DNA of 64,000 nt, taken from NCBI RefSeq assembly GCF_002160145.1, contig NZ_NFKA01000007.1:1-64000 (forward strand). The letters are read 5' to 3'. The DNA is from Gemmiger sp. An194 (GTDB lineage: Bacteria; Bacillota; Clostridia; Oscillospirales; Ruminococcaceae). Below are positions 1-64,000 of the stretch, piece by piece. Position numbers and translations under genes: made by a program. Each line of letters opens with the position of its first letter. Positions within the stretch are counted from its first letter, which is position 1. The notes under the pieces are model-generated. The model saw only the letters and a program-made list of their open reading frames with translations, was not told the DNA's origin and searched no databases.

Positions 1-58
1 AACCACAAGCTATGCTTGTGGACGAGAAGAGCACGAGCGTTGAAACGGTAAAAAAAGA

Positions 59-117
59 ACCTCCTTTTGCTACAATAGAAGCGGGTAACGCCAACCGCAC
101 TAAAGCAAAAGGAGGTT
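59..117 (+). promoter_or_regulatory. RBS-sequestering hairpin of tnpA
   Basis: A perfect 14-bp inverted repeat (59-72 with 104-117, 31-base loop) contains the ribosome binding site AAAGGAGG (107-114) in its 3' arm. In the transcript this would hide the tnpA Shine-Dalgarno. Translational silencing by a 5' stem-loop is known for IS200, so the role is a family-based inference from a clearly visible structure. Confidence 0.75.
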
Positions 118-124
118 CATCCAT

Positions 125-631
125 ATGGACGAAAAAAGTTTATCACATACGAGTTGGAATTGCAAATATCACATAGTACTGGTGCCAAAGTATCGCAGAA
201 AGGTAATTTACGGGAAATTAAGAAAAGATATTGGAAAAATCCTGAGAATGCTTTGTGATTACAAGCATGTGGAAATCATCGAGGGACATGCAATGCCAGA
301 CCACATTCATATGCTGGTATCGATTCCGCCGAAACTGGCGGTGGCAGATTTCATGGGGTACTTGAAAGGCAAGAGTACGCTGATGATTTTTGAGAGGCAT
401 GCGAATTTAAAGTACAAGTATGGAAGAAGAGTGTTTTGGGCAAAAGGGTACTATGTAAATACGGTTGGAGGAAATGAGGCAAAGATTCGCAAGTACATCC
501 AAGACCAGGAAATGCAAGACCAGATGAGCGATCAGCTGAGTTTCAGAGAATACGAAGATCCGTTCAAAAATATAGCGGATCTGGATGATGATTCACCAGA
601 TATCCCGACCGACAGTAGAATAAAGAAGTAA
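125..631 (+). CDS. tnpA: IS200-like HUH transposase TnpA
   Basis: Single-strand DNA transposase of the Y1 HUH type, 168 aa, close to the usual size of about 150 aa. The metal-binding HUH motif is H60-I-H62 and the catalytic tyrosine is very likely Y124 in IRKYIQDQE. The tail after about residue 143 is acidic (DDDSPD) and looks like an extension. ATG at 125 follows AAAGGAGG with 10-base spacing, and that site is buried in a perfect stem. The reading frame is intact, so the copy could be active. A palindrome follows the stop at 635-662. Confidence 0.93.
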   Translation: MDEKSLSHTSWNCKYHIVLVPKYRRKVIYGKLRKDIGKILRMLCDYKHVEIIEGHAMPDHIHMLVSIPPKLAVADFMGYLKGKSTLMIFERHANLKYKYGRRVFWAKGYYVNTVGGNEAKIRKYIQDQEMQDQMSDQLSFREYEDPFKNIADLDDDSPDIPTDSRIKK

Positions 632-802
632 AAAAGCAACGCCAAGTGCGGTTGGCGTTGCTCATTACGCACCTTTAGGTGCTGCTGGAATAATGGCCCT
701 TATAGGGCCGTTCTGCAAACCCCACGTTCAACGTGGGGTTATGATTGCTATAATAAAACTGATTGTTCATTCATACCCAAACATTTTTGAACATCAGACA
801 CA

Positions 803-858
803 TAAAAAGAGCACCCGGCAGCACCGAGAGCGCATGGCTTGATTTTTGCCGGGTGTTC
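803..858 (-). terminator. Terminator of the XRE gene
   Basis: Inverted repeat CACCCGGCA (812-820) with TGCCGGGTG (847-855). Read on the minus strand it ends in CTCTTTTTA, as expected for an intrinsic terminator just after the XRE regulator. Confidence 0.7.
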
Positions 859-872
859 ATTGCCGCAGAGTA

Positions 873-1136
873 TTAGCTTGCTTTAGGGTCGTCCAGCGTC
901 AGCCAGTCCAGCTGCGCAGGGTCCACGCCGACGGTACAGTAAAACAGCCGGGCATCAATGCGCAGGATCGCGCACAGGCGCAAAAGCAAGCGTCCGCTGG
1001 GAGTACGCCGCCCGCTTTCAATCTGCTGATACCACCGGGTCGAGATCCCTGCAAGTTCGGCGACGCTTTCTTGCGTAAGACCCAATTGGTGACGGCGGAC
1101 AAAGAGCTCAGATGAAAATGCATGTTTGAATTTCAT
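873..1136 (-). CDS. XRE-family HTH regulator
   Basis: Small DNA-binding protein of 87 aa with a Cro/C1-type helix-turn-helix across about residues 8-62. The recognisable core is LGLTQESVAELAGIS, then WYQQIESGRR and P, the usual XRE fingerprint. There is no second domain, only a short tail of about 25 residues. The start has AAAGGAGG about 11 bases upstream on the minus strand. A TATAAT-like -10 lies at 1164-1169 and a direct GCGTTTT repeat near 1180-1192 could be an operator. It stands alone, flanked by an IS element and a divergent regulator gene, so its target is unknown; autoregulation is a guess. Confidence 0.85.
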   Translation of the reverse strand: MKFKHAFSSELFVRRHQLGLTQESVAELAGISTRWYQQIESGRRTPSGRLLLRLCAILRIDARLFYCTVGVDPAQLDWLTLDDPKAS

Positions 1137-1527
1137 ACCGCAAGATTACCTCCTTTACTTCTTATTATATAGTGTAGTGCGTTTTGCGTTTTTGTGGAGA
1201 AAAAGGTGCTGATGTAGGCAAATTTGGCGGGATTGCGCTGTTTTTGTGCCAAAAATGCCGACAAAACAGAGCGGCCAAGAGGGCGAAAAGGTTCGGGCTG
1301 TACTGGACAGATTACTGATGCTCTGTTATGATAAACTCATAAAGAAAAGTGCGCTGTGTCTGATTTGCGGAAAGTATAACAAAAAAAGAATGAAATGGCG
1401 TGCGGCATGGCTTTTGATTGCGAAATATGGTATACTGAAAAAAATAGTATTCGATTCAACTTGGACGGTATACGGCTGTTTAAGAAAAAGCAGGTGTACT
1501 GTCCAATGTAAAGTGGGGATTTTGGCT
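1137..1527. other. Divergent intergenic region of about 390 bases
   Basis: AT-richer than its surroundings. It holds the minus-strand XRE promoter region and an extended -10 (TGGTATACT, 1428-1436) pointing towards the BTAD regulator. An open frame continues upstream of 1528 on the plus strand, but the composition is poor in coding signal. I see no conserved RNA or further gene. Confidence 0.5.
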
Positions 1528-2754
1528 GTGAGTTTGGAAGTAACGATGTTCGGCGGCTTTGCGCTGCGGCACAACGGAAATACGCTTAAATTAGAGCGAA
1601 ATAACGTCACACGCTCCATGCAGGTATTGCAGATGCTTCTGTTCCATGGGGAAGAGGGTGTGCCCAAGGACGTGCTGATGGACCAGTTGTTCGGTTACGA
1701 GGATGGTGTAACCAATCCGGCCAATAACTTGAAGGTGACCATCAGTAACCTGCGGCGTATCCTGAAGCAGGTCGGCCTGGAGGATACTACTGTGCTGTTC
1801 AAGGCGGGCAGCTATCACCTGGTCACGTCGGAAGAGATCACTGTGGATGCCTTCCGGTTCCAGCAGACGGCAGAACAGGCGCTGGAGGCCCAAGGCGATG
1901 AGCGAATCGATCTGCTGGAGTCGGCATGTGATCTTTACAACGGCGACTTCCTGCCTCATCTGGCAGGCTGCGATTGGGCGATGGTGGCGGCAGTCTATTA
2001 TAAAGAGGAATACGCCGCTTGTGTGCATGCTCTTTGTGCGGAGCTGAGCCAGCGACAGGACTGGCAGCGGATGCTGCGCATCGCTACCAAGGCTTCGGGC
2101 CTGTGCCCGCAGGAGGACTGGGACATCCTGCGTATCCAGAGCCTGCTTGCCATGCAGCGCTATCAGGAGGCCAAAGAGGTCTACGAAGAGACCGCCAACC
2201 GAATGCTGGATGAATTCGGCGTCAAGCCCAGCGACCGGCTGAATGAGTGCATGCGTCAGCTGGAAAATGTGCTGCCCAGCAGCAAGGCTTCTCTGGAGCA
2301 GCTGCAGGAGGTCCTGAAAGAAGAGGATGTGTCCCGCGGAGCGTATTATTGCCCCTTCCCCAGCTTCATCGATACATACCGTACGGTCAGCCGTATGCTG
2401 GAGCGCAGCGGGCAGTCGGCCTATCTGATGATGTGTTGGGTCACTGACAAGCAGGGGCACCGCATTGAGCAGCGTGGCCAGGTGGCCCAGGTGATGCCTC
2501 AGGTAGGCGAGGCGATCCATTCCGCTCTGCGCCGGGGTGACATTTATACTCGTGCAGAGGATGACCGCTTCCTGATCCTGCTTACGGGCATCAACCGGGA
2601 GAACTGCAGTATCGTTATTCAGCGCATCGACGATTGCTACACCGCTCTGCGCCGGGGCAGCCGCGGCCCTGCTGTGACCCTCCACTATAAAATGGCCCCT
2701 GTGGGCGATATGAGCCCCCAGCAGTGGAAAAGCGGCAGCGTGAACTGGGGCTGA
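1528..2754 (+). CDS. BTAD-domain transcriptional regulator with GGDEF-like tail
   Basis: SARP/AfsR-like regulator of 408 aa from a GTG start. Residues 1-100 resemble the winged-helix DNA-binding domain (MFGGFALRHNG, then NNLKVTISNLRRIL). Residues about 106-250 are a bacterial transcriptional activation domain (YNGDFLP at 137-143, LDEFGVKPS at 227-235). Residues about 280-392 look like a degenerate GGDEF domain: RAEDDRFLILL (342-352) sits where R-x-GGDEF-xxLL would be, so no cyclase activity is expected. The frame is open to 1246, but SARP proteins begin near this motif and GGGGA lies 8 bases before the GTG. Regulatory target unknown; the next gene is a sortase. Confidence 0.82.
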   Translation: MSLEVTMFGGFALRHNGNTLKLERNNVTRSMQVLQMLLFHGEEGVPKDVLMDQLFGYEDGVTNPANNLKVTISNLRRILKQVGLEDTTVLFKAGSYHLVTSEEITVDAFRFQQTAEQALEAQGDERIDLLESACDLYNGDFLPHLAGCDWAMVAAVYYKEEYAACVHALCAELSQRQDWQRMLRIATKASGLCPQEDWDILRIQSLLAMQRYQEAKEVYEETANRMLDEFGVKPSDRLNECMRQLENVLPSSKASLEQLQEVLKEEDVSRGAYYCPFPSFIDTYRTVSRMLERSGQSAYLMMCWVTDKQGHRIEQRGQVAQVMPQVGEAIHSALRRGDIYTRAEDDRFLILLTGINRENCSIVIQRIDDCYTALRRGSRGPAVTLHYKMAPVGDMSPQQWKSGSVNWG

Positions 2755-2835
2755 GTCGCGCCATTCATCCTGCCGGCAATTGTAGGCGCATGTTCGGATG
2801 CGGCCGTTGTTAGGCCATCAACCGCCGCAAGAGCG

Positions 2836-2864
2836 TTGACGGCAGGTGATTCCGGCAGTAAAAT
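2836..2864 (+). promoter_or_regulatory. Candidate promoter before srtB
   Basis: TTGACG (2836-2841), 17 bases, TAAAAT (2859-2864). Predicted transcription would start at about 2871, exactly where a terminator-like hairpin begins. Confidence 0.5.
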
Positions 2865-2870
2865 AAAAAG

Positions 2871-2916
2871 GAGCCGGCTGTGAAGGCAAAACGCCTGTTC
2901 ACAGCCGGCTTTTATT
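2871..2916 (+). terminator. Terminator or leader attenuator
   Basis: GCCGGCTGTGA and TCACAGCCGGC form an 11-bp stem followed by TTTTATTTA. It can end the BTAD transcript, but it also lies directly downstream of a plausible promoter and ahead of srtB, so it could act as an attenuator. Confidence 0.75.
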
Positions 2917-2938
2917 TATCGGAAAGGGGGAGTGGTCC

Positions 2939-3721
2939 ATGCCCACACCCACAAAACAGACGAAACGAAAATTCGGTCTGCTGGATTTTGTGCGTATTAT
3001 TCTGGTGCTGGTGATCCTGTGTGCGCTTGGCGTGATTGCATACCGCCTGTGGGACTACAAGATCGGAACGGACCGCTATAATCAGCTGCAGCAGCAGGCG
3101 GTGCAGCCGGTGGAACCGGTTCAGGAGGAATCCCCGGAGGAGGGCTTTGTTCCGCTGGATATTGACTTCGACACGCTGCGGGAGGAAGGGCCGGACATCA
3201 TCGGCTGGATTGATTTCGATTCGGTGGAGATCAGCTATCCCATCGTGTACAGCGGTGACAACAGTTACTACCTGCGCCGCCTGTGGGACGGCAGCTATAA
3301 CCAGGCAGGCACCCTGTTCCTGGAGGGCAACAACCAGAGCCTGAATGATCTGCATGCCATCGTATACGGGCACAACATGCGCAACGGCACCATGTTTGCC
3401 CCCTTGAAGGAATATCTGGACCCGGAATTTTTTGCGGCGAACGGCGGCTGGTTTACCCTATATACTCCGGAAGGGGCCTGGCGCTATCAGCTGTTTTCCA
3501 TCCATGAGGCCGAGCCGGACGATCCGCTCTATACGGTGGGCTTCGTGGTGGGGGATGAATACACCGAATTTTTGAAGACCTTGCGGGAGGCGCGCCTGTA
3601 TGATACCGGCGTGACGGTGTATTCCGACGATCATGTACTTACCCTGAGCACCTGCACCGACGACGGCAACGACCGAATCGTGGCCCATGCCCGCCGGGCC
3701 GAAGCGGTGGAGCTGCCCTGA
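2939..3721 (+). CDS. srtB: Class B sortase
   Basis: Membrane-anchored cysteine transpeptidase that joins surface proteins to peptidoglycan or to pilin-like partners. Length is 260 aa. One N-terminal transmembrane helix (about 16-36) is followed by a charged linker and the sortase barrel. The catalytic triad is visible as H145 (YGHNM), C239 (LSTCT) and R246 (DRIVAHAR). The D-I-x-GW-I and YPIV motifs near residues 86-103 are typical of class B. RBS GGAAAGGGGG precedes the ATG. No obvious NPxTG substrate or heme-transport gene is adjacent, so its substrate is not indicated by context. Confidence 0.9.
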   Translation: MPTPTKQTKRKFGLLDFVRIILVLVILCALGVIAYRLWDYKIGTDRYNQLQQQAVQPVEPVQEESPEEGFVPLDIDFDTLREEGPDIIGWIDFDSVEISYPIVYSGDNSYYLRRLWDGSYNQAGTLFLEGNNQSLNDLHAIVYGHNMRNGTMFAPLKEYLDPEFFAANGGWFTLYTPEGAWRYQLFSIHEAEPDDPLYTVGFVVGDEYTEFLKTLREARLYDTGVTVYSDDHVLTLSTCTDDGNDRIVAHARRAEAVELP

Positions 3722-3736
3722 GGGGAAGAAAATAAG

Positions 3737-3907
3737 GGCAATACCGCACAATTCACGCCTAACGGCTCAGACGGCGTATCACGCCAAAATTTTCTGTGCT
3801 ATTTTCCCAAAATGCTCGCCAATCCACCAAGGATTGGCTGTGCTTTTTGGTTCATATCACAAAAATTTTCCGGCGCGTTCCACCATCTGGAATTGTGCGG
3901 CATTGCC
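3737..3907. repeat. 171-bp palindromic repeat, copy 1
   Basis: Outer arms at 3737-3754 and 3890-3907 pair over 17 of 18 positions. The centre holds CCAATCC and GGATTGG around a 5-base loop, and the intervening arms are imperfectly complementary, so the whole unit folds as one long hairpin. A second copy of the same length lies at 20684-20854; about 100 of the central 110 bases agree. It resembles a MITE or a large REP-like element. It sits between srtB and the aconitase X genes. Confidence 0.8.
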
Positions 3908-3932
3908 TAAGGGAGTGTGAGGAGCAATGGCA

Positions 3933-5204
3933 ATGCGTTTGACCCCGGACCAGCAGGCCATGCTGGACGGCGCAAAGGGAGAGACCCTGGCCAAGGTTAT
4001 GAAGACCCTGGTGATGTACGGCGAGGCCTTCGGCGCCGAGGAAATGGTCCCGGTGACGGCGGAGAAGGGGCATCTGGTGACCAGCTTTGGTCTTTCCATG
4101 ATGAAGCCGGTGTACGACCTGATGGATCAGCTGATTGAAGGCGGTGCGGTAAACGGCCAGAAGTTCAGTGTGGACCCCCGTCCGCTGGACCCCAATGTGC
4201 CCACGAACCTGCTGCAGAAGCTGGTGTTCAAGTTCATGTATTCCAAGCAGGATGACTACGAGGCGCAGCTGCGGCAGCTGGGCCTCGTGGAAGACGACGC
4301 CTTTACCTGCACCTGTTATCTGCCTCAGGTGGGCAACGAGCCCAAGCAGGGCCAGGTGCTGAGCTGGGCGGAATCCAGCGCGGTGGTGTATGCCAACAGC
4401 GTGCTGGGTGCCCGCTGCAACCGGAATTCCGGTATTCTGGAGCTGTTTGGCTCCATCGCCGGCTGCGTGCCCAAGTTCGGTCTGCTCACCGATGAGGGAC
4501 GCAAGGCCAGCTGGGTGGTGGAAGTGAAGACCAGCCGCCGCCCGGAGGCGCAGATTCTGGGCAGCGCCATCGGCATGAAGGTGATGGAGGACGTGCCCTA
4601 CATCCAGGGGCTGGACCAGTGGCTGGGCGGCCAGCTGGATGATGCGGCCAAGGCCTACCTGAAGGATATGGGCGCAGCCAGTGCCAGCAACGGCGCGGTG
4701 GGTCTGTACCATGTGGAGGGCATCACTCCGGAGGCCTGCCAGCAGGGCAAGGCGCTCATCCGGCCGGACGCGCAGGTCTATGTGATCGACGACGCGGAAC
4801 TGGAGCGGGTGCGGGCTGGCTATCCCTGCATCTGGAAGGACCCCAATGCCAAGCCGAAGCTCTGCTTTGTGGGCTGCCCCCATCTTTCGCTGGAGCAGCT
4901 GAACCAGTGGACCGGCGATCTGTGCGCCGCGCTGGAACAGGCAGGCCGCAAAACCGTTGCGGTGCCCACCGTGTTCACCGCAGCGCCCGCGGTGGCCAAG
5001 GCCTTTTCAAAAACGCCCGCCGCCGCCCGGCTGAAGGGCACGGGCGTGGTGCTTTCCTCCATCTGCCCGCTGATGTACATGAACAATCCGCTGTGCGGCA
5101 AGATGCCGGTGGCCACCAGCTCCAACAAGCTGCGCACCTATTCCTCGGCCCGTTACTACACCGATGCCGAGATGCTGCAGATCATGGTGAAAGGGGAGTG
5201 CTGA
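3933..5204 (+). CDS. Aconitase X catalytic subunit
   Basis: Large subunit of an aconitase X (AcnX, formerly DUF521) hydro-lyase, 423 aa. Recognisable blocks are NSVLGAR (155-161), the GCPH segment (314-317) followed by LSLEQL, and the C-terminal CPLMYMNN block with TSSNKLRTY. C315 and C378 lie in blocks expected to supply Fe-S ligands; I could not place a third cysteine ligand with confidence. Known bacterial AcnX proteins dehydrate cis-3-hydroxy-L-proline and archaeal ones dehydrate phosphomevalonate; which substrate applies here is open. ATG at 3933 is preferred over 3927 because GAGGAG is 8 bases upstream. It is followed after one base by the small subunit gene. Confidence 0.85.
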   Translation: MRLTPDQQAMLDGAKGETLAKVMKTLVMYGEAFGAEEMVPVTAEKGHLVTSFGLSMMKPVYDLMDQLIEGGAVNGQKFSVDPRPLDPNVPTNLLQKLVFKFMYSKQDDYEAQLRQLGLVEDDAFTCTCYLPQVGNEPKQGQVLSWAESSAVVYANSVLGARCNRNSGILELFGSIAGCVPKFGLLTDEGRKASWVVEVKTSRRPEAQILGSAIGMKVMEDVPYIQGLDQWLGGQLDDAAKAYLKDMGAASASNGAVGLYHVEGITPEACQQGKALIRPDAQVYVIDDAELERVRAGYPCIWKDPNAKPKLCFVGCPHLSLEQLNQWTGDLCAALEQAGRKTVAVPTVFTAAPAVAKAFSKTPAAARLKGTGVVLSSICPLMYMNNPLCGKMPVATSSNKLRTYSSARYYTDAEMLQIMVKGEC

Positions 5205-5205
5205 G

Positions 5206-5646
5206 ATGAAACAGTTCAAGGGCCGCCCGGTGGTGCCGGGCAAGGCGAAGGCGGAGGCACTGGTTTCCCACGGGGGCTTCAACACCTTGGCCAGCTTCCA
5301 GAAGAGCCTGATGTTCGGCGACAAAAACGCCACCTGTTCCGACCAGAACAACCCGGATCTGTACCAGAAGCCCATGGCGGGCAAGGCGCTGTGCCTGCCC
5401 ATGACCATCGGCTCCACCACCGGCGGTATGGTGCTGTACACCGCCGCCTGCATGGGCCGTCAGCCCGCCTGTCTGCTGTTCAGCCAGCCCATCGACAGCC
5501 TGGCCGCAGCAGGAGCGATTCTGGCGGGCGTCTGGAGCGAGAACCCCATGCCCACCGTGGACAGCCTGGGCGAGGAGTTTCTGCAGGCAGTGAAGACCGG
5601 CGACTCCATCACCGTGGAGGAAGACGGCACCGTGACCGTGGGCTGA
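5206..5646 (+). CDS. Aconitase X swivel subunit
   Basis: Small (swivel) subunit of the AcnX enzyme, formerly DUF126, 146 aa. It shows the family start G-R-PVVPGKAKAEALVS, a GKALCLPMTIGSTTGG block (the loop that caps the active site in swivel domains) and ILAGVWSENP. The ATG lies one base after the stop of the large subunit, so the two are translationally coupled and probably form one enzyme. In some organisms the two parts are fused; here they are separate. A strong terminator follows. Confidence 0.87.
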   Translation: MKQFKGRPVVPGKAKAEALVSHGGFNTLASFQKSLMFGDKNATCSDQNNPDLYQKPMAGKALCLPMTIGSTTGGMVLYTAACMGRQPACLLFSQPIDSLAAAGAILAGVWSENPMPTVDSLGEEFLQAVKTGDSITVEEDGTVTVG

Positions 5647-5676
5647 GGCTTCTGCCGGACACAGAAAGCAAAAAAG

Positions 5677-5721
5677 AAAGACCGCCGGGTGGTTTGCAGG
5701 CACCCGGCGGTCTTTCTCTGC
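5677..5721 (+). terminator. Terminator after aconitase X
   Basis: Perfect 15-bp stem (5677-5691 with 5701-5715), 9-base loop, then CTCTGCTT on the plus strand and a T-rich run on the minus strand. It could work for both the AcnX pair and the converging flavodoxin gene. Confidence 0.8.
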
Positions 5722-5809
5722 TTGAGAGCTGAAAAAGGAAGAATACATATGGTATTGGGAAATGTCGAATCTACAAATGGGAGCGTTTTCCGGCCGCTCC
5801 CGGGCCGGA

Positions 5810-6232
5810 TCAGACCAGCTGTGCGCCCAACGCGCGGCAGGCAGCCTCGGCGGTTTCGTCCGGCGCGTCGCAGCAGATCACGCCCTCGCCCACCAGAGCC
5901 GCGCTCGCTTCGGTGCAGCGGTCCTGCCAGGTGCGCATCCACTCGCCGTCGCCCCAGCCGTAGGAGCCGAACAGGCCCAGCTTTTTGCCGCTGAGGGCGG
6001 ACTCACAGGCGGCGAACATGGGCTCGAACTCGCCCTCCTCCAGCTGCTCCGCACCCATGGAGGGGCAGCCGAAGGCCACTGCGTCATATTCAGGCAGCTG
6101 CTCGGGACCGAATTCCGCGGCGGTGAGCAGGACGGCCTCGCCGCCTGCACCGCGCACGCCCTCGGCCACCTGAGCGGCCATCTGCTCGGTATTGCCGGTG
6201 CCGCTCCAATATACAACTGCGATCTTACTCAT
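5810..6232 (-). CDS. Short-chain flavodoxin
   Basis: FMN electron carrier of 140 aa, the size of short-chain flavodoxins. The FMN phosphate loop is SGTGNTE (10-16) after a hydrophobic first strand (KIAVVYW). Downstream FGCPSMGAEQLEE and LFGSYGWGDGEW are the usual flavin-contact loops. Flavodoxins commonly replace ferredoxin when iron is scarce. Start 6232 is chosen because MSKIAVV is the family N-terminus; an ATG six bases earlier (6238) also has an RBS. It is the second gene of a minus-strand pair with the DUF3793 gene, and would share the promoter region holding the three GTTAG-N6-CTAAC boxes. Confidence 0.9.
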   Translation of the reverse strand: MSKIAVVYWSGTGNTEQMAAQVAEGVRGAGGEAVLLTAAEFGPEQLPEYDAVAFGCPSMGAEQLEEGEFEPMFAACESALSGKKLGLFGSYGWGDGEWMRTWQDRCTEASAALVGEGVICCDAPDETAEAACRALGAQLV

Positions 6233-6267
6233 CGTCATACACATCCTTTCGGGAAAGTAAAAATGCT

Positions 6268-6822
6268 TCAGGCGGCCACGGTGAGCTGCAGCACGCTGCG
6301 CCCGCCGTTGAATAACCGCCAGTAAACGCCCCGGCATTTCTGATACTTGGCGAACAGCTTGGCGGTCTCACATTCGTTGCAGTAGACCTTCCAGCAGCCG
6401 GAGCATTTATAATGGGCGCCGCCGTGCTCAATGAAGCCCTGCACGTCGCCCAGCGGATAGCTGAGAAACAGGCCGATCTCGTGAGGAAAGCCCTCCTGGC
6501 TGCAAAGCCGTTCGCTCAGCCGGGCCAAGGCCTCGTTCGGGGCCAGGCTCTGATAGCCGCACCCGGCCAGGAATTCCGCTACACCCGGCTTGCACAGATC
6601 TGCGGCCAGACGCAGCGGCCGGTACACATAGATCAGCGCACAGCCGTTTTTGGCCCGAAGCAGCCGCAGGCAGACACCTTTGGATTCCAGCGCCCGGTGC
6701 CAGCCCAGCACCTGACCGGCCAGCTGTTCCTGGCTGCTGTAACGGCAGGAAAACAGGTTGGCGGTTTTCAGGTTGGCCAGTGTGGGGGAACAATGGTCAA
6801 TGAGGTAACGGTCCAGCGGCAT
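6268..6822 (-). CDS. DUF3793 family protein
   Basis: Cytosolic protein of 184 aa of the DUF3793 type, found mostly in Firmicutes and often beside flavodoxin or heme/iron genes; no reaction is established. Features visible are an N-terminal LDRYLIDHCSPTLANLKTANLF block, an EIGLFLSYPLGDV motif near residue 120, and a cluster of cysteines around residues 138-155 (CSGCWKVYCNEC, then C again), which could bind a metal. The ATG has AAAGGAG upstream. The gene lies 35 bases ahead of the flavodoxin gene in one transcription unit. The neighbours suggest a redox or metal-limitation role, which is inference. Confidence 0.82.
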   Translation of the reverse strand: MPLDRYLIDHCSPTLANLKTANLFSCRYSSQEQLAGQVLGWHRALESKGVCLRLLRAKNGCALIYVYRPLRLAADLCKPGVAEFLAGCGYQSLAPNEALARLSERLCSQEGFPHEIGLFLSYPLGDVQGFIEHGGAHYKCSGCWKVYCNECETAKLFAKYQKCRGVYWRLFNGGRSVLQLTVAA

Positions 6823-6856
6823 GGCGGGGCTCCTTTCGGCGGTTTGTTTTTTTGCG

Positions 6857-7007
6857 GTTAGCGTTAACTAACTTGATTGTATTATAGCACGCCTCACAGC
6901 GGCGCGCCTTTAAAATCTTGGCTGGTTCTTTCAAAAAATGATCCCGGCAGTGGTTGACATCGCAGATGAGTTAGTTTATACTAATCCTGAAGTTAGAAAA
7001 GACTAAC
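6857..7007. promoter_or_regulatory. Divergent promoter region with three palindromic operators
   Basis: Three copies of GTTAG-N6-CTAAC(T): 6857-6872, 6970-6985 (last base T) and 6992-7007. The plus-strand promoter is TTGACA (6954-6959), 17 bases, TATACT (6977-6982); box 2 covers its -10 and box 3 the start site. The minus-strand promoter is an extended -10 TGCTATAAT (reverse complement of 6881-6889) with box 1 just downstream. One dimeric repressor could therefore shut both directions. The cognate regulator is not identified. Confidence 0.75.
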
Positions 7008-7055
7008 TGCAGGCTGAAATGCCTGCCAGCCTTCTATATAAAAGGAGAGAGAACC

Positions 7056-7721
7056 ATGAACCGAGAATTGCTTCAGGCCATTTATGATCACCGGGCCATC
7101 TGCACGGCAGTGGAGCAGCGGCAGGAGGAGCAGGCGCTGGAGCTGTGGGAGGAGAAGGCCCGGCTGCTGAGTCAGGCGGAATCGGCCGAGCGCAGCGCCA
7201 TGCTGGAGGCGCTGAGCCAGAGCCTGTACGACCATATTTTACGGGTACAGGGTGCGGCTCCGGTGGAGTTCCGCCACACCAGCCGGGAGATGTACACCCG
7301 CACGCTGCCCCAGGCGGCGCTGGTGGGCCATGGGGCCGAGATGATCCGCCAGTACATCCGGCGCATGAATGAGGACGGCCGGCAGGATGACCACATCCGC
7401 ATGGCCTGCTGCTACATCACCACCCACCTGAGTGAGCCCTTCACGCTGGAAACGGTGGCCAAGCATGTGTTTGTGAGCAAGTGCTACCTGTGCCGGATGT
7501 TCCGCAGCCAGACCGGGCAGAGCTTTTCTCAGTATGTGACCGCTCAGCGGCTGGAACGTGCCGAGCACCTGCTGCGCCACAGCGGTCTTTCCATCGACCG
7601 GATCGCTGAACAGTGCGGCTTTGGCAGTGCGGCTTATTTTGCAACCACCTTCCGGCGGCGCAACGGCATGGCTCCCAGCGCCTGGCGGCGGCAGCTGCGG
7701 ACCCAGCAGAAGGCGGGGTGA
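7056..7721 (+). CDS. AraC-family transcriptional regulator
   Basis: DNA-binding regulator of 221 aa. The C-terminal half (about 115-215) carries two AraC helix-turn-helix units: FTLETVAKHVFVSKCYLCRMFRSQTGQSFSQYV and LSIDRIAEQCGFGSAAYFATTFRR, then a GMAPSAWRR end typical of the family. The N-terminal half is helical with no cupin or other sensor recognised. RBS AAAGGAGAG precedes the ATG. It is transcribed divergently from flavodoxin/DUF3793 and runs into the YgbA-like gene 5 bases later, so it may control this local set. Its own promoter is covered by the palindromic boxes, suggesting control by another factor or by itself. Confidence 0.88.
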   Translation: MNRELLQAIYDHRAICTAVEQRQEEQALELWEEKARLLSQAESAERSAMLEALSQSLYDHILRVQGAAPVEFRHTSREMYTRTLPQAALVGHGAEMIRQYIRRMNEDGRQDDHIRMACCYITTHLSEPFTLETVAKHVFVSKCYLCRMFRSQTGQSFSQYVTAQRLERAEHLLRHSGLSIDRIAEQCGFGSAAYFATTFRRRNGMAPSAWRRQLRTQQKAG

Positions 7722-7726
7722 GCGGC

Positions 7727-8044
7727 ATGGAGTTGGAACGCAAGCGGAAGAACGAGCAGGAGATGGTGGAGAAGATGATCCGCATCTATTGCAGGGGAAA
7801 GCACAAAAGCAAAAAAGGCTGCCTGTGCCCGCAATGTCAGGCCCTTGCCGATTACGCCCGTGCCCGCACCCAGCGCTGCCCCCGCATGGCGGAAAAGACC
7901 TTTTGCAGCGCCTGTCCCCGCCCATGCTATAAGCCTGAGCTGCGGGAGCAGATGAAACAGGTGATGCGCTACGCAGGCCCTCGGATGCTGCTGCACGACC
8001 CGGTGGCAGCGGTGCGCCATCTGGTGCTGACCCGTTCACTCTGA
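7727..8044 (+). CDS. YgbA-like nitrosative-stress protein
   Basis: Small protein of 105 aa matching the YgbA_NO ('nitrous oxide-stimulated promoter') family: MIRIYCRGKHKSKKG, CLCPQC, then CSACPRPCYKP and VMRYAGPRML. Seven or more cysteines in C-x2-C and C-x2-C-x3-C arrangements suggest metal or Fe-S binding. In E. coli the gene belongs to the NO-responsive NsrR regulon. ATG at 7727 is chosen because the family begins just before the first helix; an upstream extension is out of keeping. It follows the AraC gene by 5 bases and ends in a terminator at 8069. Confidence 0.82.
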   Translation: MELERKRKNEQEMVEKMIRIYCRGKHKSKKGCLCPQCQALADYARARTQRCPRMAEKTFCSACPRPCYKPELREQMKQVMRYAGPRMLLHDPVAAVRHLVLTRSL

Positions 8045-8068
8045 GCGATTTTATCCAAAAGAACCGAA

Positions 8069-8102
8069 AGGCCCCGATTCATCCGAATCGGGGCCTTTTT
8101 TG
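8069..8102 (+). terminator. Terminator after ygbA-like gene
   Basis: GGCCCCGATT, 5-base loop and matching arm, followed by a run of seven T residues. Confidence 0.85.
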
Positions 8103-8152
8103 GCCTGAAAACCGGCAAAATGTAAAAATAGTATGAAATGAGATTGGATATA

Positions 8153-8226
8153 TTGACAAGGAAGCAAAAGATGAATAAAATACTTAGGTAACATAATTAA
8201 TATAGATAACAACTGACGTAGTCAGT
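8153..8226 (+). promoter_or_regulatory. Promoter and MarR-type operator
   Basis: TTGACA (8153-8158), 17 bases, TAAAAT (8176-8181). A perfect palindrome ACTGAC-GTA-GTCAGT (8212-8226) lies downstream of the start site and just before the MarR gene, a natural site for autorepression. Confidence 0.7.
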
Positions 8227-8243
8227 CGAGAAAGGGGGAGAAG

Positions 8244-8738
8244 ATGAAGGAAATGGAGAACAGCAACGCGCTGCAGATGCTGCGCGCCATGGACCGCATC
8301 CGGCGGGCCTGGAAGAACGCCAGCCCCAGTGAAACGCTGAACAAATCGCAGTTTTTCACCCTGATGACCCTGCACAACAAGGGGGCGGATGTGTTTGGCG
8401 GAAGCTGCCCGCACACCGACCCCTACGAGCCGATGACCCTGTCGGCGCTGGCGAAGGCGATGAATCAGAGCATGCCTGCGGTGAGCCAGCGTATCCGGCG
8501 GCTGGAGGAACTGGGCTATGTGTGCCGCACGCCGGACGAGAATGACCGGCGCACGGTGTGGATTGGCCTCACGGAGTCGGGCAACACGCTGTTGCAGGAA
8601 AACTGCCGGGATATGTTCCGGCGGCTGGAGCGGATGATGACCCGCCTGGAGCGGCAGGGAGAACGAACCCCCGCCCAGGTGATCGAGGCCTTCAACTACC
8701 TGGCGGATGCCATGGAGGAGGAGTTCGGTGCGCCCTGA
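8244..8738 (+). CDS. MarR-family regulator
   Basis: Winged-helix regulator of 164 aa. The central domain shows LNKSQFFTLMTL, then MTLSALAKAMNQSMPAVSQRIRRLEELGYVCRTPDENDRRTVWIGLTESG, the full MarR recognition helix and wing with the D-x-R-R signature. Helices at both ends would form the dimer. It is the first gene of a unit with the two ABC exporter genes, 82 bases upstream of the first, a very common arrangement in which the regulator represses a drug or metabolite exporter until a ligand binds. The ligand is unknown. RBS GAAAGGGGG precedes the ATG. Confidence 0.92.
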   Translation: MKEMENSNALQMLRAMDRIRRAWKNASPSETLNKSQFFTLMTLHNKGADVFGGSCPHTDPYEPMTLSALAKAMNQSMPAVSQRIRRLEELGYVCRTPDENDRRTVWIGLTESGNTLLQENCRDMFRRLERMMTRLERQGERTPAQVIEAFNYLADAMEEEFGAP

Positions 8739-8820
8739 ACCCGGTGTGGCCGGTGAAACAAAGCGAATTTAACAGCTGCCGCCCGCTTGCGGACGGCGCT
8801 GGCAGTAAGGAGAAACGAGT

Positions 8821-11034
8821 ATGCTGAAACTGAAGCGATATTTAAAGCCCTATCTGGGCCTGCTGCTTGTGGGCGTGGCGCTGCTGTTCGGCCAGGCAAT
8901 GCTGGAGCTGACGCTGCCCAACTACATGAGCGACATCGTGAACGTGGGCCTGCAGCAGGGCGGCATCACCCAGGCGGCGCCTGAGGTCATTGACAGTGAT
9001 GCCATGGCTATGATGCAGATGTTCATGTCCGAGGAGGATAAGGCTCTGGTGGATGCGGCCTACCAGCCTCTGGGCGAACGGGAGGACGCAGACAAGCTGA
9101 AAGAGACCTACCCCAATGCAGGGGATGAGGATCTGGCGCTGGCCGCCGACCCGGAGAATGGTGCAAACGATGTCTTCAACCGGGCAGCCTATGCCCTGGT
9201 GAACATGATGGAGGAGCTGGCCCCTGCCGATTCCTCCACCGAAACCGAGGAGCAGGCCAGCGGTACGCTGGGTGCCGGCGCTATGGCCCAGCTCACCGCC
9301 ATGCTGCAGAGCGGCGCGCTGGATGAGCAGCTGAATGAAGCCATCGCCACCGCGGCAGTGACTCCCGAAAGCATGCTGGAGCAGACCGGCGTGGTGCTGA
9401 CCAAGAGCTTTTACACTCAGTTGGGCGCGGACACCGATGCCATCCAGACCTCGTACATTCTGAAGGTGGGCCTGCGCATGGCGGGCCTTGCCATCCTGCT
9501 CACTGTGTGTGCTATCTCGGCGGGCTTCTGCATGGCGCGCCTGGGCGCGGGCGTGGGCCGCGATCTGCGGCGGGACGTATTCCGCAAGGTAAGCTACTTC
9601 AACAACAACGAGATGGACCAGTTCTCCGGTGCCAGCCTGATCACCCGGTCCACCAACGATATCACCCAGGTGCAGAACTTTTTGAGCATTGGCCTGCGGA
9701 TGATGTGCTTTGCTCCCATCATGGGCATGGGCGGCCTGATCATGGGCCTGTCCAAGTGCCTGAATCTGGCATGGGTGCTGGCCCTGGCTCTGATCGTGAT
9801 GCTGGGCCTGATCCTCACCCTGTTCGCGGTGGCCATGCCTCGTTTCAAGAAGATGCAGACCCTGATTGACCGGCTGAACCTGGTGAGCCGGGAGGAGCTG
9901 AGCGGCCTGATGGTGGTGCGCGCCTTCTCCAACCAGCCCTTTATGCAGAACCGGTTTGAAAAGGCCAACAAGGACCTGACCGGCAATACTCTGTTTGTGA
10001 ACCGGGCCATGGCTACCATGATGCCCTTCATGATGCTGGTGATGAACGGTCTGTCGCTGCTGATCGTCTGGTTCGGCGGCAAGCAGATCGCCGCCAGCAA
10101 TCTGCAGGTGGGCGATATGATGGCCTTCATCCAGTACGCCATGCAAGTGATTATGAGCTTTTTGTTCATCAGCATGATGTTCATCATGGTGCCCCGTGCC
10201 TCGGTCTCCGCCGAGCGTATCAACGAGGTGCTCACCTGTGAGAGCACCGTGGCTGACCCCGCTCAGCCCACCGAGATGAACCACCCGGTAAAGGGCGTTG
10301 TGGAGTTCAAGGATGTTTCCTTCCGGTACGAGGGCGCGGATGCCAACGTGCTGGAGCATGTGAGCTTCACTGCCCGACCGGGCGAGACGGTGGCCTTTAT
10401 CGGCGCCACCGGTTCCGGCAAATCCACCCTGGTAAACCTGATTCCCCGGTTCTACGACGCCACCGAGGGCAGCATCACCGTGGACGGCGTGGACGTGCGC
10501 CAGCTGCGTCAGAAGGATCTGCGCGACGCCATCGGCTATGTGCCCCAGAAGGGCCTGCTGTTCAGCGGCACTGTGGCCACCAACCTGCGCTACGGCCGGG
10601 CCGATGCTTCGGATGAGCTGCTGAAGGAAAGCGCGGACATCGCCCAGGCCACCGAGTTCATCCAGACTCTGGAAAACGGCATGGATACCGCCATCAGCCA
10701 GGGAGGAACCAACGTATCCGGCGGTCAGCGCCAGCGGCTTTCCATCGCCCGTGCGCTGGTGAAGCAAGCTCCCATTTATATCTTTGACGACACCTTCTCC
10801 GCCCTGGACTTCAAGACCGACGCCAAGCTGCGCGCGGCGCTGAAGGGCTACACCGAGCAGTCCACGGTGTTCATCGTGGCGCAGCGTGTGTCCACCATTA
10901 TGCATGCGGACCAGATCCTTGTGCTGGATGAGGGCCGCGTGGTGGGCAAGGGCACCCATGAGGAGCTGCTGAAAAACTGCGAGATCTACCGCGAGATCGC
11001 GGAAAGTCAGCTTTCGAAGGAGGAATTGGCATAA
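8821..11034 (+). CDS. ABC exporter half-transporter, degenerate-site subunit
   Basis: Fused membrane and ATPase protein of 737 aa. After the first membrane helix there is an extracytoplasmic insert of roughly 150 residues (about 50-200) before the remaining helices. The ATPase begins near residue 490: Walker A GATGSGKST (about 528), signature NVSGGQRQR. In the Walker B stretch (IYIFDDTFSALD) the catalytic glutamate is replaced by Asp, and the H-loop has Gln (VAQRVSTI). With the partner's weak signature this gives one degenerate and one competent ATP site, as in known heterodimeric exporters. The stop overlaps the next ATG (TAATG). Confidence 0.92.
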   Translation: MLKLKRYLKPYLGLLLVGVALLFGQAMLELTLPNYMSDIVNVGLQQGGITQAAPEVIDSDAMAMMQMFMSEEDKALVDAAYQPLGEREDADKLKETYPNAGDEDLALAADPENGANDVFNRAAYALVNMMEELAPADSSTETEEQASGTLGAGAMAQLTAMLQSGALDEQLNEAIATAAVTPESMLEQTGVVLTKSFYTQLGADTDAIQTSYILKVGLRMAGLAILLTVCAISAGFCMARLGAGVGRDLRRDVFRKVSYFNNNEMDQFSGASLITRSTNDITQVQNFLSIGLRMMCFAPIMGMGGLIMGLSKCLNLAWVLALALIVMLGLILTLFAVAMPRFKKMQTLIDRLNLVSREELSGLMVVRAFSNQPFMQNRFEKANKDLTGNTLFVNRAMATMMPFMMLVMNGLSLLIVWFGGKQIAASNLQVGDMMAFIQYAMQVIMSFLFISMMFIMVPRASVSAERINEVLTCESTVADPAQPTEMNHPVKGVVEFKDVSFRYEGADANVLEHVSFTARPGETVAFIGATGSGKSTLVNLIPRFYDATEGSITVDGVDVRQLRQKDLRDAIGYVPQKGLLFSGTVATNLRYGRADASDELLKESADIAQATEFIQTLENGMDTAISQGGTNVSGGQRQRLSIARALVKQAPIYIFDDTFSALDFKTDAKLRAALKGYTEQSTVFIVAQRVSTIMHADQILVLDEGRVVGKGTHEELLKNCEIYREIAESQLSKEELA

Positions 11035-12857
11035 TGGCAGGACCGATGAGACACGGCCCCGGCGCAATGGCCGTGGGCGAAAAAGCCAAGGACTTCAAGG
11101 GCACCATGAAAAAGCTGCTGGCCTATATGCGGCGCTATCTGCCCAGCATTGTGCTGGCGCTGCTGTGCGCTGTGGGCGGCACGGTGTTCTCCATCTTCGG
11201 ACCCAAGATTCTGGGTCAGGCAACCACCAAGCTGTTTGAGGGCGTGATCGCCATGCTCACCGGCACCGGCGGTATTGATTTTGCGGCCATCGGCCAGATT
11301 CTGCTGTTCCTGGCCGGTTTGTATGTGCTCAGTGCGCTGCTGTCTTACGTGCAGGGCTGGGTAATGGCCGGCATCGCCACCAAGGTGAGCTACGCCATGC
11401 GTACCGATATCAGCCAGAAGATCGACCGGTTGCCCATGTCCTATTTTGACCGGGTGCCCCACGGTGAGGTGCTCAGCCGCATCACCAACGATGTGGATAT
11501 GGTCACCCAGACCCTGAACCAGAGCCTTTCCCAGGTGGTCACTCAGCTGACCATGATCGTGGGCGTGCTGTGCATGATGCTTTCCATCAGCCCGCTGATG
11601 ACCCTGATCGCCATCTGCATTCTGCCGGTGTGCCTGGTAATCGTGATGAACGTGGTGCGCCACAGCCAGAAGTTCTTCCGCCGCCAGCAGGAATACCTGG
11701 GTCATGTGAACGGCCATGTGGAAGAGATGTACGGCGCCCATGTGGTGGTCACCGCCTTCAATGGCCAGGAAGAGAGCATCGAGAAATTTAACGGCCTGAA
11801 CGAAAAGCTGTACCAGAGCGCCTGGAAGAGCCAGTTTTTGAGCGGCATGATGATGCCCCTGATGAACTTTGTGAGCAACCTGGGCTATGTGGCCATTTGT
11901 GTGCTGGGCGGCTTCCTTTCGCTGAACGGCACCATCACCGTTGGTGATATCCAGGCCTTCACCCAGTATGTGCGCCAGTTTACCCAGCCCATCACCCAGC
12001 TGGCCAATATCTCCAACCAGCTGCAGATGACTGCCGCGGCTGCCGAGCGCGTGTTCCTGTTCCTGGAAGAGCCGGAGGAAGTGCCGGACACCAAGGAGCC
12101 GGTACCCAGCAGCGAGATCAACGGTTCGGTCTACTTTGCCCATGTGCACTTCGGTTATGTGCCGGAGAAGACCATCATCAACGATTTCTCCGCCATCGTG
12201 CAGCCGGGCACTAAGGTGGCCATCGTTGGTCCCACCGGCGCGGGCAAGACCACCATGGTCAAGCTGCTCATGCGCTTCTACGATGTGAGCGACGGCGCCA
12301 TTCTGCTGGATGGCTACGATGTGCGCCAGTTTGAGCGAGGCGATATGCGCAGCGCCTTCGGTATGGTGCTGCAGGATACCTGGCTGTACAACGATACCAT
12401 TCGGGAGAACATCCGCTTCGGCCGTCTGGATGCCTCCGATGAGGATGTGCTGGCAGCTGCCAAAGCCGCTCAGGTGGACCATTTTGTGCGCACCCTGCCC
12501 CAGGGCTACGACACCATTCTGAACGAGGATGCCAGCAACATCAGCCAGGGCCAGAAGCAGTTGCTCACCATTGCACGGACCATCATCTCGGACCCCAAGA
12601 TTCTGATTCTGGACGAAGCCACCTCCAGCGTGGATACCCGCACCGAGCTGGCCATCCAGAAGGCCATGGACGAGCTGACCCGTGGCCGCACCAGCTTTAT
12701 TATTGCCCACCGCCTGTCCACCATCCGGGATGCGGATATGATCCTGGTGATGAAGGACGGCGACATCGTGGAGACCGGCAACCACAACGAGCTGCTTGCC
12801 AAGGGCGGCTTCTACGCCAACCTGTACAACAGCCAGTTTGCGAACGGCGAGGAATAA
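11034..12857 (+). CDS. ABC exporter half-transporter, catalytic subunit
   Basis: Second subunit of the heterodimer, 607 aa, with six predicted membrane helices (about 20-330) and an ATPase from about 365. Walker A is GPTGAGKTT (about 399), Walker B ILILDEATSSVD with the catalytic glutamate, and the H-loop histidine is in IIAHRLSTI. Its signature motif is NISQGQKQL instead of SGGQ, the complement of the partner's defects. Thus each subunit supplies what the other lacks. Translationally coupled to the first gene by a one-base overlap. Substrate cannot be told from sequence; MarR control suggests a toxic compound or peptide. Confidence 0.92.
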   Translation: MAGPMRHGPGAMAVGEKAKDFKGTMKKLLAYMRRYLPSIVLALLCAVGGTVFSIFGPKILGQATTKLFEGVIAMLTGTGGIDFAAIGQILLFLAGLYVLSALLSYVQGWVMAGIATKVSYAMRTDISQKIDRLPMSYFDRVPHGEVLSRITNDVDMVTQTLNQSLSQVVTQLTMIVGVLCMMLSISPLMTLIAICILPVCLVIVMNVVRHSQKFFRRQQEYLGHVNGHVEEMYGAHVVVTAFNGQEESIEKFNGLNEKLYQSAWKSQFLSGMMMPLMNFVSNLGYVAICVLGGFLSLNGTITVGDIQAFTQYVRQFTQPITQLANISNQLQMTAAAAERVFLFLEEPEEVPDTKEPVPSSEINGSVYFAHVHFGYVPEKTIINDFSAIVQPGTKVAIVGPTGAGKTTMVKLLMRFYDVSDGAILLDGYDVRQFERGDMRSAFGMVLQDTWLYNDTIRENIRFGRLDASDEDVLAAAKAAQVDHFVRTLPQGYDTILNEDASNISQGQKQLLTIARTIISDPKILILDEATSSVDTRTELAIQKAMDELTRGRTSFIIAHRLSTIRDADMILVMKDGDIVETGNHNELLAKGGFYANLYNSQFANGEE

Positions 12858-12890
12858 GCCGGCGAAAGGGTAAAAACTCTGTGAAAACCG

Positions 12891-12920
12891 TTGACCTTGC
12901 CACCGGAAAACTGGTATAGT
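12891..12920 (+). promoter_or_regulatory. Promoter of riboswitch 1
   Basis: TTGACC (12891-12896), 18 bases, TATAGT (12915-12920), placed just before the riboswitch aptamer and after the ABC operon. Confidence 0.7.
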
Positions 12921-12924
12921 AAAG

Positions 12925-13059
12925 CCAGTTGAAAAGGGAGTAGTTGCAAGTCGCTTCGTCAACAGCACGGCAAATGCCTGGCGAAGCGGGCCGGTTTGCT
13001 CACAGCGCGGTAACAAGACTTTTCGGCACAGTGTTTGCTGTGCCGAAAGGTCTTTTTTT
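12925..13059 (+). ncRNA. yybP-ykoY (Mn2+) riboswitch 1
   Basis: Matches the yybP-ykoY plan: AAAAGGGAGTAG at the 5' side (L1 loop), TTCGTCAACAGCACGG, a CTGGCGAAGC return strand, and TAACAAGACTTTT closing (L3 and P1). P1 would pair GAAAAG (12931-12936) with CTTTTC (13019-13024). That same 3' strand opens a strong terminator hairpin (13015-13052, then seven T), so ligand binding and termination exclude each other. Known members sense Mn2+ and permit read-through. The gene controlled here is the predicted kinase at 13103. Confidence 0.88.
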
Positions 13060-13102
13060 ATTGCCGGGCCGGGGGCGGGTCAAACGGAAAGGAGGCAGAG
13101 CA

Positions 13103-13618
13103 ATGGCCACAATGTATCTGATGGTGGGAATTTCCGGCGCGGGCAAGACCACCTGGGCCAAAACCCGGCTGGCCGGGGCGGAGTACATCGGGTCGGACGG
13201 CATCCGCATGGAGCTGTTCGGCAAGGAGCTCACTTTGAAGGGGTACCACCGGGTACACCGGATCATGAACCAGCGCATGCGCGCCGCGCTGGAGCAGGGC
13301 AGAGACGTGGTGGTGGATTCGGTGCATCTGTCCCGCCGGGCGCGGCGGCGGGTGCTGCGGGCGGTGCCTCAGGGGGTGCGCTGTGTGGCGGTGTGGATCG
13401 ACACCGGCGTGGTGCAGGCCATCCGGAATGATGCCTGCCGTCAGCGGCATGTGCCCTTCTTTGCCATCGCTCTCATGCGCCGCCGTCTGGTGGAGCCGAA
13501 AAAGGAGGAAGGCTTCCACGAGATCCGGCGCATCTCCTGGCAGGAGCGGGCGGAAAGCGCGGCATGGAAAAATGGCATCAAATATGAAAAAAATGAAAAT
13601 CCTGCAAAAATCACTTGA
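13103..13618 (+). CDS. Predicted P-loop kinase (polynucleotide-kinase-like)
   Basis: Small cytosolic P-loop protein of 171 aa of the AAA_33/Pnkp-like kinase type. Walker A is GISGAGKTTWAK (9-20); an SDGIR motif near 35 resembles the D-x-R of T4 Pnk-like kinases; VVVDSVHLSRRARR holds the Walker B-like strand; RQRHVPFFAIALMRR and EGFHEI form the lid. The acceptor (RNA, sugar or other) cannot be read from sequence. ATG 13103 follows AAAGGAGG; the longer open frame upstream is riboswitch. It is the only gene between riboswitch 1 and promoter 2, whose -35 overlaps its stop codon. Confidence 0.8.
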   Translation: MATMYLMVGISGAGKTTWAKTRLAGAEYIGSDGIRMELFGKELTLKGYHRVHRIMNQRMRAALEQGRDVVVDSVHLSRRARRRVLRAVPQGVRCVAVWIDTGVVQAIRNDACRQRHVPFFAIALMRRRLVEPKKEEGFHEIRRISWQERAESAAWKNGIKYEKNENPAKIT

Positions 13619-13643
13619 CGGGGCCTGCCTGCCGTGGTATAGT
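13615..13643 (+). promoter_or_regulatory. Promoter of riboswitch 2
   Basis: TTGACG (13615-13620), 17 bases, TATAGT (13638-13643). The -35 overlaps the kinase stop codon (13616-13618). Nearly the same design as promoter 1. Confidence 0.7.
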
Positions 13644-13646
13644 TAA

Positions 13647-13797
13647 CCCAAGTTGAAAAGGGAGTAGTTGCAAGCCGCCTTGTCAACATCACGGCCTCAA
13701 AAGGGCCTGGCAGGGTGCGCCGCTTCTTAATGAGTCGGTAACAAGACTTTTCGACAGCAACGCTTTGCGCGTGCTGTCGGGAAGTCTTTTTTCTTTT
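13647..13797 (+). ncRNA. yybP-ykoY (Mn2+) riboswitch 2
   Basis: Second copy of the aptamer: TTGAAAAGGGAGTAG, CCTTGTCAACATCACGG, a TGGCAGGG return strand and TAACAAGACTTTT. Compared with copy 1 the P3 stem changes on both sides (GCTTCG/CGAAGC against CCTTG/CAGGG) while pairing is kept. P1 pairs 13655-13660 with 13747-13752, competing with a terminator (13743-13788 then TTTTCTTTT). It precedes the P-type ATPase, a classic target of this riboswitch class. Confidence 0.9.
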
Positions 13798-13856
13798 GCG
13801 AAAAAAGACTTCCCGCCGGGTGAAACGGGCAAACTAGGAAAAAGGAGAATGAACGT

Positions 13857-16469
13857 ATGGAACAAACTTATTTTGACAAAACTGTTCCGCAGGCCCTGGA
13901 GCAGGTAAAGGCCACCGCGGACGGTCTGTCCGCTCAGGAGGCCGCCCGGCGGCTGGAGGAGCACGGCCCCAACCAGCTGGCGGAGGGCAAAAAGAAAAGC
14001 CCGCTGGTGGTATTCCTGGAGCAGTTCAAGGACCTGCTGGTCTTTATTCTGGCTGTGGCCGCGGTGATCTCCATGGTGTCCGGCAATGTGGAGAGCACGC
14101 TGGTCATTTTTGCGGTGCTCATCATGAACGCGGTGCTGGGTACCGTACAGTACCTGAAGGCGGAAAAAAGCCTGGAAAGCCTGAAGGCTATGTCCGCTCC
14201 GGTGGCTAAAGTCCTGCGGGACGGCGTGCGCCAGGAGGTGGCAGGTCCCAAGGTGGTGCCCGGTGACATCGTGTACCTGGAGGCGGGCGACCTGGTGGTT
14301 GCCGACGGCCGTCTGCTGGAGTGCTACTCGCTGAAGGTGAACGAGAGCTCGCTGACCGGTGAGTCCGAGGCGGTGGAGAAGACCGCCGACGCTCTGCCCG
14401 CGGGCAAGACCGCGCTGGGCGACCAGAAGAACATGGTGTTCTCCGGCTCGCTGGTCACCTACGGTCGCGCAGTCATGCTGGTCACCGGTACCGGTATGAA
14501 CACCGAGCTGGGCCACATCGCCGAGCTGATGAACCAGACCCAGCAGCGCAAGACCCCCCTGCAGAAGAGTCTGGATGATTTCTCCGGCAAGCTGGCGGCG
14601 GCCATCCTGGCCATCTGCGCGCTGGTGTTCTGCCTGTCGCTGTTCCGCAGCGGTATGGGTGTGCTGGACTCCCTGCTCTTTGCCGTGGCTTTGGCGGTGG
14701 CCGCCATTCCCGAGGCGCTGAGCAGCATTGTGACCATCGTGCTGGCCATGGGCACCCAGAAAATGGCCCGTCAGAACGCCATCATCAAGGAGCTCAAGGC
14801 GGTGGAAAGCCTGGGCTCGGTGCAGGTGATCTGCTCGGATAAGACCGGTACCCTGACCCAGAACAAGATGACCGTGCAGAAGATCTGGGCGGACGGCAAG
14901 CTGGTGGAGGCGAAGGAAGCCGACATGAGTGACCCGGCCCAGGAGCTGCTGATGAAGATCGGCCTGCTGGCCAGCGACGCCACCGTGGATGTGGCCAGCG
15001 GCGCTTCGGTGGGCGACCCCACCGAGATTGCCCTGGTGAACTGGGGCGGCATGCATCAAACCGATGCAAACAGTGTACGCAGTCAGTTCCCCCGCCTGGG
15101 CGAGCTGGCCTTTGATTCCGACCGCAAGCTGATGAGCACCCTGCACCGGGTGAACGGCAAACCCATGCTGCTCACCAAGGGCGCCATGGATGTGCTGCTG
15201 GCCCGTTCCGAAAAGCTGCTCACCGCCAAGGGCGTTGTGCCTCTGACCGATGAGATGCGCACCGCCATCGCCCGGGCCAACGAGGAATTTTCCGAAAACG
15301 GCCTGCGCGTTCTGGCCTTCGCCTGCCGCGAGATGGACGCGGAGCGGGAGCTGACCCTGGAGGACGAGAACGGCTTCACCTTTGTGGGTCTGGTGTCCAT
15401 GATCGACCCGCCCCGTGAGGAGAGCAAGCAGGCCGTGGCCGACGCCAAGCGCGGCGGCATCCGCACCGTGATGATCACCGGCGACCATAAGGTCACCGCC
15501 ACCGCCATTGCAAAGCAGATCGGCATCTTTGAGGAAGGCGACATGGCTCTGGAGGGCGTGGAGCTGGATGCCATGACCGACGACGAGCTGGACGAAAAGC
15601 TGACTCGCATCTCGGTTTACGCCCGCGTTTCTCCCGAGCATAAGATCCGCATCGTCTCCGCCTGGCAGCGCAAGGGCTGCATCGCCGCCATGACCGGCGA
15701 CGGTGTGAACGACGCCCCCGCCCTGAAGAAGGCGGATGTGGGCGTGGCCATGGGCATCACCGGCACCGAGGTAAGCAAGGACGCCGCCGCCATGATCCTG
15801 GCGGACGACAACTTTGCCACCATCGTGAAGGCTGTGGTGAACGGCCGCGGCGTGTACACCAACATCAAGAACGCCATTCAGTTCCTGCTGTCCGGCAACA
15901 TGGCCGGTATTCTGGCGGTGCTGTACGCTTCGCTGATGGCTCTGCCCGTGCCCTTCCAGCCGGTGCACCTGCTCTTTATCAACCTGCTCACCGACAGCCT
16001 GCCCGCCATTGCCCTGGGCATGGAGCCCGCCCGCAAGGGTCTGCTGGACCAGAAGCCCCGCGACCCCAAGGCCTCCATTCTGGATAAGCCCCTCATGTTC
16101 AAGATCCTGTGGCAGGGCGCGCTGATCGCCATCGCTTCCATGACTGCCTTCTATCTGGGGCTGTCTGCCGGCGGCGCTGCCATGGCCAGCACCATGGCCT
16201 TCGCCACCCTGACCCTGGCCCGCCTGTTCCACGGCTTCAACTGCCGCGGCACCGAGTCCATCTTCAAGCTGGGCCTTGGCAGCAACAAATATTCTCTGAT
16301 GGCCTTTGCCGGCGGCGTGGTGCTGCTGGTGGCCGTACTGATGATCCCGGTGCTGGAGAGCCTGTTCGCAGTCACCGCCCTCAGCGGTATGCAGTACCTG
16401 CAGATCCTGGGTCTGGCCTTCGCGCCCACCCTGCTGATCCAGCTGGGCCGTGTGATTCGCGGCAAGTAA
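13857..16469 (+). CDS. P-type cation ATPase (P2, calcium/manganese type)
   Basis: Membrane cation pump of 870 aa. It has the N-terminal actuator region (SLTGES), the phosphorylation site CSDKTGTLT with D328, MITGDHKVTA and the hinge motif TGDGVNDAPALKKADVGVAMG. The membrane segment VAAIPEAL is the P2A M4 motif (PEAL; SERCA has PEGL). Family members export Ca2+, and several also Mn2+. The Mn2+ riboswitch directly upstream argues for manganese efflux in excess metal; this is inferred. RBS AAAGGAG precedes the ATG. It ends convergent with greA at a shared terminator. Confidence 0.92.
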   Translation: MEQTYFDKTVPQALEQVKATADGLSAQEAARRLEEHGPNQLAEGKKKSPLVVFLEQFKDLLVFILAVAAVISMVSGNVESTLVIFAVLIMNAVLGTVQYLKAEKSLESLKAMSAPVAKVLRDGVRQEVAGPKVVPGDIVYLEAGDLVVADGRLLECYSLKVNESSLTGESEAVEKTADALPAGKTALGDQKNMVFSGSLVTYGRAVMLVTGTGMNTELGHIAELMNQTQQRKTPLQKSLDDFSGKLAAAILAICALVFCLSLFRSGMGVLDSLLFAVALAVAAIPEALSSIVTIVLAMGTQKMARQNAIIKELKAVESLGSVQVICSDKTGTLTQNKMTVQKIWADGKLVEAKEADMSDPAQELLMKIGLLASDATVDVASGASVGDPTEIALVNWGGMHQTDANSVRSQFPRLGELAFDSDRKLMSTLHRVNGKPMLLTKGAMDVLLARSEKLLTAKGVVPLTDEMRTAIARANEEFSENGLRVLAFACREMDAERELTLEDENGFTFVGLVSMIDPPREESKQAVADAKRGGIRTVMITGDHKVTATAIAKQIGIFEEGDMALEGVELDAMTDDELDEKLTRISVYARVSPEHKIRIVSAWQRKGCIAAMTGDGVNDAPALKKADVGVAMGITGTEVSKDAAAMILADDNFATIVKAVVNGRGVYTNIKNAIQFLLSGNMAGILAVLYASLMALPVPFQPVHLLFINLLTDSLPAIALGMEPARKGLLDQKPRDPKASILDKPLMFKILWQGALIAIASMTAFYLGLSAGGAAMASTMAFATLTLARLFHGFNCRGTESIFKLGLGSNKYSLMAFAGGVVLLVAVLMIPVLESLFAVTALSGMQYLQILGLAFAPTLLIQLGRVIRGK

Positions 16470-16495
16470 TTCCGGGCAGGAAACACACAAAAACA

Positions 16496-16540
16496 GCCGC
16501 CGCGCTTCCCGATTTCGGGAGGCGCGGCGGCCTTTTTTTG
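16496..16540. terminator. Bidirectional terminator between ATPase and greA
   Basis: GCCGCCGCGC (16496-16505) pairs with GCGCGGCGGC (16522-16531), inner pairs TCCCGA/TCGGGA, then seven T on the plus strand; the minus side has TGTTTTTGTG. Confidence 0.85.
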
Positions 16541-16550
16541 TATGCGCTTA

Positions 16551-17054
16551 TCAATACTGGCTGATGGGCAGGGAAGCGTCGTCGTCACTGGCTTCAATGG
16601 CCCGGATGGTCACCGGGTAGCTCACGCCGGGGCGAACCTCCACCTGCACGGTGTCGCCGATACGCTTGCCGAAGATAGCCCGGCCCAGCGGGGATTCCCG
16701 GCTGATGAGGCCGCTGTCCGCGTTGACCCGCAGAGTGGTCACCAGCTTGACCACCATCTCCTCCTCGTCCTCGGGGAAGTACAGGGTGATTTTGTCAAAC
16801 AGACCCACCGAACCCTCGGCGTGGTCGGATTTGACCACCTTGGCGGTCTTGATCATCCGCTGCAGGTAACGGATGCGGCTCTCGTTCCGGTTTTTCTGGC
16901 GCTTGGCCTCCTTGTATTCAAAGTTCTCGCTCAGATCTCCGTAGGAGCGGGCGATCTTCACGTCCTCCAGGCACTGGGGCCGCACCACCAGGATGCGGTG
17001 CTCGATCTCCTCCTGCATTTTTTGAATGTCCACTTCGGTGAGTTCGTCGTACAT
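16551..17054 (-). CDS. greA: GreA/GreB transcription elongation factor
   Basis: Factor that enters the RNA polymerase secondary channel and stimulates cleavage of backtracked RNA; 167 aa, near the usual 158. The N-terminal coiled coil carries the tip acidic motif within GDLSENFEYKEAK (about residues 39-51), with D and E positions that hold the catalytic Mg2+. The C-terminal FKBP-like domain shows ISRESPLGRAIFGKRIGDTV. The N-terminus MYDELTEVDIQKM is somewhat unlike E. coli GreA, so a paralogue elsewhere is possible. Located 39 bases downstream of the PLP enzyme gene and probably co-transcribed with it. Confidence 0.9.
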   Translation of the reverse strand: MYDELTEVDIQKMQEEIEHRILVVRPQCLEDVKIARSYGDLSENFEYKEAKRQKNRNESRIRYLQRMIKTAKVVKSDHAEGSVGLFDKITLYFPEDEEEMVVKLVTTLRVNADSGLISRESPLGRAIFGKRIGDTVQVEVRPGVSYPVTIRAIEASDDDASLPISQY

Positions 17055-17093
17055 GCAATCAATCCTCTTTTTCGGTATGTTCGCTCAGAGCCC

Positions 17094-18005
17094 TCAGGCG
17101 TAGACCTGGCGGCTCTGGAAGATGCACAAAGCGCTTTTGCTTTTGCCCGATTCCAGCAGGGTGCGGGCGGCGTATAGGGTGGCCCCGGCGCTGGCACCGG
17201 CGGGAATGCCGTCGGTGAGCAGCACCTCGCGGGCGGCCTGCACCGCCTCGCCGGTGGTCACCGCCGTCACCAGATCCACCACATAGGGGTTGTAGTTCTC
17301 CGGCACAAAGCCGAAGCCGATGTTGGCAATTCCGTGGGGCGCCAGAAAACCGCCGCCGATGGCCTGACACTCGTAGGGTTCCACCGCTGCCATGCGGATG
17401 TGGTTGGTCCAGGCCTTCACGTATTCGCCCACGCCGGTCACGGTGCCGCCGCTGCCCACCCCGGCCACAATGGCGTCGATCAGGTTGCCACCCTCGGTGG
17501 CCTTTAAAATGGCGGGGCCGGTGATGCGCCGGTGGTATTCCGGGTTGTCCTCGCTGGCCAGGTAGTTCATGTAGTAAGCGCCCTGCTCCTCGGCCATGCG
17601 GCGGGCCAGAATATCCATGCCCTCCTGGCCGGAGGGGCGCTCGTAGCAGGGACGCAGCCGGGCACCCAGTCCCTGCAGAAAACGCTCCCGCTCCGGCTCC
17701 AGTGCGGGCGGCACCACCAGCGTGAGCGGGTGACCGCTGCGCCCGGCGGCAATGGCCAGCGCCGCCGCAAAGGCGCCGCAGCCGGTCTCCACAATGGGCT
17801 GGCCTTCCTTCAGTTCACCCCGCTGGGTGGCCAGACGGATCATGGCGGTGGCCAGCGCGTCCTTGCCGGTGCCGGTGGGGCCGTCGAACAACAGGCAGGC
17901 GTATAGCTTGCCGGGGAGGCCGTGTTTTGCGGCATAGCCGCCAAGGGCCACCACAGGGCAGCGGGTGAGCTGCTGGTAATAGGTCTCGTTGATTCCGGTC
18001 ATCAC
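17094..18005 (-). CDS. PLP-dependent fold-II enzyme, cysteine-synthase-like
   Basis: Cytosolic enzyme of 303 aa of the cysteine synthase/cystathionine beta-synthase superfamily. The Schiff-base lysine is probably K48 (TGKDA, where CysK has VKDR). The phosphate loop GVGSGGTVTG and the GASAGA end motif are normal. The substrate loop that in CysK reads TSGNTG is here TGCGAFAA, so O-acetylserine sulfhydrylase activity should not be assumed. It may act on another beta- or gamma-substituted amino acid. The gene leads a minus-strand pair with greA; the start has an AAAGGCAGG site about 10 bases upstream, and ATG 18002 is an alternative. Confidence 0.78.
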   Translation of the reverse strand: MMTGINETYYQQLTRCPVVALGGYAAKHGLPGKLYACLLFDGPTGTGKDALATAMIRLATQRGELKEGQPIVETGCGAFAAALAIAAGRSGHPLTLVVPPALEPERERFLQGLGARLRPCYERPSGQEGMDILARRMAEEQGAYYMNYLASEDNPEYHRRITGPAILKATEGGNLIDAIVAGVGSGGTVTGVGEYVKAWTNHIRMAAVEPYECQAIGGGFLAPHGIANIGFGFVPENYNPYVVDLVTAVTTGEAVQAAREVLLTDGIPAGASAGATLYAARTLLESGKSKSALCIFQSRQVYA

Positions 18006-18159
18006 AAACGCCTGCCTTTCTTATTATATATAGGAAAGCATCGCAAACGGATGCAGCGGATACGGGCGGCGCACCCGCCGCTTTCTGCCTTTATTGTAGC
18101 ACGTTCTGCGGCCAAAGTCATGCCCGGGAAAAAAGAACGTTTTTTGCACCGTTTCCCCC

Positions 18160-18238
18160 TTGACAGCGCTGCGCGGCCTCTGTTATAATAGCAAACTGTA
18201 AAGCAAAACGCTTTACGAAAAGGCAAAACACTTTACAG
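18160..18238 (+). promoter_or_regulatory. Promoter and palindromic leader of ylxM-ffh
   Basis: TTGACA (18160-18165), 18 bases, TATAAT (18184-18189), an almost perfect housekeeping promoter. At the start site CTGTAAAG (18196-18203) can pair either with GCTTTAC (18210-18216) or with CTTTACAG (18231-18238), giving two mutually exclusive hairpins. Confidence 0.7.
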
Positions 18239-18269
18239 GGCCCGGCACCCCGGCAAGGAGGCGTTTTCG

Positions 18270-18635
18270 GTGGCAAAGAATCTTGAGATTTCGCTGTTGC
18301 TGGATTTCTACGGCGACGTGCTCACCGAAAAGCAGCGCGATGTGATGGAGCAGTATTACAACGACGATCTGTCGCTGGCCGAGATCGCCGATAACTTCGG
18401 CATTACCCGCCAGGGCGTGCGGGACTCCATCAAGCGGGGCGAGGGAATCATCCTGGAGCTGGAGGAAAAGGTAGGCTTCGCGAAGCGCTACCGGGCCGTG
18501 CAGCAGGGCATCGCCCAGCTGGAAAGCCTTGCGCGGGAGATTCAGTTCGAGAACGCCAACGGCTACACGCCGAACAAGCGTATCGACGATTCCGCCCGCA
18601 GGATGCTCGAGATCATCGGGCAGATCAGCGAATAA
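18270..18635 (+). CDS. ylxM: YlxM-like SRP-associated HTH protein
   Basis: UPF0122/YlxM protein of 121 aa with a sigma-70 region 4-like helix-turn-helix: LTEKQRDVMEQYYNDDLSLAEIADNFGITRQGVRDSIKRGEG. In Firmicutes it lies next to ffh and in streptococci it binds the SRP and modulates its GTPase activity. GTG start at 18270 with AAGGAGG nine bases upstream. It is the first gene of the ylxM-ffh unit, 28 bases ahead of ffh, under a strong consensus promoter. Confidence 0.9.
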   Translation: MAKNLEISLLLDFYGDVLTEKQRDVMEQYYNDDLSLAEIADNFGITRQGVRDSIKRGEGIILELEEKVGFAKRYRAVQQGIAQLESLAREIQFENANGYTPNKRIDDSARRMLEIIGQISE

Positions 18636-18663
18636 CCGGCACACACAACGAAAGGACAACGAC

Positions 18664-19986
18664 ATGGCCTTTGAATCTCTTTCCGAACGGCTTTCGGGCG
18701 TGTTCAAACGGCTGCGGGGCAAGGGCAAGCTCACCGAGGCGGATATCAAGGCCGCCATGCGTGAGGTGCGCACCGCTCTGCTGGAGGCCGACGTAAACTA
18801 TAAGGTGGCCAAGGACTTCATCGCCGGGGTCACCGAGCGGGCCATGGGCCAGGAGGTCATGGAAAGCCTGACCCCCGCCCAGCAGGTCATCAAGATCGTA
18901 AACGAATCCCTTACCGAGCTCATGGGCGGCAGCGAGGCTGCGCGCATCCACATCAAGTCCAAGCCTCCCACGGTGCTCATGCTCTGCGGTCTGCAGGGTA
19001 ACGGTAAAACTACCCATGCCGCCAAGCTGGGCAAATGGTTCCTCAAGCAGGGCCATCGCCCGCTGCTGGTGGCCTGCGATATCTACCGCCCCGCGGCTAT
19101 TGATCAGCTGCAGGTGGTGGGCAAGCAGGCGGGCGTTCCGGTGTTCACCATGGGCACCGAAAAGCCCGAGATCATCGCCAAGAAGGCCATCGCCCACGCC
19201 AAGGATTACGGCAACGACATCGTGATCCTGGATACCGCCGGCCGTCTGCATGTGGACCAGGCGCTCATGGATGAGCTGGGCCGCATCAAGGAAGCCGTTG
19301 AGGTGGACGAGGTCCTGCTGGTGGTGGACGCCATGGCCGGTCAGGACGCGGTGAACGTGGCCAAGGCCTTCAACGAGGCCGTGGCGGTGGATGGTATCAT
19401 CCTCACCAAGACCGACGGCGACACCCGCGGCGGTGCGGCGCTCAGCGTCAAGGCCGTCACCGGCAAGCCCATCAAGTTCCAGGGCACCGGCGAAAAGCTG
19501 GACGATCTGGAGGTCTTCCACCCGGCCCGCATGGCCAGCCGAATCCTGGGCATGGGCGACGTGCTCACCCTCATCGAGAAGGCGCAGGACCTGCAGGATG
19601 AGAAGAAGGCCGCCGAGACCGCCAAGCGGATGATGGAGAACAAGTTCGACATGAACGACATGCTGGACCAGCTGGCCCAGATGAAGAAGATGGGCGGCGT
19701 TGCGTCTCTGGTCTCCATGCTTCCCGGCGGCAACAAGATCAACCCGGACGACATCGATGAAAAGGTGTTCGTCCACATCGAGGCCATCATCCACAGCATG
19801 ACCCCCGCTGAGCGGGAAAAGCCCAGCATCATCAACCCCAAGCGCAAGCGCCGCATCGCCGCCGGCAGCGGTACCAGCGTGGAAGAGGTGAACAAGCTGC
19901 TTCGCCAGTTTGAGATGATGCAGAAGATGATGAAGCAGATGAAAAAGAACCCCAAGGCCTTTGGCCGCCGCCTGCGCGGCATGTAA
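18664..19986 (+). CDS. ffh: Signal recognition particle protein Ffh
   Basis: SRP54 homologue of 440 aa that carries nascent membrane proteins to FtsY. N and G domains run to about residue 300: MAFESLSERLSGVFKRL, P-loop GLQGNGKTTHAAK, DIYRPAAIDQLQ, DTAGRL, TKTDGDTRGGAALS. The methionine-rich M domain follows (MMENKFDMNDMLDQLAQMKKMG; then PKRKRRIAAGSGTSVEEVNKLLRQFEMM). ATG 18664 begins the family N-terminus and has GAAAGGA upstream. Methionine-dense helices (MMQKMMKQMKKNPK) near the end are the SRP RNA and signal-peptide groove. Confidence 0.97.
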   Translation: MAFESLSERLSGVFKRLRGKGKLTEADIKAAMREVRTALLEADVNYKVAKDFIAGVTERAMGQEVMESLTPAQQVIKIVNESLTELMGGSEAARIHIKSKPPTVLMLCGLQGNGKTTHAAKLGKWFLKQGHRPLLVACDIYRPAAIDQLQVVGKQAGVPVFTMGTEKPEIIAKKAIAHAKDYGNDIVILDTAGRLHVDQALMDELGRIKEAVEVDEVLLVVDAMAGQDAVNVAKAFNEAVAVDGIILTKTDGDTRGGAALSVKAVTGKPIKFQGTGEKLDDLEVFHPARMASRILGMGDVLTLIEKAQDLQDEKKAAETAKRMMENKFDMNDMLDQLAQMKKMGGVASLVSMLPGGNKINPDDIDEKVFVHIEAIIHSMTPAEREKPSIINPKRKRRIAAGSGTSVEEVNKLLRQFEMMQKMMKQMKKNPKAFGRRLRGM

Positions 19987-20109
19987 GCGCGAGAAAAACG
20001 CGCAGTTTTCCAAGGTATGACCCGCAGCCCCCAAAAGGGCGGGTTTGATACAATATAACAATCACAATCGCCCCACACCGGGGCCCCAAACATCAGGAGG
20101 TTTACCACT

Positions 20110-20352
20110 ATGGCAGTTAAGATCCGTCTGCGCCGCATGGGCGCCAAGAAAGCTCCCTTCTACCGCGTTGTTGTTGCTGACAGCCGCTTCCCCCGTGACG
20201 GCCGCTTCATCGAGGAGATCGGCTACTACGATCCCACCAAGGAGCCCAGCGTTGTGAAGATCGACGCCGAGAAGGCTAAGAAGTGGATCGCCAACGGCGC
20301 TCAGCCCACCGATACCGTTCGTGAGCTGCTGAAGAAGAACGAGATCCTGTAA
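20110..20352 (+). CDS. rpsP: 30S ribosomal protein S16
   Basis: Ribosomal protein of 80 aa. The sequence begins [19 protein letters not shown] and contains [22 protein letters not shown], which is diagnostic for S16. RBS AGGAGG lies 10 bases before the ATG. An extended -10 (TGATACAAT, 20046-20054) upstream may give it its own promoter apart from ffh read-through. It opens the rpsP-KH part of the usual rpsP-ylqC-rimM-trmD operon. Confidence 0.97.
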
Positions 20353-20377
20353 TCAGTCTTAAAGGGAGGGCAACCCT

Positions 20378-20611
20378 ATGCAGGAGCTGTTGCTGGCAGT
20401 TGCCCGGGGCCTGGTCGACGATAAGGACGCTGTGTCCGTTACCGTGGACGCCCCCCGTGAGGACGGCACCATCGTTTACCACCTGAGCGTGGCTGAGAAC
20501 GACATGGGCCGGGTGATCGGCAAACAGGGCCGCATCGCCAAGGCCATCCGCGTTGTAATGCGGGCTGCCGCCGTTCGCAAGGGCGAAAAGGTCATGGTAG
20601 AGATCGACTGA
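20378..20611 (+). CDS. khpA: KH-domain RNA-binding protein (KhpA/YlqC)
   Basis: Single KH-domain protein of 77 aa. The GXXG loop is in VIGKQGRIAKAIRVVMRAAA (residues about 46-65), preceded by VTVDAPREDGTIVYHLSVAENDMGR. KhpA proteins bind RNA and, in several Firmicutes, work with KhpB in cell division control. It follows rpsP by 25 bases with GGGAGGG upstream. A strong terminator follows directly, so rimM may be expressed partly apart. Confidence 0.93.
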   Translation: MQELLLAVARGLVDDKDAVSVTVDAPREDGTIVYHLSVAENDMGRVIGKQGRIAKAIRVVMRAAAVRKGEKVMVEID

Positions 20612-20633
20612 CCTTCGGGAGAACAAAACCACA

Positions 20634-20679
20634 AAAACAGGGCCACTTGCCAGCTTCTGTGCAAGGGGCCCTGTTTTTT
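20634..20679 (+). terminator. Terminator between KH gene and rimM
   Basis: AAAACAGGGCC (20634-20644) pairs with GGCCCTGTTTT (20667-20677) and two further T follow. It splits what is usually one operon. Confidence 0.8.
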
Positions 20680-20683
20680 GCGT

Positions 20684-20854
20684 GGGAAACACCGCAATTC
20701 ACGCCAAAAGGCTCGGGAGTTGTATCACGCCAAAATTTTCCGTGATATTTTCCAAAAATGCTCGCCAATCCACTAAGGATTGGCTGCGCTTTTTGGTTCA
20801 TCTCACAAAAAATTTCCGGCGCGCTCCACCACCCGGAATGGTGCGGTGTTTCCC
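20684..20854. repeat. 171-bp palindromic repeat, copy 2
   Basis: Same length and core as 3737-3907. Outer arms pair perfectly over 13 bp (20684-20696 with 20842-20854) although their sequence differs from copy 1. The central hairpin CCAATCC/GGATTGG and the surrounding imperfect arms are conserved. It lies inside the usual rpsP-to-trmD operon, between a terminator and the rimM ribosome site. Confidence 0.8.
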
Positions 20855-20907
20855 TTGTCACCGGGCGGGCGAAGCGGCCCTGCCCCACACAAAAGGAGAG
20901 AAACAAG

Positions 20908-21438
20908 ATGCAGCAGTATCTGGAAGTCTGCAAGGCCGTGACTACCCATGGGGTGGCAGGCGAAGTGAAGGTGGAGCTCTGGTGCGACGACGCGGCCTTT
21001 CTGGGCCGGTTCAAGCGGCTGTACCGGGGCCCGCAGGGCCAGGCGCCCATCGCCGTGACCAAGGTGCGCGCCCACAAGAACATGGCGCTGGTCACCTTTG
21101 AAGGCGTGAACGACATGGACGCTGCCCGCGCGCTGGTGGGTCAGGTGTTCTACATCGACCGGGCGGATGCAAAGCTGCCCAAGGGTCATTATTTTCAGGC
21201 GGACCTGCTGGGCTGCCGCCTGATCGACGCCGAGACCGGCCGGGACTACGGCGAGATCGCCCAGGTCAGCCATCCCGGCGCCCAGGACATCTATACCGTC
21301 ACCTGCCCGGACGGCTCCACCGCCCTGTTCCCGGCGGTCAAGCCCTTCCTGGTGAAGATCTGCATTGAGGACCGCAAGGTGCTGGTCAGCCCCATTCCGG
21401 GCATGTTCAGCGAAGCGGAAAATGGTGACCAGGTATGA
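20908..21438 (+). CDS. rimM: 16S rRNA processing protein RimM
   Basis: Assembly factor for the 30S head, 176 aa. The N-terminal barrel begins [23 protein letters not shown], the usual G-x-v-x-k-t-H-G-x-x-GE-vkv pattern. The C-terminal PRC-barrel has [23 protein letters not shown] and [24 protein letters not shown] 20908 has AAAAGGAGAG upstream; longer frames run through the palindromic repeat and are not used. It overlaps trmD by four bases (ATGA), so the two are coupled. Confidence 0.95.
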
Positions 21439-22163
21439 TGCGTGTGGATGTGGCGACCCTGTTTCCGGAGATGTGCCAGCGGGTGCTGGACGAGAGCATC
21501 CTGGGCCGGGCCGCAAAACGAGGCTATATCGAGACCCACTGCCACCAGATCCGGGACTACACCCTGAACCGGCAGAAGCAGGTGGATGACTATCCCTACG
21601 GCGGCGGCTGCGGCATGGTAATGAACGCCCAGCCCATCTATGACTGCTGCCAGGATATCATCCGTCAGGTGGAGGAACAGGGCCGTCAGCGGCCGCATAT
21701 TATATTTATGACCGCGGCGGGTCAGCGGTTTTCCGAAGAGACCGCCAAGCGTCTTGCCCAGTACGACAGCCTTCTTCTGGTTTGCGGCCATTACGAAGGC
21801 ATGGACGAGCGGGTGATCGAGGAGCTGGCGGACGAGGAGATCAGCATCGGCGACTATGTGCTCACCGGCGGCGAGCTGGCCGCGCTGGTGGTGGCAGACA
21901 GCGTGCTGCGTCTGCAGCCCGGCGTGTTGTCTCAGCCGGAGGGCTATCAGGATGAAAGCCACTGGAACGGCCTGCTGGAGTACCCCCAGTACACCCGTCC
22001 GGAGGAGTGGCGGGGCAAAAAGGTTCCGGAGGTCCTGCTCAGCGGTCATCATGGCAATATAGACAAATGGCGGCGCGAGCAAAGCCTGGAACGCACCCGT
22101 ATCCGGCGTCCTGATTTGTACGAAGTGTATCAAAATGAGCATAATCAGAACCACAAAAAGTAA
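21435..22163 (+). CDS. trmD: tRNA (guanine37-N1)-methyltransferase TrmD
   Basis: Methylates G37 of tRNAs that read CNN or similar codons, preventing frameshifts; 242 aa. The SPOUT knot is seen in [41 protein letters not shown], with the earlier [13 protein letters not shown] substrate loop. The C-terminal domain includes [22 protein letters not shown]. Coupled to rimM by a four-base overlap. No clear terminator follows; the 200-base gap before the HPr gene is AT-rich. Confidence 0.97.
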
Positions 22164-22369
22164 TTAATATCAATAACGTTGAAAACTTTCGGGATTTCAT
22201 ATGAGATTGTTGAAAACTAAGTGGTTGTTTTGCACAAAGAAACGTTTCCGGCATTTTCTGGATTCGGGAAACTGACAAAATTGCACAAATGTACTGTACA
22301 ATCGGGTGAGAATGGGCTATTATAACAACCAGAAGCCCATCTAATTTTAGAAATAGGAGCGAATGAATC
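22164..22369 (+). promoter_or_regulatory. AT-rich leader before the HPr gene
   Basis: About 206 bases. GTTGAAAACT occurs twice. A plausible promoter is TGTACA (22295-22300), 17 bases, TATTAT (22318-22323); CTGACA further up is another option. No known RNA motif was recognised. Confidence 0.4.
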
Positions 22370-22633
22370 ATGTTTGTTAAAGAAGTTACCGTTGAGAACA
22401 AAGTCGGCCTGCATGCCCGTCCTGCTACCTTCTTCATCCAGAAGGCCAACGAGTACAAGTCTTCCATCTGGGTCGAGAAGGAAGAGCGCCGCGTGAATGC
22501 CAAGAGCCTGCTGGGCGTTCTGAGCCTGGGCATCGTGGGCGGCACCACCATCCGCATCATCGCTGACGGCGCCGACGAGCAGGCTGCCGTGGAAGGCCTG
22601 GTAAAGCTGGTAAACTCCGGTTTCGCCGAGTAA
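22370..22633 (+). CDS. ptsH: Phosphocarrier protein HPr
   Basis: Phosphotransfer protein of the sugar PTS, 87 aa. The active-site histidine is H15 in GLHARPA, and the regulatory serine of low-GC Gram positives is S46 in AKSLLGVLSLGI, so both EI-dependent and HPr-kinase phosphorylation are possible. Having H15 argues against the Crh variant. It is alone here: no EI gene or PTS permease follows, and a terminator ends the unit. RBS AGGAG lies upstream. Codons are those of a well-expressed gene. Confidence 0.93.
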   Translation: MFVKEVTVENKVGLHARPATFFIQKANEYKSSIWVEKEERRVNAKSLLGVLSLGIVGGTTIRIIADGADEQAAVEGLVKLVNSGFAE

Positions 22634-22653
22634 TTTCTTTGCTTTCATAAATC

Positions 22654-22686
22654 AAAGGGCGGGTTTTGAAAAACCCGCCCTTTTTC
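22654..22686 (+). terminator. Terminator after HPr gene
   Basis: AAAGGGCGGGTTT, TGAA loop and perfect return arm, then five T. Confidence 0.88.
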
Positions 22687-22759
22687 TGCTTTTGCCCCAC
22701 AGCGGGGCATACTGGAGGATAGCGGCCCCGCAAAACCCGGCCGCAGAAGGAGGACCCCC

Positions 22760-24592
22760 ATGACCAAGGCTGAACTGCACGAAAAAGCGAAGATGCTCCC
22801 CCTGCTGCCGGGGGTCTATATCATCCGGGATAAAAGGGATGAGATCATCTACATCGGCAAGGCCAAGCGGCTGCGTACCCGGGTGAGCCAGTATTTCCGC
22901 GAGGGCGTCCCCCACGATGCCAAGGTCACCCAGATGATCGAGCATGCCTTCAACTTCGACGTGATCGTCTGCCAGAGCGAGTTCGAGGCTCTGGTGCTGG
23001 AGGCCAGTCAGATCAAGGCCCACACGCCCAAGTACAACATCCTTCTGAAGGACGATAAGGGCTACAGCTATGTGAAGATCACCAAAGAGGAATACCCCCG
23101 CATCTCGGCGGCGCTGCAGAAGGAGGAGGACGGGGCGGAGTACATCGGCCCCTTCACCAGCAGCTTTGCGGTGCGCCAGATGGTGGAGACCGCTCAGGAC
23201 GCCTTCCTGCTGCCCCGGTGCAACCGGCGCTTTCCCCAGGAGATCGGCAAGGGCCGACCCTGCCTGAACGCTCACATCGGCAAGTGCATGGCTCTGTGCA
23301 GCGGTAAAATCAGCAAGGACACCTATAACCAGGCGGTGCAGGGAGCCATCCGGCTGATCCGCTACGGCAAAAAGGACATTGTGAAGACGCTGGAGCAGCG
23401 CATGGAAGAGGCCGCCGAGCGGCTGGACTTTGAACAGGCCGCCCTGCTGCGGGACCAGATCGCCGCCATCAAAAAGGTGTCGGCCGGGCAGAAGGTGGTG
23501 GTGGACGAGAGCACCCAGATGGATGTGATCGCCTTCGCCGGAGCGGGGCAGAACAGCTGCGCCGCCATTTTGCGCTACCGTACCGGCCGTTTGACCGACA
23601 AGCGGGAGTTTTTGTTCCGGGGCACCGCCGATCTGGACGCCCTGCGGGAGGAGTTCCTGCCCCGTTACTATCTGGACGGGGAGGAGATCCCCAAGGTCAT
23701 CGCGGTGGATGTGCTGCCCGAGAGCCATGAGGCTCTAACCCAGCTGCTGGAGGAGACCCGGGGCACTAAAGTGCAGCTGTATGTGCCCCAGCGGGGCGAC
23801 ACCGCCAAGCTGGTGAGCATGGCCTACACCAATGCGGTGGAGCGCCTTGCCCGGGAGAGCGGACGCACTGACCGGAGCCAGCGCCTGCTGGACGAGGCCG
23901 CCGCGGTGCTGGGCCTGCCCGAGCCGCCTGCGGTGATCGAGAGCTACGATATCTCCAACTGGGGCGAGGGCACCAGCGTCTGTGGTATGGTGGTGTTTGA
24001 AAACGGCCGCCCCAAGAAAAGCGGCTACCGGCGCTTTAAAATGCGCACCGTGGCGGGCACCGACGACTTCGCCAGCATGGCCGAGGCGCTGAGCCGCCGG
24101 GCCGCCGAATACGAAAAGGGCACGGCGGGCCAGTTCTCGGTGCTGCCCAGCGTGATCTTGCTGGACGGCGGCAAGGGCCAGGTGAGCGCGGTGAAGTCGG
24201 CGCTGGCAGGTACCGCCCTGGCGGCGGTGCCCCTGTTCGGCATGGTGAAGGACGATCACCACCGCACCCGGGCCATCGTGACCGCGGACGGCGGCGAGAT
24301 CTCCATCAGCATGCACCGGAACATCTTCACCTTCATCTCCTCCATTCAAGACGAGGTGCACCGGTTCTCCATCGCTTACCAGCGCCAGAACCAGAAGAAG
24401 AAAGCCTATGCCTCCAGCCTGACCGCCATTCCCGGCGTGGGCCCGGCCACCGCCAAGGCACTGCTGGCCCATTTCAAATCGGTGGGCGCGGTGCGTGAGG
24501 CCGATGTGGATGAGCTGACCAATGCCAAGGGTGTGGGTCAGAAGGCAGCCCAAACCATCTATGACTATTTTCACCCCCAAACGGAGGACTGA
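22760..24592 (+). CDS. uvrC: Excinuclease ABC subunit C
   Basis: Nuclease subunit of nucleotide excision repair, 610 aa. The GIY-YIG domain is at the start (PGVYIIRDKRDEIIYIGKAKRLRTRVSQYF), the UVR motif near 215 (LEQRMEEAAERLDFEQAALLRDQI), the RNase H-like second nuclease around 390-540 (ESYDISNWGEGTSVCGMVVFENGRPKKSGYRRFKM), and the C-terminal helix-hairpin-helix pair (IPGVGPATAKALLAHF; NAKGVGQKAAQTIYDYF). Full length for the family. It is followed after three bases by a NuoE-like gene. Confidence 0.97.
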   Translation: MTKAELHEKAKMLPLLPGVYIIRDKRDEIIYIGKAKRLRTRVSQYFREGVPHDAKVTQMIEHAFNFDVIVCQSEFEALVLEASQIKAHTPKYNILLKDDKGYSYVKITKEEYPRISAALQKEEDGAEYIGPFTSSFAVRQMVETAQDAFLLPRCNRRFPQEIGKGRPCLNAHIGKCMALCSGKISKDTYNQAVQGAIRLIRYGKKDIVKTLEQRMEEAAERLDFEQAALLRDQIAAIKKVSAGQKVVVDESTQMDVIAFAGAGQNSCAAILRYRTGRLTDKREFLFRGTADLDALREEFLPRYYLDGEEIPKVIAVDVLPESHEALTQLLEETRGTKVQLYVPQRGDTAKLVSMAYTNAVERLARESGRTDRSQRLLDEAAAVLGLPEPPAVIESYDISNWGEGTSVCGMVVFENGRPKKSGYRRFKMRTVAGTDDFASMAEALSRRAAEYEKGTAGQFSVLPSVILLDGGKGQVSAVKSALAGTALAAVPLFGMVKDDHHRTRAIVTADGGEISISMHRNIFTFISSIQDEVHRFSIAYQRQNQKKKAYASSLTAIPGVGPATAKALLAHFKSVGAVREADVDELTNAKGVGQKAAQTIYDYFHPQTED

Positions 24593-24595
24593 TCT

Positions 24596-25075
24596 ATGGA
24601 CCAGAACACATTGCACGAACGTTTTGCCGAAGCGGCGGAGTACTATGCCGGCCGCAAGGGCAGCCGCCCCACCCTGGAGCAGGAGGACACTGTGGCCCTG
24701 CTGCGGGAAACCCAGGAGATCTACGGCCATATTCCGCCCCAGGCGCTGGAGACCATTTCCGTCTGCACCGGCTATAAAGTGCCGCTGCTGGAAAAGCTGA
24801 TCCGGTTATATCCCAGCCTGAAGCTGGGGGCCGCCGCCCACGAAATCGTGGTGTGCAGCGGCGGGCGCTGCGGCGCGAAAAATGCCGCTCTGATGGATCG
24901 GCTGAAAAAGGGGTTGGCCCAGCTGCCCGAAGGCACTGCAGTACTGCGCACCCAGAACTGCTTCAAGCAGTGCGGCAAGGGGCCCAACATCCAGGTGGAC
25001 GGAACGCTCTGGAACGGCTGTGATGCCGCCGCCGTGGACCGGATTCTGGAAATGCTGCGGCCGAAAAAAGGGTAA
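24596..25075 (+). CDS. NuoE-like [2Fe-2S] thioredoxin-fold protein
   Basis: Electron-transfer protein of 159 aa. Cluster ligands are C87 and C92 (CSGGRC) and C122 and C126 (CFKQC), the NuoE/24-kDa pattern, with an N-terminal helical part (AEAAEYYAGRKGSRPTLEQEDTVALLRETQEIYGHIPP). Such subunits occur in NADH dehydrogenases and in electron-bifurcating hydrogenases or formate dehydrogenases, but no NuoF or hydrogenase gene is adjacent. It may be an orphan subunit serving a complex coded elsewhere. It is probably co-transcribed with uvrC. Confidence 0.88.
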   Translation: MDQNTLHERFAEAAEYYAGRKGSRPTLEQEDTVALLRETQEIYGHIPPQALETISVCTGYKVPLLEKLIRLYPSLKLGAAAHEIVVCSGGRCGAKNAALMDRLKKGLAQLPEGTAVLRTQNCFKQCGKGPNIQVDGTLWNGCDAAAVDRILEMLRPKKG

Positions 25076-25172
25076 ATCAACGGTAAGGGCTCACGCCTTT
25101 CTGCTTGACAAAGCGGCCGGTGCGGGCCATAATGGAAAAAAACAAAGGGACAGGAAAGGGAGGTGGACCCCC

Positions 25173-25721
25173 ATGCGCGTGATCTCAGGCTCTGCCCGGG
25201 GAACAAAGCTGGCGGCCCTGCCGGGAGAAGATATAACAAGGCCCACGGTGGACCGGGTGAAGGAGGGCATGTTCAGTGCTCTGCAGTTCATCCTGCCGGG
25301 AGCGAAGGTACTGGACCTGTTCGCGGGCAGCGGGCAGCTGGGCATCGAGGCGCTGAGCCGTGGCGCGGCCAGCTGTGTGTTTGTGGATCAGGACCGGGGC
25401 GCGGTGCGCATTGTGGAGCAGAACTGCAAGGCTGCCGGAGTGCAGGCCCAGAGCCAGATCCGAAATACCAGGGCGGACACGTTCCTGGCAAGCTGCGGCG
25501 AGCAGTTCCACATCGTACTGCTGGACCCGCCCTACCGCCACGATACGCTGGCACAGATCCTGCCTCAGGTGGCGCGGGTGACCGCGCCCGGCGGCACCGT
25601 GCTGTGCGAGAGCGAGCTGGCAGCCAATCTGCCGGACGAGTGCGAGGGCCTTTGCAAGAAAAAACAATACCGTTACGGCACCGTATTGGTGACCCGCTAT
25701 GAAAAGGAGCGAGAAGAATGA
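25173..25721 (+). CDS. rsmD: 16S rRNA (guanine966-N2)-methyltransferase RsmD
   Basis: Methyltransferase of 182 aa. It shows the RsmD opening MRVISGSARGTKL, RPTVDRVKEGMFSAL, the SAM motif VLDLFAGSGQLGIEALSRGA and the catalytic DPPY (in VLLDPPYRHD). ATG 25173 follows GGAAAGGGAGG; longer upstream frames are not coding-like. It overlaps the next gene by four bases (ATGA). In many Firmicutes coaD follows rsmD; it is absent here. Confidence 0.95.
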   Translation: MRVISGSARGTKLAALPGEDITRPTVDRVKEGMFSALQFILPGAKVLDLFAGSGQLGIEALSRGAASCVFVDQDRGAVRIVEQNCKAAGVQAQSQIRNTRADTFLASCGEQFHIVLLDPPYRHDTLAQILPQVARVTAPGGTVLCESELAANLPDECEGLCKKKQYRYGTVLVTRYEKEREE

Positions 25722-26182
25722 ACATCGACGAGTTGCTGGACCTGATGGAAGAAACCATGGAAGAGGCCTCCGGCCTGCCGTTCTCCGGCAGCAAGCGGAT
25801 GGTGGACATTGACAAAATGCGGGACATCATCGACGAGGTGCGCCTGAACATGCCCACCGAGATCCGCCAGGCCAAGGCCATCGTGAACGACCGGGCGGAC
25901 ATCATCGCCAGCGCCAAGCGGGAGGCTGAGGCCATCGTGAAGAAGGCCGAGGACCGGGCCCGGGTACTGGTGGGCGAGGAGCAGATCGTGCGGGCTGCCC
26001 AGCAGCGCGCGGCGGAGATCCTCTCCAGCGCGCAGAGCCAGTCCCGCGAGATGCGCACCACCGTGACCGACTACTGCGAAAACATGCTGCGCATCACCGA
26101 GGAGCAGCTGGCCCGCAACGCGGCGGAGGTCAAGACCGTGCGCGCCAACCTGCGCCAGAACGCGAAGAACAATAACGGCTGA
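25718..26182 (+). CDS. Coiled-coil protein downstream of rsmD
   Basis: Protein of 154 aa, almost wholly helical and charged, with a long predicted coiled coil (about 55-125) resembling the stalk of F-type ATPase subunit b or DivIVA-like proteins (AKREAEAIVKKAEDRARVLVGEEQIVRAAQQRAAEIL). No membrane segment. Similar small proteins accompany rsmD and coaD in Clostridia and have no assigned role. A structural or membrane-proximal scaffold is possible but unproven. It is translationally coupled to rsmD and ends at a terminator. Confidence 0.75.
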   Translation: MNIDELLDLMEETMEEASGLPFSGSKRMVDIDKMRDIIDEVRLNMPTEIRQAKAIVNDRADIIASAKREAEAIVKKAEDRARVLVGEEQIVRAAQQRAAEILSSAQSQSREMRTTVTDYCENMLRITEEQLARNAAEVKTVRANLRQNAKNNNG

Positions 26183-26201
26183 TTTGGCTGTCAGTCATCA
26201 G

Positions 26202-26242
26202 AGCCCCGTGCCCGCCCGAACCGGCAGGCACGGGGCTTTTTG
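26202..26242 (+). terminator. Terminator after the rsmD unit
   Basis: AGCCCCGTGCC (26202-26212) pairs with GGCACGGGGCT (26227-26237, one unit shift in the loop), followed by five T. Confidence 0.82.
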
Positions 26243-26413
26243 CTTGCTGCGGGCTGTGGAAAATCCGGTGAAAATACAAATCCTTGCCTGCGTGATTTAC
26301 TGTGCGGCAGTGCCCGGCGGAAAGAATACACAAAACAGGAAAAATATGCAGCCAAACCACGAAAAAGCGGCATTGGGGCGAGATTTTTCACGATTCTTTT
26401 TCGGTGCAATATC

Positions 26414-26477
26414 TTGCAATTGAGGTGGGGGTAACGTATAATAATTGATACAGTGGGGAGAAGTGGGGGAAAGTGGA
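26414..26477 (+). promoter_or_regulatory. mraZ promoter with MraZ boxes
   Basis: TTGCAA (26414-26419), 17 bases, TATAAT (26437-26442). GTGGG-type repeats start at 26453, 26463 and 26473 (last one GTGGA), exactly 10 bases apart and just downstream of the start site; a further GTGGG is at 26425. MraZ is known to bind such direct repeats and to repress the dcw cluster. Confidence 0.85.
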
Positions 26478-26544
26478 GAGTTTTCCACAGCGGTGGAGCC
26501 GATGGGCAAAACCCGTGCCCCCGCGCGAAAGGAGGCGGCGCCGT

Positions 26545-26964
26545 ATGTTGATGGGCGAGTACAACTATGCCATCGACGAAAAAGGCCGCCTGAATTTTCC
26601 CGCACGCTTTCGGGAGCAGATGGGTCAGGTGTTCGTCATCACACGCTGGATGGACAACTGCCTGGTCGCTTTCCCGGAGAGCGAATGGCAGCTCATCTGC
26701 GAAAAGCTGCAGGGCAAGAGCCTGGTCAAGACCCGCGAGATCCAGCGGTTCCTGTTCGCCATGGCCACCGAGGTCACGCCGGACAAACAGGGCCGGGTGC
26801 TCATTTCGCCCAGCCTGCGTACCCACGCGGGCCTGCAGAAGGATGTGACCATCATCGGTGTGGGCAAGCATGCCGAGATCTGGGACACTGCTGCCTGGCA
26901 GCAAAAACAGGCGGGCTTTGGCAGCGAAGAGCTGGAAGCCGCCATGGAAGAACTGGAACTGTAA
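26545..26964 (+). CDS. mraZ: Transcriptional regulator MraZ
   Basis: First gene of the division and cell-wall cluster, 139 aa. It contains the two SpoVT/AbrB-like MraZ repeats: GEYNYAIDEKGRLNFPARFRE and ATEVTPDKQGRVLISPSLR, and forms a ring-shaped DNA-binding oligomer. ATG 26545 has AAAGGAGG with nine-base spacing; ATG 26551 is less favoured. It is expected to repress its own promoter through the 10-bp spaced repeats. rsmH follows 12 bases later. Confidence 0.96.
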   Translation: MLMGEYNYAIDEKGRLNFPARFREQMGQVFVITRWMDNCLVAFPESEWQLICEKLQGKSLVKTREIQRFLFAMATEVTPDKQGRVLISPSLRTHAGLQKDVTIIGVGKHAEIWDTAAWQQKQAGFGSEELEAAMEELEL

Positions 26965-26976
26965 GGGGGAACGCAC

Positions 26977-27906
26977 ATGGAATTCAGCCACATCCCCGTG
27001 CTTTTGAACGAATGCCTGGAGGGCCTGGCCATCGACCCGGCCGGCATCTATCTGGACGGCACCGCCGGAGGCGGCGGCCATTCCAGCCAGATTGCCAAAC
27101 GCCTCACCACCGGCCGTCTGGTCAGTCTGGACCAGGACCCGGACGCCATCGAGGCGGCGGGCAAGGCCCTGGAGGGGCTGCCCGCCACACTGGTGCAGAC
27201 CAACTTCTGCAACGCCCGCAGCGCCTTGTATGGGCTGGGCATCGAAAAGATCAACGGCGCCTTGCTGGATCTGGGGGTATCCTCCCATCAGCTGGACGAT
27301 GCCTCCCGGGGCTTTTCCTACCGGCAGGACGCGCCGCTGGATATGCGCATGAGCCAGAGCGGCCCCACGGCGGCAGATCTGGTGAACACCGCCAGCCGGG
27401 AAGAGCTGGCCCGTATTCTGCGGGAGTACGGCGAGGAGCCCTATGCCTGGGCCATTGCCGGACGCATCGTGCAGCGCCGGGAGGAGACGCCCTTCGCCAC
27501 CACCCTGCAGCTGGCCGATGCCATTGCCAGCGCCCTGCCCCCGGCGGTGCGCCGTAAGGACAAAAACCCCGCCCGGCGCAGCTTTCAGGCGCTGCGCATC
27601 GCGGTGAACAGCGAGCTGGATGTGCTCAGCCAGGGCATGGAGGAGATCTTTGATCTGCTTGCCCCCGGCGGACGCTTCGCCATCATCACCTTCCACTCGC
27701 TGGAGGACCGACTGGTGAAGAATAAATTCCGCCAGTGGGCCACCGCCTGCACCTGCCCGCCGGAGTATCCGGTCTGCGTGTGCGGGGGCAAGGCAAAGGG
27801 AAAGCTCATTACCCGCAAGCCCATCGAGGCCACCGCTGCCGAGCTGGAGGAAAACCGGCGCAGCCGTTCCGCAAAGCTTCGGGTGATCGAAAAGCTGGGC
27901 GACTGA
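26977..27906 (+). CDS. rsmH: 16S rRNA (cytosine1402-N4)-methyltransferase RsmH
   Basis: Methyltransferase of 309 aa, formerly MraW. It begins FSHIPVLLNECLEGL, has the SAM motif DGTAGGGGHSS, then LDLGVSSHQLDDASRGFSYRQDAPLDMRM, RRSFQALRIAVNSEL and ITFHSLEDRLVKNKF, all family hallmarks. It modifies the ribosomal P-site region. Second in the dcw cluster, 12 bases after mraZ with GGGGG upstream. It is full length. Confidence 0.97.
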   Translation: MEFSHIPVLLNECLEGLAIDPAGIYLDGTAGGGGHSSQIAKRLTTGRLVSLDQDPDAIEAAGKALEGLPATLVQTNFCNARSALYGLGIEKINGALLDLGVSSHQLDDASRGFSYRQDAPLDMRMSQSGPTAADLVNTASREELARILREYGEEPYAWAIAGRIVQRREETPFATTLQLADAIASALPPAVRRKDKNPARRSFQALRIAVNSELDVLSQGMEEIFDLLAPGGRFAIITFHSLEDRLVKNKFRQWATACTCPPEYPVCVCGGKAKGKLITRKPIEATAAELEENRRSRSAKLRVIEKLGD

Positions 27907-27980
27907 ATCGCATTCTGTTTCGGCAAAGGGGAGCCGGAACACCGATAAAACGCAAGGAACAAAAAAGGAGGTGAGCGCAC

Positions 27981-28445
27981 ATGGCACAGGCAGCCTATGA
28001 ACTGGAACGGTTCGCGGACCGGCCATTGGACGTAAAACCCCGCATGAGAGCGGTACAGGGCAAAAAGCAGGCCATGAAGATCAGCGCTCAGGCCTATAAA
28101 ACCGTGGCGGTGAGCTGCGTGATGGTCATGCTCACCGTGGGCCTGCTGCAGAGCCAGGCCACCCTGACCCAGCTGACGACCCAGATTCAGAAAACCAATC
28201 AGCAGCTGGTCAATGCCCAGAGTGACTACAACTATCTGTCCGGCGTGCTGGACAGCAAAACAAACCTGAAAAACGTGGAGCAGATCGCTGCTCAGCTGGG
28301 GCTGATGAAGCTGGATAAAAGCCAGATCACCTATGTGACGCTGGAAAACGAAAGCACCATCCAGCGGCCGGAGAGCGGTTGGCAGCGCATTTTGGATCTG
28401 CTGAACAACGGATTTCTGCGCCTGATGGATCATCTTGATCCCTGA
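27981..28445 (+). CDS. ftsL: FtsL-like cell division protein
   Basis: Bitopic membrane protein of 154 aa. A cytosolic part of about 37 residues is followed by one membrane segment (about 39-60: YKTVAVSCVMVMLTVGLLQSQ) and an extracytoplasmic coiled coil (about 60-100: LTTQIQKTNQQLVNAQSDYNYL). This shape and the place between rsmH and the class B PBP identify FtsL, which joins DivIC and DivIB in the divisome; sequence similarity alone would be weak. RBS AAAGGAGGTGAG is strong. A hairpin with T run follows inside the cluster. Confidence 0.8.
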   Translation: MAQAAYELERFADRPLDVKPRMRAVQGKKQAMKISAQAYKTVAVSCVMVMLTVGLLQSQATLTQLTTQIQKTNQQLVNAQSDYNYLSGVLDSKTNLKNVEQIAAQLGLMKLDKSQITYVTLENESTIQRPESGWQRILDLLNNGFLRLMDHLDP

Positions 28446-28455
28446 CCGCAAATGG

Positions 28456-28483
28456 AAAAAGCGTGCCGCCGCGCACGCTTTTT
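28456..28483 (+). terminator. Internal hairpin in the dcw cluster
   Basis: AAAAAGCGTG (28456-28465) pairs with CACGCTTTTT (28474-28483). It would reduce read-through from ftsL to the PBP gene or set transcript ends. Confidence 0.6.
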
Positions 28484-28563
28484 CGATTATCAGGGGGATT
28501 CGATCGGTTTCGCCCCCCCTTATGCGCGGCAAAGACACTGATGCAAACAAAGGAAACACAGCC

Positions 28564-30963
28564 ATGGCAAGAATGATGAATCCGCAAAACCCGCAAAAGC
28601 AACCGCCCAAACGCAGCTCACTGCGTTACTGGCTGCTGGCGGGAGCATTTGCCTTCGGCGCTGCGATCCTGATTGGCCGGCTGGCCTGGCTGCAGATTGC
28701 AAAACACGATGAATACCGCATCCAGGCGGCCAACCAACAGCTGAAGGATGTGGCGGTGACCCCCACACGCGGGCAGATCTACGATGCCAACGGCAAGGTG
28801 CTGGCCAAGAGCAGCATTGTGTGGACCATCGCTGCCGACCCCAGCCAGATCAGCGCATTGAAAGCGGCGGAGGGCGACGAGCGCCCCGCCGAGGAGCGCC
28901 GGGCCGAGCGGGTGCGCACCGTGAGTGCCGATGTGGCCGGGATACTGGGCCTGGATGAAAATGAGGTTTACGATAAGCTCATCGATTCCGAGAGTCAGTA
29001 TCAGGTGCTGGCCAAGCAGGTGGATAAGCCGGTGGCGGACCAGATCAAGGAGTACGCCAGCGAGAACAATCTGCCCATCACCGTAACGCAGGATACCAAG
29101 CGGGAATATCCCTACGGAGCCTTCGCCGCCAGTGTGCTGGGCTTTATGCATGCGGACGGCTACGGCTTCTATGGTCTGGAGGCCTATTACGAGGAAACGC
29201 TGGCCGGTACGCCCGGCCGTCTGGTGAGCATCAAAAACGGCCTGGGTGCCGAGATCGCCAACGATGAACGGGAGGAATACCCCGCACAGGACGGCAACAG
29301 TCTGGTACTTACCCTGGATGCCAACATTCAGGCCATTGCGGAAAAATACCTGGAAAACTCGGTAAAGGTAAACAACGTAACCGAGCGCGGCGTGGTGATC
29401 GTGATGGACGTGAACACCGGCGCCATCCTGGCCATGGCCACCAAGCCGGATTTTGACCCCAACGATCCCATGACCATCTATGACCCCCAGCGGGCTGCCC
29501 TGCTGGAGGGACTGTCTGACGAGGAGTACACCCAGGTACAGGGCTCGGAGCGCCAGCGCCAGTGGAAAAACAAGGCCATTACCGAGCTATATACCCCCGG
29601 TTCGGTGTTCAAGCTGATCACCACCTCCGCTGCACTGGATTCCGGTGTGAGCACTCCCGGCACCACCTATTACTGCGGCGGCAGCTATCAGGTGCTGCCC
29701 GGTACCCAGCCCTATAGCTGTGCCGAAGGCGCCAATCATCAATGGCAGGACATGGGCAAGGTGCTGTACAACAGCTGCAACATCGCCACCATCCATGAGG
29801 CCGAGAAGATGGGCATCGAGACCTTCTCGGATTATTACAATGCCTTCGGCTTCACCGAAAAGACCGGCATCGATCTGCCGGCGGAGCAGGCCCCCTATGC
29901 GGGCATCTCCTACCATTCGGCGGATACCATGACCATTATCGACCTTGCGTCCACCAGCTTCGGTCAGGCCCAGAAGGTGACGCCCATCCAGATGATCACC
30001 GCAGTGGCGGCCGTCGCCAACGGCGGCTATCTGGTGCAGCCCTATATTGTGGATAAAATCGTGGACCAGGAGAGCAACGTGGTACAGGAGACCGAGCCCA
30101 CCATCAAGCGCCAGGTCATCAGCGAAGAGGTCTCGCAGCGGGTGCTGAAGATGATGGAAGGCGTGGTGGACTACGGTGCCGCAGGCGCGGCTGGCCGCAA
30201 CGCCTATGTGGCGGGCTATCACATCGGCGGCAAGTCCGGTACCAGTGAGAAGCTGGACCAGGGTGAACGCGAGGGCGGCGGCTACGAGAAGGTTTCCAGC
30301 TTCCTGGCGGTGCTCCCGGTGGACGACCCGCAGATCGCCATCCTGGCCTTTGTGGATGAGCCCCATGCGGAAACGGAATACGGTTCTATGCTGAGCGCCC
30401 CGCTGATCGGCAACATCATCAGTGAGGTTGCTCCCTATCTGGGCATCGAGATGGACGAGAGCCTGCTGCCCAGCGGCGATGTGACCGTGCCCAATCTGGT
30501 GACGCCCAACAATCCCAGCTACAGCCAGTGGGATCTGGCTCAGGTGGAGCTGAACAAGATCGGCCTTGCGCACCGAAAGGTGGGCAGCGGCGATACGGTG
30601 CTGGCTCAGTATCCCGAGGCAGGCACCAAGGTGGCCGCAGGTACCACGGTGTATCTGTATACCGACAGCACCGAATACACCAAGACCACCGTGCCGGATG
30701 TGACCGGCAAGAGCGCGGCTCTGGCCAGCCAGATGCTGGCGGGCTCCGGTCTGAACGTGCGCATCAGCGGCGATGAGAACGGGCAGGTAACCGCACAGGA
30801 TGTGGCTGCGGGCACCGAGACGCCCATGGGTACGGTGGTGACCATCACTGCCGCAGCCGCGGCCGAACCGGCGCAGGATGCCGACACCTCTGCGGATGCA
30901 TCCTCCGCCGATTCCGGTACAGATGCCGGAACCGATGAGGGCGGAGAAAACGGCGAGGGCTGA
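28564..30963 (+). CDS. Class B penicillin-binding protein with PASTA domains
   Basis: Septal transpeptidase (PBP2x/SpoVD/FtsI type), 799 aa. One membrane anchor lies at about 20-42. The dimerisation domain starts PTRGQIYDANGKVLA. Catalytic motifs are S347-V-F-K350, S404-C-N406 and K557-S-G-T. Two PASTA domains follow (VTVPNLV..., and VPDVTGKSAALASQMLAGSGL), then an acidic Ala/Asp/Ser tail of about 35 residues. ATG 28564 with AAAGGA upstream. Its partner is FtsW, coded downstream. A SpoVD role cannot be excluded. Confidence 0.92.
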   Translation: MARMMNPQNPQKQPPKRSSLRYWLLAGAFAFGAAILIGRLAWLQIAKHDEYRIQAANQQLKDVAVTPTRGQIYDANGKVLAKSSIVWTIAADPSQISALKAAEGDERPAEERRAERVRTVSADVAGILGLDENEVYDKLIDSESQYQVLAKQVDKPVADQIKEYASENNLPITVTQDTKREYPYGAFAASVLGFMHADGYGFYGLEAYYEETLAGTPGRLVSIKNGLGAEIANDEREEYPAQDGNSLVLTLDANIQAIAEKYLENSVKVNNVTERGVVIVMDVNTGAILAMATKPDFDPNDPMTIYDPQRAALLEGLSDEEYTQVQGSERQRQWKNKAITELYTPGSVFKLITTSAALDSGVSTPGTTYYCGGSYQVLPGTQPYSCAEGANHQWQDMGKVLYNSCNIATIHEAEKMGIETFSDYYNAFGFTEKTGIDLPAEQAPYAGISYHSADTMTIIDLASTSFGQAQKVTPIQMITAVAAVANGGYLVQPYIVDKIVDQESNVVQETEPTIKRQVISEEVSQRVLKMMEGVVDYGAAGAAGRNAYVAGYHIGGKSGTSEKLDQGEREGGGYEKVSSFLAVLPVDDPQIAILAFVDEPHAETEYGSMLSAPLIGNIISEVAPYLGIEMDESLLPSGDVTVPNLVTPNNPSYSQWDLAQVELNKIGLAHRKVGSGDTVLAQYPEAGTKVAAGTTVYLYTDSTEYTKTTVPDVTGKSAALASQMLAGSGLNVRISGDENGQVTAQDVAAGTETPMGTVVTITAAAAAEPAQDADTSADASSADSGTDAGTDEGGENGEG

Positions 30964-31048
30964 TGCCACGCCGGAAAACAATTCAGCAATCAGGCGCCCG
31001 GCCCGGATCATCTGCCGGGTGCCTGCAATACAAAAGGAGGCAGTTGCA

Positions 31049-32443
31049 ATGCAGCCGATCCCTGCGAAGATGCTGCTTGCCGGGCTGGCCGAGGCCGGTT
31101 CGGTGGGCGGTGAGACCATCACAGCTGTGGTGACCGACAGCCGGGCCGTATGTCCGGGCTGTGTGTTCGTGTGTTTCCCCGGCCAGCGGGTGGACGGTCA
31201 TGATTTTGCCGCAAAGGCAGTGGAGGAAGGGGCCGCCTATGTGGTGGCCAACCATCCGGTGGAGGGCGTGCCGGAGAAAAAGCTGGTGCTTTGCCCCAGC
31301 AGTCACCATGCTATGGTGCGCATGGCGGCCAACTACCGCATGCTGTTCCATCCGAAAATGATCGGCGTTACCGGCAGCGTGGGCAAGACCACCACCAAAG
31401 AGTTCTGCTATGCCATCCTCAGCGCATTCGGCAAAGCCATTAAGACCGAGGGCAACCAGAACAACGAGATTGGCGTGCCCAATACCCTGTTCCGCATCAC
31501 GGAGGAAACCGAGTACGCGGTGGTGGAAATGGGCATGAGCGCCCTGGGTGAGATCGAGCGGCTCAGCCGGGCCGTCCGGCCGGATGCGGGCCTGATTACC
31601 TGCATCGGCGTGAGCCATCTGGAAAGTTTGGGCAGCCGGGAGAATATTCTGAAAGCAAAGCTGGAGATCTGTACCGGTCTGCCGGACGGCGCGCCCCTGG
31701 CCCTGAATGCAGATGACGAATATCTGCAGCTGGCCCGGCGGGAGGGGATGATCCCCGCCCGGCTGCGCCCGGTGTGGTACGGCATGAACGACCCGGAGGC
31801 GGACGTGCGTGCGGTAGAGGTAAAGGCACTGGAAAACGGCATGGCCTTCACTCTGGAGGACAAGGAGCACGGCAGCTTTGCGGTGACCATTCCTGCCCTG
31901 GGCCTGCACAGCGTCTACGACGCGCTGGCCGCCTATGCCGCCGCCACCCGCATGGGGTTGGACGCGGGCCGCTGCGCGGCGGCGCTGGCGGATTACCAGA
32001 CCACCGGTATGCGCCAGAAGGTGGTGGAAAACGGTGGACGGGTGTTCATCGAGGACTGCTACAACGCCAGCCCGGACAGCATGCACGCCAGCCTGAACAT
32101 GTTCCGGGAATACCCCTGCAAGGGGCGGCGGTTCGCACTGCTGGGCGATATGCTGGAGCTTGGCTCCATTGAAGAAGAGGCCCATCGGCAGGTGGGACGC
32201 TGGGCGGCGGAAAGCGGCCTGACCCACCTGGTCACGCTGGGCTCTGCCAGCCGGTTTGCGGCCGACGAGGCGGAAAAGGCGGGTCTTGCGGTGACCCGCT
32301 GCGAGACCCATGAGGAAGCGGCGCACACGCTGGGAGGCCTGATGGTCCCCGGCGACGCGCTGCTGGCAAAGGGCAGCCGGGGCATGCGGCTGGAGCAGGT
32401 GCTGCAGCTGCTGTATACCGGCGAAACCCAAACAAACAACTAA
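31049..32443 (+). CDS. murF: UDP-MurNAc-tripeptide D-alanyl-D-alanine ligase
   Basis: Adds D-Ala-D-Ala to the peptidoglycan precursor; 464 aa. The N-terminal UDP-binding domain has VTDSRAVCPGCVFVCFPGQRVDGHDF, the ATP site is GVTGSVGKTTTKE, followed by TEGNQNNEIGVP and VVEMGMSALGEIERLS, and the C-terminal domain has DCYNASPDSMHASL and LGDMLELG. ATG 31049 has AAAAGGAGG. It sits between the PBP and mraY genes. MurE, MurD and MurC are not in this cluster. Confidence 0.95.
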   Translation: MQPIPAKMLLAGLAEAGSVGGETITAVVTDSRAVCPGCVFVCFPGQRVDGHDFAAKAVEEGAAYVVANHPVEGVPEKKLVLCPSSHHAMVRMAANYRMLFHPKMIGVTGSVGKTTTKEFCYAILSAFGKAIKTEGNQNNEIGVPNTLFRITEETEYAVVEMGMSALGEIERLSRAVRPDAGLITCIGVSHLESLGSRENILKAKLEICTGLPDGAPLALNADDEYLQLARREGMIPARLRPVWYGMNDPEADVRAVEVKALENGMAFTLEDKEHGSFAVTIPALGLHSVYDALAAYAAATRMGLDAGRCAAALADYQTTGMRQKVVENGGRVFIEDCYNASPDSMHASLNMFREYPCKGRRFALLGDMLELGSIEEEAHRQVGRWAAESGLTHLVTLGSASRFAADEAEKAGLAVTRCETHEEAAHTLGGLMVPGDALLAKGSRGMRLEQVLQLLYTGETQTNN

Positions 32444-32458
32444 GAGGAGAATCAAATT

Positions 32459-33466
32459 ATGGCACGTTATGCGCTGATTCTGGCGGCCGCCTGCGGTTTC
32501 ATGATCTCGGCGGTTTCCGGTCTGTTCATTGTTCCGTTCTTACATAAGCTGCACTTCGGGCAGACCATCAAGGAGATCGGCCCCACCTGGCACAACAAAA
32601 AGCAGGGAACACCCACCATGGGCGGTCTGTGCTTCATCCTGGGCACCGTGTTTGCGGTCTGCCTGGCCCTCACCAGCCTGCTGCACGGCAGCCCCGAGCT
32701 GATGGGCGGCCCGGATTCCCGGGGCCTGTACCTGGCCATCTTCTCCGCCTTCGGCTTCGGCCTGATCGGTTTTCTGGACGATTTCATCAAGGTGGTGAAA
32801 AAGCGCAACCTGGGCCTGCGGGCCTGGCAGAAGATCGTCGGTCAGCTGCTGGTGACCACCGCGCTGCTGGCGGGTCTGTGGATGAACGGCACCCTGAGCA
32901 CCTGCATCACCCTGCCCTTCTTCGGCATGGTGGATTTCGGCATCCTGTTCTACCCGCTGTCCTACATCCTGATCATCGGTGTGGTGAACGCGGTGAACCT
33001 GACCGACGGCATCGACGGCCTGTGCTCCTGTGTGACCTTTGTGTCCATGCTGGGCTTTCTGACCCTGGTGAGCTTTTTGGGGCAGTTCGTGCTGTCCATC
33101 CTGCCGGCGGCTCTGGCCGGCGCTCTGGCCGGTTTCCTCATCTGGAACTTCTACCCGGCCAAGACCTTCATGGGCGATACCGGCAGCATGTTCCTGGGCG
33201 GCGCGGTCGCCGGCCTGGGCTATGCCATGGGCCGGCCGGAGATTCTGTTCTTCTTCGGCGCGGTCTACATCTGGGAGGCGGCCACCGTGGTGATCCAGGT
33301 GACCTATTTCAAGCTGACCCACGGTAAGCGCATCTTCAAGATGACCCCCATCCACCATTCCTTCGAGATGCGTGGCTGGAGTGAGGTGAAGATCGACGCA
33401 GGCTTCAGTGCTCTGGCGGCACTGTTTGTGGTGCTAGGTCTGACCTTCGCTTATTTCTACTACTAA
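32459..33466 (+). CDS. mraY: Phospho-MurNAc-pentapeptide transferase
   Basis: Integral membrane enzyme of 335 aa with about ten helices that makes lipid I. Diagnostic motifs are GPTWHNKKQGTPTMGG, FLDDFIKVVKKRNLGL, NAVNLTDGIDGL, MGDTGSMFLGG and a final TPIHHSFEMRGWSE. It lies 16 bases after murF with AAGAGGAG upstream. Full length, with no sign of changes in the Asp residues of the Mg2+ site. Confidence 0.97.
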   Translation: MARYALILAAACGFMISAVSGLFIVPFLHKLHFGQTIKEIGPTWHNKKQGTPTMGGLCFILGTVFAVCLALTSLLHGSPELMGGPDSRGLYLAIFSAFGFGLIGFLDDFIKVVKKRNLGLRAWQKIVGQLLVTTALLAGLWMNGTLSTCITLPFFGMVDFGILFYPLSYILIIGVVNAVNLTDGIDGLCSCVTFVSMLGFLTLVSFLGQFVLSILPAALAGALAGFLIWNFYPAKTFMGDTGSMFLGGAVAGLGYAMGRPEILFFFGAVYIWEAATVVIQVTYFKLTHGKRIFKMTPIHHSFEMRGWSEVKIDAGFSALAALFVVLGLTFAYFYY

Positions 33467-33526
33467 TGTCTTTTTGCCAGGCCGCGCAACCGGCCTGAGT
33501 ATCCCTGAAAAAGGAGGTCTGTGGCC

Positions 33527-34888
33527 ATGATCGGTATGGCACGACATGGCGGTACGGCCCGCCAGACCTATCGAGCGCCCCGGCCGCAAAGCGGTGCGAG
33601 GCAGCGGGCGGAGCAGCTTCATCGCGCTGCCCGCCAGGCCCGTCAGACCAGCCGAACCCCGGTGCGCATGTTCTACAAGCACCCGGGCAAGCTGAACGGG
33701 GCCTTTCTGGCAAACCTGATCATCCTGCAGGTGTTTGGTCTGATCATTCTGTTCAGTGCCAGCTATGCCACCTCGCTGAATAAGTTCGGCACCAGCTATG
33801 AATATGTTGGCCCCCAGACCATCTACGCGATTATGGGTCTGGTGGCCGCGTTGATCGTCTCCCGGGTGGATTACCACTGGATACGGCGGTTCGCCTGGCC
33901 GCTGTATTTTGTGACCCTGGGACTTCTGGTTGTGGTTCTATTCATGCCGCCCATCAAGGGCTGCCGCCGCTGGATCAACGTGAGCGGTCTTCCCACCATT
34001 CAGGTGAGCGAGATCGCAAAATTCGCCCTGATCCTGCTGCTGGCCCATCTGTTTGCCCGGTACCAAAAGCACATCGAGGGCCAGTTCCCAGGCGCGGGCC
34101 CGGCGCAGAACCTGAAGCTGAGCATTATCATGCCGGGTATGCTGCTGGCACCCATTCTGGTGCTGCTGCTGCTGGAGCCCCATCACAGCGCCATGATCCT
34201 GATGTGCTGCATCGCAGCCTCCATCATGCTGGTGGGCGGCGCGCTGCTGCGCTGGTTCTTCCTGGCGGGCGGTGTGGCGGTAGCGGCCATCGCGCTGCTG
34301 CTGGTTACCCGCGGCGGTTACGTGGCAGAACGTCTGCAGGGCTGGCTGCAGCCTTTTTCGGATATGCAGGACTCCACCCGCCAGACCGGCCAGAGCCTTT
34401 ACACCATCGGCTCCGGCGGACTGTTCGGCGTGGGCATTGGCAACAGCGTGCAGAAGCACATGTGGCTGCCGGAGGCCCAGAACGACTTTATCTTTGCCAT
34501 CCTCTGCGAGGAGCTGGGCTTTGTGGGGGCTGTGATCTGCATCCTGCTGTTCCTGCTGCTGATCATCCAGGGCATTGTTATTGCCTGGAACGCTCCCGAC
34601 CGGTTCGGAAGTCTGCTGGTGGTGGGCTGCATCGCCCAGATCAGCTTCCAGTTTCTGTTCAATGTGGCGGTGGTGACCAACACCATCCCGAACACCGGTA
34701 TCAGTCTGCCCTTCTTCTCCTCCGGCGGTACCAGTCTGTTGATGCTGCTGGGTCAGATGGGCGTGGTGATGAGTGTGTGCCGGGCCGGAAACCGGAAAAA
34801 GGCCGACGAAAAGGCTGCGGCTGAACAGGAAAAGCAGGCCCAGCGAGCCCAGGAGGAATCGGACCCCTACGCCCGGTTCCGCCGCTGA
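33527..34888 (+). CDS. ftsW: Septal glycosyltransferase FtsW
   Basis: SEDS-family peptidoglycan polymerase of 453 aa with about ten membrane helices. Family marks are IKGCRRWINVSGLPTIQVSEIAK, LLLEPHHSAMI, the GSGGLFGVGIGNSVQKHMWLPEAQNDFIFAILCEELGFVG stretch and NTGISLPFFSSGGTSLL. The first 45 residues are an unusual Arg/Gln-rich cytosolic tail, and the end is also charged (KKADEKAAAEQEKQAQRAQEE). ATG 33527 has AAGGAGG at nine bases; GTG 33521 is too close. murD, often upstream, is missing. Confidence 0.94.
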   Translation: MIGMARHGGTARQTYRAPRPQSGARQRAEQLHRAARQARQTSRTPVRMFYKHPGKLNGAFLANLIILQVFGLIILFSASYATSLNKFGTSYEYVGPQTIYAIMGLVAALIVSRVDYHWIRRFAWPLYFVTLGLLVVVLFMPPIKGCRRWINVSGLPTIQVSEIAKFALILLLAHLFARYQKHIEGQFPGAGPAQNLKLSIIMPGMLLAPILVLLLLEPHHSAMILMCCIAASIMLVGGALLRWFFLAGGVAVAAIALLLVTRGGYVAERLQGWLQPFSDMQDSTRQTGQSLYTIGSGGLFGVGIGNSVQKHMWLPEAQNDFIFAILCEELGFVGAVICILLFLLLIIQGIVIAWNAPDRFGSLLVVGCIAQISFQFLFNVAVVTNTIPNTGISLPFFSSGGTSLLMLLGQMGVVMSVCRAGNRKKADEKAAAEQEKQAQRAQEESDPYARFRR

Positions 34889-34927
34889 TTTTGAGGAATC
34901 CCTATCGTTTTGAAGGAGGCGCTTATC

Positions 34928-36064
34928 ATGCGCGTATTGATCGCAGCCGGCGGTACCGCCGGTCACATCAACCCGGCGCTCGCCATCGCGGGCGCGATCA
35001 AGCAGCACTGCCCCGAGGCGGAGATCCACTTTGCAGGCCGCAAGGCAGGCATGGAGTTTAAGCTGGTGGGCCAGGCGGGCTATCCCTTTCATCACATTGA
35101 GGTGAACGGCATCCAGCGGAGCCTGACCCCCAAGAACATCCTGCGCAACATCGAGGCGGTGTGGCATCTGGCGTTGTCCGGGCCGCGGGCCAAGGCCATG
35201 ATGCGTCAGGTTCAGCCGGATCTGGTGATCGGCTGCGGCGGTTATGTGAGCGGGCCGGTGGTGCGCTGTGCCGCCAAGATGGGCATCAAGACCGCCATCC
35301 ATGAGCAGAACGCCTTTCCCGGCGTGACCAACAAGCTGCTGGCCAAGGATGTGGATGTGATCTTTGCGGCAGTGCCCGCAGCGGTGGAAAAGCTGGGCGC
35401 GCCCCAAAAGACCACCGTGGTGGGCAACCCGGTACGACCGGAGATTTTTGCTCAGGACCGTGCTGCCGCCCGCGCCAGGCTGAAGGCGGGGGACCGCACC
35501 GTGATCCTGAGCTTCGGCGGCAGCCTGGGCGCCCGCCGCATCAACGAAGTGGTGGCCGATCTGGCCGCCTGGGAGCAGAAGCAGCCCCGCAACATTCTGC
35601 ATCTGCACGCCACCGGCAGCCGGGGCGTGGAGCTTTTCAAGAATCTGGCAAACGAAAAAGGCTTCTCTTATAATGAGAACCTGGTGGTGAGCGAGTACAT
35701 CAACAACATGCCGGAACTGCTGGCTGCGGCCGACCTGGTCATCAGCCGGGCGGGTGCGCTTACTCTGGCGGAGCTGGAGGCAGTGGGCCGTGCGGCGATC
35801 CTGATTCCCAGCCCCAATGTGGCAGAAAACCATCAGTATTACAATGCGCTGGAATTGCAAAAAGCCGGAGCCGCCCTGGTGGTGGAGGAGAAGGACCTGA
35901 CCGGCGAAAAACTCATCGCTATGGTGGAGGAGCTGCTGGCTCAGCCGGGCCGTCTGGCCCAGATGGGCCGCAATGCGCAGAGTCTGGCCGAGCCTCATAG
36001 CCTGGATAAGATCTGGACGAAGCTGGCGCAGCTGATGGGACTGGAAAATACGGCGAAAAAATAA
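34928..36064 (+). CDS. murG: UDP-GlcNAc transferase MurG
   Basis: Peripheral membrane glycosyltransferase that makes lipid II; 378 aa. It has the N-terminal loop AAGGTAGHINPALAIA, the second G loop within GCGGYVSGPVV, VHEQNA-like IHEQNAFPGVTNKLLA, SFGGSLGARRINE and the UDP-GlcNAc site SRAGALTLAELEAVGRAAILIPSPNVAENHQ. ATG 34928 is preceded by AAGGAGG. Full length. Confidence 0.96.
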   Translation: MRVLIAAGGTAGHINPALAIAGAIKQHCPEAEIHFAGRKAGMEFKLVGQAGYPFHHIEVNGIQRSLTPKNILRNIEAVWHLALSGPRAKAMMRQVQPDLVIGCGGYVSGPVVRCAAKMGIKTAIHEQNAFPGVTNKLLAKDVDVIFAAVPAAVEKLGAPQKTTVVGNPVRPEIFAQDRAAARARLKAGDRTVILSFGGSLGARRINEVVADLAAWEQKQPRNILHLHATGSRGVELFKNLANEKGFSYNENLVVSEYINNMPELLAAADLVISRAGALTLAELEAVGRAAILIPSPNVAENHQYYNALELQKAGAALVVEEKDLTGEKLIAMVEELLAQPGRLAQMGRNAQSLAEPHSLDKIWTKLAQLMGLENTAKK

Positions 36065-36113
36065 CAAATTGTAATAAATTCAAGAAAAAATACAAAAGAG
36101 GGGAGGGAAACCG

Positions 36114-37514
36114 GTGGCGAAACGTCAGCCAAGACGGAATCAGAGCCGTCAGCAGCCACAGAACAGAGGGCAGAATACACAGCGCGTTTCGGCAGGCAGC
36201 AGACGTCCGCCGCAGTCCTGGCCGGAATCCCAACCCGGTGCACAGCGAAGAGCTCCGCAGCAAAACCGTACTGTCCGGCAGCGGTCGGTCTCGGCGCAGC
36301 AACCGGAGTATCGTCGGCAGCAGGTTCGTTATCCGCAGGGAATGCAGCAGCCGGGCGCTGCCCGCGGCACAACCGTCCGCGCAAGACCGCCCAGACCGCC
36401 CCGCCGCCTGACGCACAGCGAGCTGCGCCGCCGTCGCCGCCGCCGCAATCTGTTGATGGCGCTGCTGGGACTTCTGGTGGTGGTGGTTGGTGTGGCCCTG
36501 TCGCTTACCGTATTGTTCAAGGTGGATACCTTCCGAATCGAAAATATGGACGGCAGTACACCGGCGAATACCGGCATCTACACCGAGGATGCGATTCTGG
36601 GTGCACTGGGCATCCCAGTAGGGGAGAACATGTTCCAGTTCTCGGCATCCCAGAAGGAGAAGAGCATGGAGATCAGCTTGCCCTATCTGGAGCGGGTGGA
36701 AATCCGCCGGCGACTGCCCAGCACGCTGGTGATCCGGGTGGAGCCCGCGGTGGAAACCTGGTGCGCCCAGTCGGACAGCGGATGGCTGACCCTGAGCGAT
36801 GGGCTCAAGATCATGAAGATCAGCCAAGAGCAGCCCCAGGGGCTGCCCGCTCTGCTGGGGCTGGACATCGAAGCGCCGGTGGCCGGGTATTACCTGAAGC
36901 TGGCCACGCCCAACGCAACCGCCACACCGGCTCCGGCGGCATCCGGGGTGTCGTCGGTGCAGTCTGTTTCCTCTTCGTCTTCCTCCACATCGGGAAGTGA
37001 GCAAAACGCGCATGACCCCATGGAGGATGTGAACCGTCTGCTGGAGCTGCTCTGGACCTATGAGCTGAAGGATGACTGCACCAGCATTCAGTTCGACAAT
37101 TCGAATGAGCTGTACCTGATTTATCAAAACAGAGCAAAGGTTCTGCTGGGGACCTTTAATAATCTGGACTACAAGATCAAGTTTGCTGCCTATCTGCTGC
37201 ACAACGAGGACGGCAAAGGCATCGGCGACACTGAACAGGGAACTCTGGATGTTTCGCACCAGCTGGAGGATGGAAGCCTGCGGCCCACCTGGTCGCCCGG
37301 TTCCATTGCGGAATCGAATTCCGGTGAATCGGGTTCTGACCAGACGAATACCGCCGGGGAAGGCGACCAGTCAGACGGAGAAGGCGGAGATGCGGCAGGG
37401 GACGCTGAAAATGGTGACCAAACCGATTCCACGGAGGGCGGAGACGCAGCCGCACAGTCGGGAGAAGGAGACACAGCCGCAACGCCAGAACCTACCGCTG
37501 AGCCCGCCGCGTAA
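36114..37514 (+). CDS. ftsQ: FtsQ/DivIB-like division protein with long disordered tails
   Basis: Bitopic divisome protein of 466 aa, much longer than the usual 260-280. Residues 1-112 are Arg/Gln/Pro rich and disordered; the membrane helix is at about 113-137; a POTRA domain follows (VDTFRIENMDGSTPANTGIYTEDAILGALGIPVGENMF), then the beta domain (LPYLERVEIRRRLPSTLVIRVEPAVETWCAQSDSGWLTLSDGLKIM). A Ser/Thr/Ala linker interrupts it near 265-295. The last 80 residues are strongly acidic (Asp, Glu, Gly, Ser). GTG start with GAGGGGAGGG upstream. Last gene of the cluster. Confidence 0.88.
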   Translation: MAKRQPRRNQSRQQPQNRGQNTQRVSAGSRRPPQSWPESQPGAQRRAPQQNRTVRQRSVSAQQPEYRRQQVRYPQGMQQPGAARGTTVRARPPRPPRRLTHSELRRRRRRRNLLMALLGLLVVVVGVALSLTVLFKVDTFRIENMDGSTPANTGIYTEDAILGALGIPVGENMFQFSASQKEKSMEISLPYLERVEIRRRLPSTLVIRVEPAVETWCAQSDSGWLTLSDGLKIMKISQEQPQGLPALLGLDIEAPVAGYYLKLATPNATATPAPAASGVSSVQSVSSSSSSTSGSEQNAHDPMEDVNRLLELLWTYELKDDCTSIQFDNSNELYLIYQNRAKVLLGTFNNLDYKIKFAAYLLHNEDGKGIGDTEQGTLDVSHQLEDGSLRPTWSPGSIAESNSGESGSDQTNTAGEGDQSDGEGGDAAGDAENGDQTDSTEGGDAAAQSGEGDTAATPEPTAEPAA

Positions 37515-37534
37515 GTGAAGGATACCTATTATAA

Positions 37535-37571
37535 CAAGGAACGCAGGAATCTGCGTTCCTTATTTTTATTC
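37535..37571 (+). terminator. Terminator of the dcw cluster
   Basis: AAGGAACGCAG, GAAT loop, CTGCGTTCCTT, followed by ATTTTTATT. Confidence 0.87.
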
Positions 37572-37883
37572 ATCCGAAGAGCATGAAAATGGAAAATGAT
37601 AGCAGGAATTGCTCTGCTTAAGAGAGATTTTTGCTGTTATAAGGCGGAAATGTGATGCTTGATGACAAATCTAGTATGAATTTATCTAAAGAATGAATCC
37701 AAGGGCGTAATTCCTTTATGCGAGTTTACGAAAAAATGCTTTTGCCTTGCAGGCGAAAAACCTTTGTGATATACTTTAAAGCGTCATCGAATGGTTTCAA
37801 ATAAATCTTTAACCACTTCGATTGATCGGATTTTTTAATAGGGCAAAAGTTGTCCTTTTTAGTTGAGTAGTGAGGGAAAGACT
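37572..37883 (+). promoter_or_regulatory. AT-rich intergenic region with promoter
   Basis: About 310 bases, clearly AT-richer than the flanking genes. The only clear signal is a promoter: TTGCAG (37747-37752), 17 bases, extended -10 TGATATACT (37767-37775), followed by a leader of about 100 bases to the chain-length gene. I recognise no RNA motif or gene in the first half. Confidence 0.6.
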
Positions 37884-38573
37884 GTGGAGCAAGAGTACGA
37901 GACCATAGACCTGCGTGAAATATTTTTCATGCTGAAAAATAATCTGCTGGCCATTGTGGCAAGCACCATTGTGTGTGCGATCGTGGGCTTTTTGATCACG
38001 AATTTTCTGATCACCCCGCAGTATCAGGCCAGCGCCACCATGATCGTAAATTCGCAGCAGAGCCAGACCAGCAACAACCTGACCAACGATATGCTGACCA
38101 CTGCCAAGAATCTGGTGGCTACCTACGGCATCATCGTAAAGAGCGATACGGTTCTGGATCAGGTGATTGATGAGCTGGGCCTGGAGATGACCTATGAGCA
38201 GCTTGCCGACCGGGTGAGCGTTTCCGCGGTGGATTCCACCCAGGTGATGCAGATCTCGGTGGAGGATGAAAATCCGGCTGAGGCAAAGGCTATTGTGGGC
38301 AAGATCGTGGAGATTGCCCCGGATGTGATCCAGGAGGCTGTGGAGGCCGGCTCGGTCAAGGTGATTTCTGACGCCCGCGTGGGCGACGCACCGGTTTCGC
38401 CCAACAAAACCATGAACACTGCCATTGCCGGCCTGTTGGGTCTGGTGGCCAGTGTGGGCTTTATTTTCCTGAAGGAAATGCTGAACAATACCTTTAAAAC
38501 GGATGACGACATCCAGAAGCATCTGGGCTTTACTGTGCTGGGCGTTATTCCGCAGGTGGAAGTGGAGGACTGA
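37884..38573 (+). CDS. Wzz/YveK-type chain-length and kinase-activator protein
   Basis: Polysaccharide copolymerase-like membrane protein of 229 aa. Two membrane helices flank an extracytoplasmic part: about 21-43 (LAIVASTIVCAIVGFLITNF) and about 180-202. YQASATMIVN and the LLTTAKNLVATYG-like stretch are typical, and the second helix is preceded by PVSPNK, the usual P-x-SP-x-K motif. It activates the tyrosine kinase coded next. GTG 37884 has GAGGG at seven bases; a TTG at 37863 is less likely. Three bases separate it from the kinase. Confidence 0.9.
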   Translation: MEQEYETIDLREIFFMLKNNLLAIVASTIVCAIVGFLITNFLITPQYQASATMIVNSQQSQTSNNLTNDMLTTAKNLVATYGIIVKSDTVLDQVIDELGLEMTYEQLADRVSVSAVDSTQVMQISVEDENPAEAKAIVGKIVEIAPDVIQEAVEAGSVKVISDARVGDAPVSPNKTMNTAIAGLLGLVASVGFIFLKEMLNNTFKTDDDIQKHLGFTVLGVIPQVEVED

Positions 38574-38576
38574 TCA

Positions 38577-39320
38577 ATGGCTTTTAAATTGCCCGCGCTC
38601 GGGAAGAAAAAGAGAAAAGATCAGCCCCTCAATCGTAAGCTGCAGATCATTTCCAAAAGCGCTCCCTTCCAGTATGTGGAGGCTTACAAGACCCTGCGCA
38701 CCAACATCAATTTCATGGCGGCCAGCAACAATTATCGCCGTCTGGTGATTACCAGCTCCATCCCGGGCGAGGGTAAGAGCAACGTGGCGATCAACCTGTC
38801 CATCTCGCTGGCGGAGAACGGCAAAAAGGTTCTGGTTATTGACTGCGACCTGCGCAAGCCGGTGATGCATAAGTACCTGCGCATCACCCGCCGTGCCAGC
38901 GGCCTGACCAACGTGCTCAGCGGTGAGGCAACGCCCGCCGATGTGATCGTGCATTTCAGCGATCTGAACATCGACGTGATCACTGCCGGTGTGATCCCGC
39001 CCAATCCTGCGGAGCTGTTGGGCAGCGCCCGTATGGCCAAAATGCTGGACAGCCTTTCCGAGCAGTATGACTACATTATTATGGATACCCCTCCGGCCTC
39101 GGTGGTTACCGATGCGGCGGTGCTGAGCGCACTGGCTGACGGCGTGATCTTCGTGGTAAGCCATGCGAATGCCACCATTGAGTCGGCACAGCTGGCCAAG
39201 AAGAACCTGGAGGCGGCCAATGCCAACATCATCGGTGCGGTGCTGAACGGCTTTGATCTGAAGAGCACCACCCGCGATACCGGTTACTACTACTCCTACG
39301 AGTACGGATATTACAAATAA
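38577..39320 (+). CDS. BY-kinase, CpsD/CapB type
   Basis: Cytosolic bacterial tyrosine autokinase of 247 aa. Walker A is in SSIPGEGKSN (60-69), Walker A' in VIDCDLRKP (88-96) and Walker B in YIIMDTPP. The C-terminal tyrosine cluster has seven Tyr within the last 11 residues (237-246), the sites phosphorylated between subunits in a ring. It pairs with the preceding membrane activator and the following phosphatase. Together they normally control export or length of capsule or exopolysaccharide, but no glycosyltransferase or polymerase gene follows. Confidence 0.94.
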   Translation: MAFKLPALGKKKRKDQPLNRKLQIISKSAPFQYVEAYKTLRTNINFMAASNNYRRLVITSSIPGEGKSNVAINLSISLAENGKKVLVIDCDLRKPVMHKYLRITRRASGLTNVLSGEATPADVIVHFSDLNIDVITAGVIPPNPAELLGSARMAKMLDSLSEQYDYIIMDTPPASVVTDAAVLSALADGVIFVVSHANATIESAQLAKKNLEAANANIIGAVLNGFDLKSTTRDTGYYYSYEYGYYK

Positions 39321-39338
39321 GGAAAGGAAGAGCGGCCC

Positions 39339-40094
39339 ATGACGGACCTTCACAGCCATATCCTGCCGGGGATTGACGACGGCGCACAGACTGTGGAAGA
39401 TTCTCTGGCTCTGATCCAGCGCCAGCTGGAGCAGGGAGTGGATGAAATTGCACTCACGCCGCACTTCAACGCCGAGCGCACCAGTGTGGAGGAATTTGCC
39501 CGGCGCCGTGCCGAATCGTTTGCACTTTTGCAGGACGCGGTGCAGCGGGAAGGGCTTGAGGTCAAGCTGAAGCTGGGAGCGGAGGTGTTCTTCAGCTCCA
39601 ATCTGCTGGAGCTGGATCTGGAGCCGCTGCTTTTGCAGGACACGCCTTATCTTCTAGTGGAATTTTCCCCCATGTTTTATCCCAGCTGGGCGAAGGATAT
39701 CTTTTATAACCTGGGGCTGCAGGGCATTACACCGCTGCTGGCCCATGTGGAGCGATATCCCTACATGCTCAGCGATCCCACCCGCCTGTTCGATCTGGTC
39801 AGTGCGGGTGCCGTGACCCAGGTGAATGCCAGCAGCATCATGCGCGCCGGCAGCCGCCAGGCCATGATTCAAAAGTTTTTGCGGTGGCAGCTCGTTCACG
39901 TGCTCTCCACCGATACTCATTCCGTGGACAAGCGCCCGCCTCTCATCGGTCCGGCCATGCAGAAGGTCGAGGGGTGGCAGGGCGCCGATACGGTCCGCTA
40001 TCTTACCCAGAACGCCGCGGATGTGTTTGCCGGGCTGGAGCCTCAGCTGCGGGATGCCGCCAAGCCGAAGAAATTCTTTGGCCGGTGGTTCTGA
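39339..40094 (+). CDS. PHP-type protein tyrosine phosphatase, CpsB/YwqE
   Basis: Manganese-dependent phosphatase of 251 aa that removes phosphate from the kinase's tyrosine cluster. Metal ligands are visible as D3-x-H5-x-H7 (DLHSHILPGIDDGA), H-containing TPHF, GAEVF with E, LLAHVERYPYM and STDTHS. It follows the kinase by 18 bases. A hairpin with a GAAA loop follows its stop (40111-40126) ahead of a strongly expressed surface protein gene. The Mn2+ need is a link to the riboswitch-controlled genes only in a general sense. Confidence 0.93.
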   Translation: MTDLHSHILPGIDDGAQTVEDSLALIQRQLEQGVDEIALTPHFNAERTSVEEFARRRAESFALLQDAVQREGLEVKLKLGAEVFFSSNLLELDLEPLLLQDTPYLLVEFSPMFYPSWAKDIFYNLGLQGITPLLAHVERYPYMLSDPTRLFDLVSAGAVTQVNASSIMRAGSRQAMIQKFLRWQLVHVLSTDTHSVDKRPPLIGPAMQKVEGWQGADTVRYLTQNAADVFAGLEPQLRDAAKPKKFFGRWF

Positions 40095-40110
40095 ATTTTA
40101 TCTGGTATAG

Positions 40111-40126
40111 CGCGGGGAAACCCGCG
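40111..40126 (+). other. GNRA-capped hairpin
   Basis: CGCGGG, loop GAAA, CCCGCG, followed by TTATATATAAAT. It may end part of the upstream transcripts or protect the 5' end of the surface protein mRNA. Confidence 0.5.
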
Positions 40127-40162
40127 TTATATATAAATCTTTGGGAAAGGAGGACGATACCA

Positions 40163-40810
40163 ATGAAGAAGGTTATTTCTACCGTTGCTGCTCTGGCTCT
40201 GGCTGCCGTTATGGCTACCTCTGCTTTTGCTGCTACTACTGTTACTAAGGAAGATCTCAAGAACTGGGTAAGCAAAGCTTCTGTTCCTAGCAGTGTTGTT
40301 GACGCGTCTAGCGTTAAATCTGTTGCGAATCAGGTTATTGATGCTCTGACTGATGAGCAGGTAGCAAACCTGAGCAAAGAGAGCCTGCAGAGCGATTTCG
40401 CGGTTGCTACTGAAAAAGTAGAAAAAGCCGGGAATGATAAGGCGGCCTTGGTCACTGTGGCAAGCGATCTGAATGCTATGGTTGAGAAGCGTCTGGAAGC
40501 TTTGGGTGCTACCGTTGAGATGCCGACCTGGGCTGTCGAGGTGTACCTGAATGAGTTCGCTCTGAAGCCCACCAGCAATTTGGTGGTCAATGGTCAGAAG
40601 ATTAGCGTACCTGAGGTCAGAGGCGAAGTTAAGGCTTCTGCTGCCAATAATGGTTCCACTACCACCACTGCTACCAGTGGCGCTGCTGCTTCTACCGCTG
40701 GCGTGATCAAGGCTACCGGCCTGAACACCACCGGCGCTGCTGTTGTGGCTCTGGCTGTGGCTTCCGTGCTGGGCGCTGCTGCCGTGAAGGCTCGCAAGCT
40801 GGGTGAGTAA
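40163..40810 (+). CDS. Secreted surface protein with LNTTG sorting-like tail
   Basis: Protein of 215 aa of no family I recognise. Residues 1-23 are a clear signal peptide (KKVISTVAALALAAVMATSAFA). The middle is helical and charged with a Ser/Thr/Ala linker at about 163-180. The end has LNTTG (187-191), a hydrophobic stretch (192-208) and a K-x-RK tail, the layout of a cell-wall sorting signal, with Asn where LPxTG has Pro. The gene uses T-ending codons (GCT, GTT, TCT) more than its neighbours, like ribosomal genes, and has AAAGGAGG, so high expression is likely. A class D sortase follows. Confidence 0.78.
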   Translation: MKKVISTVAALALAAVMATSAFAATTVTKEDLKNWVSKASVPSSVVDASSVKSVANQVIDALTDEQVANLSKESLQSDFAVATEKVEKAGNDKAALVTVASDLNAMVEKRLEALGATVEMPTWAVEVYLNEFALKPTSNLVVNGQKISVPEVRGEVKASAANNGSTTTTATSGAAASTAGVIKATGLNTTGAAVVALAVASVLGAAAVKARKLGE

Positions 40811-40857
40811 TCACTCGAACAAGGCAAATGATGTGTTTGCCACATAATTTGCCCATG

Positions 40858-40900
40858 AACAAGGAAAGGAACCCGTTGTGCTAACTTTCCTTGTTTTTTC
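40858..40900 (+). terminator. Terminator after the surface protein
   Basis: AACAAGGAAAG (40858-40868) pairs with CTTTCCTTGTT (40885-40895), followed by a further run of T. Confidence 0.88.
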
Positions 40901-41006
40901 TGTTTATAAAGGCCTTTTGGCCTATGATATATAATTGTTCACTGTTAACCGTCTTCCGCTCTGAAGCCGGAGTCGGTGCAGGCATCTGTTGAAAGGGGGC
41001 TATCCC

Positions 41007-41732
41007 ATGCCCGTATATCATCGGCCGGACGATTACCGGCCAACTCAATCCGCTCCTTCCCGCCCCAAAGCGCCGCTCTGGCGTAAGCTGCTCAGCTTTG
41101 TGGGCGTGCCGGTATTGTTTTTTGCACTCACTGCCGGTGTGATTTATCTGGCTGCTATGCCCACGGTAGGGCCTTATGTGGGGCTTGCCAAATATCTGTT
41201 CAGCAAAGGCGAGACGAGCCAGCCCACCAACCTGTACGAGAATCTGGCGCAGAGCATCGAAAATTCCACCTCGGTTCCGTTCAGTCAGCTGGTGTATCCC
41301 TCCAAGGGCGACCAGTATGGTCAGATCACCATCGAGGGCACCAGTGTGGACGCACCGCTGTATTACGGCGACTCCACCCGGGAGCTGAATCGGGGCGTGG
41401 CGACCTACGCGGATTCGGTGGGTGCAGGCATCCCCGGCGAGAGCGAGACGGTTCTGTTGGCTGGCCATAATAACACCTTTTTCAACGGCCTGCAGGATGT
41501 ACAGGAGGGCAGCCTCATCCACATCGACACTCATTACGGCAGCTATGTATACCGTGTGACCGAGATGAAGGTGGCGGATTATCAGGATGCCACCACCTAC
41601 GATTTTACCCGCACAGACGAAAATCTGATCCTCTATACCTGCTACCCCTTTGATGCGCTTGGTTTTACGCCGCAGCGTTACTTTGTGTATGCGGAGTATG
41701 TGTCCGGTCCGATGATCGATAAGAGCAAATAA
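41007..41732 (+). CDS. srtD: Class D sortase
   Basis: Membrane-anchored transpeptidase of 241 aa. One membrane helix lies at about 28-50. The catalytic residues are H154 (LAGHNNTFF), C212 (YTCYPFDALG) and R224 (TPQRYFVYAEY); the TCYPF-x3-G-x3-QR pattern is that of class D. ATG 41007 has AAAGGGGG at seven bases. A possible extended -10 (TGATATATAAT, 40925-40935) lies upstream, after the surface protein terminator. The upstream LNTTG protein is its natural candidate substrate; the class B sortase at 2939 is the other. Confidence 0.9.
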   Translation: MPVYHRPDDYRPTQSAPSRPKAPLWRKLLSFVGVPVLFFALTAGVIYLAAMPTVGPYVGLAKYLFSKGETSQPTNLYENLAQSIENSTSVPFSQLVYPSKGDQYGQITIEGTSVDAPLYYGDSTRELNRGVATYADSVGAGIPGESETVLLAGHNNTFFNGLQDVQEGSLIHIDTHYGSYVYRVTEMKVADYQDATTYDFTRTDENLILYTCYPFDALGFTPQRYFVYAEYVSGPMIDKSK

Positions 41733-41749
41733 CAGGGAGGCGGCAAAGG

Positions 41750-42637
41750 ATGAAACAGAAAAAGATCCGAAGAAACGCTGCCGGCCCGGTGATCACCGGT
41801 GCGGTGGCCTGGGTGCTCAGCTTTTTGCTGGCGCTGCTGGCGGTGCTGGGCGTTGTGGCCTGCACCGTGTGCAATTCGCGCTATCTGCGCAGCCAGGTGC
41901 TGGAGAGCGGTTTTTGTGCAACCACGCTGGAGCAGCTGAACGAAAACTACACCAGCTATGGCAATGCGGGCGGCATCCCGGAAGAGGTGATGACCAGCAT
42001 CGTGACCGAGGACCAGATCCAGCAGGATATGTTCCGGGCGGTGGAGAGCTTGTACGAAGGTGACCGACGGCTGATTGCCCATCCGGAGGTGGCTCAGGCG
42101 GCCGTGAACGCCATCGAGGCCAATCTGGAAGAGCGTGGCATCCAGATCACCGACGAGATCAGTCAGGCGGTGCAGGAGATGGCCAACGGCTGTCAGGTGG
42201 ACTACGACAACTATGTTCAGCTGATCGTGACACCCTACATTGCGCCTTATATTGCACGTGTTACCCAGATGGTATGGATCGGCTTTGCGGTGCTGGCTGT
42301 GGTATGTGTGATCACACTGGTGCTGCTGATGAAGCTGCAGCCTTCCGGCGCGGCCCGGCTGCGCTGGTGCATCAATGCCTTTTCCGCGGCAGCTTTGTTC
42401 AGTGTGGTGGTTCCGCTGCTGTTTAACGCATCGATTCAGATGGACCGGCTGAACCTGAGCCCGGAGACCCTGAAGATGCTGGTGGCTTCCTATACGCACG
42501 GTGCAGTGGAGGTATTCTTCTATTTTGCACTGATCTATGCGGTGGTTGTTGCTGCGCTGGCCATTGCCTGGCGTGCAGGCCTTAAAAACTACCGCATGGT
42601 CTATCGCCGCGCGAAAGAAGAGCGGGAGGAAGCATAA
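41750..42637 (+). CDS. Membrane protein of unknown function
   Basis: Protein of 295 aa not recognised. Topology: basic N-terminus, membrane helix about 16-40, an extracytoplasmic helical domain of about 130 residues (about 42-172, rich in Glu and Gln, with NENYTSYGNAGGIPEEVMTSIVTEDQIQQDM), then three membrane helices (about 176-200, 210-230, 255-278) and a basic end. It sits 18 bases after srtD and 37 before vanY, so it belongs to the same unit. The shape (large loop after the first helix) is like some sensory or export accessory proteins, but no function can be assigned. Confidence 0.75.
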   Translation: MKQKKIRRNAAGPVITGAVAWVLSFLLALLAVLGVVACTVCNSRYLRSQVLESGFCATTLEQLNENYTSYGNAGGIPEEVMTSIVTEDQIQQDMFRAVESLYEGDRRLIAHPEVAQAAVNAIEANLEERGIQITDEISQAVQEMANGCQVDYDNYVQLIVTPYIAPYIARVTQMVWIGFAVLAVVCVITLVLLMKLQPSGAARLRWCINAFSAAALFSVVVPLLFNASIQMDRLNLSPETLKMLVASYTHGAVEVFFYFALIYAVVVAALAIAWRAGLKNYRMVYRRAKEEREEA

Positions 42638-42673
42638 GCAAACGGCCGGAATACGGTACGAAGGGGGTAAAAC

Positions 42674-43585
42674 ATGCCGCACGAGATGAAATATTTCACT
42701 CCGGAAGAGGAGAAAAGAATGGAGCAGGGCTCTGTGCAGCCTTCGGATCCGGCGCAAAAGGTCCGCTGGTCCGCCGAAGAAGGTTCTGCGCCGGGAAAAG
42801 GCGGCTCAGGCGGAGGAAAAGGCTGGGTCATCGCCCTTGGGGTGATCGTGCTGGCAGCGGCAGTCCTGATCGCGTTTTTGATGTTTGGCAGCGAAGCGGA
42901 GCAGAAGAGCGCATCGGAAGATCTTCCCGCGCCTTCGCAGGCACAAAGTGTTTCGGCCGAGCCTACCGCCGAGCCCTCGCCCACACCGCTGCCGGGACCT
43001 GCCGTGACGGCGGAGGACTGGTTCGCGGTGCTGAACGGCCCGGGCAATCCGCTGCCGGAGGGCTTTGACCCCCAGACGGATGCCATTGACAGTGCGGGAT
43101 ATTACCTGGACAGCCGGGCTGTGGAGGAGTCCTTCGCCATGCATCAGGCCGCGCAGGACGCGGGGCTACAGCTGAAGATCATCTCCGGCTTCCGCAGTGC
43201 ACAGCGTCAGCAGCAGCTGTATGAGCAGGAGGTTCAGGTGCTGCTCGGTCAGGGATTGGACCAGGCAGCCGCAGAGCAGCAGGCCCAGCGCGTGGAGCAG
43301 AAGGCCTACGAGTCGGACCACAACACCGGCCTCGCGGTGGACCTGGTGCCCCGGTACAGCCAGACCAAGAATGCCGAGACCATCGTGCAGACTCCCGAGT
43401 ACCAGTGGCTCAGCGAGCACGCGGCGGAGTACGGCTTTGTGCTTCGTTATCCGGAGGACAAGCAGGAGATCACCGGCGTGGAGTTCAAGCCCTGGCACTG
43501 GCGCTATGTGGGCAAGGAGCTGGCAGCTTTCCTGAAGGAGCAGAATCTTACTCTGGAAGAGTACTGGCAGCAATATCTGAGCTGA
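42674..43585 (+). CDS. VanY-type D,D-carboxypeptidase (M15B)
   Basis: Peptidoglycan carboxypeptidase of 303 aa with an N-terminal cytosolic part, one membrane helix (about 51-71), a Ser/Pro/Thr linker and a zinc peptidase domain. Zinc ligands are H216 and D223 in SDHNTGLAVD and H275 in PWHWRYVG; SGFRS is the usual substrate loop. It trims the terminal D-Ala of pentapeptides. Vancomycin resistance is not implied: there is no vanH, A or X nearby. Last gene of the surface module, ending in a terminator. Confidence 0.92.
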   Translation: MPHEMKYFTPEEEKRMEQGSVQPSDPAQKVRWSAEEGSAPGKGGSGGGKGWVIALGVIVLAAAVLIAFLMFGSEAEQKSASEDLPAPSQAQSVSAEPTAEPSPTPLPGPAVTAEDWFAVLNGPGNPLPEGFDPQTDAIDSAGYYLDSRAVEESFAMHQAAQDAGLQLKIISGFRSAQRQQQLYEQEVQVLLGQGLDQAAAEQQAQRVEQKAYESDHNTGLAVDLVPRYSQTKNAETIVQTPEYQWLSEHAAEYGFVLRYPEDKQEITGVEFKPWHWRYVGKELAAFLKEQNLTLEEYWQQYLS

Positions 43586-43610
43586 CAAATACGAATTGTA
43601 AAACGGATTC

Positions 43611-43650
43611 AACAGGAAGAACGCCGAAACTGCGCTCTTCCTGTTTTTTT
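43611..43650 (+). terminator. Terminator after the VanY gene
   Basis: AACAGGAAGA (43611-43620) pairs with TCTTCCTGTT (43636-43645), then five T. Confidence 0.85.
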
Positions 43651-43671
43651 GAAGGCGGCAGACAAAAAAGC

Positions 43672-43834
43672 TTGCATTTTGGAATCTGGCGTGCTATAAT
43701 ATTTTGGCAATCGTTCCGATGGCCGCTCCATACGCACAGGATGGTGTATGCTGGTGGCCTCCTATTGAAGGTTGTGATGGGCGCATGTATCAAGCATGGC
43801 CCCTTTAGTCATTAACCAGAAAGAGGTGAAAAGA
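43672..43834 (+). promoter_or_regulatory. rpmE promoter and leader
   Basis: TTGCAT (43672-43677), 17 bases, extended -10 TGCTATAAT (43692-43700). The leader of about 125 bases contains TGGCC...CATAC paired with GTATG...GGCC around 43720-43760. Firmicutes rpmE leaders are known autoregulatory RNAs; assignment to that class is tentative. Confidence 0.6.
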
Positions 43835-44038
43835 ATGAAACAGGGCATCCATCCCAATTATGTGGACTGCACCATCACCTGCGCTTGCGGCGAGGTCATC
43901 CACACCCGTTCCACTAAGCCTGAGATCCACGTTGAAGTTTGCTCCAAGTGCCATCCTTTCTACACTGGCAAGCAGAAACTGGTTGACACCGGCGGACGTG
44001 TTGATCGCTTCAACCGTCGTTTCGGTCTCAAGAAGTAA
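43835..44038 (+). CDS. rpmE: 50S ribosomal protein L31, zinc-binding form
   Basis: Ribosomal protein of 67 aa: [20 protein letters not shown], then [14 protein letters not shown] and [11 protein letters not shown]. Zinc ligands C16, C18, C36 and C39 are all present (the C+ type, which also stores zinc). ATG 43835 follows AAGAGGTG. A long leader precedes it and a terminator follows at 44051-44084. Confidence 0.96.
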
Positions 44039-44050
44039 GATCCAAAAGCC

Positions 44051-44084
44051 AAAAAGGCGGTTTGTTTCAAACCGCCTTTTTTGT
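44051..44084 (+). terminator. Terminator after rpmE
   Basis: AAAAGGCGGTTT (44052-44063) pairs with AAACCGCCTTTT (44069-44080), then further T. Confidence 0.88.
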
Positions 44085-44117
44085 TGTCTGTAAATCATAA
44101 AAGAAGGAGCGCCGCCC

Positions 44118-44738
44118 ATGCAGGATTACCGCACCATTCAGGGCACCGCCACGGCCGAGATCGAGGAAAAACGCAGCCGGTTCATTGCCAACGTGTCCTT
44201 TGCCGACACCGAGGAAAAAGCGGTGGAATTTTTGAACAGCATCCGCGCCCAGCATCGCACTGCACGTCATAACGTATATGCCTATATCCTGCGGGAGGGC
44301 GGCCGGATGCGCTATTCCGATGACGGAGAGCCCGCCAAGACCGCGGGCCTGCCGGTACTGGAGAGCATCCAGCATGCCGGCCTCACCGACTGCATCGTGG
44401 TAGTGACCCGGTACTTCGGCGGCATTCTGCTGGGCACCGGCGGTCTGGTCCGGGCCTACACCGAAAGTGCGGCCAGCGGACTGCGGGCGGCGAAGATCGT
44501 CACGGTGCGCTCCTGCGTGAAGCTCACCGTGGAGGTGGACTACGCCCTCTATGAGCGGGCGCTGCTGCTGCTTCAGGGCGCAGGAGCCCAGGTGGACGAG
44601 CCGGTCTTTGCGGATAAGGTCACTCTTACCGCCACGCTGCCCGCCGGGCAGGAGGTGGGGCTGCCCACCGCCTTCCAGGAGCTGAGCCGGGGCGCGGTGA
44701 CCCCCACCATCTCCCAGCCCTTCTACACTCCTTTTTGA
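44118..44738 (+). CDS. YigZ/IMPACT-family protein
   Basis: Protein of 206 aa of the UPF0029 (IMPACT) family. The N-terminal domain shows EIEEKRSRFIANV, HNVYAYILREGGRMRYSDDGEPAKTAGLPVLE and VVVTRYFGGILLGTGGLVRAYTESA, the diagnostic stretch. The C-terminal domain resembles the EF-G domain IV/V fold. The cellular role is not established; YvyE in Bacillus and YigZ in E. coli are homologues. It has AGAAGGAG upstream and is followed by dgt. Confidence 0.93.
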   Translation: MQDYRTIQGTATAEIEEKRSRFIANVSFADTEEKAVEFLNSIRAQHRTARHNVYAYILREGGRMRYSDDGEPAKTAGLPVLESIQHAGLTDCIVVVTRYFGGILLGTGGLVRAYTESAASGLRAAKIVTVRSCVKLTVEVDYALYERALLLLQGAGAQVDEPVFADKVTLTATLPAGQEVGLPTAFQELSRGAVTPTISQPFYTPF

Positions 44739-44891
44739 GTTTGCTTTTCCCAAACGGCTCCTGCCGTAAAATTGGGGCTTTTGCAAAAAATTCACAAAAT
44801 CCAAAGAGGGTTTTGGGCGTTTGTGTCGTATATATTATTACAGAGTGTATCCGCTCAAAAAGTCGGAACGCGCACAGGGGAGGGATACGGC

Positions 44892-45896
44892 ATGGACGAG
44901 ATCCGCAGGCACACAGAACAGATTGAACGGCAGATCCTGGCGCCGGGCGCGGCGCTGAGCGAGGAAAGCCGGGGCCGCATGCGGCCGGAGGAACCCTGCC
45001 CCATGCGCACCTGCTACCAGCAGGACCGGGATCGGGTGATCCATTGCAAATCCTTCCGGCGGCTCAAGCAGAAGACTCAGGTGTTTCTCTCCCCGGAGGG
45101 GGACCACTACCGCACCCGCCTCACCCATACCCTGGAGGTGAGCCAGATCGCCCGCACCATTGCCCGGGCGCTGCGGCTCAACGAGGACCTGACCGAGGCT
45201 GTGGCCCTGGGCCATGACCTGGGGCACACCCCCTTTGGTCACGCGGGGGAACGGGCGCTGAACCAGCTGAGCCCTCACGGCTTCCGCCATTACCAGCAGA
45301 GCCTGCGGGTGGTGGACCGGCTGGAGCGCCGCTTTGTGGGGCTGAATCTGACCTGGGAGGTGCGCAACGGCCTGGTGTGCCACACCAAGGGCACCTGGCC
45401 TGCCACCCTGGAGGGCTGCGCGGTGCGTTATGCGGACCGCATCGCCTATATGAACCACGACATTGAGGACGCCATCACCGCCGGTGTGCTGCGCCCGGAG
45501 CAGCTGCCCCGGGATGTGGTGGAGGTGCTGGGCGACACCAAGAGCAGCCGCATTTCCACCCTGATCGCCGATCTGGTGGCTCACAGCAGCCGGACCCAGC
45601 TGGCCTTCAGCCCGGAGGTGGACGAGGCCTACGAGGCGCTGCACGCCTTCATGTACTCCACCGTTTATGTGGATAAGGTCGCAAAACGGGAGGAAGAGAA
45701 GGTGGAGCGGGTGATCGGCGCGCTGTATGAGCGGCTGAGCACCCACATCGACCTTCTGCCCGAGGGCTTTCTGCAGATTGCCTATCAGGAAGGCGTGGAC
45801 CGGGCGGTGACCGATTATATCAGCGGCATGAGCGACGAGTTCGCCATCCGCACCTTTGAAGAATTCTTCGTGCCCCGCAAGTGGCACGTTCTGTAA
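44892..45896 (+). CDS. dgt: dGTP triphosphohydrolase-like HD protein
   Basis: HD-domain nucleotide phosphohydrolase of 334 aa. The metal motif is H79, H108-D109 (LGHDLGHTPFGHAGE) with DRIAYMNHDIEDA supplying a later Asp. F-R-R-L-K-Q-KTQVF and HYRTRLTHTLEVSQIAR are the dGTPase-like signature. It converts dGTP, or dNTPs more broadly, to the nucleoside and triphosphate. ATG 44892 has AGGGGAGGG. It precedes dnaG and rpoD, an arrangement common in Clostridia that links nucleotide pools to replication start. Confidence 0.93.
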   Translation: MDEIRRHTEQIERQILAPGAALSEESRGRMRPEEPCPMRTCYQQDRDRVIHCKSFRRLKQKTQVFLSPEGDHYRTRLTHTLEVSQIARTIARALRLNEDLTEAVALGHDLGHTPFGHAGERALNQLSPHGFRHYQQSLRVVDRLERRFVGLNLTWEVRNGLVCHTKGTWPATLEGCAVRYADRIAYMNHDIEDAITAGVLRPEQLPRDVVEVLGDTKSSRISTLIADLVAHSSRTQLAFSPEVDEAYEALHAFMYSTVYVDKVAKREEEKVERVIGALYERLSTHIDLLPEGFLQIAYQEGVDRAVTDYISGMSDEFAIRTFEEFFVPRKWHVL

Positions 45897-45945
45897 GGGC
45901 AGTTTTGATGCCCGATTGTTTTGACCCGGAAAGGAGGGGCTGCCT

Positions 45946-47703
45946 GTGATCCCACATGAATATGTGGAGGAAGTGGTGCGCCGCAACGACATCACCGACG
46001 TGGTGGCCAGCTATGTGCAGCTGCGCCACCGGGGCCGCACCCACACCGGGCTGTGTCCCTTCCACAGCGAAAAGACCCCCTCCTTCGTGGTCTATCCGGA
46101 GACCCAGAGCTTTTACTGCTTCGGCTGCGGAGCGGGCGGCGATGTGATTACCTTCATCAAGAAGATCAACAATCTGGACTATGTGGAGGCGGTCAAGTAT
46201 CTGGCAGGCCGGGCGGGAATGCCCATGCCCGAGGAGGACGACAAGGTGGGCCGCCTGCGCAGCCGAGTGCTTTCGGTGAACAAGGAGACCGCCCGCTTTT
46301 TCTACGAGCAGCTCAATGCCCCCACCGAGGAGGCTGCTGCTGCCCGGGCCTACTGGCGAGGGCGCGGCCTGTCCGATTCCACCATCCGGCGGTTTGGTCT
46401 GGGCTATGCGCCCAACGACTTCCGGGCGCTGCGCATGCATCTGCGGGCCAAGGGCTTTTCCGAGGAGGAGATGCTGGCCGCCGGTGTGGAGAAACGCAGC
46501 GAAAAGGGCAACGTGTACGATGCCTTCCGCGGCCGGGTGATGACACCCATCTTCGATCTGCGGGGCAACGTGATCGCCTTCGGCGGGCGTGTGCTGGGCA
46601 ATGAGAAGCCAAAGTATATCAACAGCCCGGAAACGCTGGTCTACAAAAAGAGCAAGGCCATGTTCGCACTGAGCATTGCCAAGAAAAGCACCAGCCGCCG
46701 CTACATTCTGTGCGAGGGCTATATGGATGTGATCAGCCTGCACCAGGCCGGATTCGACACCGCGGTGGCCGCCTGCGGCACCGCCCTCACCGCCGAGCAG
46801 GTGCGGCTGCTGGCCGAGTACGCCGATGAGGTGGTGCTCTGCTACGACTCGGACGAGGCGGGCCAGAAGGCCACCGCCCGAAGCCTGAGTCTGTTCAGCG
46901 AAAGCCCGGTGAAGGTGTCGGTGCTGAACATCCCCAACGCCAAGGACCCGGACGAGTTTATCAAAAAGTTCGGGCGCGACGCCTTCGACCGTCTGCTCAA
47001 CGGCACAAGCAATGCCATTGAGTATAAGATCCAGAAGGTGAAGAGCAAATACGATATCACCCGGGCGGCGGATCGGGTGGAATACATCAAGGAGGTCATC
47101 CGCATTCTGGCAGACGGCGTCTCGCCCACCGAGCGGGACATCTATGCCGGGCGTCTGGCGGAGGAGACCGATGTGGCCAAGGCCGCGATCCTGAACCAGC
47201 TGGATGCCGCGGTGAAGGCTGGCCGACGCCGCAAGCAGCGCCAGTTCGAGCGGGATCTGCTGAATCAGGGCCTGGGGTCAGACATCAAGCTGCCCTACAA
47301 CACCATGAACAGCGAAAAGGCGCTGGGCGTGGCCAGTGCGGAGCAGCAGCTGGTGGCGGCCATGGTCAAGAACCCGGATTTCATCGCCACGGTGGAAAAG
47401 CGCCTTGCCCCCGAACAGTTCCTGATGGAGGACATGGGCGAGGCCTACCGGGCCATCCTGCGCTGCAAGGCCCAGGACATCCGGCCGGACCTGACCGCCC
47501 TGACCACCCAGCTGCCGGAGGATACCGTGAACCGCATTTCCCACCTGCTGGCCCGCAACTACGATGTGGGCATCGGCCCCCGGGATGTGGAGATGTATCT
47601 GAACCGCATCGAGCAAAGTGCCCCCAAAAGCACCGAGGCCGCCCGCATGAGCGGCCAGGAACTGGAAGATTACCTTGCCGGGCTGCGCCGTCAGAAGGCG
47701 TGA
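45946..47703 (+). CDS. dnaG: DNA primase
   Basis: Makes RNA primers for replication; 585 aa. The zinc ribbon uses C37, H40, C58 and C61 (CPFHSEKTPSF... FYCFGCGAGG). The TOPRIM domain has VILCEGYMDV-like ILCEGYMDVISLHQAG and YDSDEAGQKA with the metal-binding acidic residues. The C-terminal part contacts the helicase. GTG start after AAAGGAGGGG. It is in the classic macromolecular synthesis unit with rpoD 69 bases downstream. Confidence 0.97.
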   Translation: MIPHEYVEEVVRRNDITDVVASYVQLRHRGRTHTGLCPFHSEKTPSFVVYPETQSFYCFGCGAGGDVITFIKKINNLDYVEAVKYLAGRAGMPMPEEDDKVGRLRSRVLSVNKETARFFYEQLNAPTEEAAAARAYWRGRGLSDSTIRRFGLGYAPNDFRALRMHLRAKGFSEEEMLAAGVEKRSEKGNVYDAFRGRVMTPIFDLRGNVIAFGGRVLGNEKPKYINSPETLVYKKSKAMFALSIAKKSTSRRYILCEGYMDVISLHQAGFDTAVAACGTALTAEQVRLLAEYADEVVLCYDSDEAGQKATARSLSLFSESPVKVSVLNIPNAKDPDEFIKKFGRDAFDRLLNGTSNAIEYKIQKVKSKYDITRAADRVEYIKEVIRILADGVSPTERDIYAGRLAEETDVAKAAILNQLDAAVKAGRRRKQRQFERDLLNQGLGSDIKLPYNTMNSEKALGVASAEQQLVAAMVKNPDFIATVEKRLAPEQFLMEDMGEAYRAILRCKAQDIRPDLTALTTQLPEDTVNRISHLLARNYDVGIGPRDVEMYLNRIEQSAPKSTEAARMSGQELEDYLAGLRRQKA

Positions 47704-47772
47704 ACCCCGGCAGCATTACATATTACACAGGTCAAAAGTCCAAATGTATCCAAACCAGGAGGAAGTAAAAGT

Positions 47773-49020
47773 ATGGCAGAAAAGAAAATCACCATCCGCG
47801 AACTGATCGAGACCGGCAAGCGCAACGGCAAGCTGACCACCAAGGAGATTAACGACGCCATTGAGGAAACCGGCTTCGACGTGGAGCAGATCGACAAGCT
47901 GTATGAGACGCTGGAAGGCCACAATGTGGAGATCGTGGATGAGCCGGATGCCGATTCCGAGAACTTCACCCTCACCGAAGACAGTGTGGATATGTTCGAG
48001 ACCGCCCTGTCCGCCGAGGGCGTTGCCATCGACGACCCGGTAAAGGTCTACCTGAAGGAGATCGGCCGGGTGCCCCTGCTCAGCGGCGACGAGGAGATCC
48101 GCCTGGCGCTGGACATTCTGGACGGCAACAAGGCCATTGAGGAAAAGAAGGAAAAGTTTGCCAAGATCTGTGAGATCGAGGAGGACAAGGAGCTCTCCAA
48201 CGACGAAAAGCGCATCTGGCTGACCCAGACCAAGGACGCGCTGCCCACCGAGGAGCGCATCGAGCTGCGCAACCTGGAGACTGCTATCCGCAAGGGCGAG
48301 CGGGCCAAGCAGCGCCTGAGCGAGGCCAACCTGCGTCTGGTTGTATCCATTGCCAAGCGGTATGTGGGCCGCGGCATGCAGTTCCTGGACCTGATCCAGG
48401 AAGGTAACCTGGGCCTGATCAAGGCGGTGGAGAAGTTCGACCACACCAAGGGCTTCAAGTTCTCCACCTACGCCACATGGTGGATTCGTCAGGCCATCAC
48501 CCGCGCCATTGCGGACCAGGCCCGTACCATCCGTATCCCGGTGCACATGGTGGAAACCATCAACAAGGTGAAGAAGGTGTCCAGCCAGCTGCTGCACCAG
48601 AACGGCCACGAGCCCACCGCCGACGAGATCAGCGAGGCGCTGGACATGCCGGTGGAGAAGGTGCGCGAGATCATGCGTGTGGCGCAGGAGCCGGTAAGCC
48701 TGGAGACCCCCATCGGTGAGGAGGAAGACAGCCATCTGGGCGACTTCATCCCCGATGAGGATGCCCCCGTGCCCGCCGAGGCTGCCAGCCACACTCTGCT
48801 GAAGGAGCAGCTGTCCACCGTGCTGGGCAGCCTGACCCCCCGTGAGGAGAAGGTGCTGCGCCTGCGCTTCGGCCTGGAGGACGGCCGTCCCCGTACCCTG
48901 GAGGAGGTTGGTCACGAGTTCGAGGTTACCCGTGAGCGTATCCGTCAGATCGAGGCCAAGGCCCTGCGCAAGCTGCGCCATCCCAGCCGCTCCAAGAAGC
49001 TGCGGGATTTCCTGGATTGA
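47773..49020 (+). CDS. rpoD: Primary sigma factor RpoD (SigA)
   Basis: Housekeeping sigma factor of 415 aa. Region 1.2 ([17 protein letters not shown]), region 2 ([72 protein letters not shown]), region 3 and region 4 ([51 protein letters not shown]) are complete. Between 1.2 and 2.1 there is a charged insert of about 60 residues. Its -35 and -10 specificity agrees with the TTGACA/TATAAT promoters seen across the window. RBS AGGAGGAA. Confidence 0.98.
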
Positions 49021-49069
49021 TCACCGGAAAGGCAGAAAAAAGGCAGTAAAAAGAAAAGGAGAACCGTAT

Positions 49070-49366
49070 ATGCTGGCGAACTGGAATGTGAACGAGGAGC
49101 AAATCCGCAAACAGCAGGAAGAGCTGAAGGCGAAGATGAATTTTACCTATGTGGGCCACGGCCCCAAGGCCACCGGCTTCTTGGCGAAGGAATTCAAGCG
49201 CAAGCCCGGCCTGTATGCCCGCTGCACCGGCTGCGGCTACTACATGCCGCTGGACGCCAGGGGCGAGGAGACCTGCATCTGCGGTAACCTGAGACGCACC
49301 GAGCGGGAATTCCGCCATGAGCTGCCCGCCACCGAGATCGAGATCTTCAAGGGTCAGCGCAAATAA
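49070..49366 (+). CDS. Small zinc-ribbon protein
   Basis: Protein of 98 aa of no known function. It carries a probable zinc ribbon, C52-x2-C55 and C69-x-C71 (CTGCG, then CICG), after a helical charged N-terminus (NVNEEQIRKQQEELKAKM). Its place just after rpoD and strong RBS AAAAGGAGAA suggest it is real and co-expressed. Whether it contacts polymerase is a guess from position only. Confidence 0.75.
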   Translation: MLANWNVNEEQIRKQQEELKAKMNFTYVGHGPKATGFLAKEFKRKPGLYARCTGCGYYMPLDARGEETCICGNLRRTEREFRHELPATEIEIFKGQRK

Positions 49367-49376
49367 ACGAACATAG

Positions 49377-49411
49377 AAAATGCCGTCTGGAATCTCCAGA
49401 CGGCATTTTTG
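49377..49411. terminator. Bidirectional terminator
   Basis: AAAATGCCGTCTGG (49377-49390), AATCT loop, CCAGACGGCATTTT (49396-49409). T runs on both strands serve the zinc-ribbon gene and the converging phosphorylase gene. Confidence 0.88.
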
Positions 49412-49416
49412 CGTAA

Positions 49417-50181
49417 TTAGAAATAAGTGACCAGCTCCAGCGCGGTTTCCAGCAGGTTGCGGCGCACGGTGTGCTGCCGGTCCCAGCCCCGGCTGTCCCA
49501 GGTGGCGGCGCTCAGATCGTCGCCCGCGTAGAGCAGCTGAGCCAGCGGCAGGCCGTGAAACTGCGCCGCCGCGAAAAAGCCCGCGCATTCCATCTCCACC
49601 GTCAGACAGCCCTCGGCGGCCCGGCGGGCGATTTTCGCTTCCGTCTCCCGGTACAGGGCATCGGTGGTCCAGGTCTTGCCCTCCAGCACCGGGACACCCA
49701 GCGCGGCAAGGCCACGGCGGGCAGCAGCAAGGCCCTCGGCCGGGCAGGCGACTTCCCGACTGGGCTCCAGATAATGGTAGGATGCCCCCTCATCCCGCAC
49801 AGCACTCACCGGCAGGATGATCCGTCCCAGCTCCAGCCCGGGAGTCAGACAGCCTGCACCGCCGCAGACCAGGAATTTCTCCGCACCCAGAGCATTCAGC
49901 TCCTCCAGCGTGCAGACCGCGCCCGGCGAGGTGGCAAAGGGGAGGGCGACACACACCGGCTCGCCGCCCCGTTCCAGCCGGTAGATGGGCAGATCCACGA
50001 TTTCGGAATGGAGATGCGCGATGGGTTCCAGCTGCTGCTCCCGGACCAGTTCCTCCAGGGCCTCCCGGAAGAAGGTGATCACACAGCGCTGCGGCAGCAG
50101 GGGAGCAGCAGGACGTTCCGGAGTCAGCTTGGCCCTGCGGTCCGGGTCGAATTCCAGAATGGGAAAAGGGGAATGGTTCAT
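49417..50181 (-). CDS. Nucleoside phosphorylase (PNP/UDP family)
   Basis: Purine or uridine phosphorylase-like enzyme of 254 aa. It contains VALPFATSPGAVCTLEELNALGAEKFLVCGGAGCL, the phosphate-binding and core strands, and the family motif TVEMECAGFFAAAQFHGL, where VEME binds the ribose. It cleaves nucleosides to base and sugar 1-phosphate; the base preference cannot be read with confidence, uridine being slightly favoured. The minus-strand promoter is TGGACA, 17 bases, TATAAT (50250 to 50222). It stands alone. Confidence 0.85.
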   Translation of the reverse strand: MNHSPFPILEFDPDRRAKLTPERPAAPLLPQRCVITFFREALEELVREQQLEPIAHLHSEIVDLPIYRLERGGEPVCVALPFATSPGAVCTLEELNALGAEKFLVCGGAGCLTPGLELGRIILPVSAVRDEGASYHYLEPSREVACPAEGLAAARRGLAALGVPVLEGKTWTTDALYRETEAKIARRAAEGCLTVEMECAGFFAAAQFHGLPLAQLLYAGDDLSAATWDSRGWDRQHTVRRNLLETALELVTYF

Positions 50182-50221
50182 TTGCGCAGCCTCCGTTTCG
50201 TTTTCACTGTAGTATCCCTCT

Positions 50222-50446
50222 ATTATAGAAGACGGGGAAAGTACTGTCCAGAAAAAAACACTTGCGAAGGCGCGAAAAATGTGGTACCATAGTCGACGCT
50301 GCCCAAAAACGGGCGGCGCGCAGAACGTTTGGTTTTATTGGAAACGACACCGGAGCAGCTATGCTTTGCAGGCTGCGCGGCTAACGAACAACACAGCGTT
50401 GCGGACACACAAACATCCGAAAAAACAATGTGGAGGAGTATTCGTT
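50222..50446. promoter_or_regulatory. Divergent promoters and structured leader
   Basis: Minus: TGGACA/TATAAT (50250-50222) for the phosphorylase. Plus: TTGCGA (50262-50267), 17 bases, TACCAT (50285-50290). The plus leader of about 150 bases can form GCTGCCC/GGGCGGC (50298-50317) or a longer P1 CGCGCAG/CTGCGCG (50317-50323 with 50373-50379) enclosing CGTTT/AAACG (50326-50346). No known riboswitch class was recognised. Confidence 0.5.
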
Positions 50447-50929
50447 ATGCCGAAAACCAAACTGGAAAATGTTATTTTCACCCTGCTGATGGCCTTTGTG
50501 ATGGTCTATGCCATGATCTGCTACAACATTTCTCTGAATGTGGGCGGTATGAGCAATCAGGTCTTTGTCATGGCCTTTGGCGAGATGGTCATCATGTGGC
50601 CGGTGGCTTTTATTCTGGAGTTCTTTGTGGTGGAGCGCCTGTCCCAGAAGCTGGCCTTCCGTCTGGTCACTCCCGGCGTGGATAAGCCCGTCTTCGTGAT
50701 CCTGGCCATCTCCTGCATGATCGTCTGCCTGATGTGCCCCATGATGAGCCTGGTGGCCACCATTCTGTTTAAGAATCCCGGCAGCCAGATCGTGGCCGTA
50801 TGGCTGCAGACCGCGGTGATGAACTTCCCCATGGCCCTGTGCTGGCAGGTATTCTTCGCCGGTCCGCTGGTGCGCCTGGTGTTCCGGGTGCTGTTCCGCC
50901 GGGGCGAAAAGGCTGCGGCCAACGCGTAA
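50447..50929 (+). CDS. DUF2798 membrane protein
   Basis: Small integral membrane protein of 160 aa with four predicted helices in two similar halves (about 8-30, 43-62, 82-108, 118-145). Both halves show the DUF2798 pattern of a helix pair with a Met-rich first helix (FTLLMAFVMVYAMICYN; ISCMIVCLMCPMMSLV) and an NFPMALCWQVFFAGPLVR end. The family has no proven role. The gene is monocistronic, with its own promoter, a long structured leader, the RBS GGAGG and a terminator. Its inducer may act through the leader or a regulator. Confidence 0.83.
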   Translation: MPKTKLENVIFTLLMAFVMVYAMICYNISLNVGGMSNQVFVMAFGEMVIMWPVAFILEFFVVERLSQKLAFRLVTPGVDKPVFVILAISCMIVCLMCPMMSLVATILFKNPGSQIVAVWLQTAVMNFPMALCWQVFFAGPLVRLVFRVLFRRGEKAAANA

Positions 50930-50937
50930 TCAAAAAT

Positions 50938-50979
50938 AAAGTCCGGGCGGTTTCCTGAAAGAAGCCGCCCGGGCTTTTT
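50938..50979 (+). terminator. Terminator after the DUF2798 gene
   Basis: GTCCGGGCGG (50941-50950) pairs with CCGCCCGGGC (50965-50974), then five T. Confidence 0.85.
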
Positions 50980-50994
50980 GCGTGTGGGAGAAGT

Positions 50995-51047
50995 TTGACA
51001 AATCAACCCAAATCTGATATATTTAACTATATCATTAAAGTATAGTT
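50995..51047 (+). promoter_or_regulatory. Rrf2 gene promoter and operator
   Basis: TTGACA (50995-51000), 17 bases, TATATT (51018-51023) with a TG before it. A palindrome AACTATA-N9-TATAGTT (51025-51047) covers the start site, fitting autoregulation by the encoded Rrf2 protein. Confidence 0.75.
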
Positions 51048-51102
51048 ATTGCGGGGCGCACCCGCGCAGCGGGCCCCGGTCCGCGGGAAAGGAGACGGCG
51101 TT

Positions 51103-51519
51103 ATGCACATCACGCAGGAATCGGATTACGCCATCCGTATCATCTACTGTCTGGCAAAAAATCAAAAGCGGATGGACGCACGCTCCATCAGCCAGGAGAT
51201 GAGCGTTTCGCTGCGCTTTTCGCTGAAGATCCTGGGCAAGCTGGTGGCCAGCGGTCTGGTGGCCAGCTTCAAGGGCAACCGGGGCGGCTACGAGCTGGCC
51301 CGGCCCGCGGCCGAGATCACCATGCTGGATGTGATCCGCGCGGTGGAAGGTCCCTACCAGCTTTCCCGCTGCCTGGAGGAATGCGGCGAGTGCAACCGGG
51401 GCGCCTCCGGTATCTGCGCCTTCCAGCAGGTCTTCCGGCGCGTCAGCGAGCAGGTGAACCGGGAGCTGGGGGCGGTGGACTTCGCCCAGATCGTAGCCAG
51501 CGAGCAGCAGTGCCGCTGA
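51103..51519 (+). CDS. Rrf2-family regulator with cysteine cluster
   Basis: Winged-helix regulator of 138 aa of the Rrf2/IscR/NsrR group. The N-terminal part reads HITQESDYAIRIIYCLAK and FSLKILGKLVASGLVASFKGNRGGYELARP, with the family's GGYxLA wing. Cysteines C90, C94, C97 and C105 could hold an Fe-S cluster, the usual sensor of NO, iron or redox state. ATG 51103 has AAAGGAG. Terminator follows and then the rpoB promoter, so it is its own unit. Targets besides itself are unknown; the YgbA-like gene would be one to test. Confidence 0.9.
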   Translation: MHITQESDYAIRIIYCLAKNQKRMDARSISQEMSVSLRFSLKILGKLVASGLVASFKGNRGGYELARPAAEITMLDVIRAVEGPYQLSRCLEECGECNRGASGICAFQQVFRRVSEQVNRELGAVDFAQIVASEQQCR

Positions 51520-51536
51520 GAATCATCAAAAAGATA

Positions 51537-51575
51537 ACACCGGCCCGGGCGTATCATGCCTGGGCCGGTGTTTTT
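51537..51575 (+). terminator. Terminator after the Rrf2 gene
   Basis: ACACCGGCCCGGGC (51537-51550) pairs with GCCTGGGCCGGTGT (51558-51571, one wobble), then T run. Confidence 0.88.
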
Positions 51576-51595
51576 GAAAAAAGCGAAAAAATGGC

Positions 51596-51639
51596 TTGAC
51601 ACCGGGCTTTTTGGCCATTATACTGTTATGGTATACCAT
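51596..51639 (+). promoter_or_regulatory. rpoB promoter
   Basis: TTGACA (51596-51601), 17 bases, TATACT (51619-51624). A perfect 12-bp palindrome ATGGTATACCAT (51628-51639) lies at the start site. A leader of about 160 bases precedes rpoB. Confidence 0.75.
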
Positions 51640-51790
51640 AATTGGATCAACACGCCCTAAAAAAGGCAGCATGTACAAAAAACTTGCAAAAGTTTGTGAA
51701 AGTTACACAAAATTCTGCGAGCCGCATGGTTGCCCCGGCGGGGCGTGCTCAATCATGTAAGTAGAAACAGGATAGGAGTGGAAGCTTTTT

Positions 51791-55606
<3,816 letters not shown>

Positions 55607-55697
55607 TCAAGCCGAGAGTGGAGTGCGGCGCGTGTAAGATGCGCCGCACTCCCAAGCCCTCATTCATCGAAACATTAGAAAAGGAAGGGTTCGTTTA

Positions 55698-59309
<3,612 letters not shown>

Positions 59310-59340
59310 GAACCGTTCCGGTATCCGATTCGTTTTTCAG

Positions 59341-59376
59341 GAAATGCCGCCCTTTTGAAGGGCGGCATTTCTTTGT
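59341..59376 (+). terminator. Terminator after rpoC
   Basis: GAAATGCCGCCCTT, TTG, AAGGGCGGCATTTC (59341-59371), followed by TTTG. Confidence 0.85.
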
Positions 59377-59477
59377 AAAACGGGCAGCTCTGATGCAGCA
59401 CAGGGCAGGGGAGGCCCGCATCCGGGCGGCTAAAATAAAATTTCAGTGAATCAACCAAGTTTTTTTCGAAAATACTG

Positions 59478-59572
59478 TTGACATACACAAAGCTTGTGTG
59501 TAAAATAAAACTGTTGCGCGGCTAAGGCGCAACTATGCCTGTTTGATGTTATGGCGGCTTGCCGCCTTAACA
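59478..59572 (+). promoter_or_regulatory. str operon promoter and leader
   Basis: TTGACA (59478-59483), 17 bases, TAAAAT (59501-59506). Two leader hairpins follow: GTTGCGC/GCGCAAC (59513-59533) and TGTTATGGCGG/CCGCCTTAACA (59547-59572, one mismatch). Neither has a T run, so they are likely mRNA control or stability elements. Confidence 0.75.
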
Positions 59573-59599
59573 TAAATAATTTGAAGAAAGGAGAACAAA

Positions 59600-60028
59600 A
59601 TGCCTACTTTTAACCAGCTTGTACGCAAAGGCCGTGAGGTGTCTGTCCGCAAGTCTACCGCTCCTGCTCTGCAGAAGAGCTACAACTCTCTGGACAAGTC
59701 CTACAGCGACGCTAACAGCCCCCAGAAGCGTGGTGTATGCACCGCTGTTCGTACCATGACCCCCAAGAAGCCCAACTCTGCTCTGCGTAAGGTAGCCCGT
59801 GTAAAGCTCACGAATGGTATTGAGGTAACCTCTTACATTCCTGGCATCGGCCACAACCTGCAGGAGCACAGCGTAGTACTGATTCGTGGCGGCCGTGTTA
59901 AGGACCTGCCCGGTGTTCGTTACCACATCATCCGTGGTACTCTGGATACCCAGGGTGTGGCCAACCGTAACCAGGCCCGCTCCAAGTACGGCGCGAAGCG
60001 CCCCAAGGCCGGTGCTAAGAAGAAGTAA
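59600..60028 (+). CDS. rpsL: 30S ribosomal protein S12
   Basis: Decoding-site ribosomal protein of 142 aa. [56 protein letters not shown] contains the two lysines (in PKKPNS and GRVKDLPG) whose change gives streptomycin resistance; both are in the sensitive form. The basic tail ([11 protein letters not shown]) is usual. First gene of the str operon, with AAAGGAG upstream. Confidence 0.98.
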
Positions 60029-60143
60029 TTAACGTTTACCCCGCCATCAAAGGCGTCTTTATATAAGACCTCTTTGTATGGCACAACGGGAGTTTATTGC
60101 TTTCGAGTACCGATGATATCATTCTGTGAAGGAGGGAAGAAAG

Positions 60144-60614
60144 ATGCCTAGAAGAGGTAACATTGCTAAGCGGGACGTTCTGGCTGACCCGCTGTACAAT
60201 TCCAAGATGGTGACCCGCTTGATCAACAGCATCATGCTGGACGGCAAGAAGGGCGTCGCTCAGAAAATTGTTTACGATGCTTTCGAGATCGTAAAGGAGA
60301 AGTCCGGTAACGATCCCCTGGAGATGTTCGAAAAGGCTCTGGAGAACATCATGCCCAGCCTGGAAGTTAAGGCCCGCCGCGTTGGTGGTTCCACCTACCA
60401 GGTACCTGTTGAGGTTCGTGCCGAGCGCCGCGAGACCCTGGGTCTGCGCTGGCTCACCGCTTACTCTCGCGCCCGCAGCGAGCGCACCATGCGCGAGCGT
60501 CTGGCTAACGAGATCATGGATGCCGTGAACAACACCGGTAACGCCGTGAAGAAGCGTGAAGACACTCACAAGATGGCCGAGGCCAACAAGGCTTTCGCCC
60601 ATTACCGTTATTGA
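60144..60614 (+). CDS. rpsG: 30S ribosomal protein S7
   Basis: Primary assembly protein of the 30S head, 156 aa: [20 protein letters not shown], then [24 protein letters not shown] and [19 protein letters not shown] 60144 has AAGGAGGG at seven bases; an earlier GTG (60126) would overlap it. It follows rpsL by 115 bases, which contain no terminator. Confidence 0.98.
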
Positions 60615-60641
60615 TCCGCCCTGTAGATATAGGAGGTTAAT

Positions 60642-62762
60642 ATGCCAAGAGACGTTTCTCTGGAAATGACCAGAAACATCGGCATTATGGCGCACATCGA
60701 CGCCGGCAAGACCACCACCACCGAGCGTATCCTGTATTACACTGGTGTTAACCACAAGATCGGTGAAACGCACGATGGCGCGGCTACCATGGACTGGATG
60801 GCGCAGGAGCAGGAGCGTGGTATTACCATCACCTCTGCTGCGACCACTTGCTACTGGAGCCACACTGAGCTGCTGGGCGACCCCGCCAAGGCCAAGAAGA
60901 ACCGGCATCGGATCAACATCATCGACACCCCCGGCCACGTGGACTTCACCGTTGAGGTAGAACGTTCTCTGCGTGTTCTGGACGGTTCTGTTACCGTTCT
61001 GTGCGCCAAGGGCGGCGTTGAGCCCCAGTCCGAGACTGTTTGGCGTCAGGCCGACAAGTATCACGTACCCCGTATGGCTTACGTGAACAAGATGGACATC
61101 ATGGGCGCGGACTTCTACCGCGTTGTGAAGATGATGCGCGAGCGTCTGAAGTGCAACGCTGTGCCCATCCAGCTGCCCATCGGCAAGGAAGACGAGTTCA
61201 AGGGCATCATCGATCTGATCGATATGCAGGCGGACGTCTACTACGACGACCTGGGCAAGGATATCCGCGTGGAGCCTATCCCCGAGGATATGCGTGAGCT
61301 GGCCGAGCAGTACCGTGCCGAGATGCTGGAGGCCATTGCCGAAGGCGACGAAGAGCTGATGATGAAGTACCTGGACGGCGAGGAGCTGACCAAGGAAGAA
61401 ATCAAGAAGGCTCTGCGTAAGGAAACCATCGCAAACACCGTGGTTCCTGTTACCTGCGGTACTTCCTACCGCAACAAGGGCGTTCAGAAGCTGCTGGACG
61501 CCATCGTGGATTACATGCCCGCTCCCACCGATATCGAGGACATCAAGGGCGTTGATCCCGAGACCGGCGAGGAGACCAGCCGTCCTTCCGACGACAACGC
61601 TCCCTTCGCTGCGCTGGCATTCAAGATCGCGACCGACCCGTTCGTTGGTAAGCTGTGCTTCTTCCGCGTGTACTCCGGTACCGTAGAGGCCGGCACCACC
61701 GTTTACAACTCCGTGAAGGAGAACAACGAGCGTATGGGCCGCATCCTGCAGATGCACGCTAACCATCGTCAGGACATCGAGATCTGCTACGCCGGTGATA
61801 TCGCCGCCGCTGTAGGTCTGAAGAACACCACCACTGGTGACACCCTGTGCGATCCCAAGCATCCCGTCATCCTGGAGAGCATGGAGTTCCCCGAGCCCGT
61901 TATCCGCGTTGCCATCGAGCCCAAGACCAAGGCTGGTCAGGAGAAGATGGGCATTGCGCTGAACAAGCTGGCTGAAGAGGACCCCACCTTCCGTACCTGG
62001 ACCGACGAGGAGACCGGCCAGACCATCATCGCCGGCATGGGCGAGCTGCATCTGGAGATCATCGTTGACCGTCTGCTGCGTGAGTTCAAGGTTGAAGCCA
62101 ACGTGGGTGCTCCCCAGGTTGCTTACCGTGAGTGCATCCGCCGCCCGGCCAGCTCCAACACCAAGTACGCTCGTCAGTCCGGTGGTAAGGGCCAGTACGG
62201 TCACTGCATCATCGACATCGAGCCCAATGAGCCCGGCAAGGGCTACGAGTTCATCAACGCCGTTGTTGGCGGTGATGTTCCCAAGGAGTTCATCGCTCCT
62301 ATCGATCAGGGTATCCAGGGCGCTATGAAGGCCGGTATCCTGGCCGGTTACCCGGTGGAAGATGTTAAGGTCACCCTGAAGGGTGGTTCTTACCATGAGG
62401 TTGACTCCTCTGAAATGGCATTTAAGATCGCTGGCTCCATGGCGTTCAAGGACGCTATGGCCAAGGCTGATCCCGCCATCATGGAGCCCATCATGAAGGT
62501 TGCTGTTATCGTTCCCGATGATTACATGGGCGACGTTATCGGCGATCTGAACTCCCGCCGCGGTCAGATCCAGGGTATGGAAGCTCTGTCTGGTTCTCAG
62601 CAGATCAACGCTTTTGTTCCCCTGTCCAACATGTTCGGTTACTCCACCGACCTGCGTTCCAAGACCCAGGGCCGCGGTCAGTATTCCATGGAGCCCAGCC
62701 ACTACGCTGAGGTTCCCAAGAATATTGCCGAGGGCATCATGGCTGGCCGCAACAAGGAGTAA
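60642..62762 (+). CDS. fusA: Elongation factor G
   Basis: Translocase of 706 aa. P-loop [15 protein letters not shown], switch [35 protein letters not shown] and domains II-V to [17 protein letters not shown] are all present. Residues around H457-like positions linked to fusidic acid show no obvious change. It follows rpsG by 27 bases with AGGAGG. A strong hairpin (62774-62807) follows with no T run. Confidence 0.98.
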
Positions 62763-62773
62763 ACAAGACCAGA

Positions 62774-62848
62774 GATTTGCCGCATGGGATTTTCCATGCG
62801 GCAAATCATCAAAAATCTCTTGATTTTTGACGTTGGTTTTAGTATTAT
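62774..62848 (+). promoter_or_regulatory. fusA-tuf hairpin and tuf promoter
   Basis: 14-bp perfect stem GATTTGCCGCATGG/CCATGCGGCAAATC (62774-62807) without a T run, then TTGATT (62820-62825), 17 bases, TATTAT (62843-62848). tuf can therefore be made from its own start as well as by read-through. Confidence 0.6.
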
Positions 62849-62889
62849 AACCTTAGGCTCTATGGTTTAAAAAAAGGAGGACAATTAAA

Positions 62890-64000
<1,111 letters not shown>

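Follow-up and report, generated by a model that had tools for sequence, protein, structure and literature searches.

Two successive leaders of the yybP-ykoY riboswitch class precede a putative PNK-type kinase gene and a metal-efflux ATPase gene in Gemmiger sp. An194

Organization of the locus

The window, i.e. the whole stretch of 64,000 nucleotides analyzed here (contig NZ_NFKA01000007.1 of Gemmiger sp. An194), contains a kinase gene and an ATPase gene, each with its own leader. The following features were identified.

12891 to 12920, plus strand: promoter-like pair 1, sigma-70-like, read from the sequence (TTGACC at 12891-12896, 18-nt spacer, TATAGT at 12915-12920)
12932 to 13060, plus strand: leader 1, yybP-ykoY-type (Mn2+), aptamer plus terminator, 43 nt upstream of the kinase ORF
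12932 to 13023, plus strand: yybP-ykoY-type aptamer copy 1 (kinase leader), 98.6 bits and E 1.4e-26 in its own genome with the R1 model described below
13015 to 13059, plus strand: intrinsic terminator 1, predicted hairpin of -29.4 kcal/mol followed by 7 T; the P1 3' strand lies within its 5' arm, AAGACUUUU
13090 to 13095, plus strand: strong Shine-Dalgarno sequence AGGAGG of the kinase gene
13103 to 13618, plus strand: 171-aa P-loop kinase (AAA_33, PNK-type), PF13671 E 5e-20, with a fold match to Clostridium thermocellum Pnkp
13615 to 13643, plus strand: promoter-like pair 2 (TTGACG, 17 nt, TATAGT), read from the sequence, its -35 element TTGACG overlapping the kinase stop codon
13656 to 13751, plus strand: yybP-ykoY-type aptamer copy 2 (ATPase leader), R1 109.4 bits; RF00080 13.6 bits, partial and below the cut-off
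13743 to 13788, plus strand: intrinsic terminator 2, hairpin predicted at -30.6 kcal/mol, followed by a T-run; here too the P1 3' strand lies within the 5' arm
13857 to 16469, plus strand: 870-aa PMR1/SERCA-like Ca2+/Mn2+ P-type ATPase, TIGR01522 E 1.2e-202 and TIGR01116 E 2.6e-193, both scores lying under the curated equivalog cut-offs

The second leader (13656-13788) is located directly downstream of the kinase gene and upstream of the ATPase gene, and only 37 nt separate the kinase stop codon from aptamer 2 on the same strand. The two leaders are homologous (69–81% identity), and a fixed 15-base aptamer string occurs exactly twice in the window versus 0.11 times expected from shuffling. The original prediction described the first half of this locus correctly, including a promoter belonging to the leader and a terminator competing with P1, both of which are present; it missed the second leader and the ATPase. 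Low-score microRNA matches in the window were rejected as hairpin coincidences.

A near-perfect 16-bp inverted repeat spans 13775-13816, in which GAAAAAAGACTTCCCG, immediately downstream, is an alternative partner for the 3' arm of terminator 2. The ATPase leader could therefore form a further hairpin. The repeat was seen in the leaders of genomes G002, G001 (imperfect) and G004, and is absent from G006.

A divergent branch of the yybP-ykoY class

At its gathering score (45 bits) the Rfam model RF00080 matches nowhere in the window. In a permissive search, copy 1 was without match up to E 10 and copy 2 gave 13.6 bits over the core. However, none of the 391 genomes of the class Clostridia reaches this cut-off, which therefore does not separate members from non-members here, and the poor score is not evidence against the leader. 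A covariance score had been proposed as the test of the aptamer: with RF00080 it is indeed poor, which on the terms of that proposal would refute the aptamer, but this criterion says little here, and homology is carried by a purpose-built model. This model, R1, is a covariance model of 20 pairs built from leaders of this genus and two relatives, and it matches 46 of the 298 genomes of the family. Since R1 was trained on copy 1 and related leaders, independent support must come from the recovery of RF00080 loci and from covariation. Sub-threshold RF00080 matches (E <= 0.001, 20-40 bits) are present in 30 of the 391 class genomes, upstream of MntP, GDT1/UPF0016, exchanger, P-type ATPase and similar genes. 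R1 independently recovers 20 of these 30 loci at the same places (best E 3e-11), and both models match over their full length the leader preceding a GDT1 gene in G062:C68 and that preceding mntP in G102:C7. Judged by its sequence, the leader is a divergent, sub-threshold branch of the yybP-ykoY class, and this branch shows that the RF00080 cut-off misses the riboswitch class in Clostridia. Annotation of the riboswitch with RF00080 is probably badly under-called in this class, where sub-threshold hits precede typical Mn2+ export genes.

Covariation was evaluated on 38 distinct leaders, and 14 of the 20 aptamer pairs have changed on both sides. The number of cells changed on both sides was 127, versus 30 in shuffles and 11-26 in slid-partner controls. 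Fitting the alignment to the structure biases the result in its favour, but the excess is large. Standard pairs make up 94% of the pair cells, and in P1 97.9% of cells are paired. A hand-written structure, examined again against controls, gave the same covariation result on 12 close sequences. RNAalifold on a plain MAFFT alignment gave only P4, because P2 is misaligned there.

The aptamer is closed by P1 and has the conserved core of the class, with GGGAGUAG in L1 (37 of 38 distinct leaders) and CAACA in L3 (38/38). The extra L1-side hairpin of typical yybP-ykoY members is absent from this branch. Homology (R1), covariation and conserved core bear out the aptamer announced for the kinase leader. 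In an ungapped alignment with the L. lactis sequence, CAACA contains a nucleotide that we take to be the counterpart of the Mn2+-sensing A41. The numbering agrees with the published one (PMC9190785). The residue is conserved, and selective Mn2+ binding might occur through this adenosine.

The kinase

The 171-aa protein matches PF13671 with 72.7 bits (cut-off 27, E 5e-20). With TIGR04075 (bacterial Pnkp) it gave 36 bits against a cut-off of 750, a weak match over the kinase domain only, i.e. the protein is not a full three-domain Pnkp. Its nearest solved relative is C. thermocellum Pnkp. The AlphaFold model (pLDDT 78, with an unreliable tail at residues 155-171) matches the kinase domain of this enzyme with Z 21 and an rmsd of 2.0 over 153 residues at 22% identity, whereas the fold matches to gluconate kinases and PFKFB are well below (Z 14-15). 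The P-loop residues G9 and S11-T17, as well as D32, R35 and D72, are invariant in alignment A5, even among relatives of only 26-34% identity, and D32 and R35 align with the D-x-x-R of Pnkp. P-loop, DxxR acceptor motif and fold are those of a PNK-type P-loop kinase (AAA_33), so that sequence (PF13671, aligned residues) and structure agree with the Pnkp-like kinase that had been predicted. Given the fold match, the invariant P-loop, D32, R35 and D72, and the alignment with the Pnkp motif, phosphotransfer by this protein is likely. The nearest structural precedent for its acceptor, not an established one, would be a 5'-OH polynucleotide. The dN/dS values, 0.12-0.16 among the four closest species and 0.25-0.37 versus the fifth, indicate purifying selection.

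An RNA- or nucleotide-repair role had also been put forward. It is not supported by a search for RtcB and Pnkp-family proteins: the genus encodes neither RtcB nor a full-length Pnkp, and apart from the kinase domain itself there is no match to the Pnkp family. None of the defence-system models matched. Elsewhere in the same genome (G000:C45, L008 586-1800), a 404-aa protein appears to join an AAA_33-type kinase with a SAM-dependent methyltransferase, the domains being assigned by eye.

Conservation and gene context

The order leader-kinase-leader-ATPase is kept in five of the seven species of the genus (Gemmiger/Fournierella). The riboswitch-kinase order, sought in related genomes as had been proposed, thus recurs in four other species; named kinase-bearing relatives are Gemmiger sp. 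An87, Gemmiger sp. An50 and Fournierella massiliensis. The promoter-like pattern upstream of copy 1 is the same in all five kinase-bearing species, and the ATPase leader is present in all seven genomes. In the two remaining species, the same upstream ABC gene is followed in contiguous sequence by one leader and then the ATPase gene, the kinase being absent at the site. Three of the five kinase-bearing species have an MFS-like transporter gene and not the ABC gene on the upstream side (identified by eye from the translations). As this neighbour varies, the kinase-ATPase pair is the conserved unit, and the second leader and the ATPase place the kinase inside a metal-efflux locus.

To survey the next genes outside the genus, we took the longest ORFs within 700-900 nt; families other than ATPases were named by eye and grouped by BLAST. 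The kinase is the next gene after none of these 85 leaders (46 R1 and 39 further RF00080 leaders), and no leader of this kind lies close to the distant relatives of the kinase. The next genes encode mostly P-type ATPases, the others being mainly MntP, GDT1/UPF0016 and exchangers (Na/Ca). P-type ATPases, MntP, GDT1/UPF0016 and Na/Ca exchangers form the known target set of yybP-ykoY riboswitches. The branch and copy 2 are thus found in a context of metal export and membrane metal proteins, copy 1 being the exception. The kinase is a new target of this riboswitch class, new in everything searched here, and the expectation of an unusual target was right.

Other unusual next genes, also named by eye, are tRNA-guanine transglycosylase-like (L071), flotillin-like (L092) and HtpX-like (L098). 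In another class genome, two almost identical yybP-ykoY aptamers (L121, 1548-1630 and 1958-2040, both on the minus strand) precede a GDT1/UPF0016 gene. They are spaced about 410 nt, and the interval contains no more than a degenerate short ORF.

Duplication of the leader could have put an unrelated kinase under the metal switch. The gene would then be metal-regulated as a passenger, its activity unconnected with metal stress, which is quite conceivable although we lean against it. Restriction of the pairing to one genus, the two species with ABC gene, leader and ATPase only, the lack of kinase after the 85 other leaders and the homology of the two leaders would all fit such an origin. However, five species have kept the kinase with its own intact leader and terminator, dN/dS is low among the closest four, and the kinase always adjoins the ATPase although the upstream neighbour changes.

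Proposed switch mechanism

In all 35 related leaders checked, the P1 3' strand forms part of the 5' arm of the terminator, which agrees with the competition with P1 anticipated originally. The terminator stem begins with (A/G)AGACUUUU, whereas loops and upper stems vary among leaders; pairing persists. This is the layout of the L. lactis switch, in which Mn2+ blocks the terminator by stabilising P1.1 (PMC11087558), and it suggests that the switch here would be ON with metal. By homology, this mechanism can be considered well founded. The kinase gene would be transcribed as a unit of its own, controlled by a dedicated yybP-ykoY-class riboswitch of the Mn2+ type. The aptamer would fold as RNA polymerase leaves promoter 1. 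Abundant metal would bridge the L1 (GGGAGUAG) and L3 (CAACA) loops and keep P1 (AAAAG/CUUUU) closed, so that CUUUU would be barred from the terminator hairpin and the kinase gene transcribed. At low metal, AAGACUUUU would pair downstream and transcription would stop. The second, homologous switch would act likewise on the ATPase gene immediately downstream, and excess metal would induce the efflux pump and the PNK-type phosphotransferase together.

From homology, anatomy, covariation, conservation and synteny, we consider it likely that a Mn2+-induced PNK-type kinase is co-regulated with a metal-efflux ATPase, both via yybP-ykoY-class switches. Mn2+ would then be the ligand, acting in the ON direction, and the kinase would be active and physiologically linked to the metal response.

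The ligand may not be Mn2+ alone, since another member of this family, the mgtA aptamer of S. pneumoniae, also binds Ca2+ (PMC9495176). This makes Ca2+ a live alternative for a yybP-ykoY relative with changed ligand. The ATPase scores best as a Ca2+ pump of the PMR1/SERCA type and the L1-side hairpin is missing, both in line with such a change. We nevertheless regard it as rather unlikely, because the same branch precedes genes of the manganese-export families MntP and GDT1, and CAACA, with the nucleotide presumably equivalent to Mn2+-sensing A41, is invariant.

It is improbable that the main purpose of leader 1 and its promoter is a higher or sharper ATPase output, achieved by readthrough of an incidental kinase gene. 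The common strand, the 37 nt to aptamer 2 and the order kept in all five species are compatible with this. However, as both leaders come with a promoter and a terminator of their own, readthrough from promoter 1 would also have to clear the second switch, and the kinase gene has a strong Shine-Dalgarno sequence and is under purifying selection. That the fold is due to chance and the hairpin a plain terminator of the upstream gene, as the lack of an Rfam match over the cut-off could suggest, can be dismissed almost entirely given the covariation, the family-wide recurrence upstream of metal-transport genes and the promoter lying between the upstream gene and the leader.

Possible significance of a kinase in the regulon

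A known riboswitch class, in divergent form and duplicated in series, would here regulate a new kind of target. The Mn2+ riboswitch regulon serves to recognise manganese-homeostasis genes. A conserved PNK-type kinase in this regulon would add a soluble enzyme to a set of transporters, and would point, in a way that can be tested, to the molecules damaged or modified when manganese is in excess. One can speculate that this kinase acts on 5' ends of polynucleotides, i.e. that metal overload turns on a nucleic-acid end-processing enzyme together with a pump via two serial Mn2+ riboswitches, but we hold this to be doubtful. The interesting question at this locus is what role the kinase may play.

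Comparison with known systems

The closest parallel for the leaders is the Mn2+ riboswitch of L. lactis yoaB (PDB 4Y1I; PMC9190785, PMC11087558), which has in common with them the GGGGAGUAG-type L1 and CA L3 loop motifs, the P1 switch helix, the terminator overlapping the P1 3' strand and, for copy 2, a P-type ATPase target. In contrast to yoaB, the leaders described here have no separate L1-side hairpin and score below the Rfam cut-off, copy 1 has a kinase as target, and two leaders are in series. The S. pneumoniae mgtA Mn2+/Ca2+ riboswitch (PMC9495176, PMC11434433) is likewise a yybP-ykoY leader upstream of a Mn2+/Ca2+ ATPase, and reportedly binds Ca2+ tighter than Mn2+ (PMC9495176); it is a single leader, with no kinase mentioned in these descriptions, versus two leaders and a kinase in Gemmiger. 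With the C. thermocellum Pnkp kinase domain (PDB 4gp6, 4jst, 4mde) the kinase has in common the fold, the P-loop, the aligned D32 and R35, and D72, but it is a stand-alone protein of 171 aa without phosphatase or ligase domain. According to a 2022 review, Mn2+ riboswitches have not been found in tandem (PMC9481103). Leaders in succession on either side of a gene differ from a tandem inside one leader, but represent a related layout that can be searched for.
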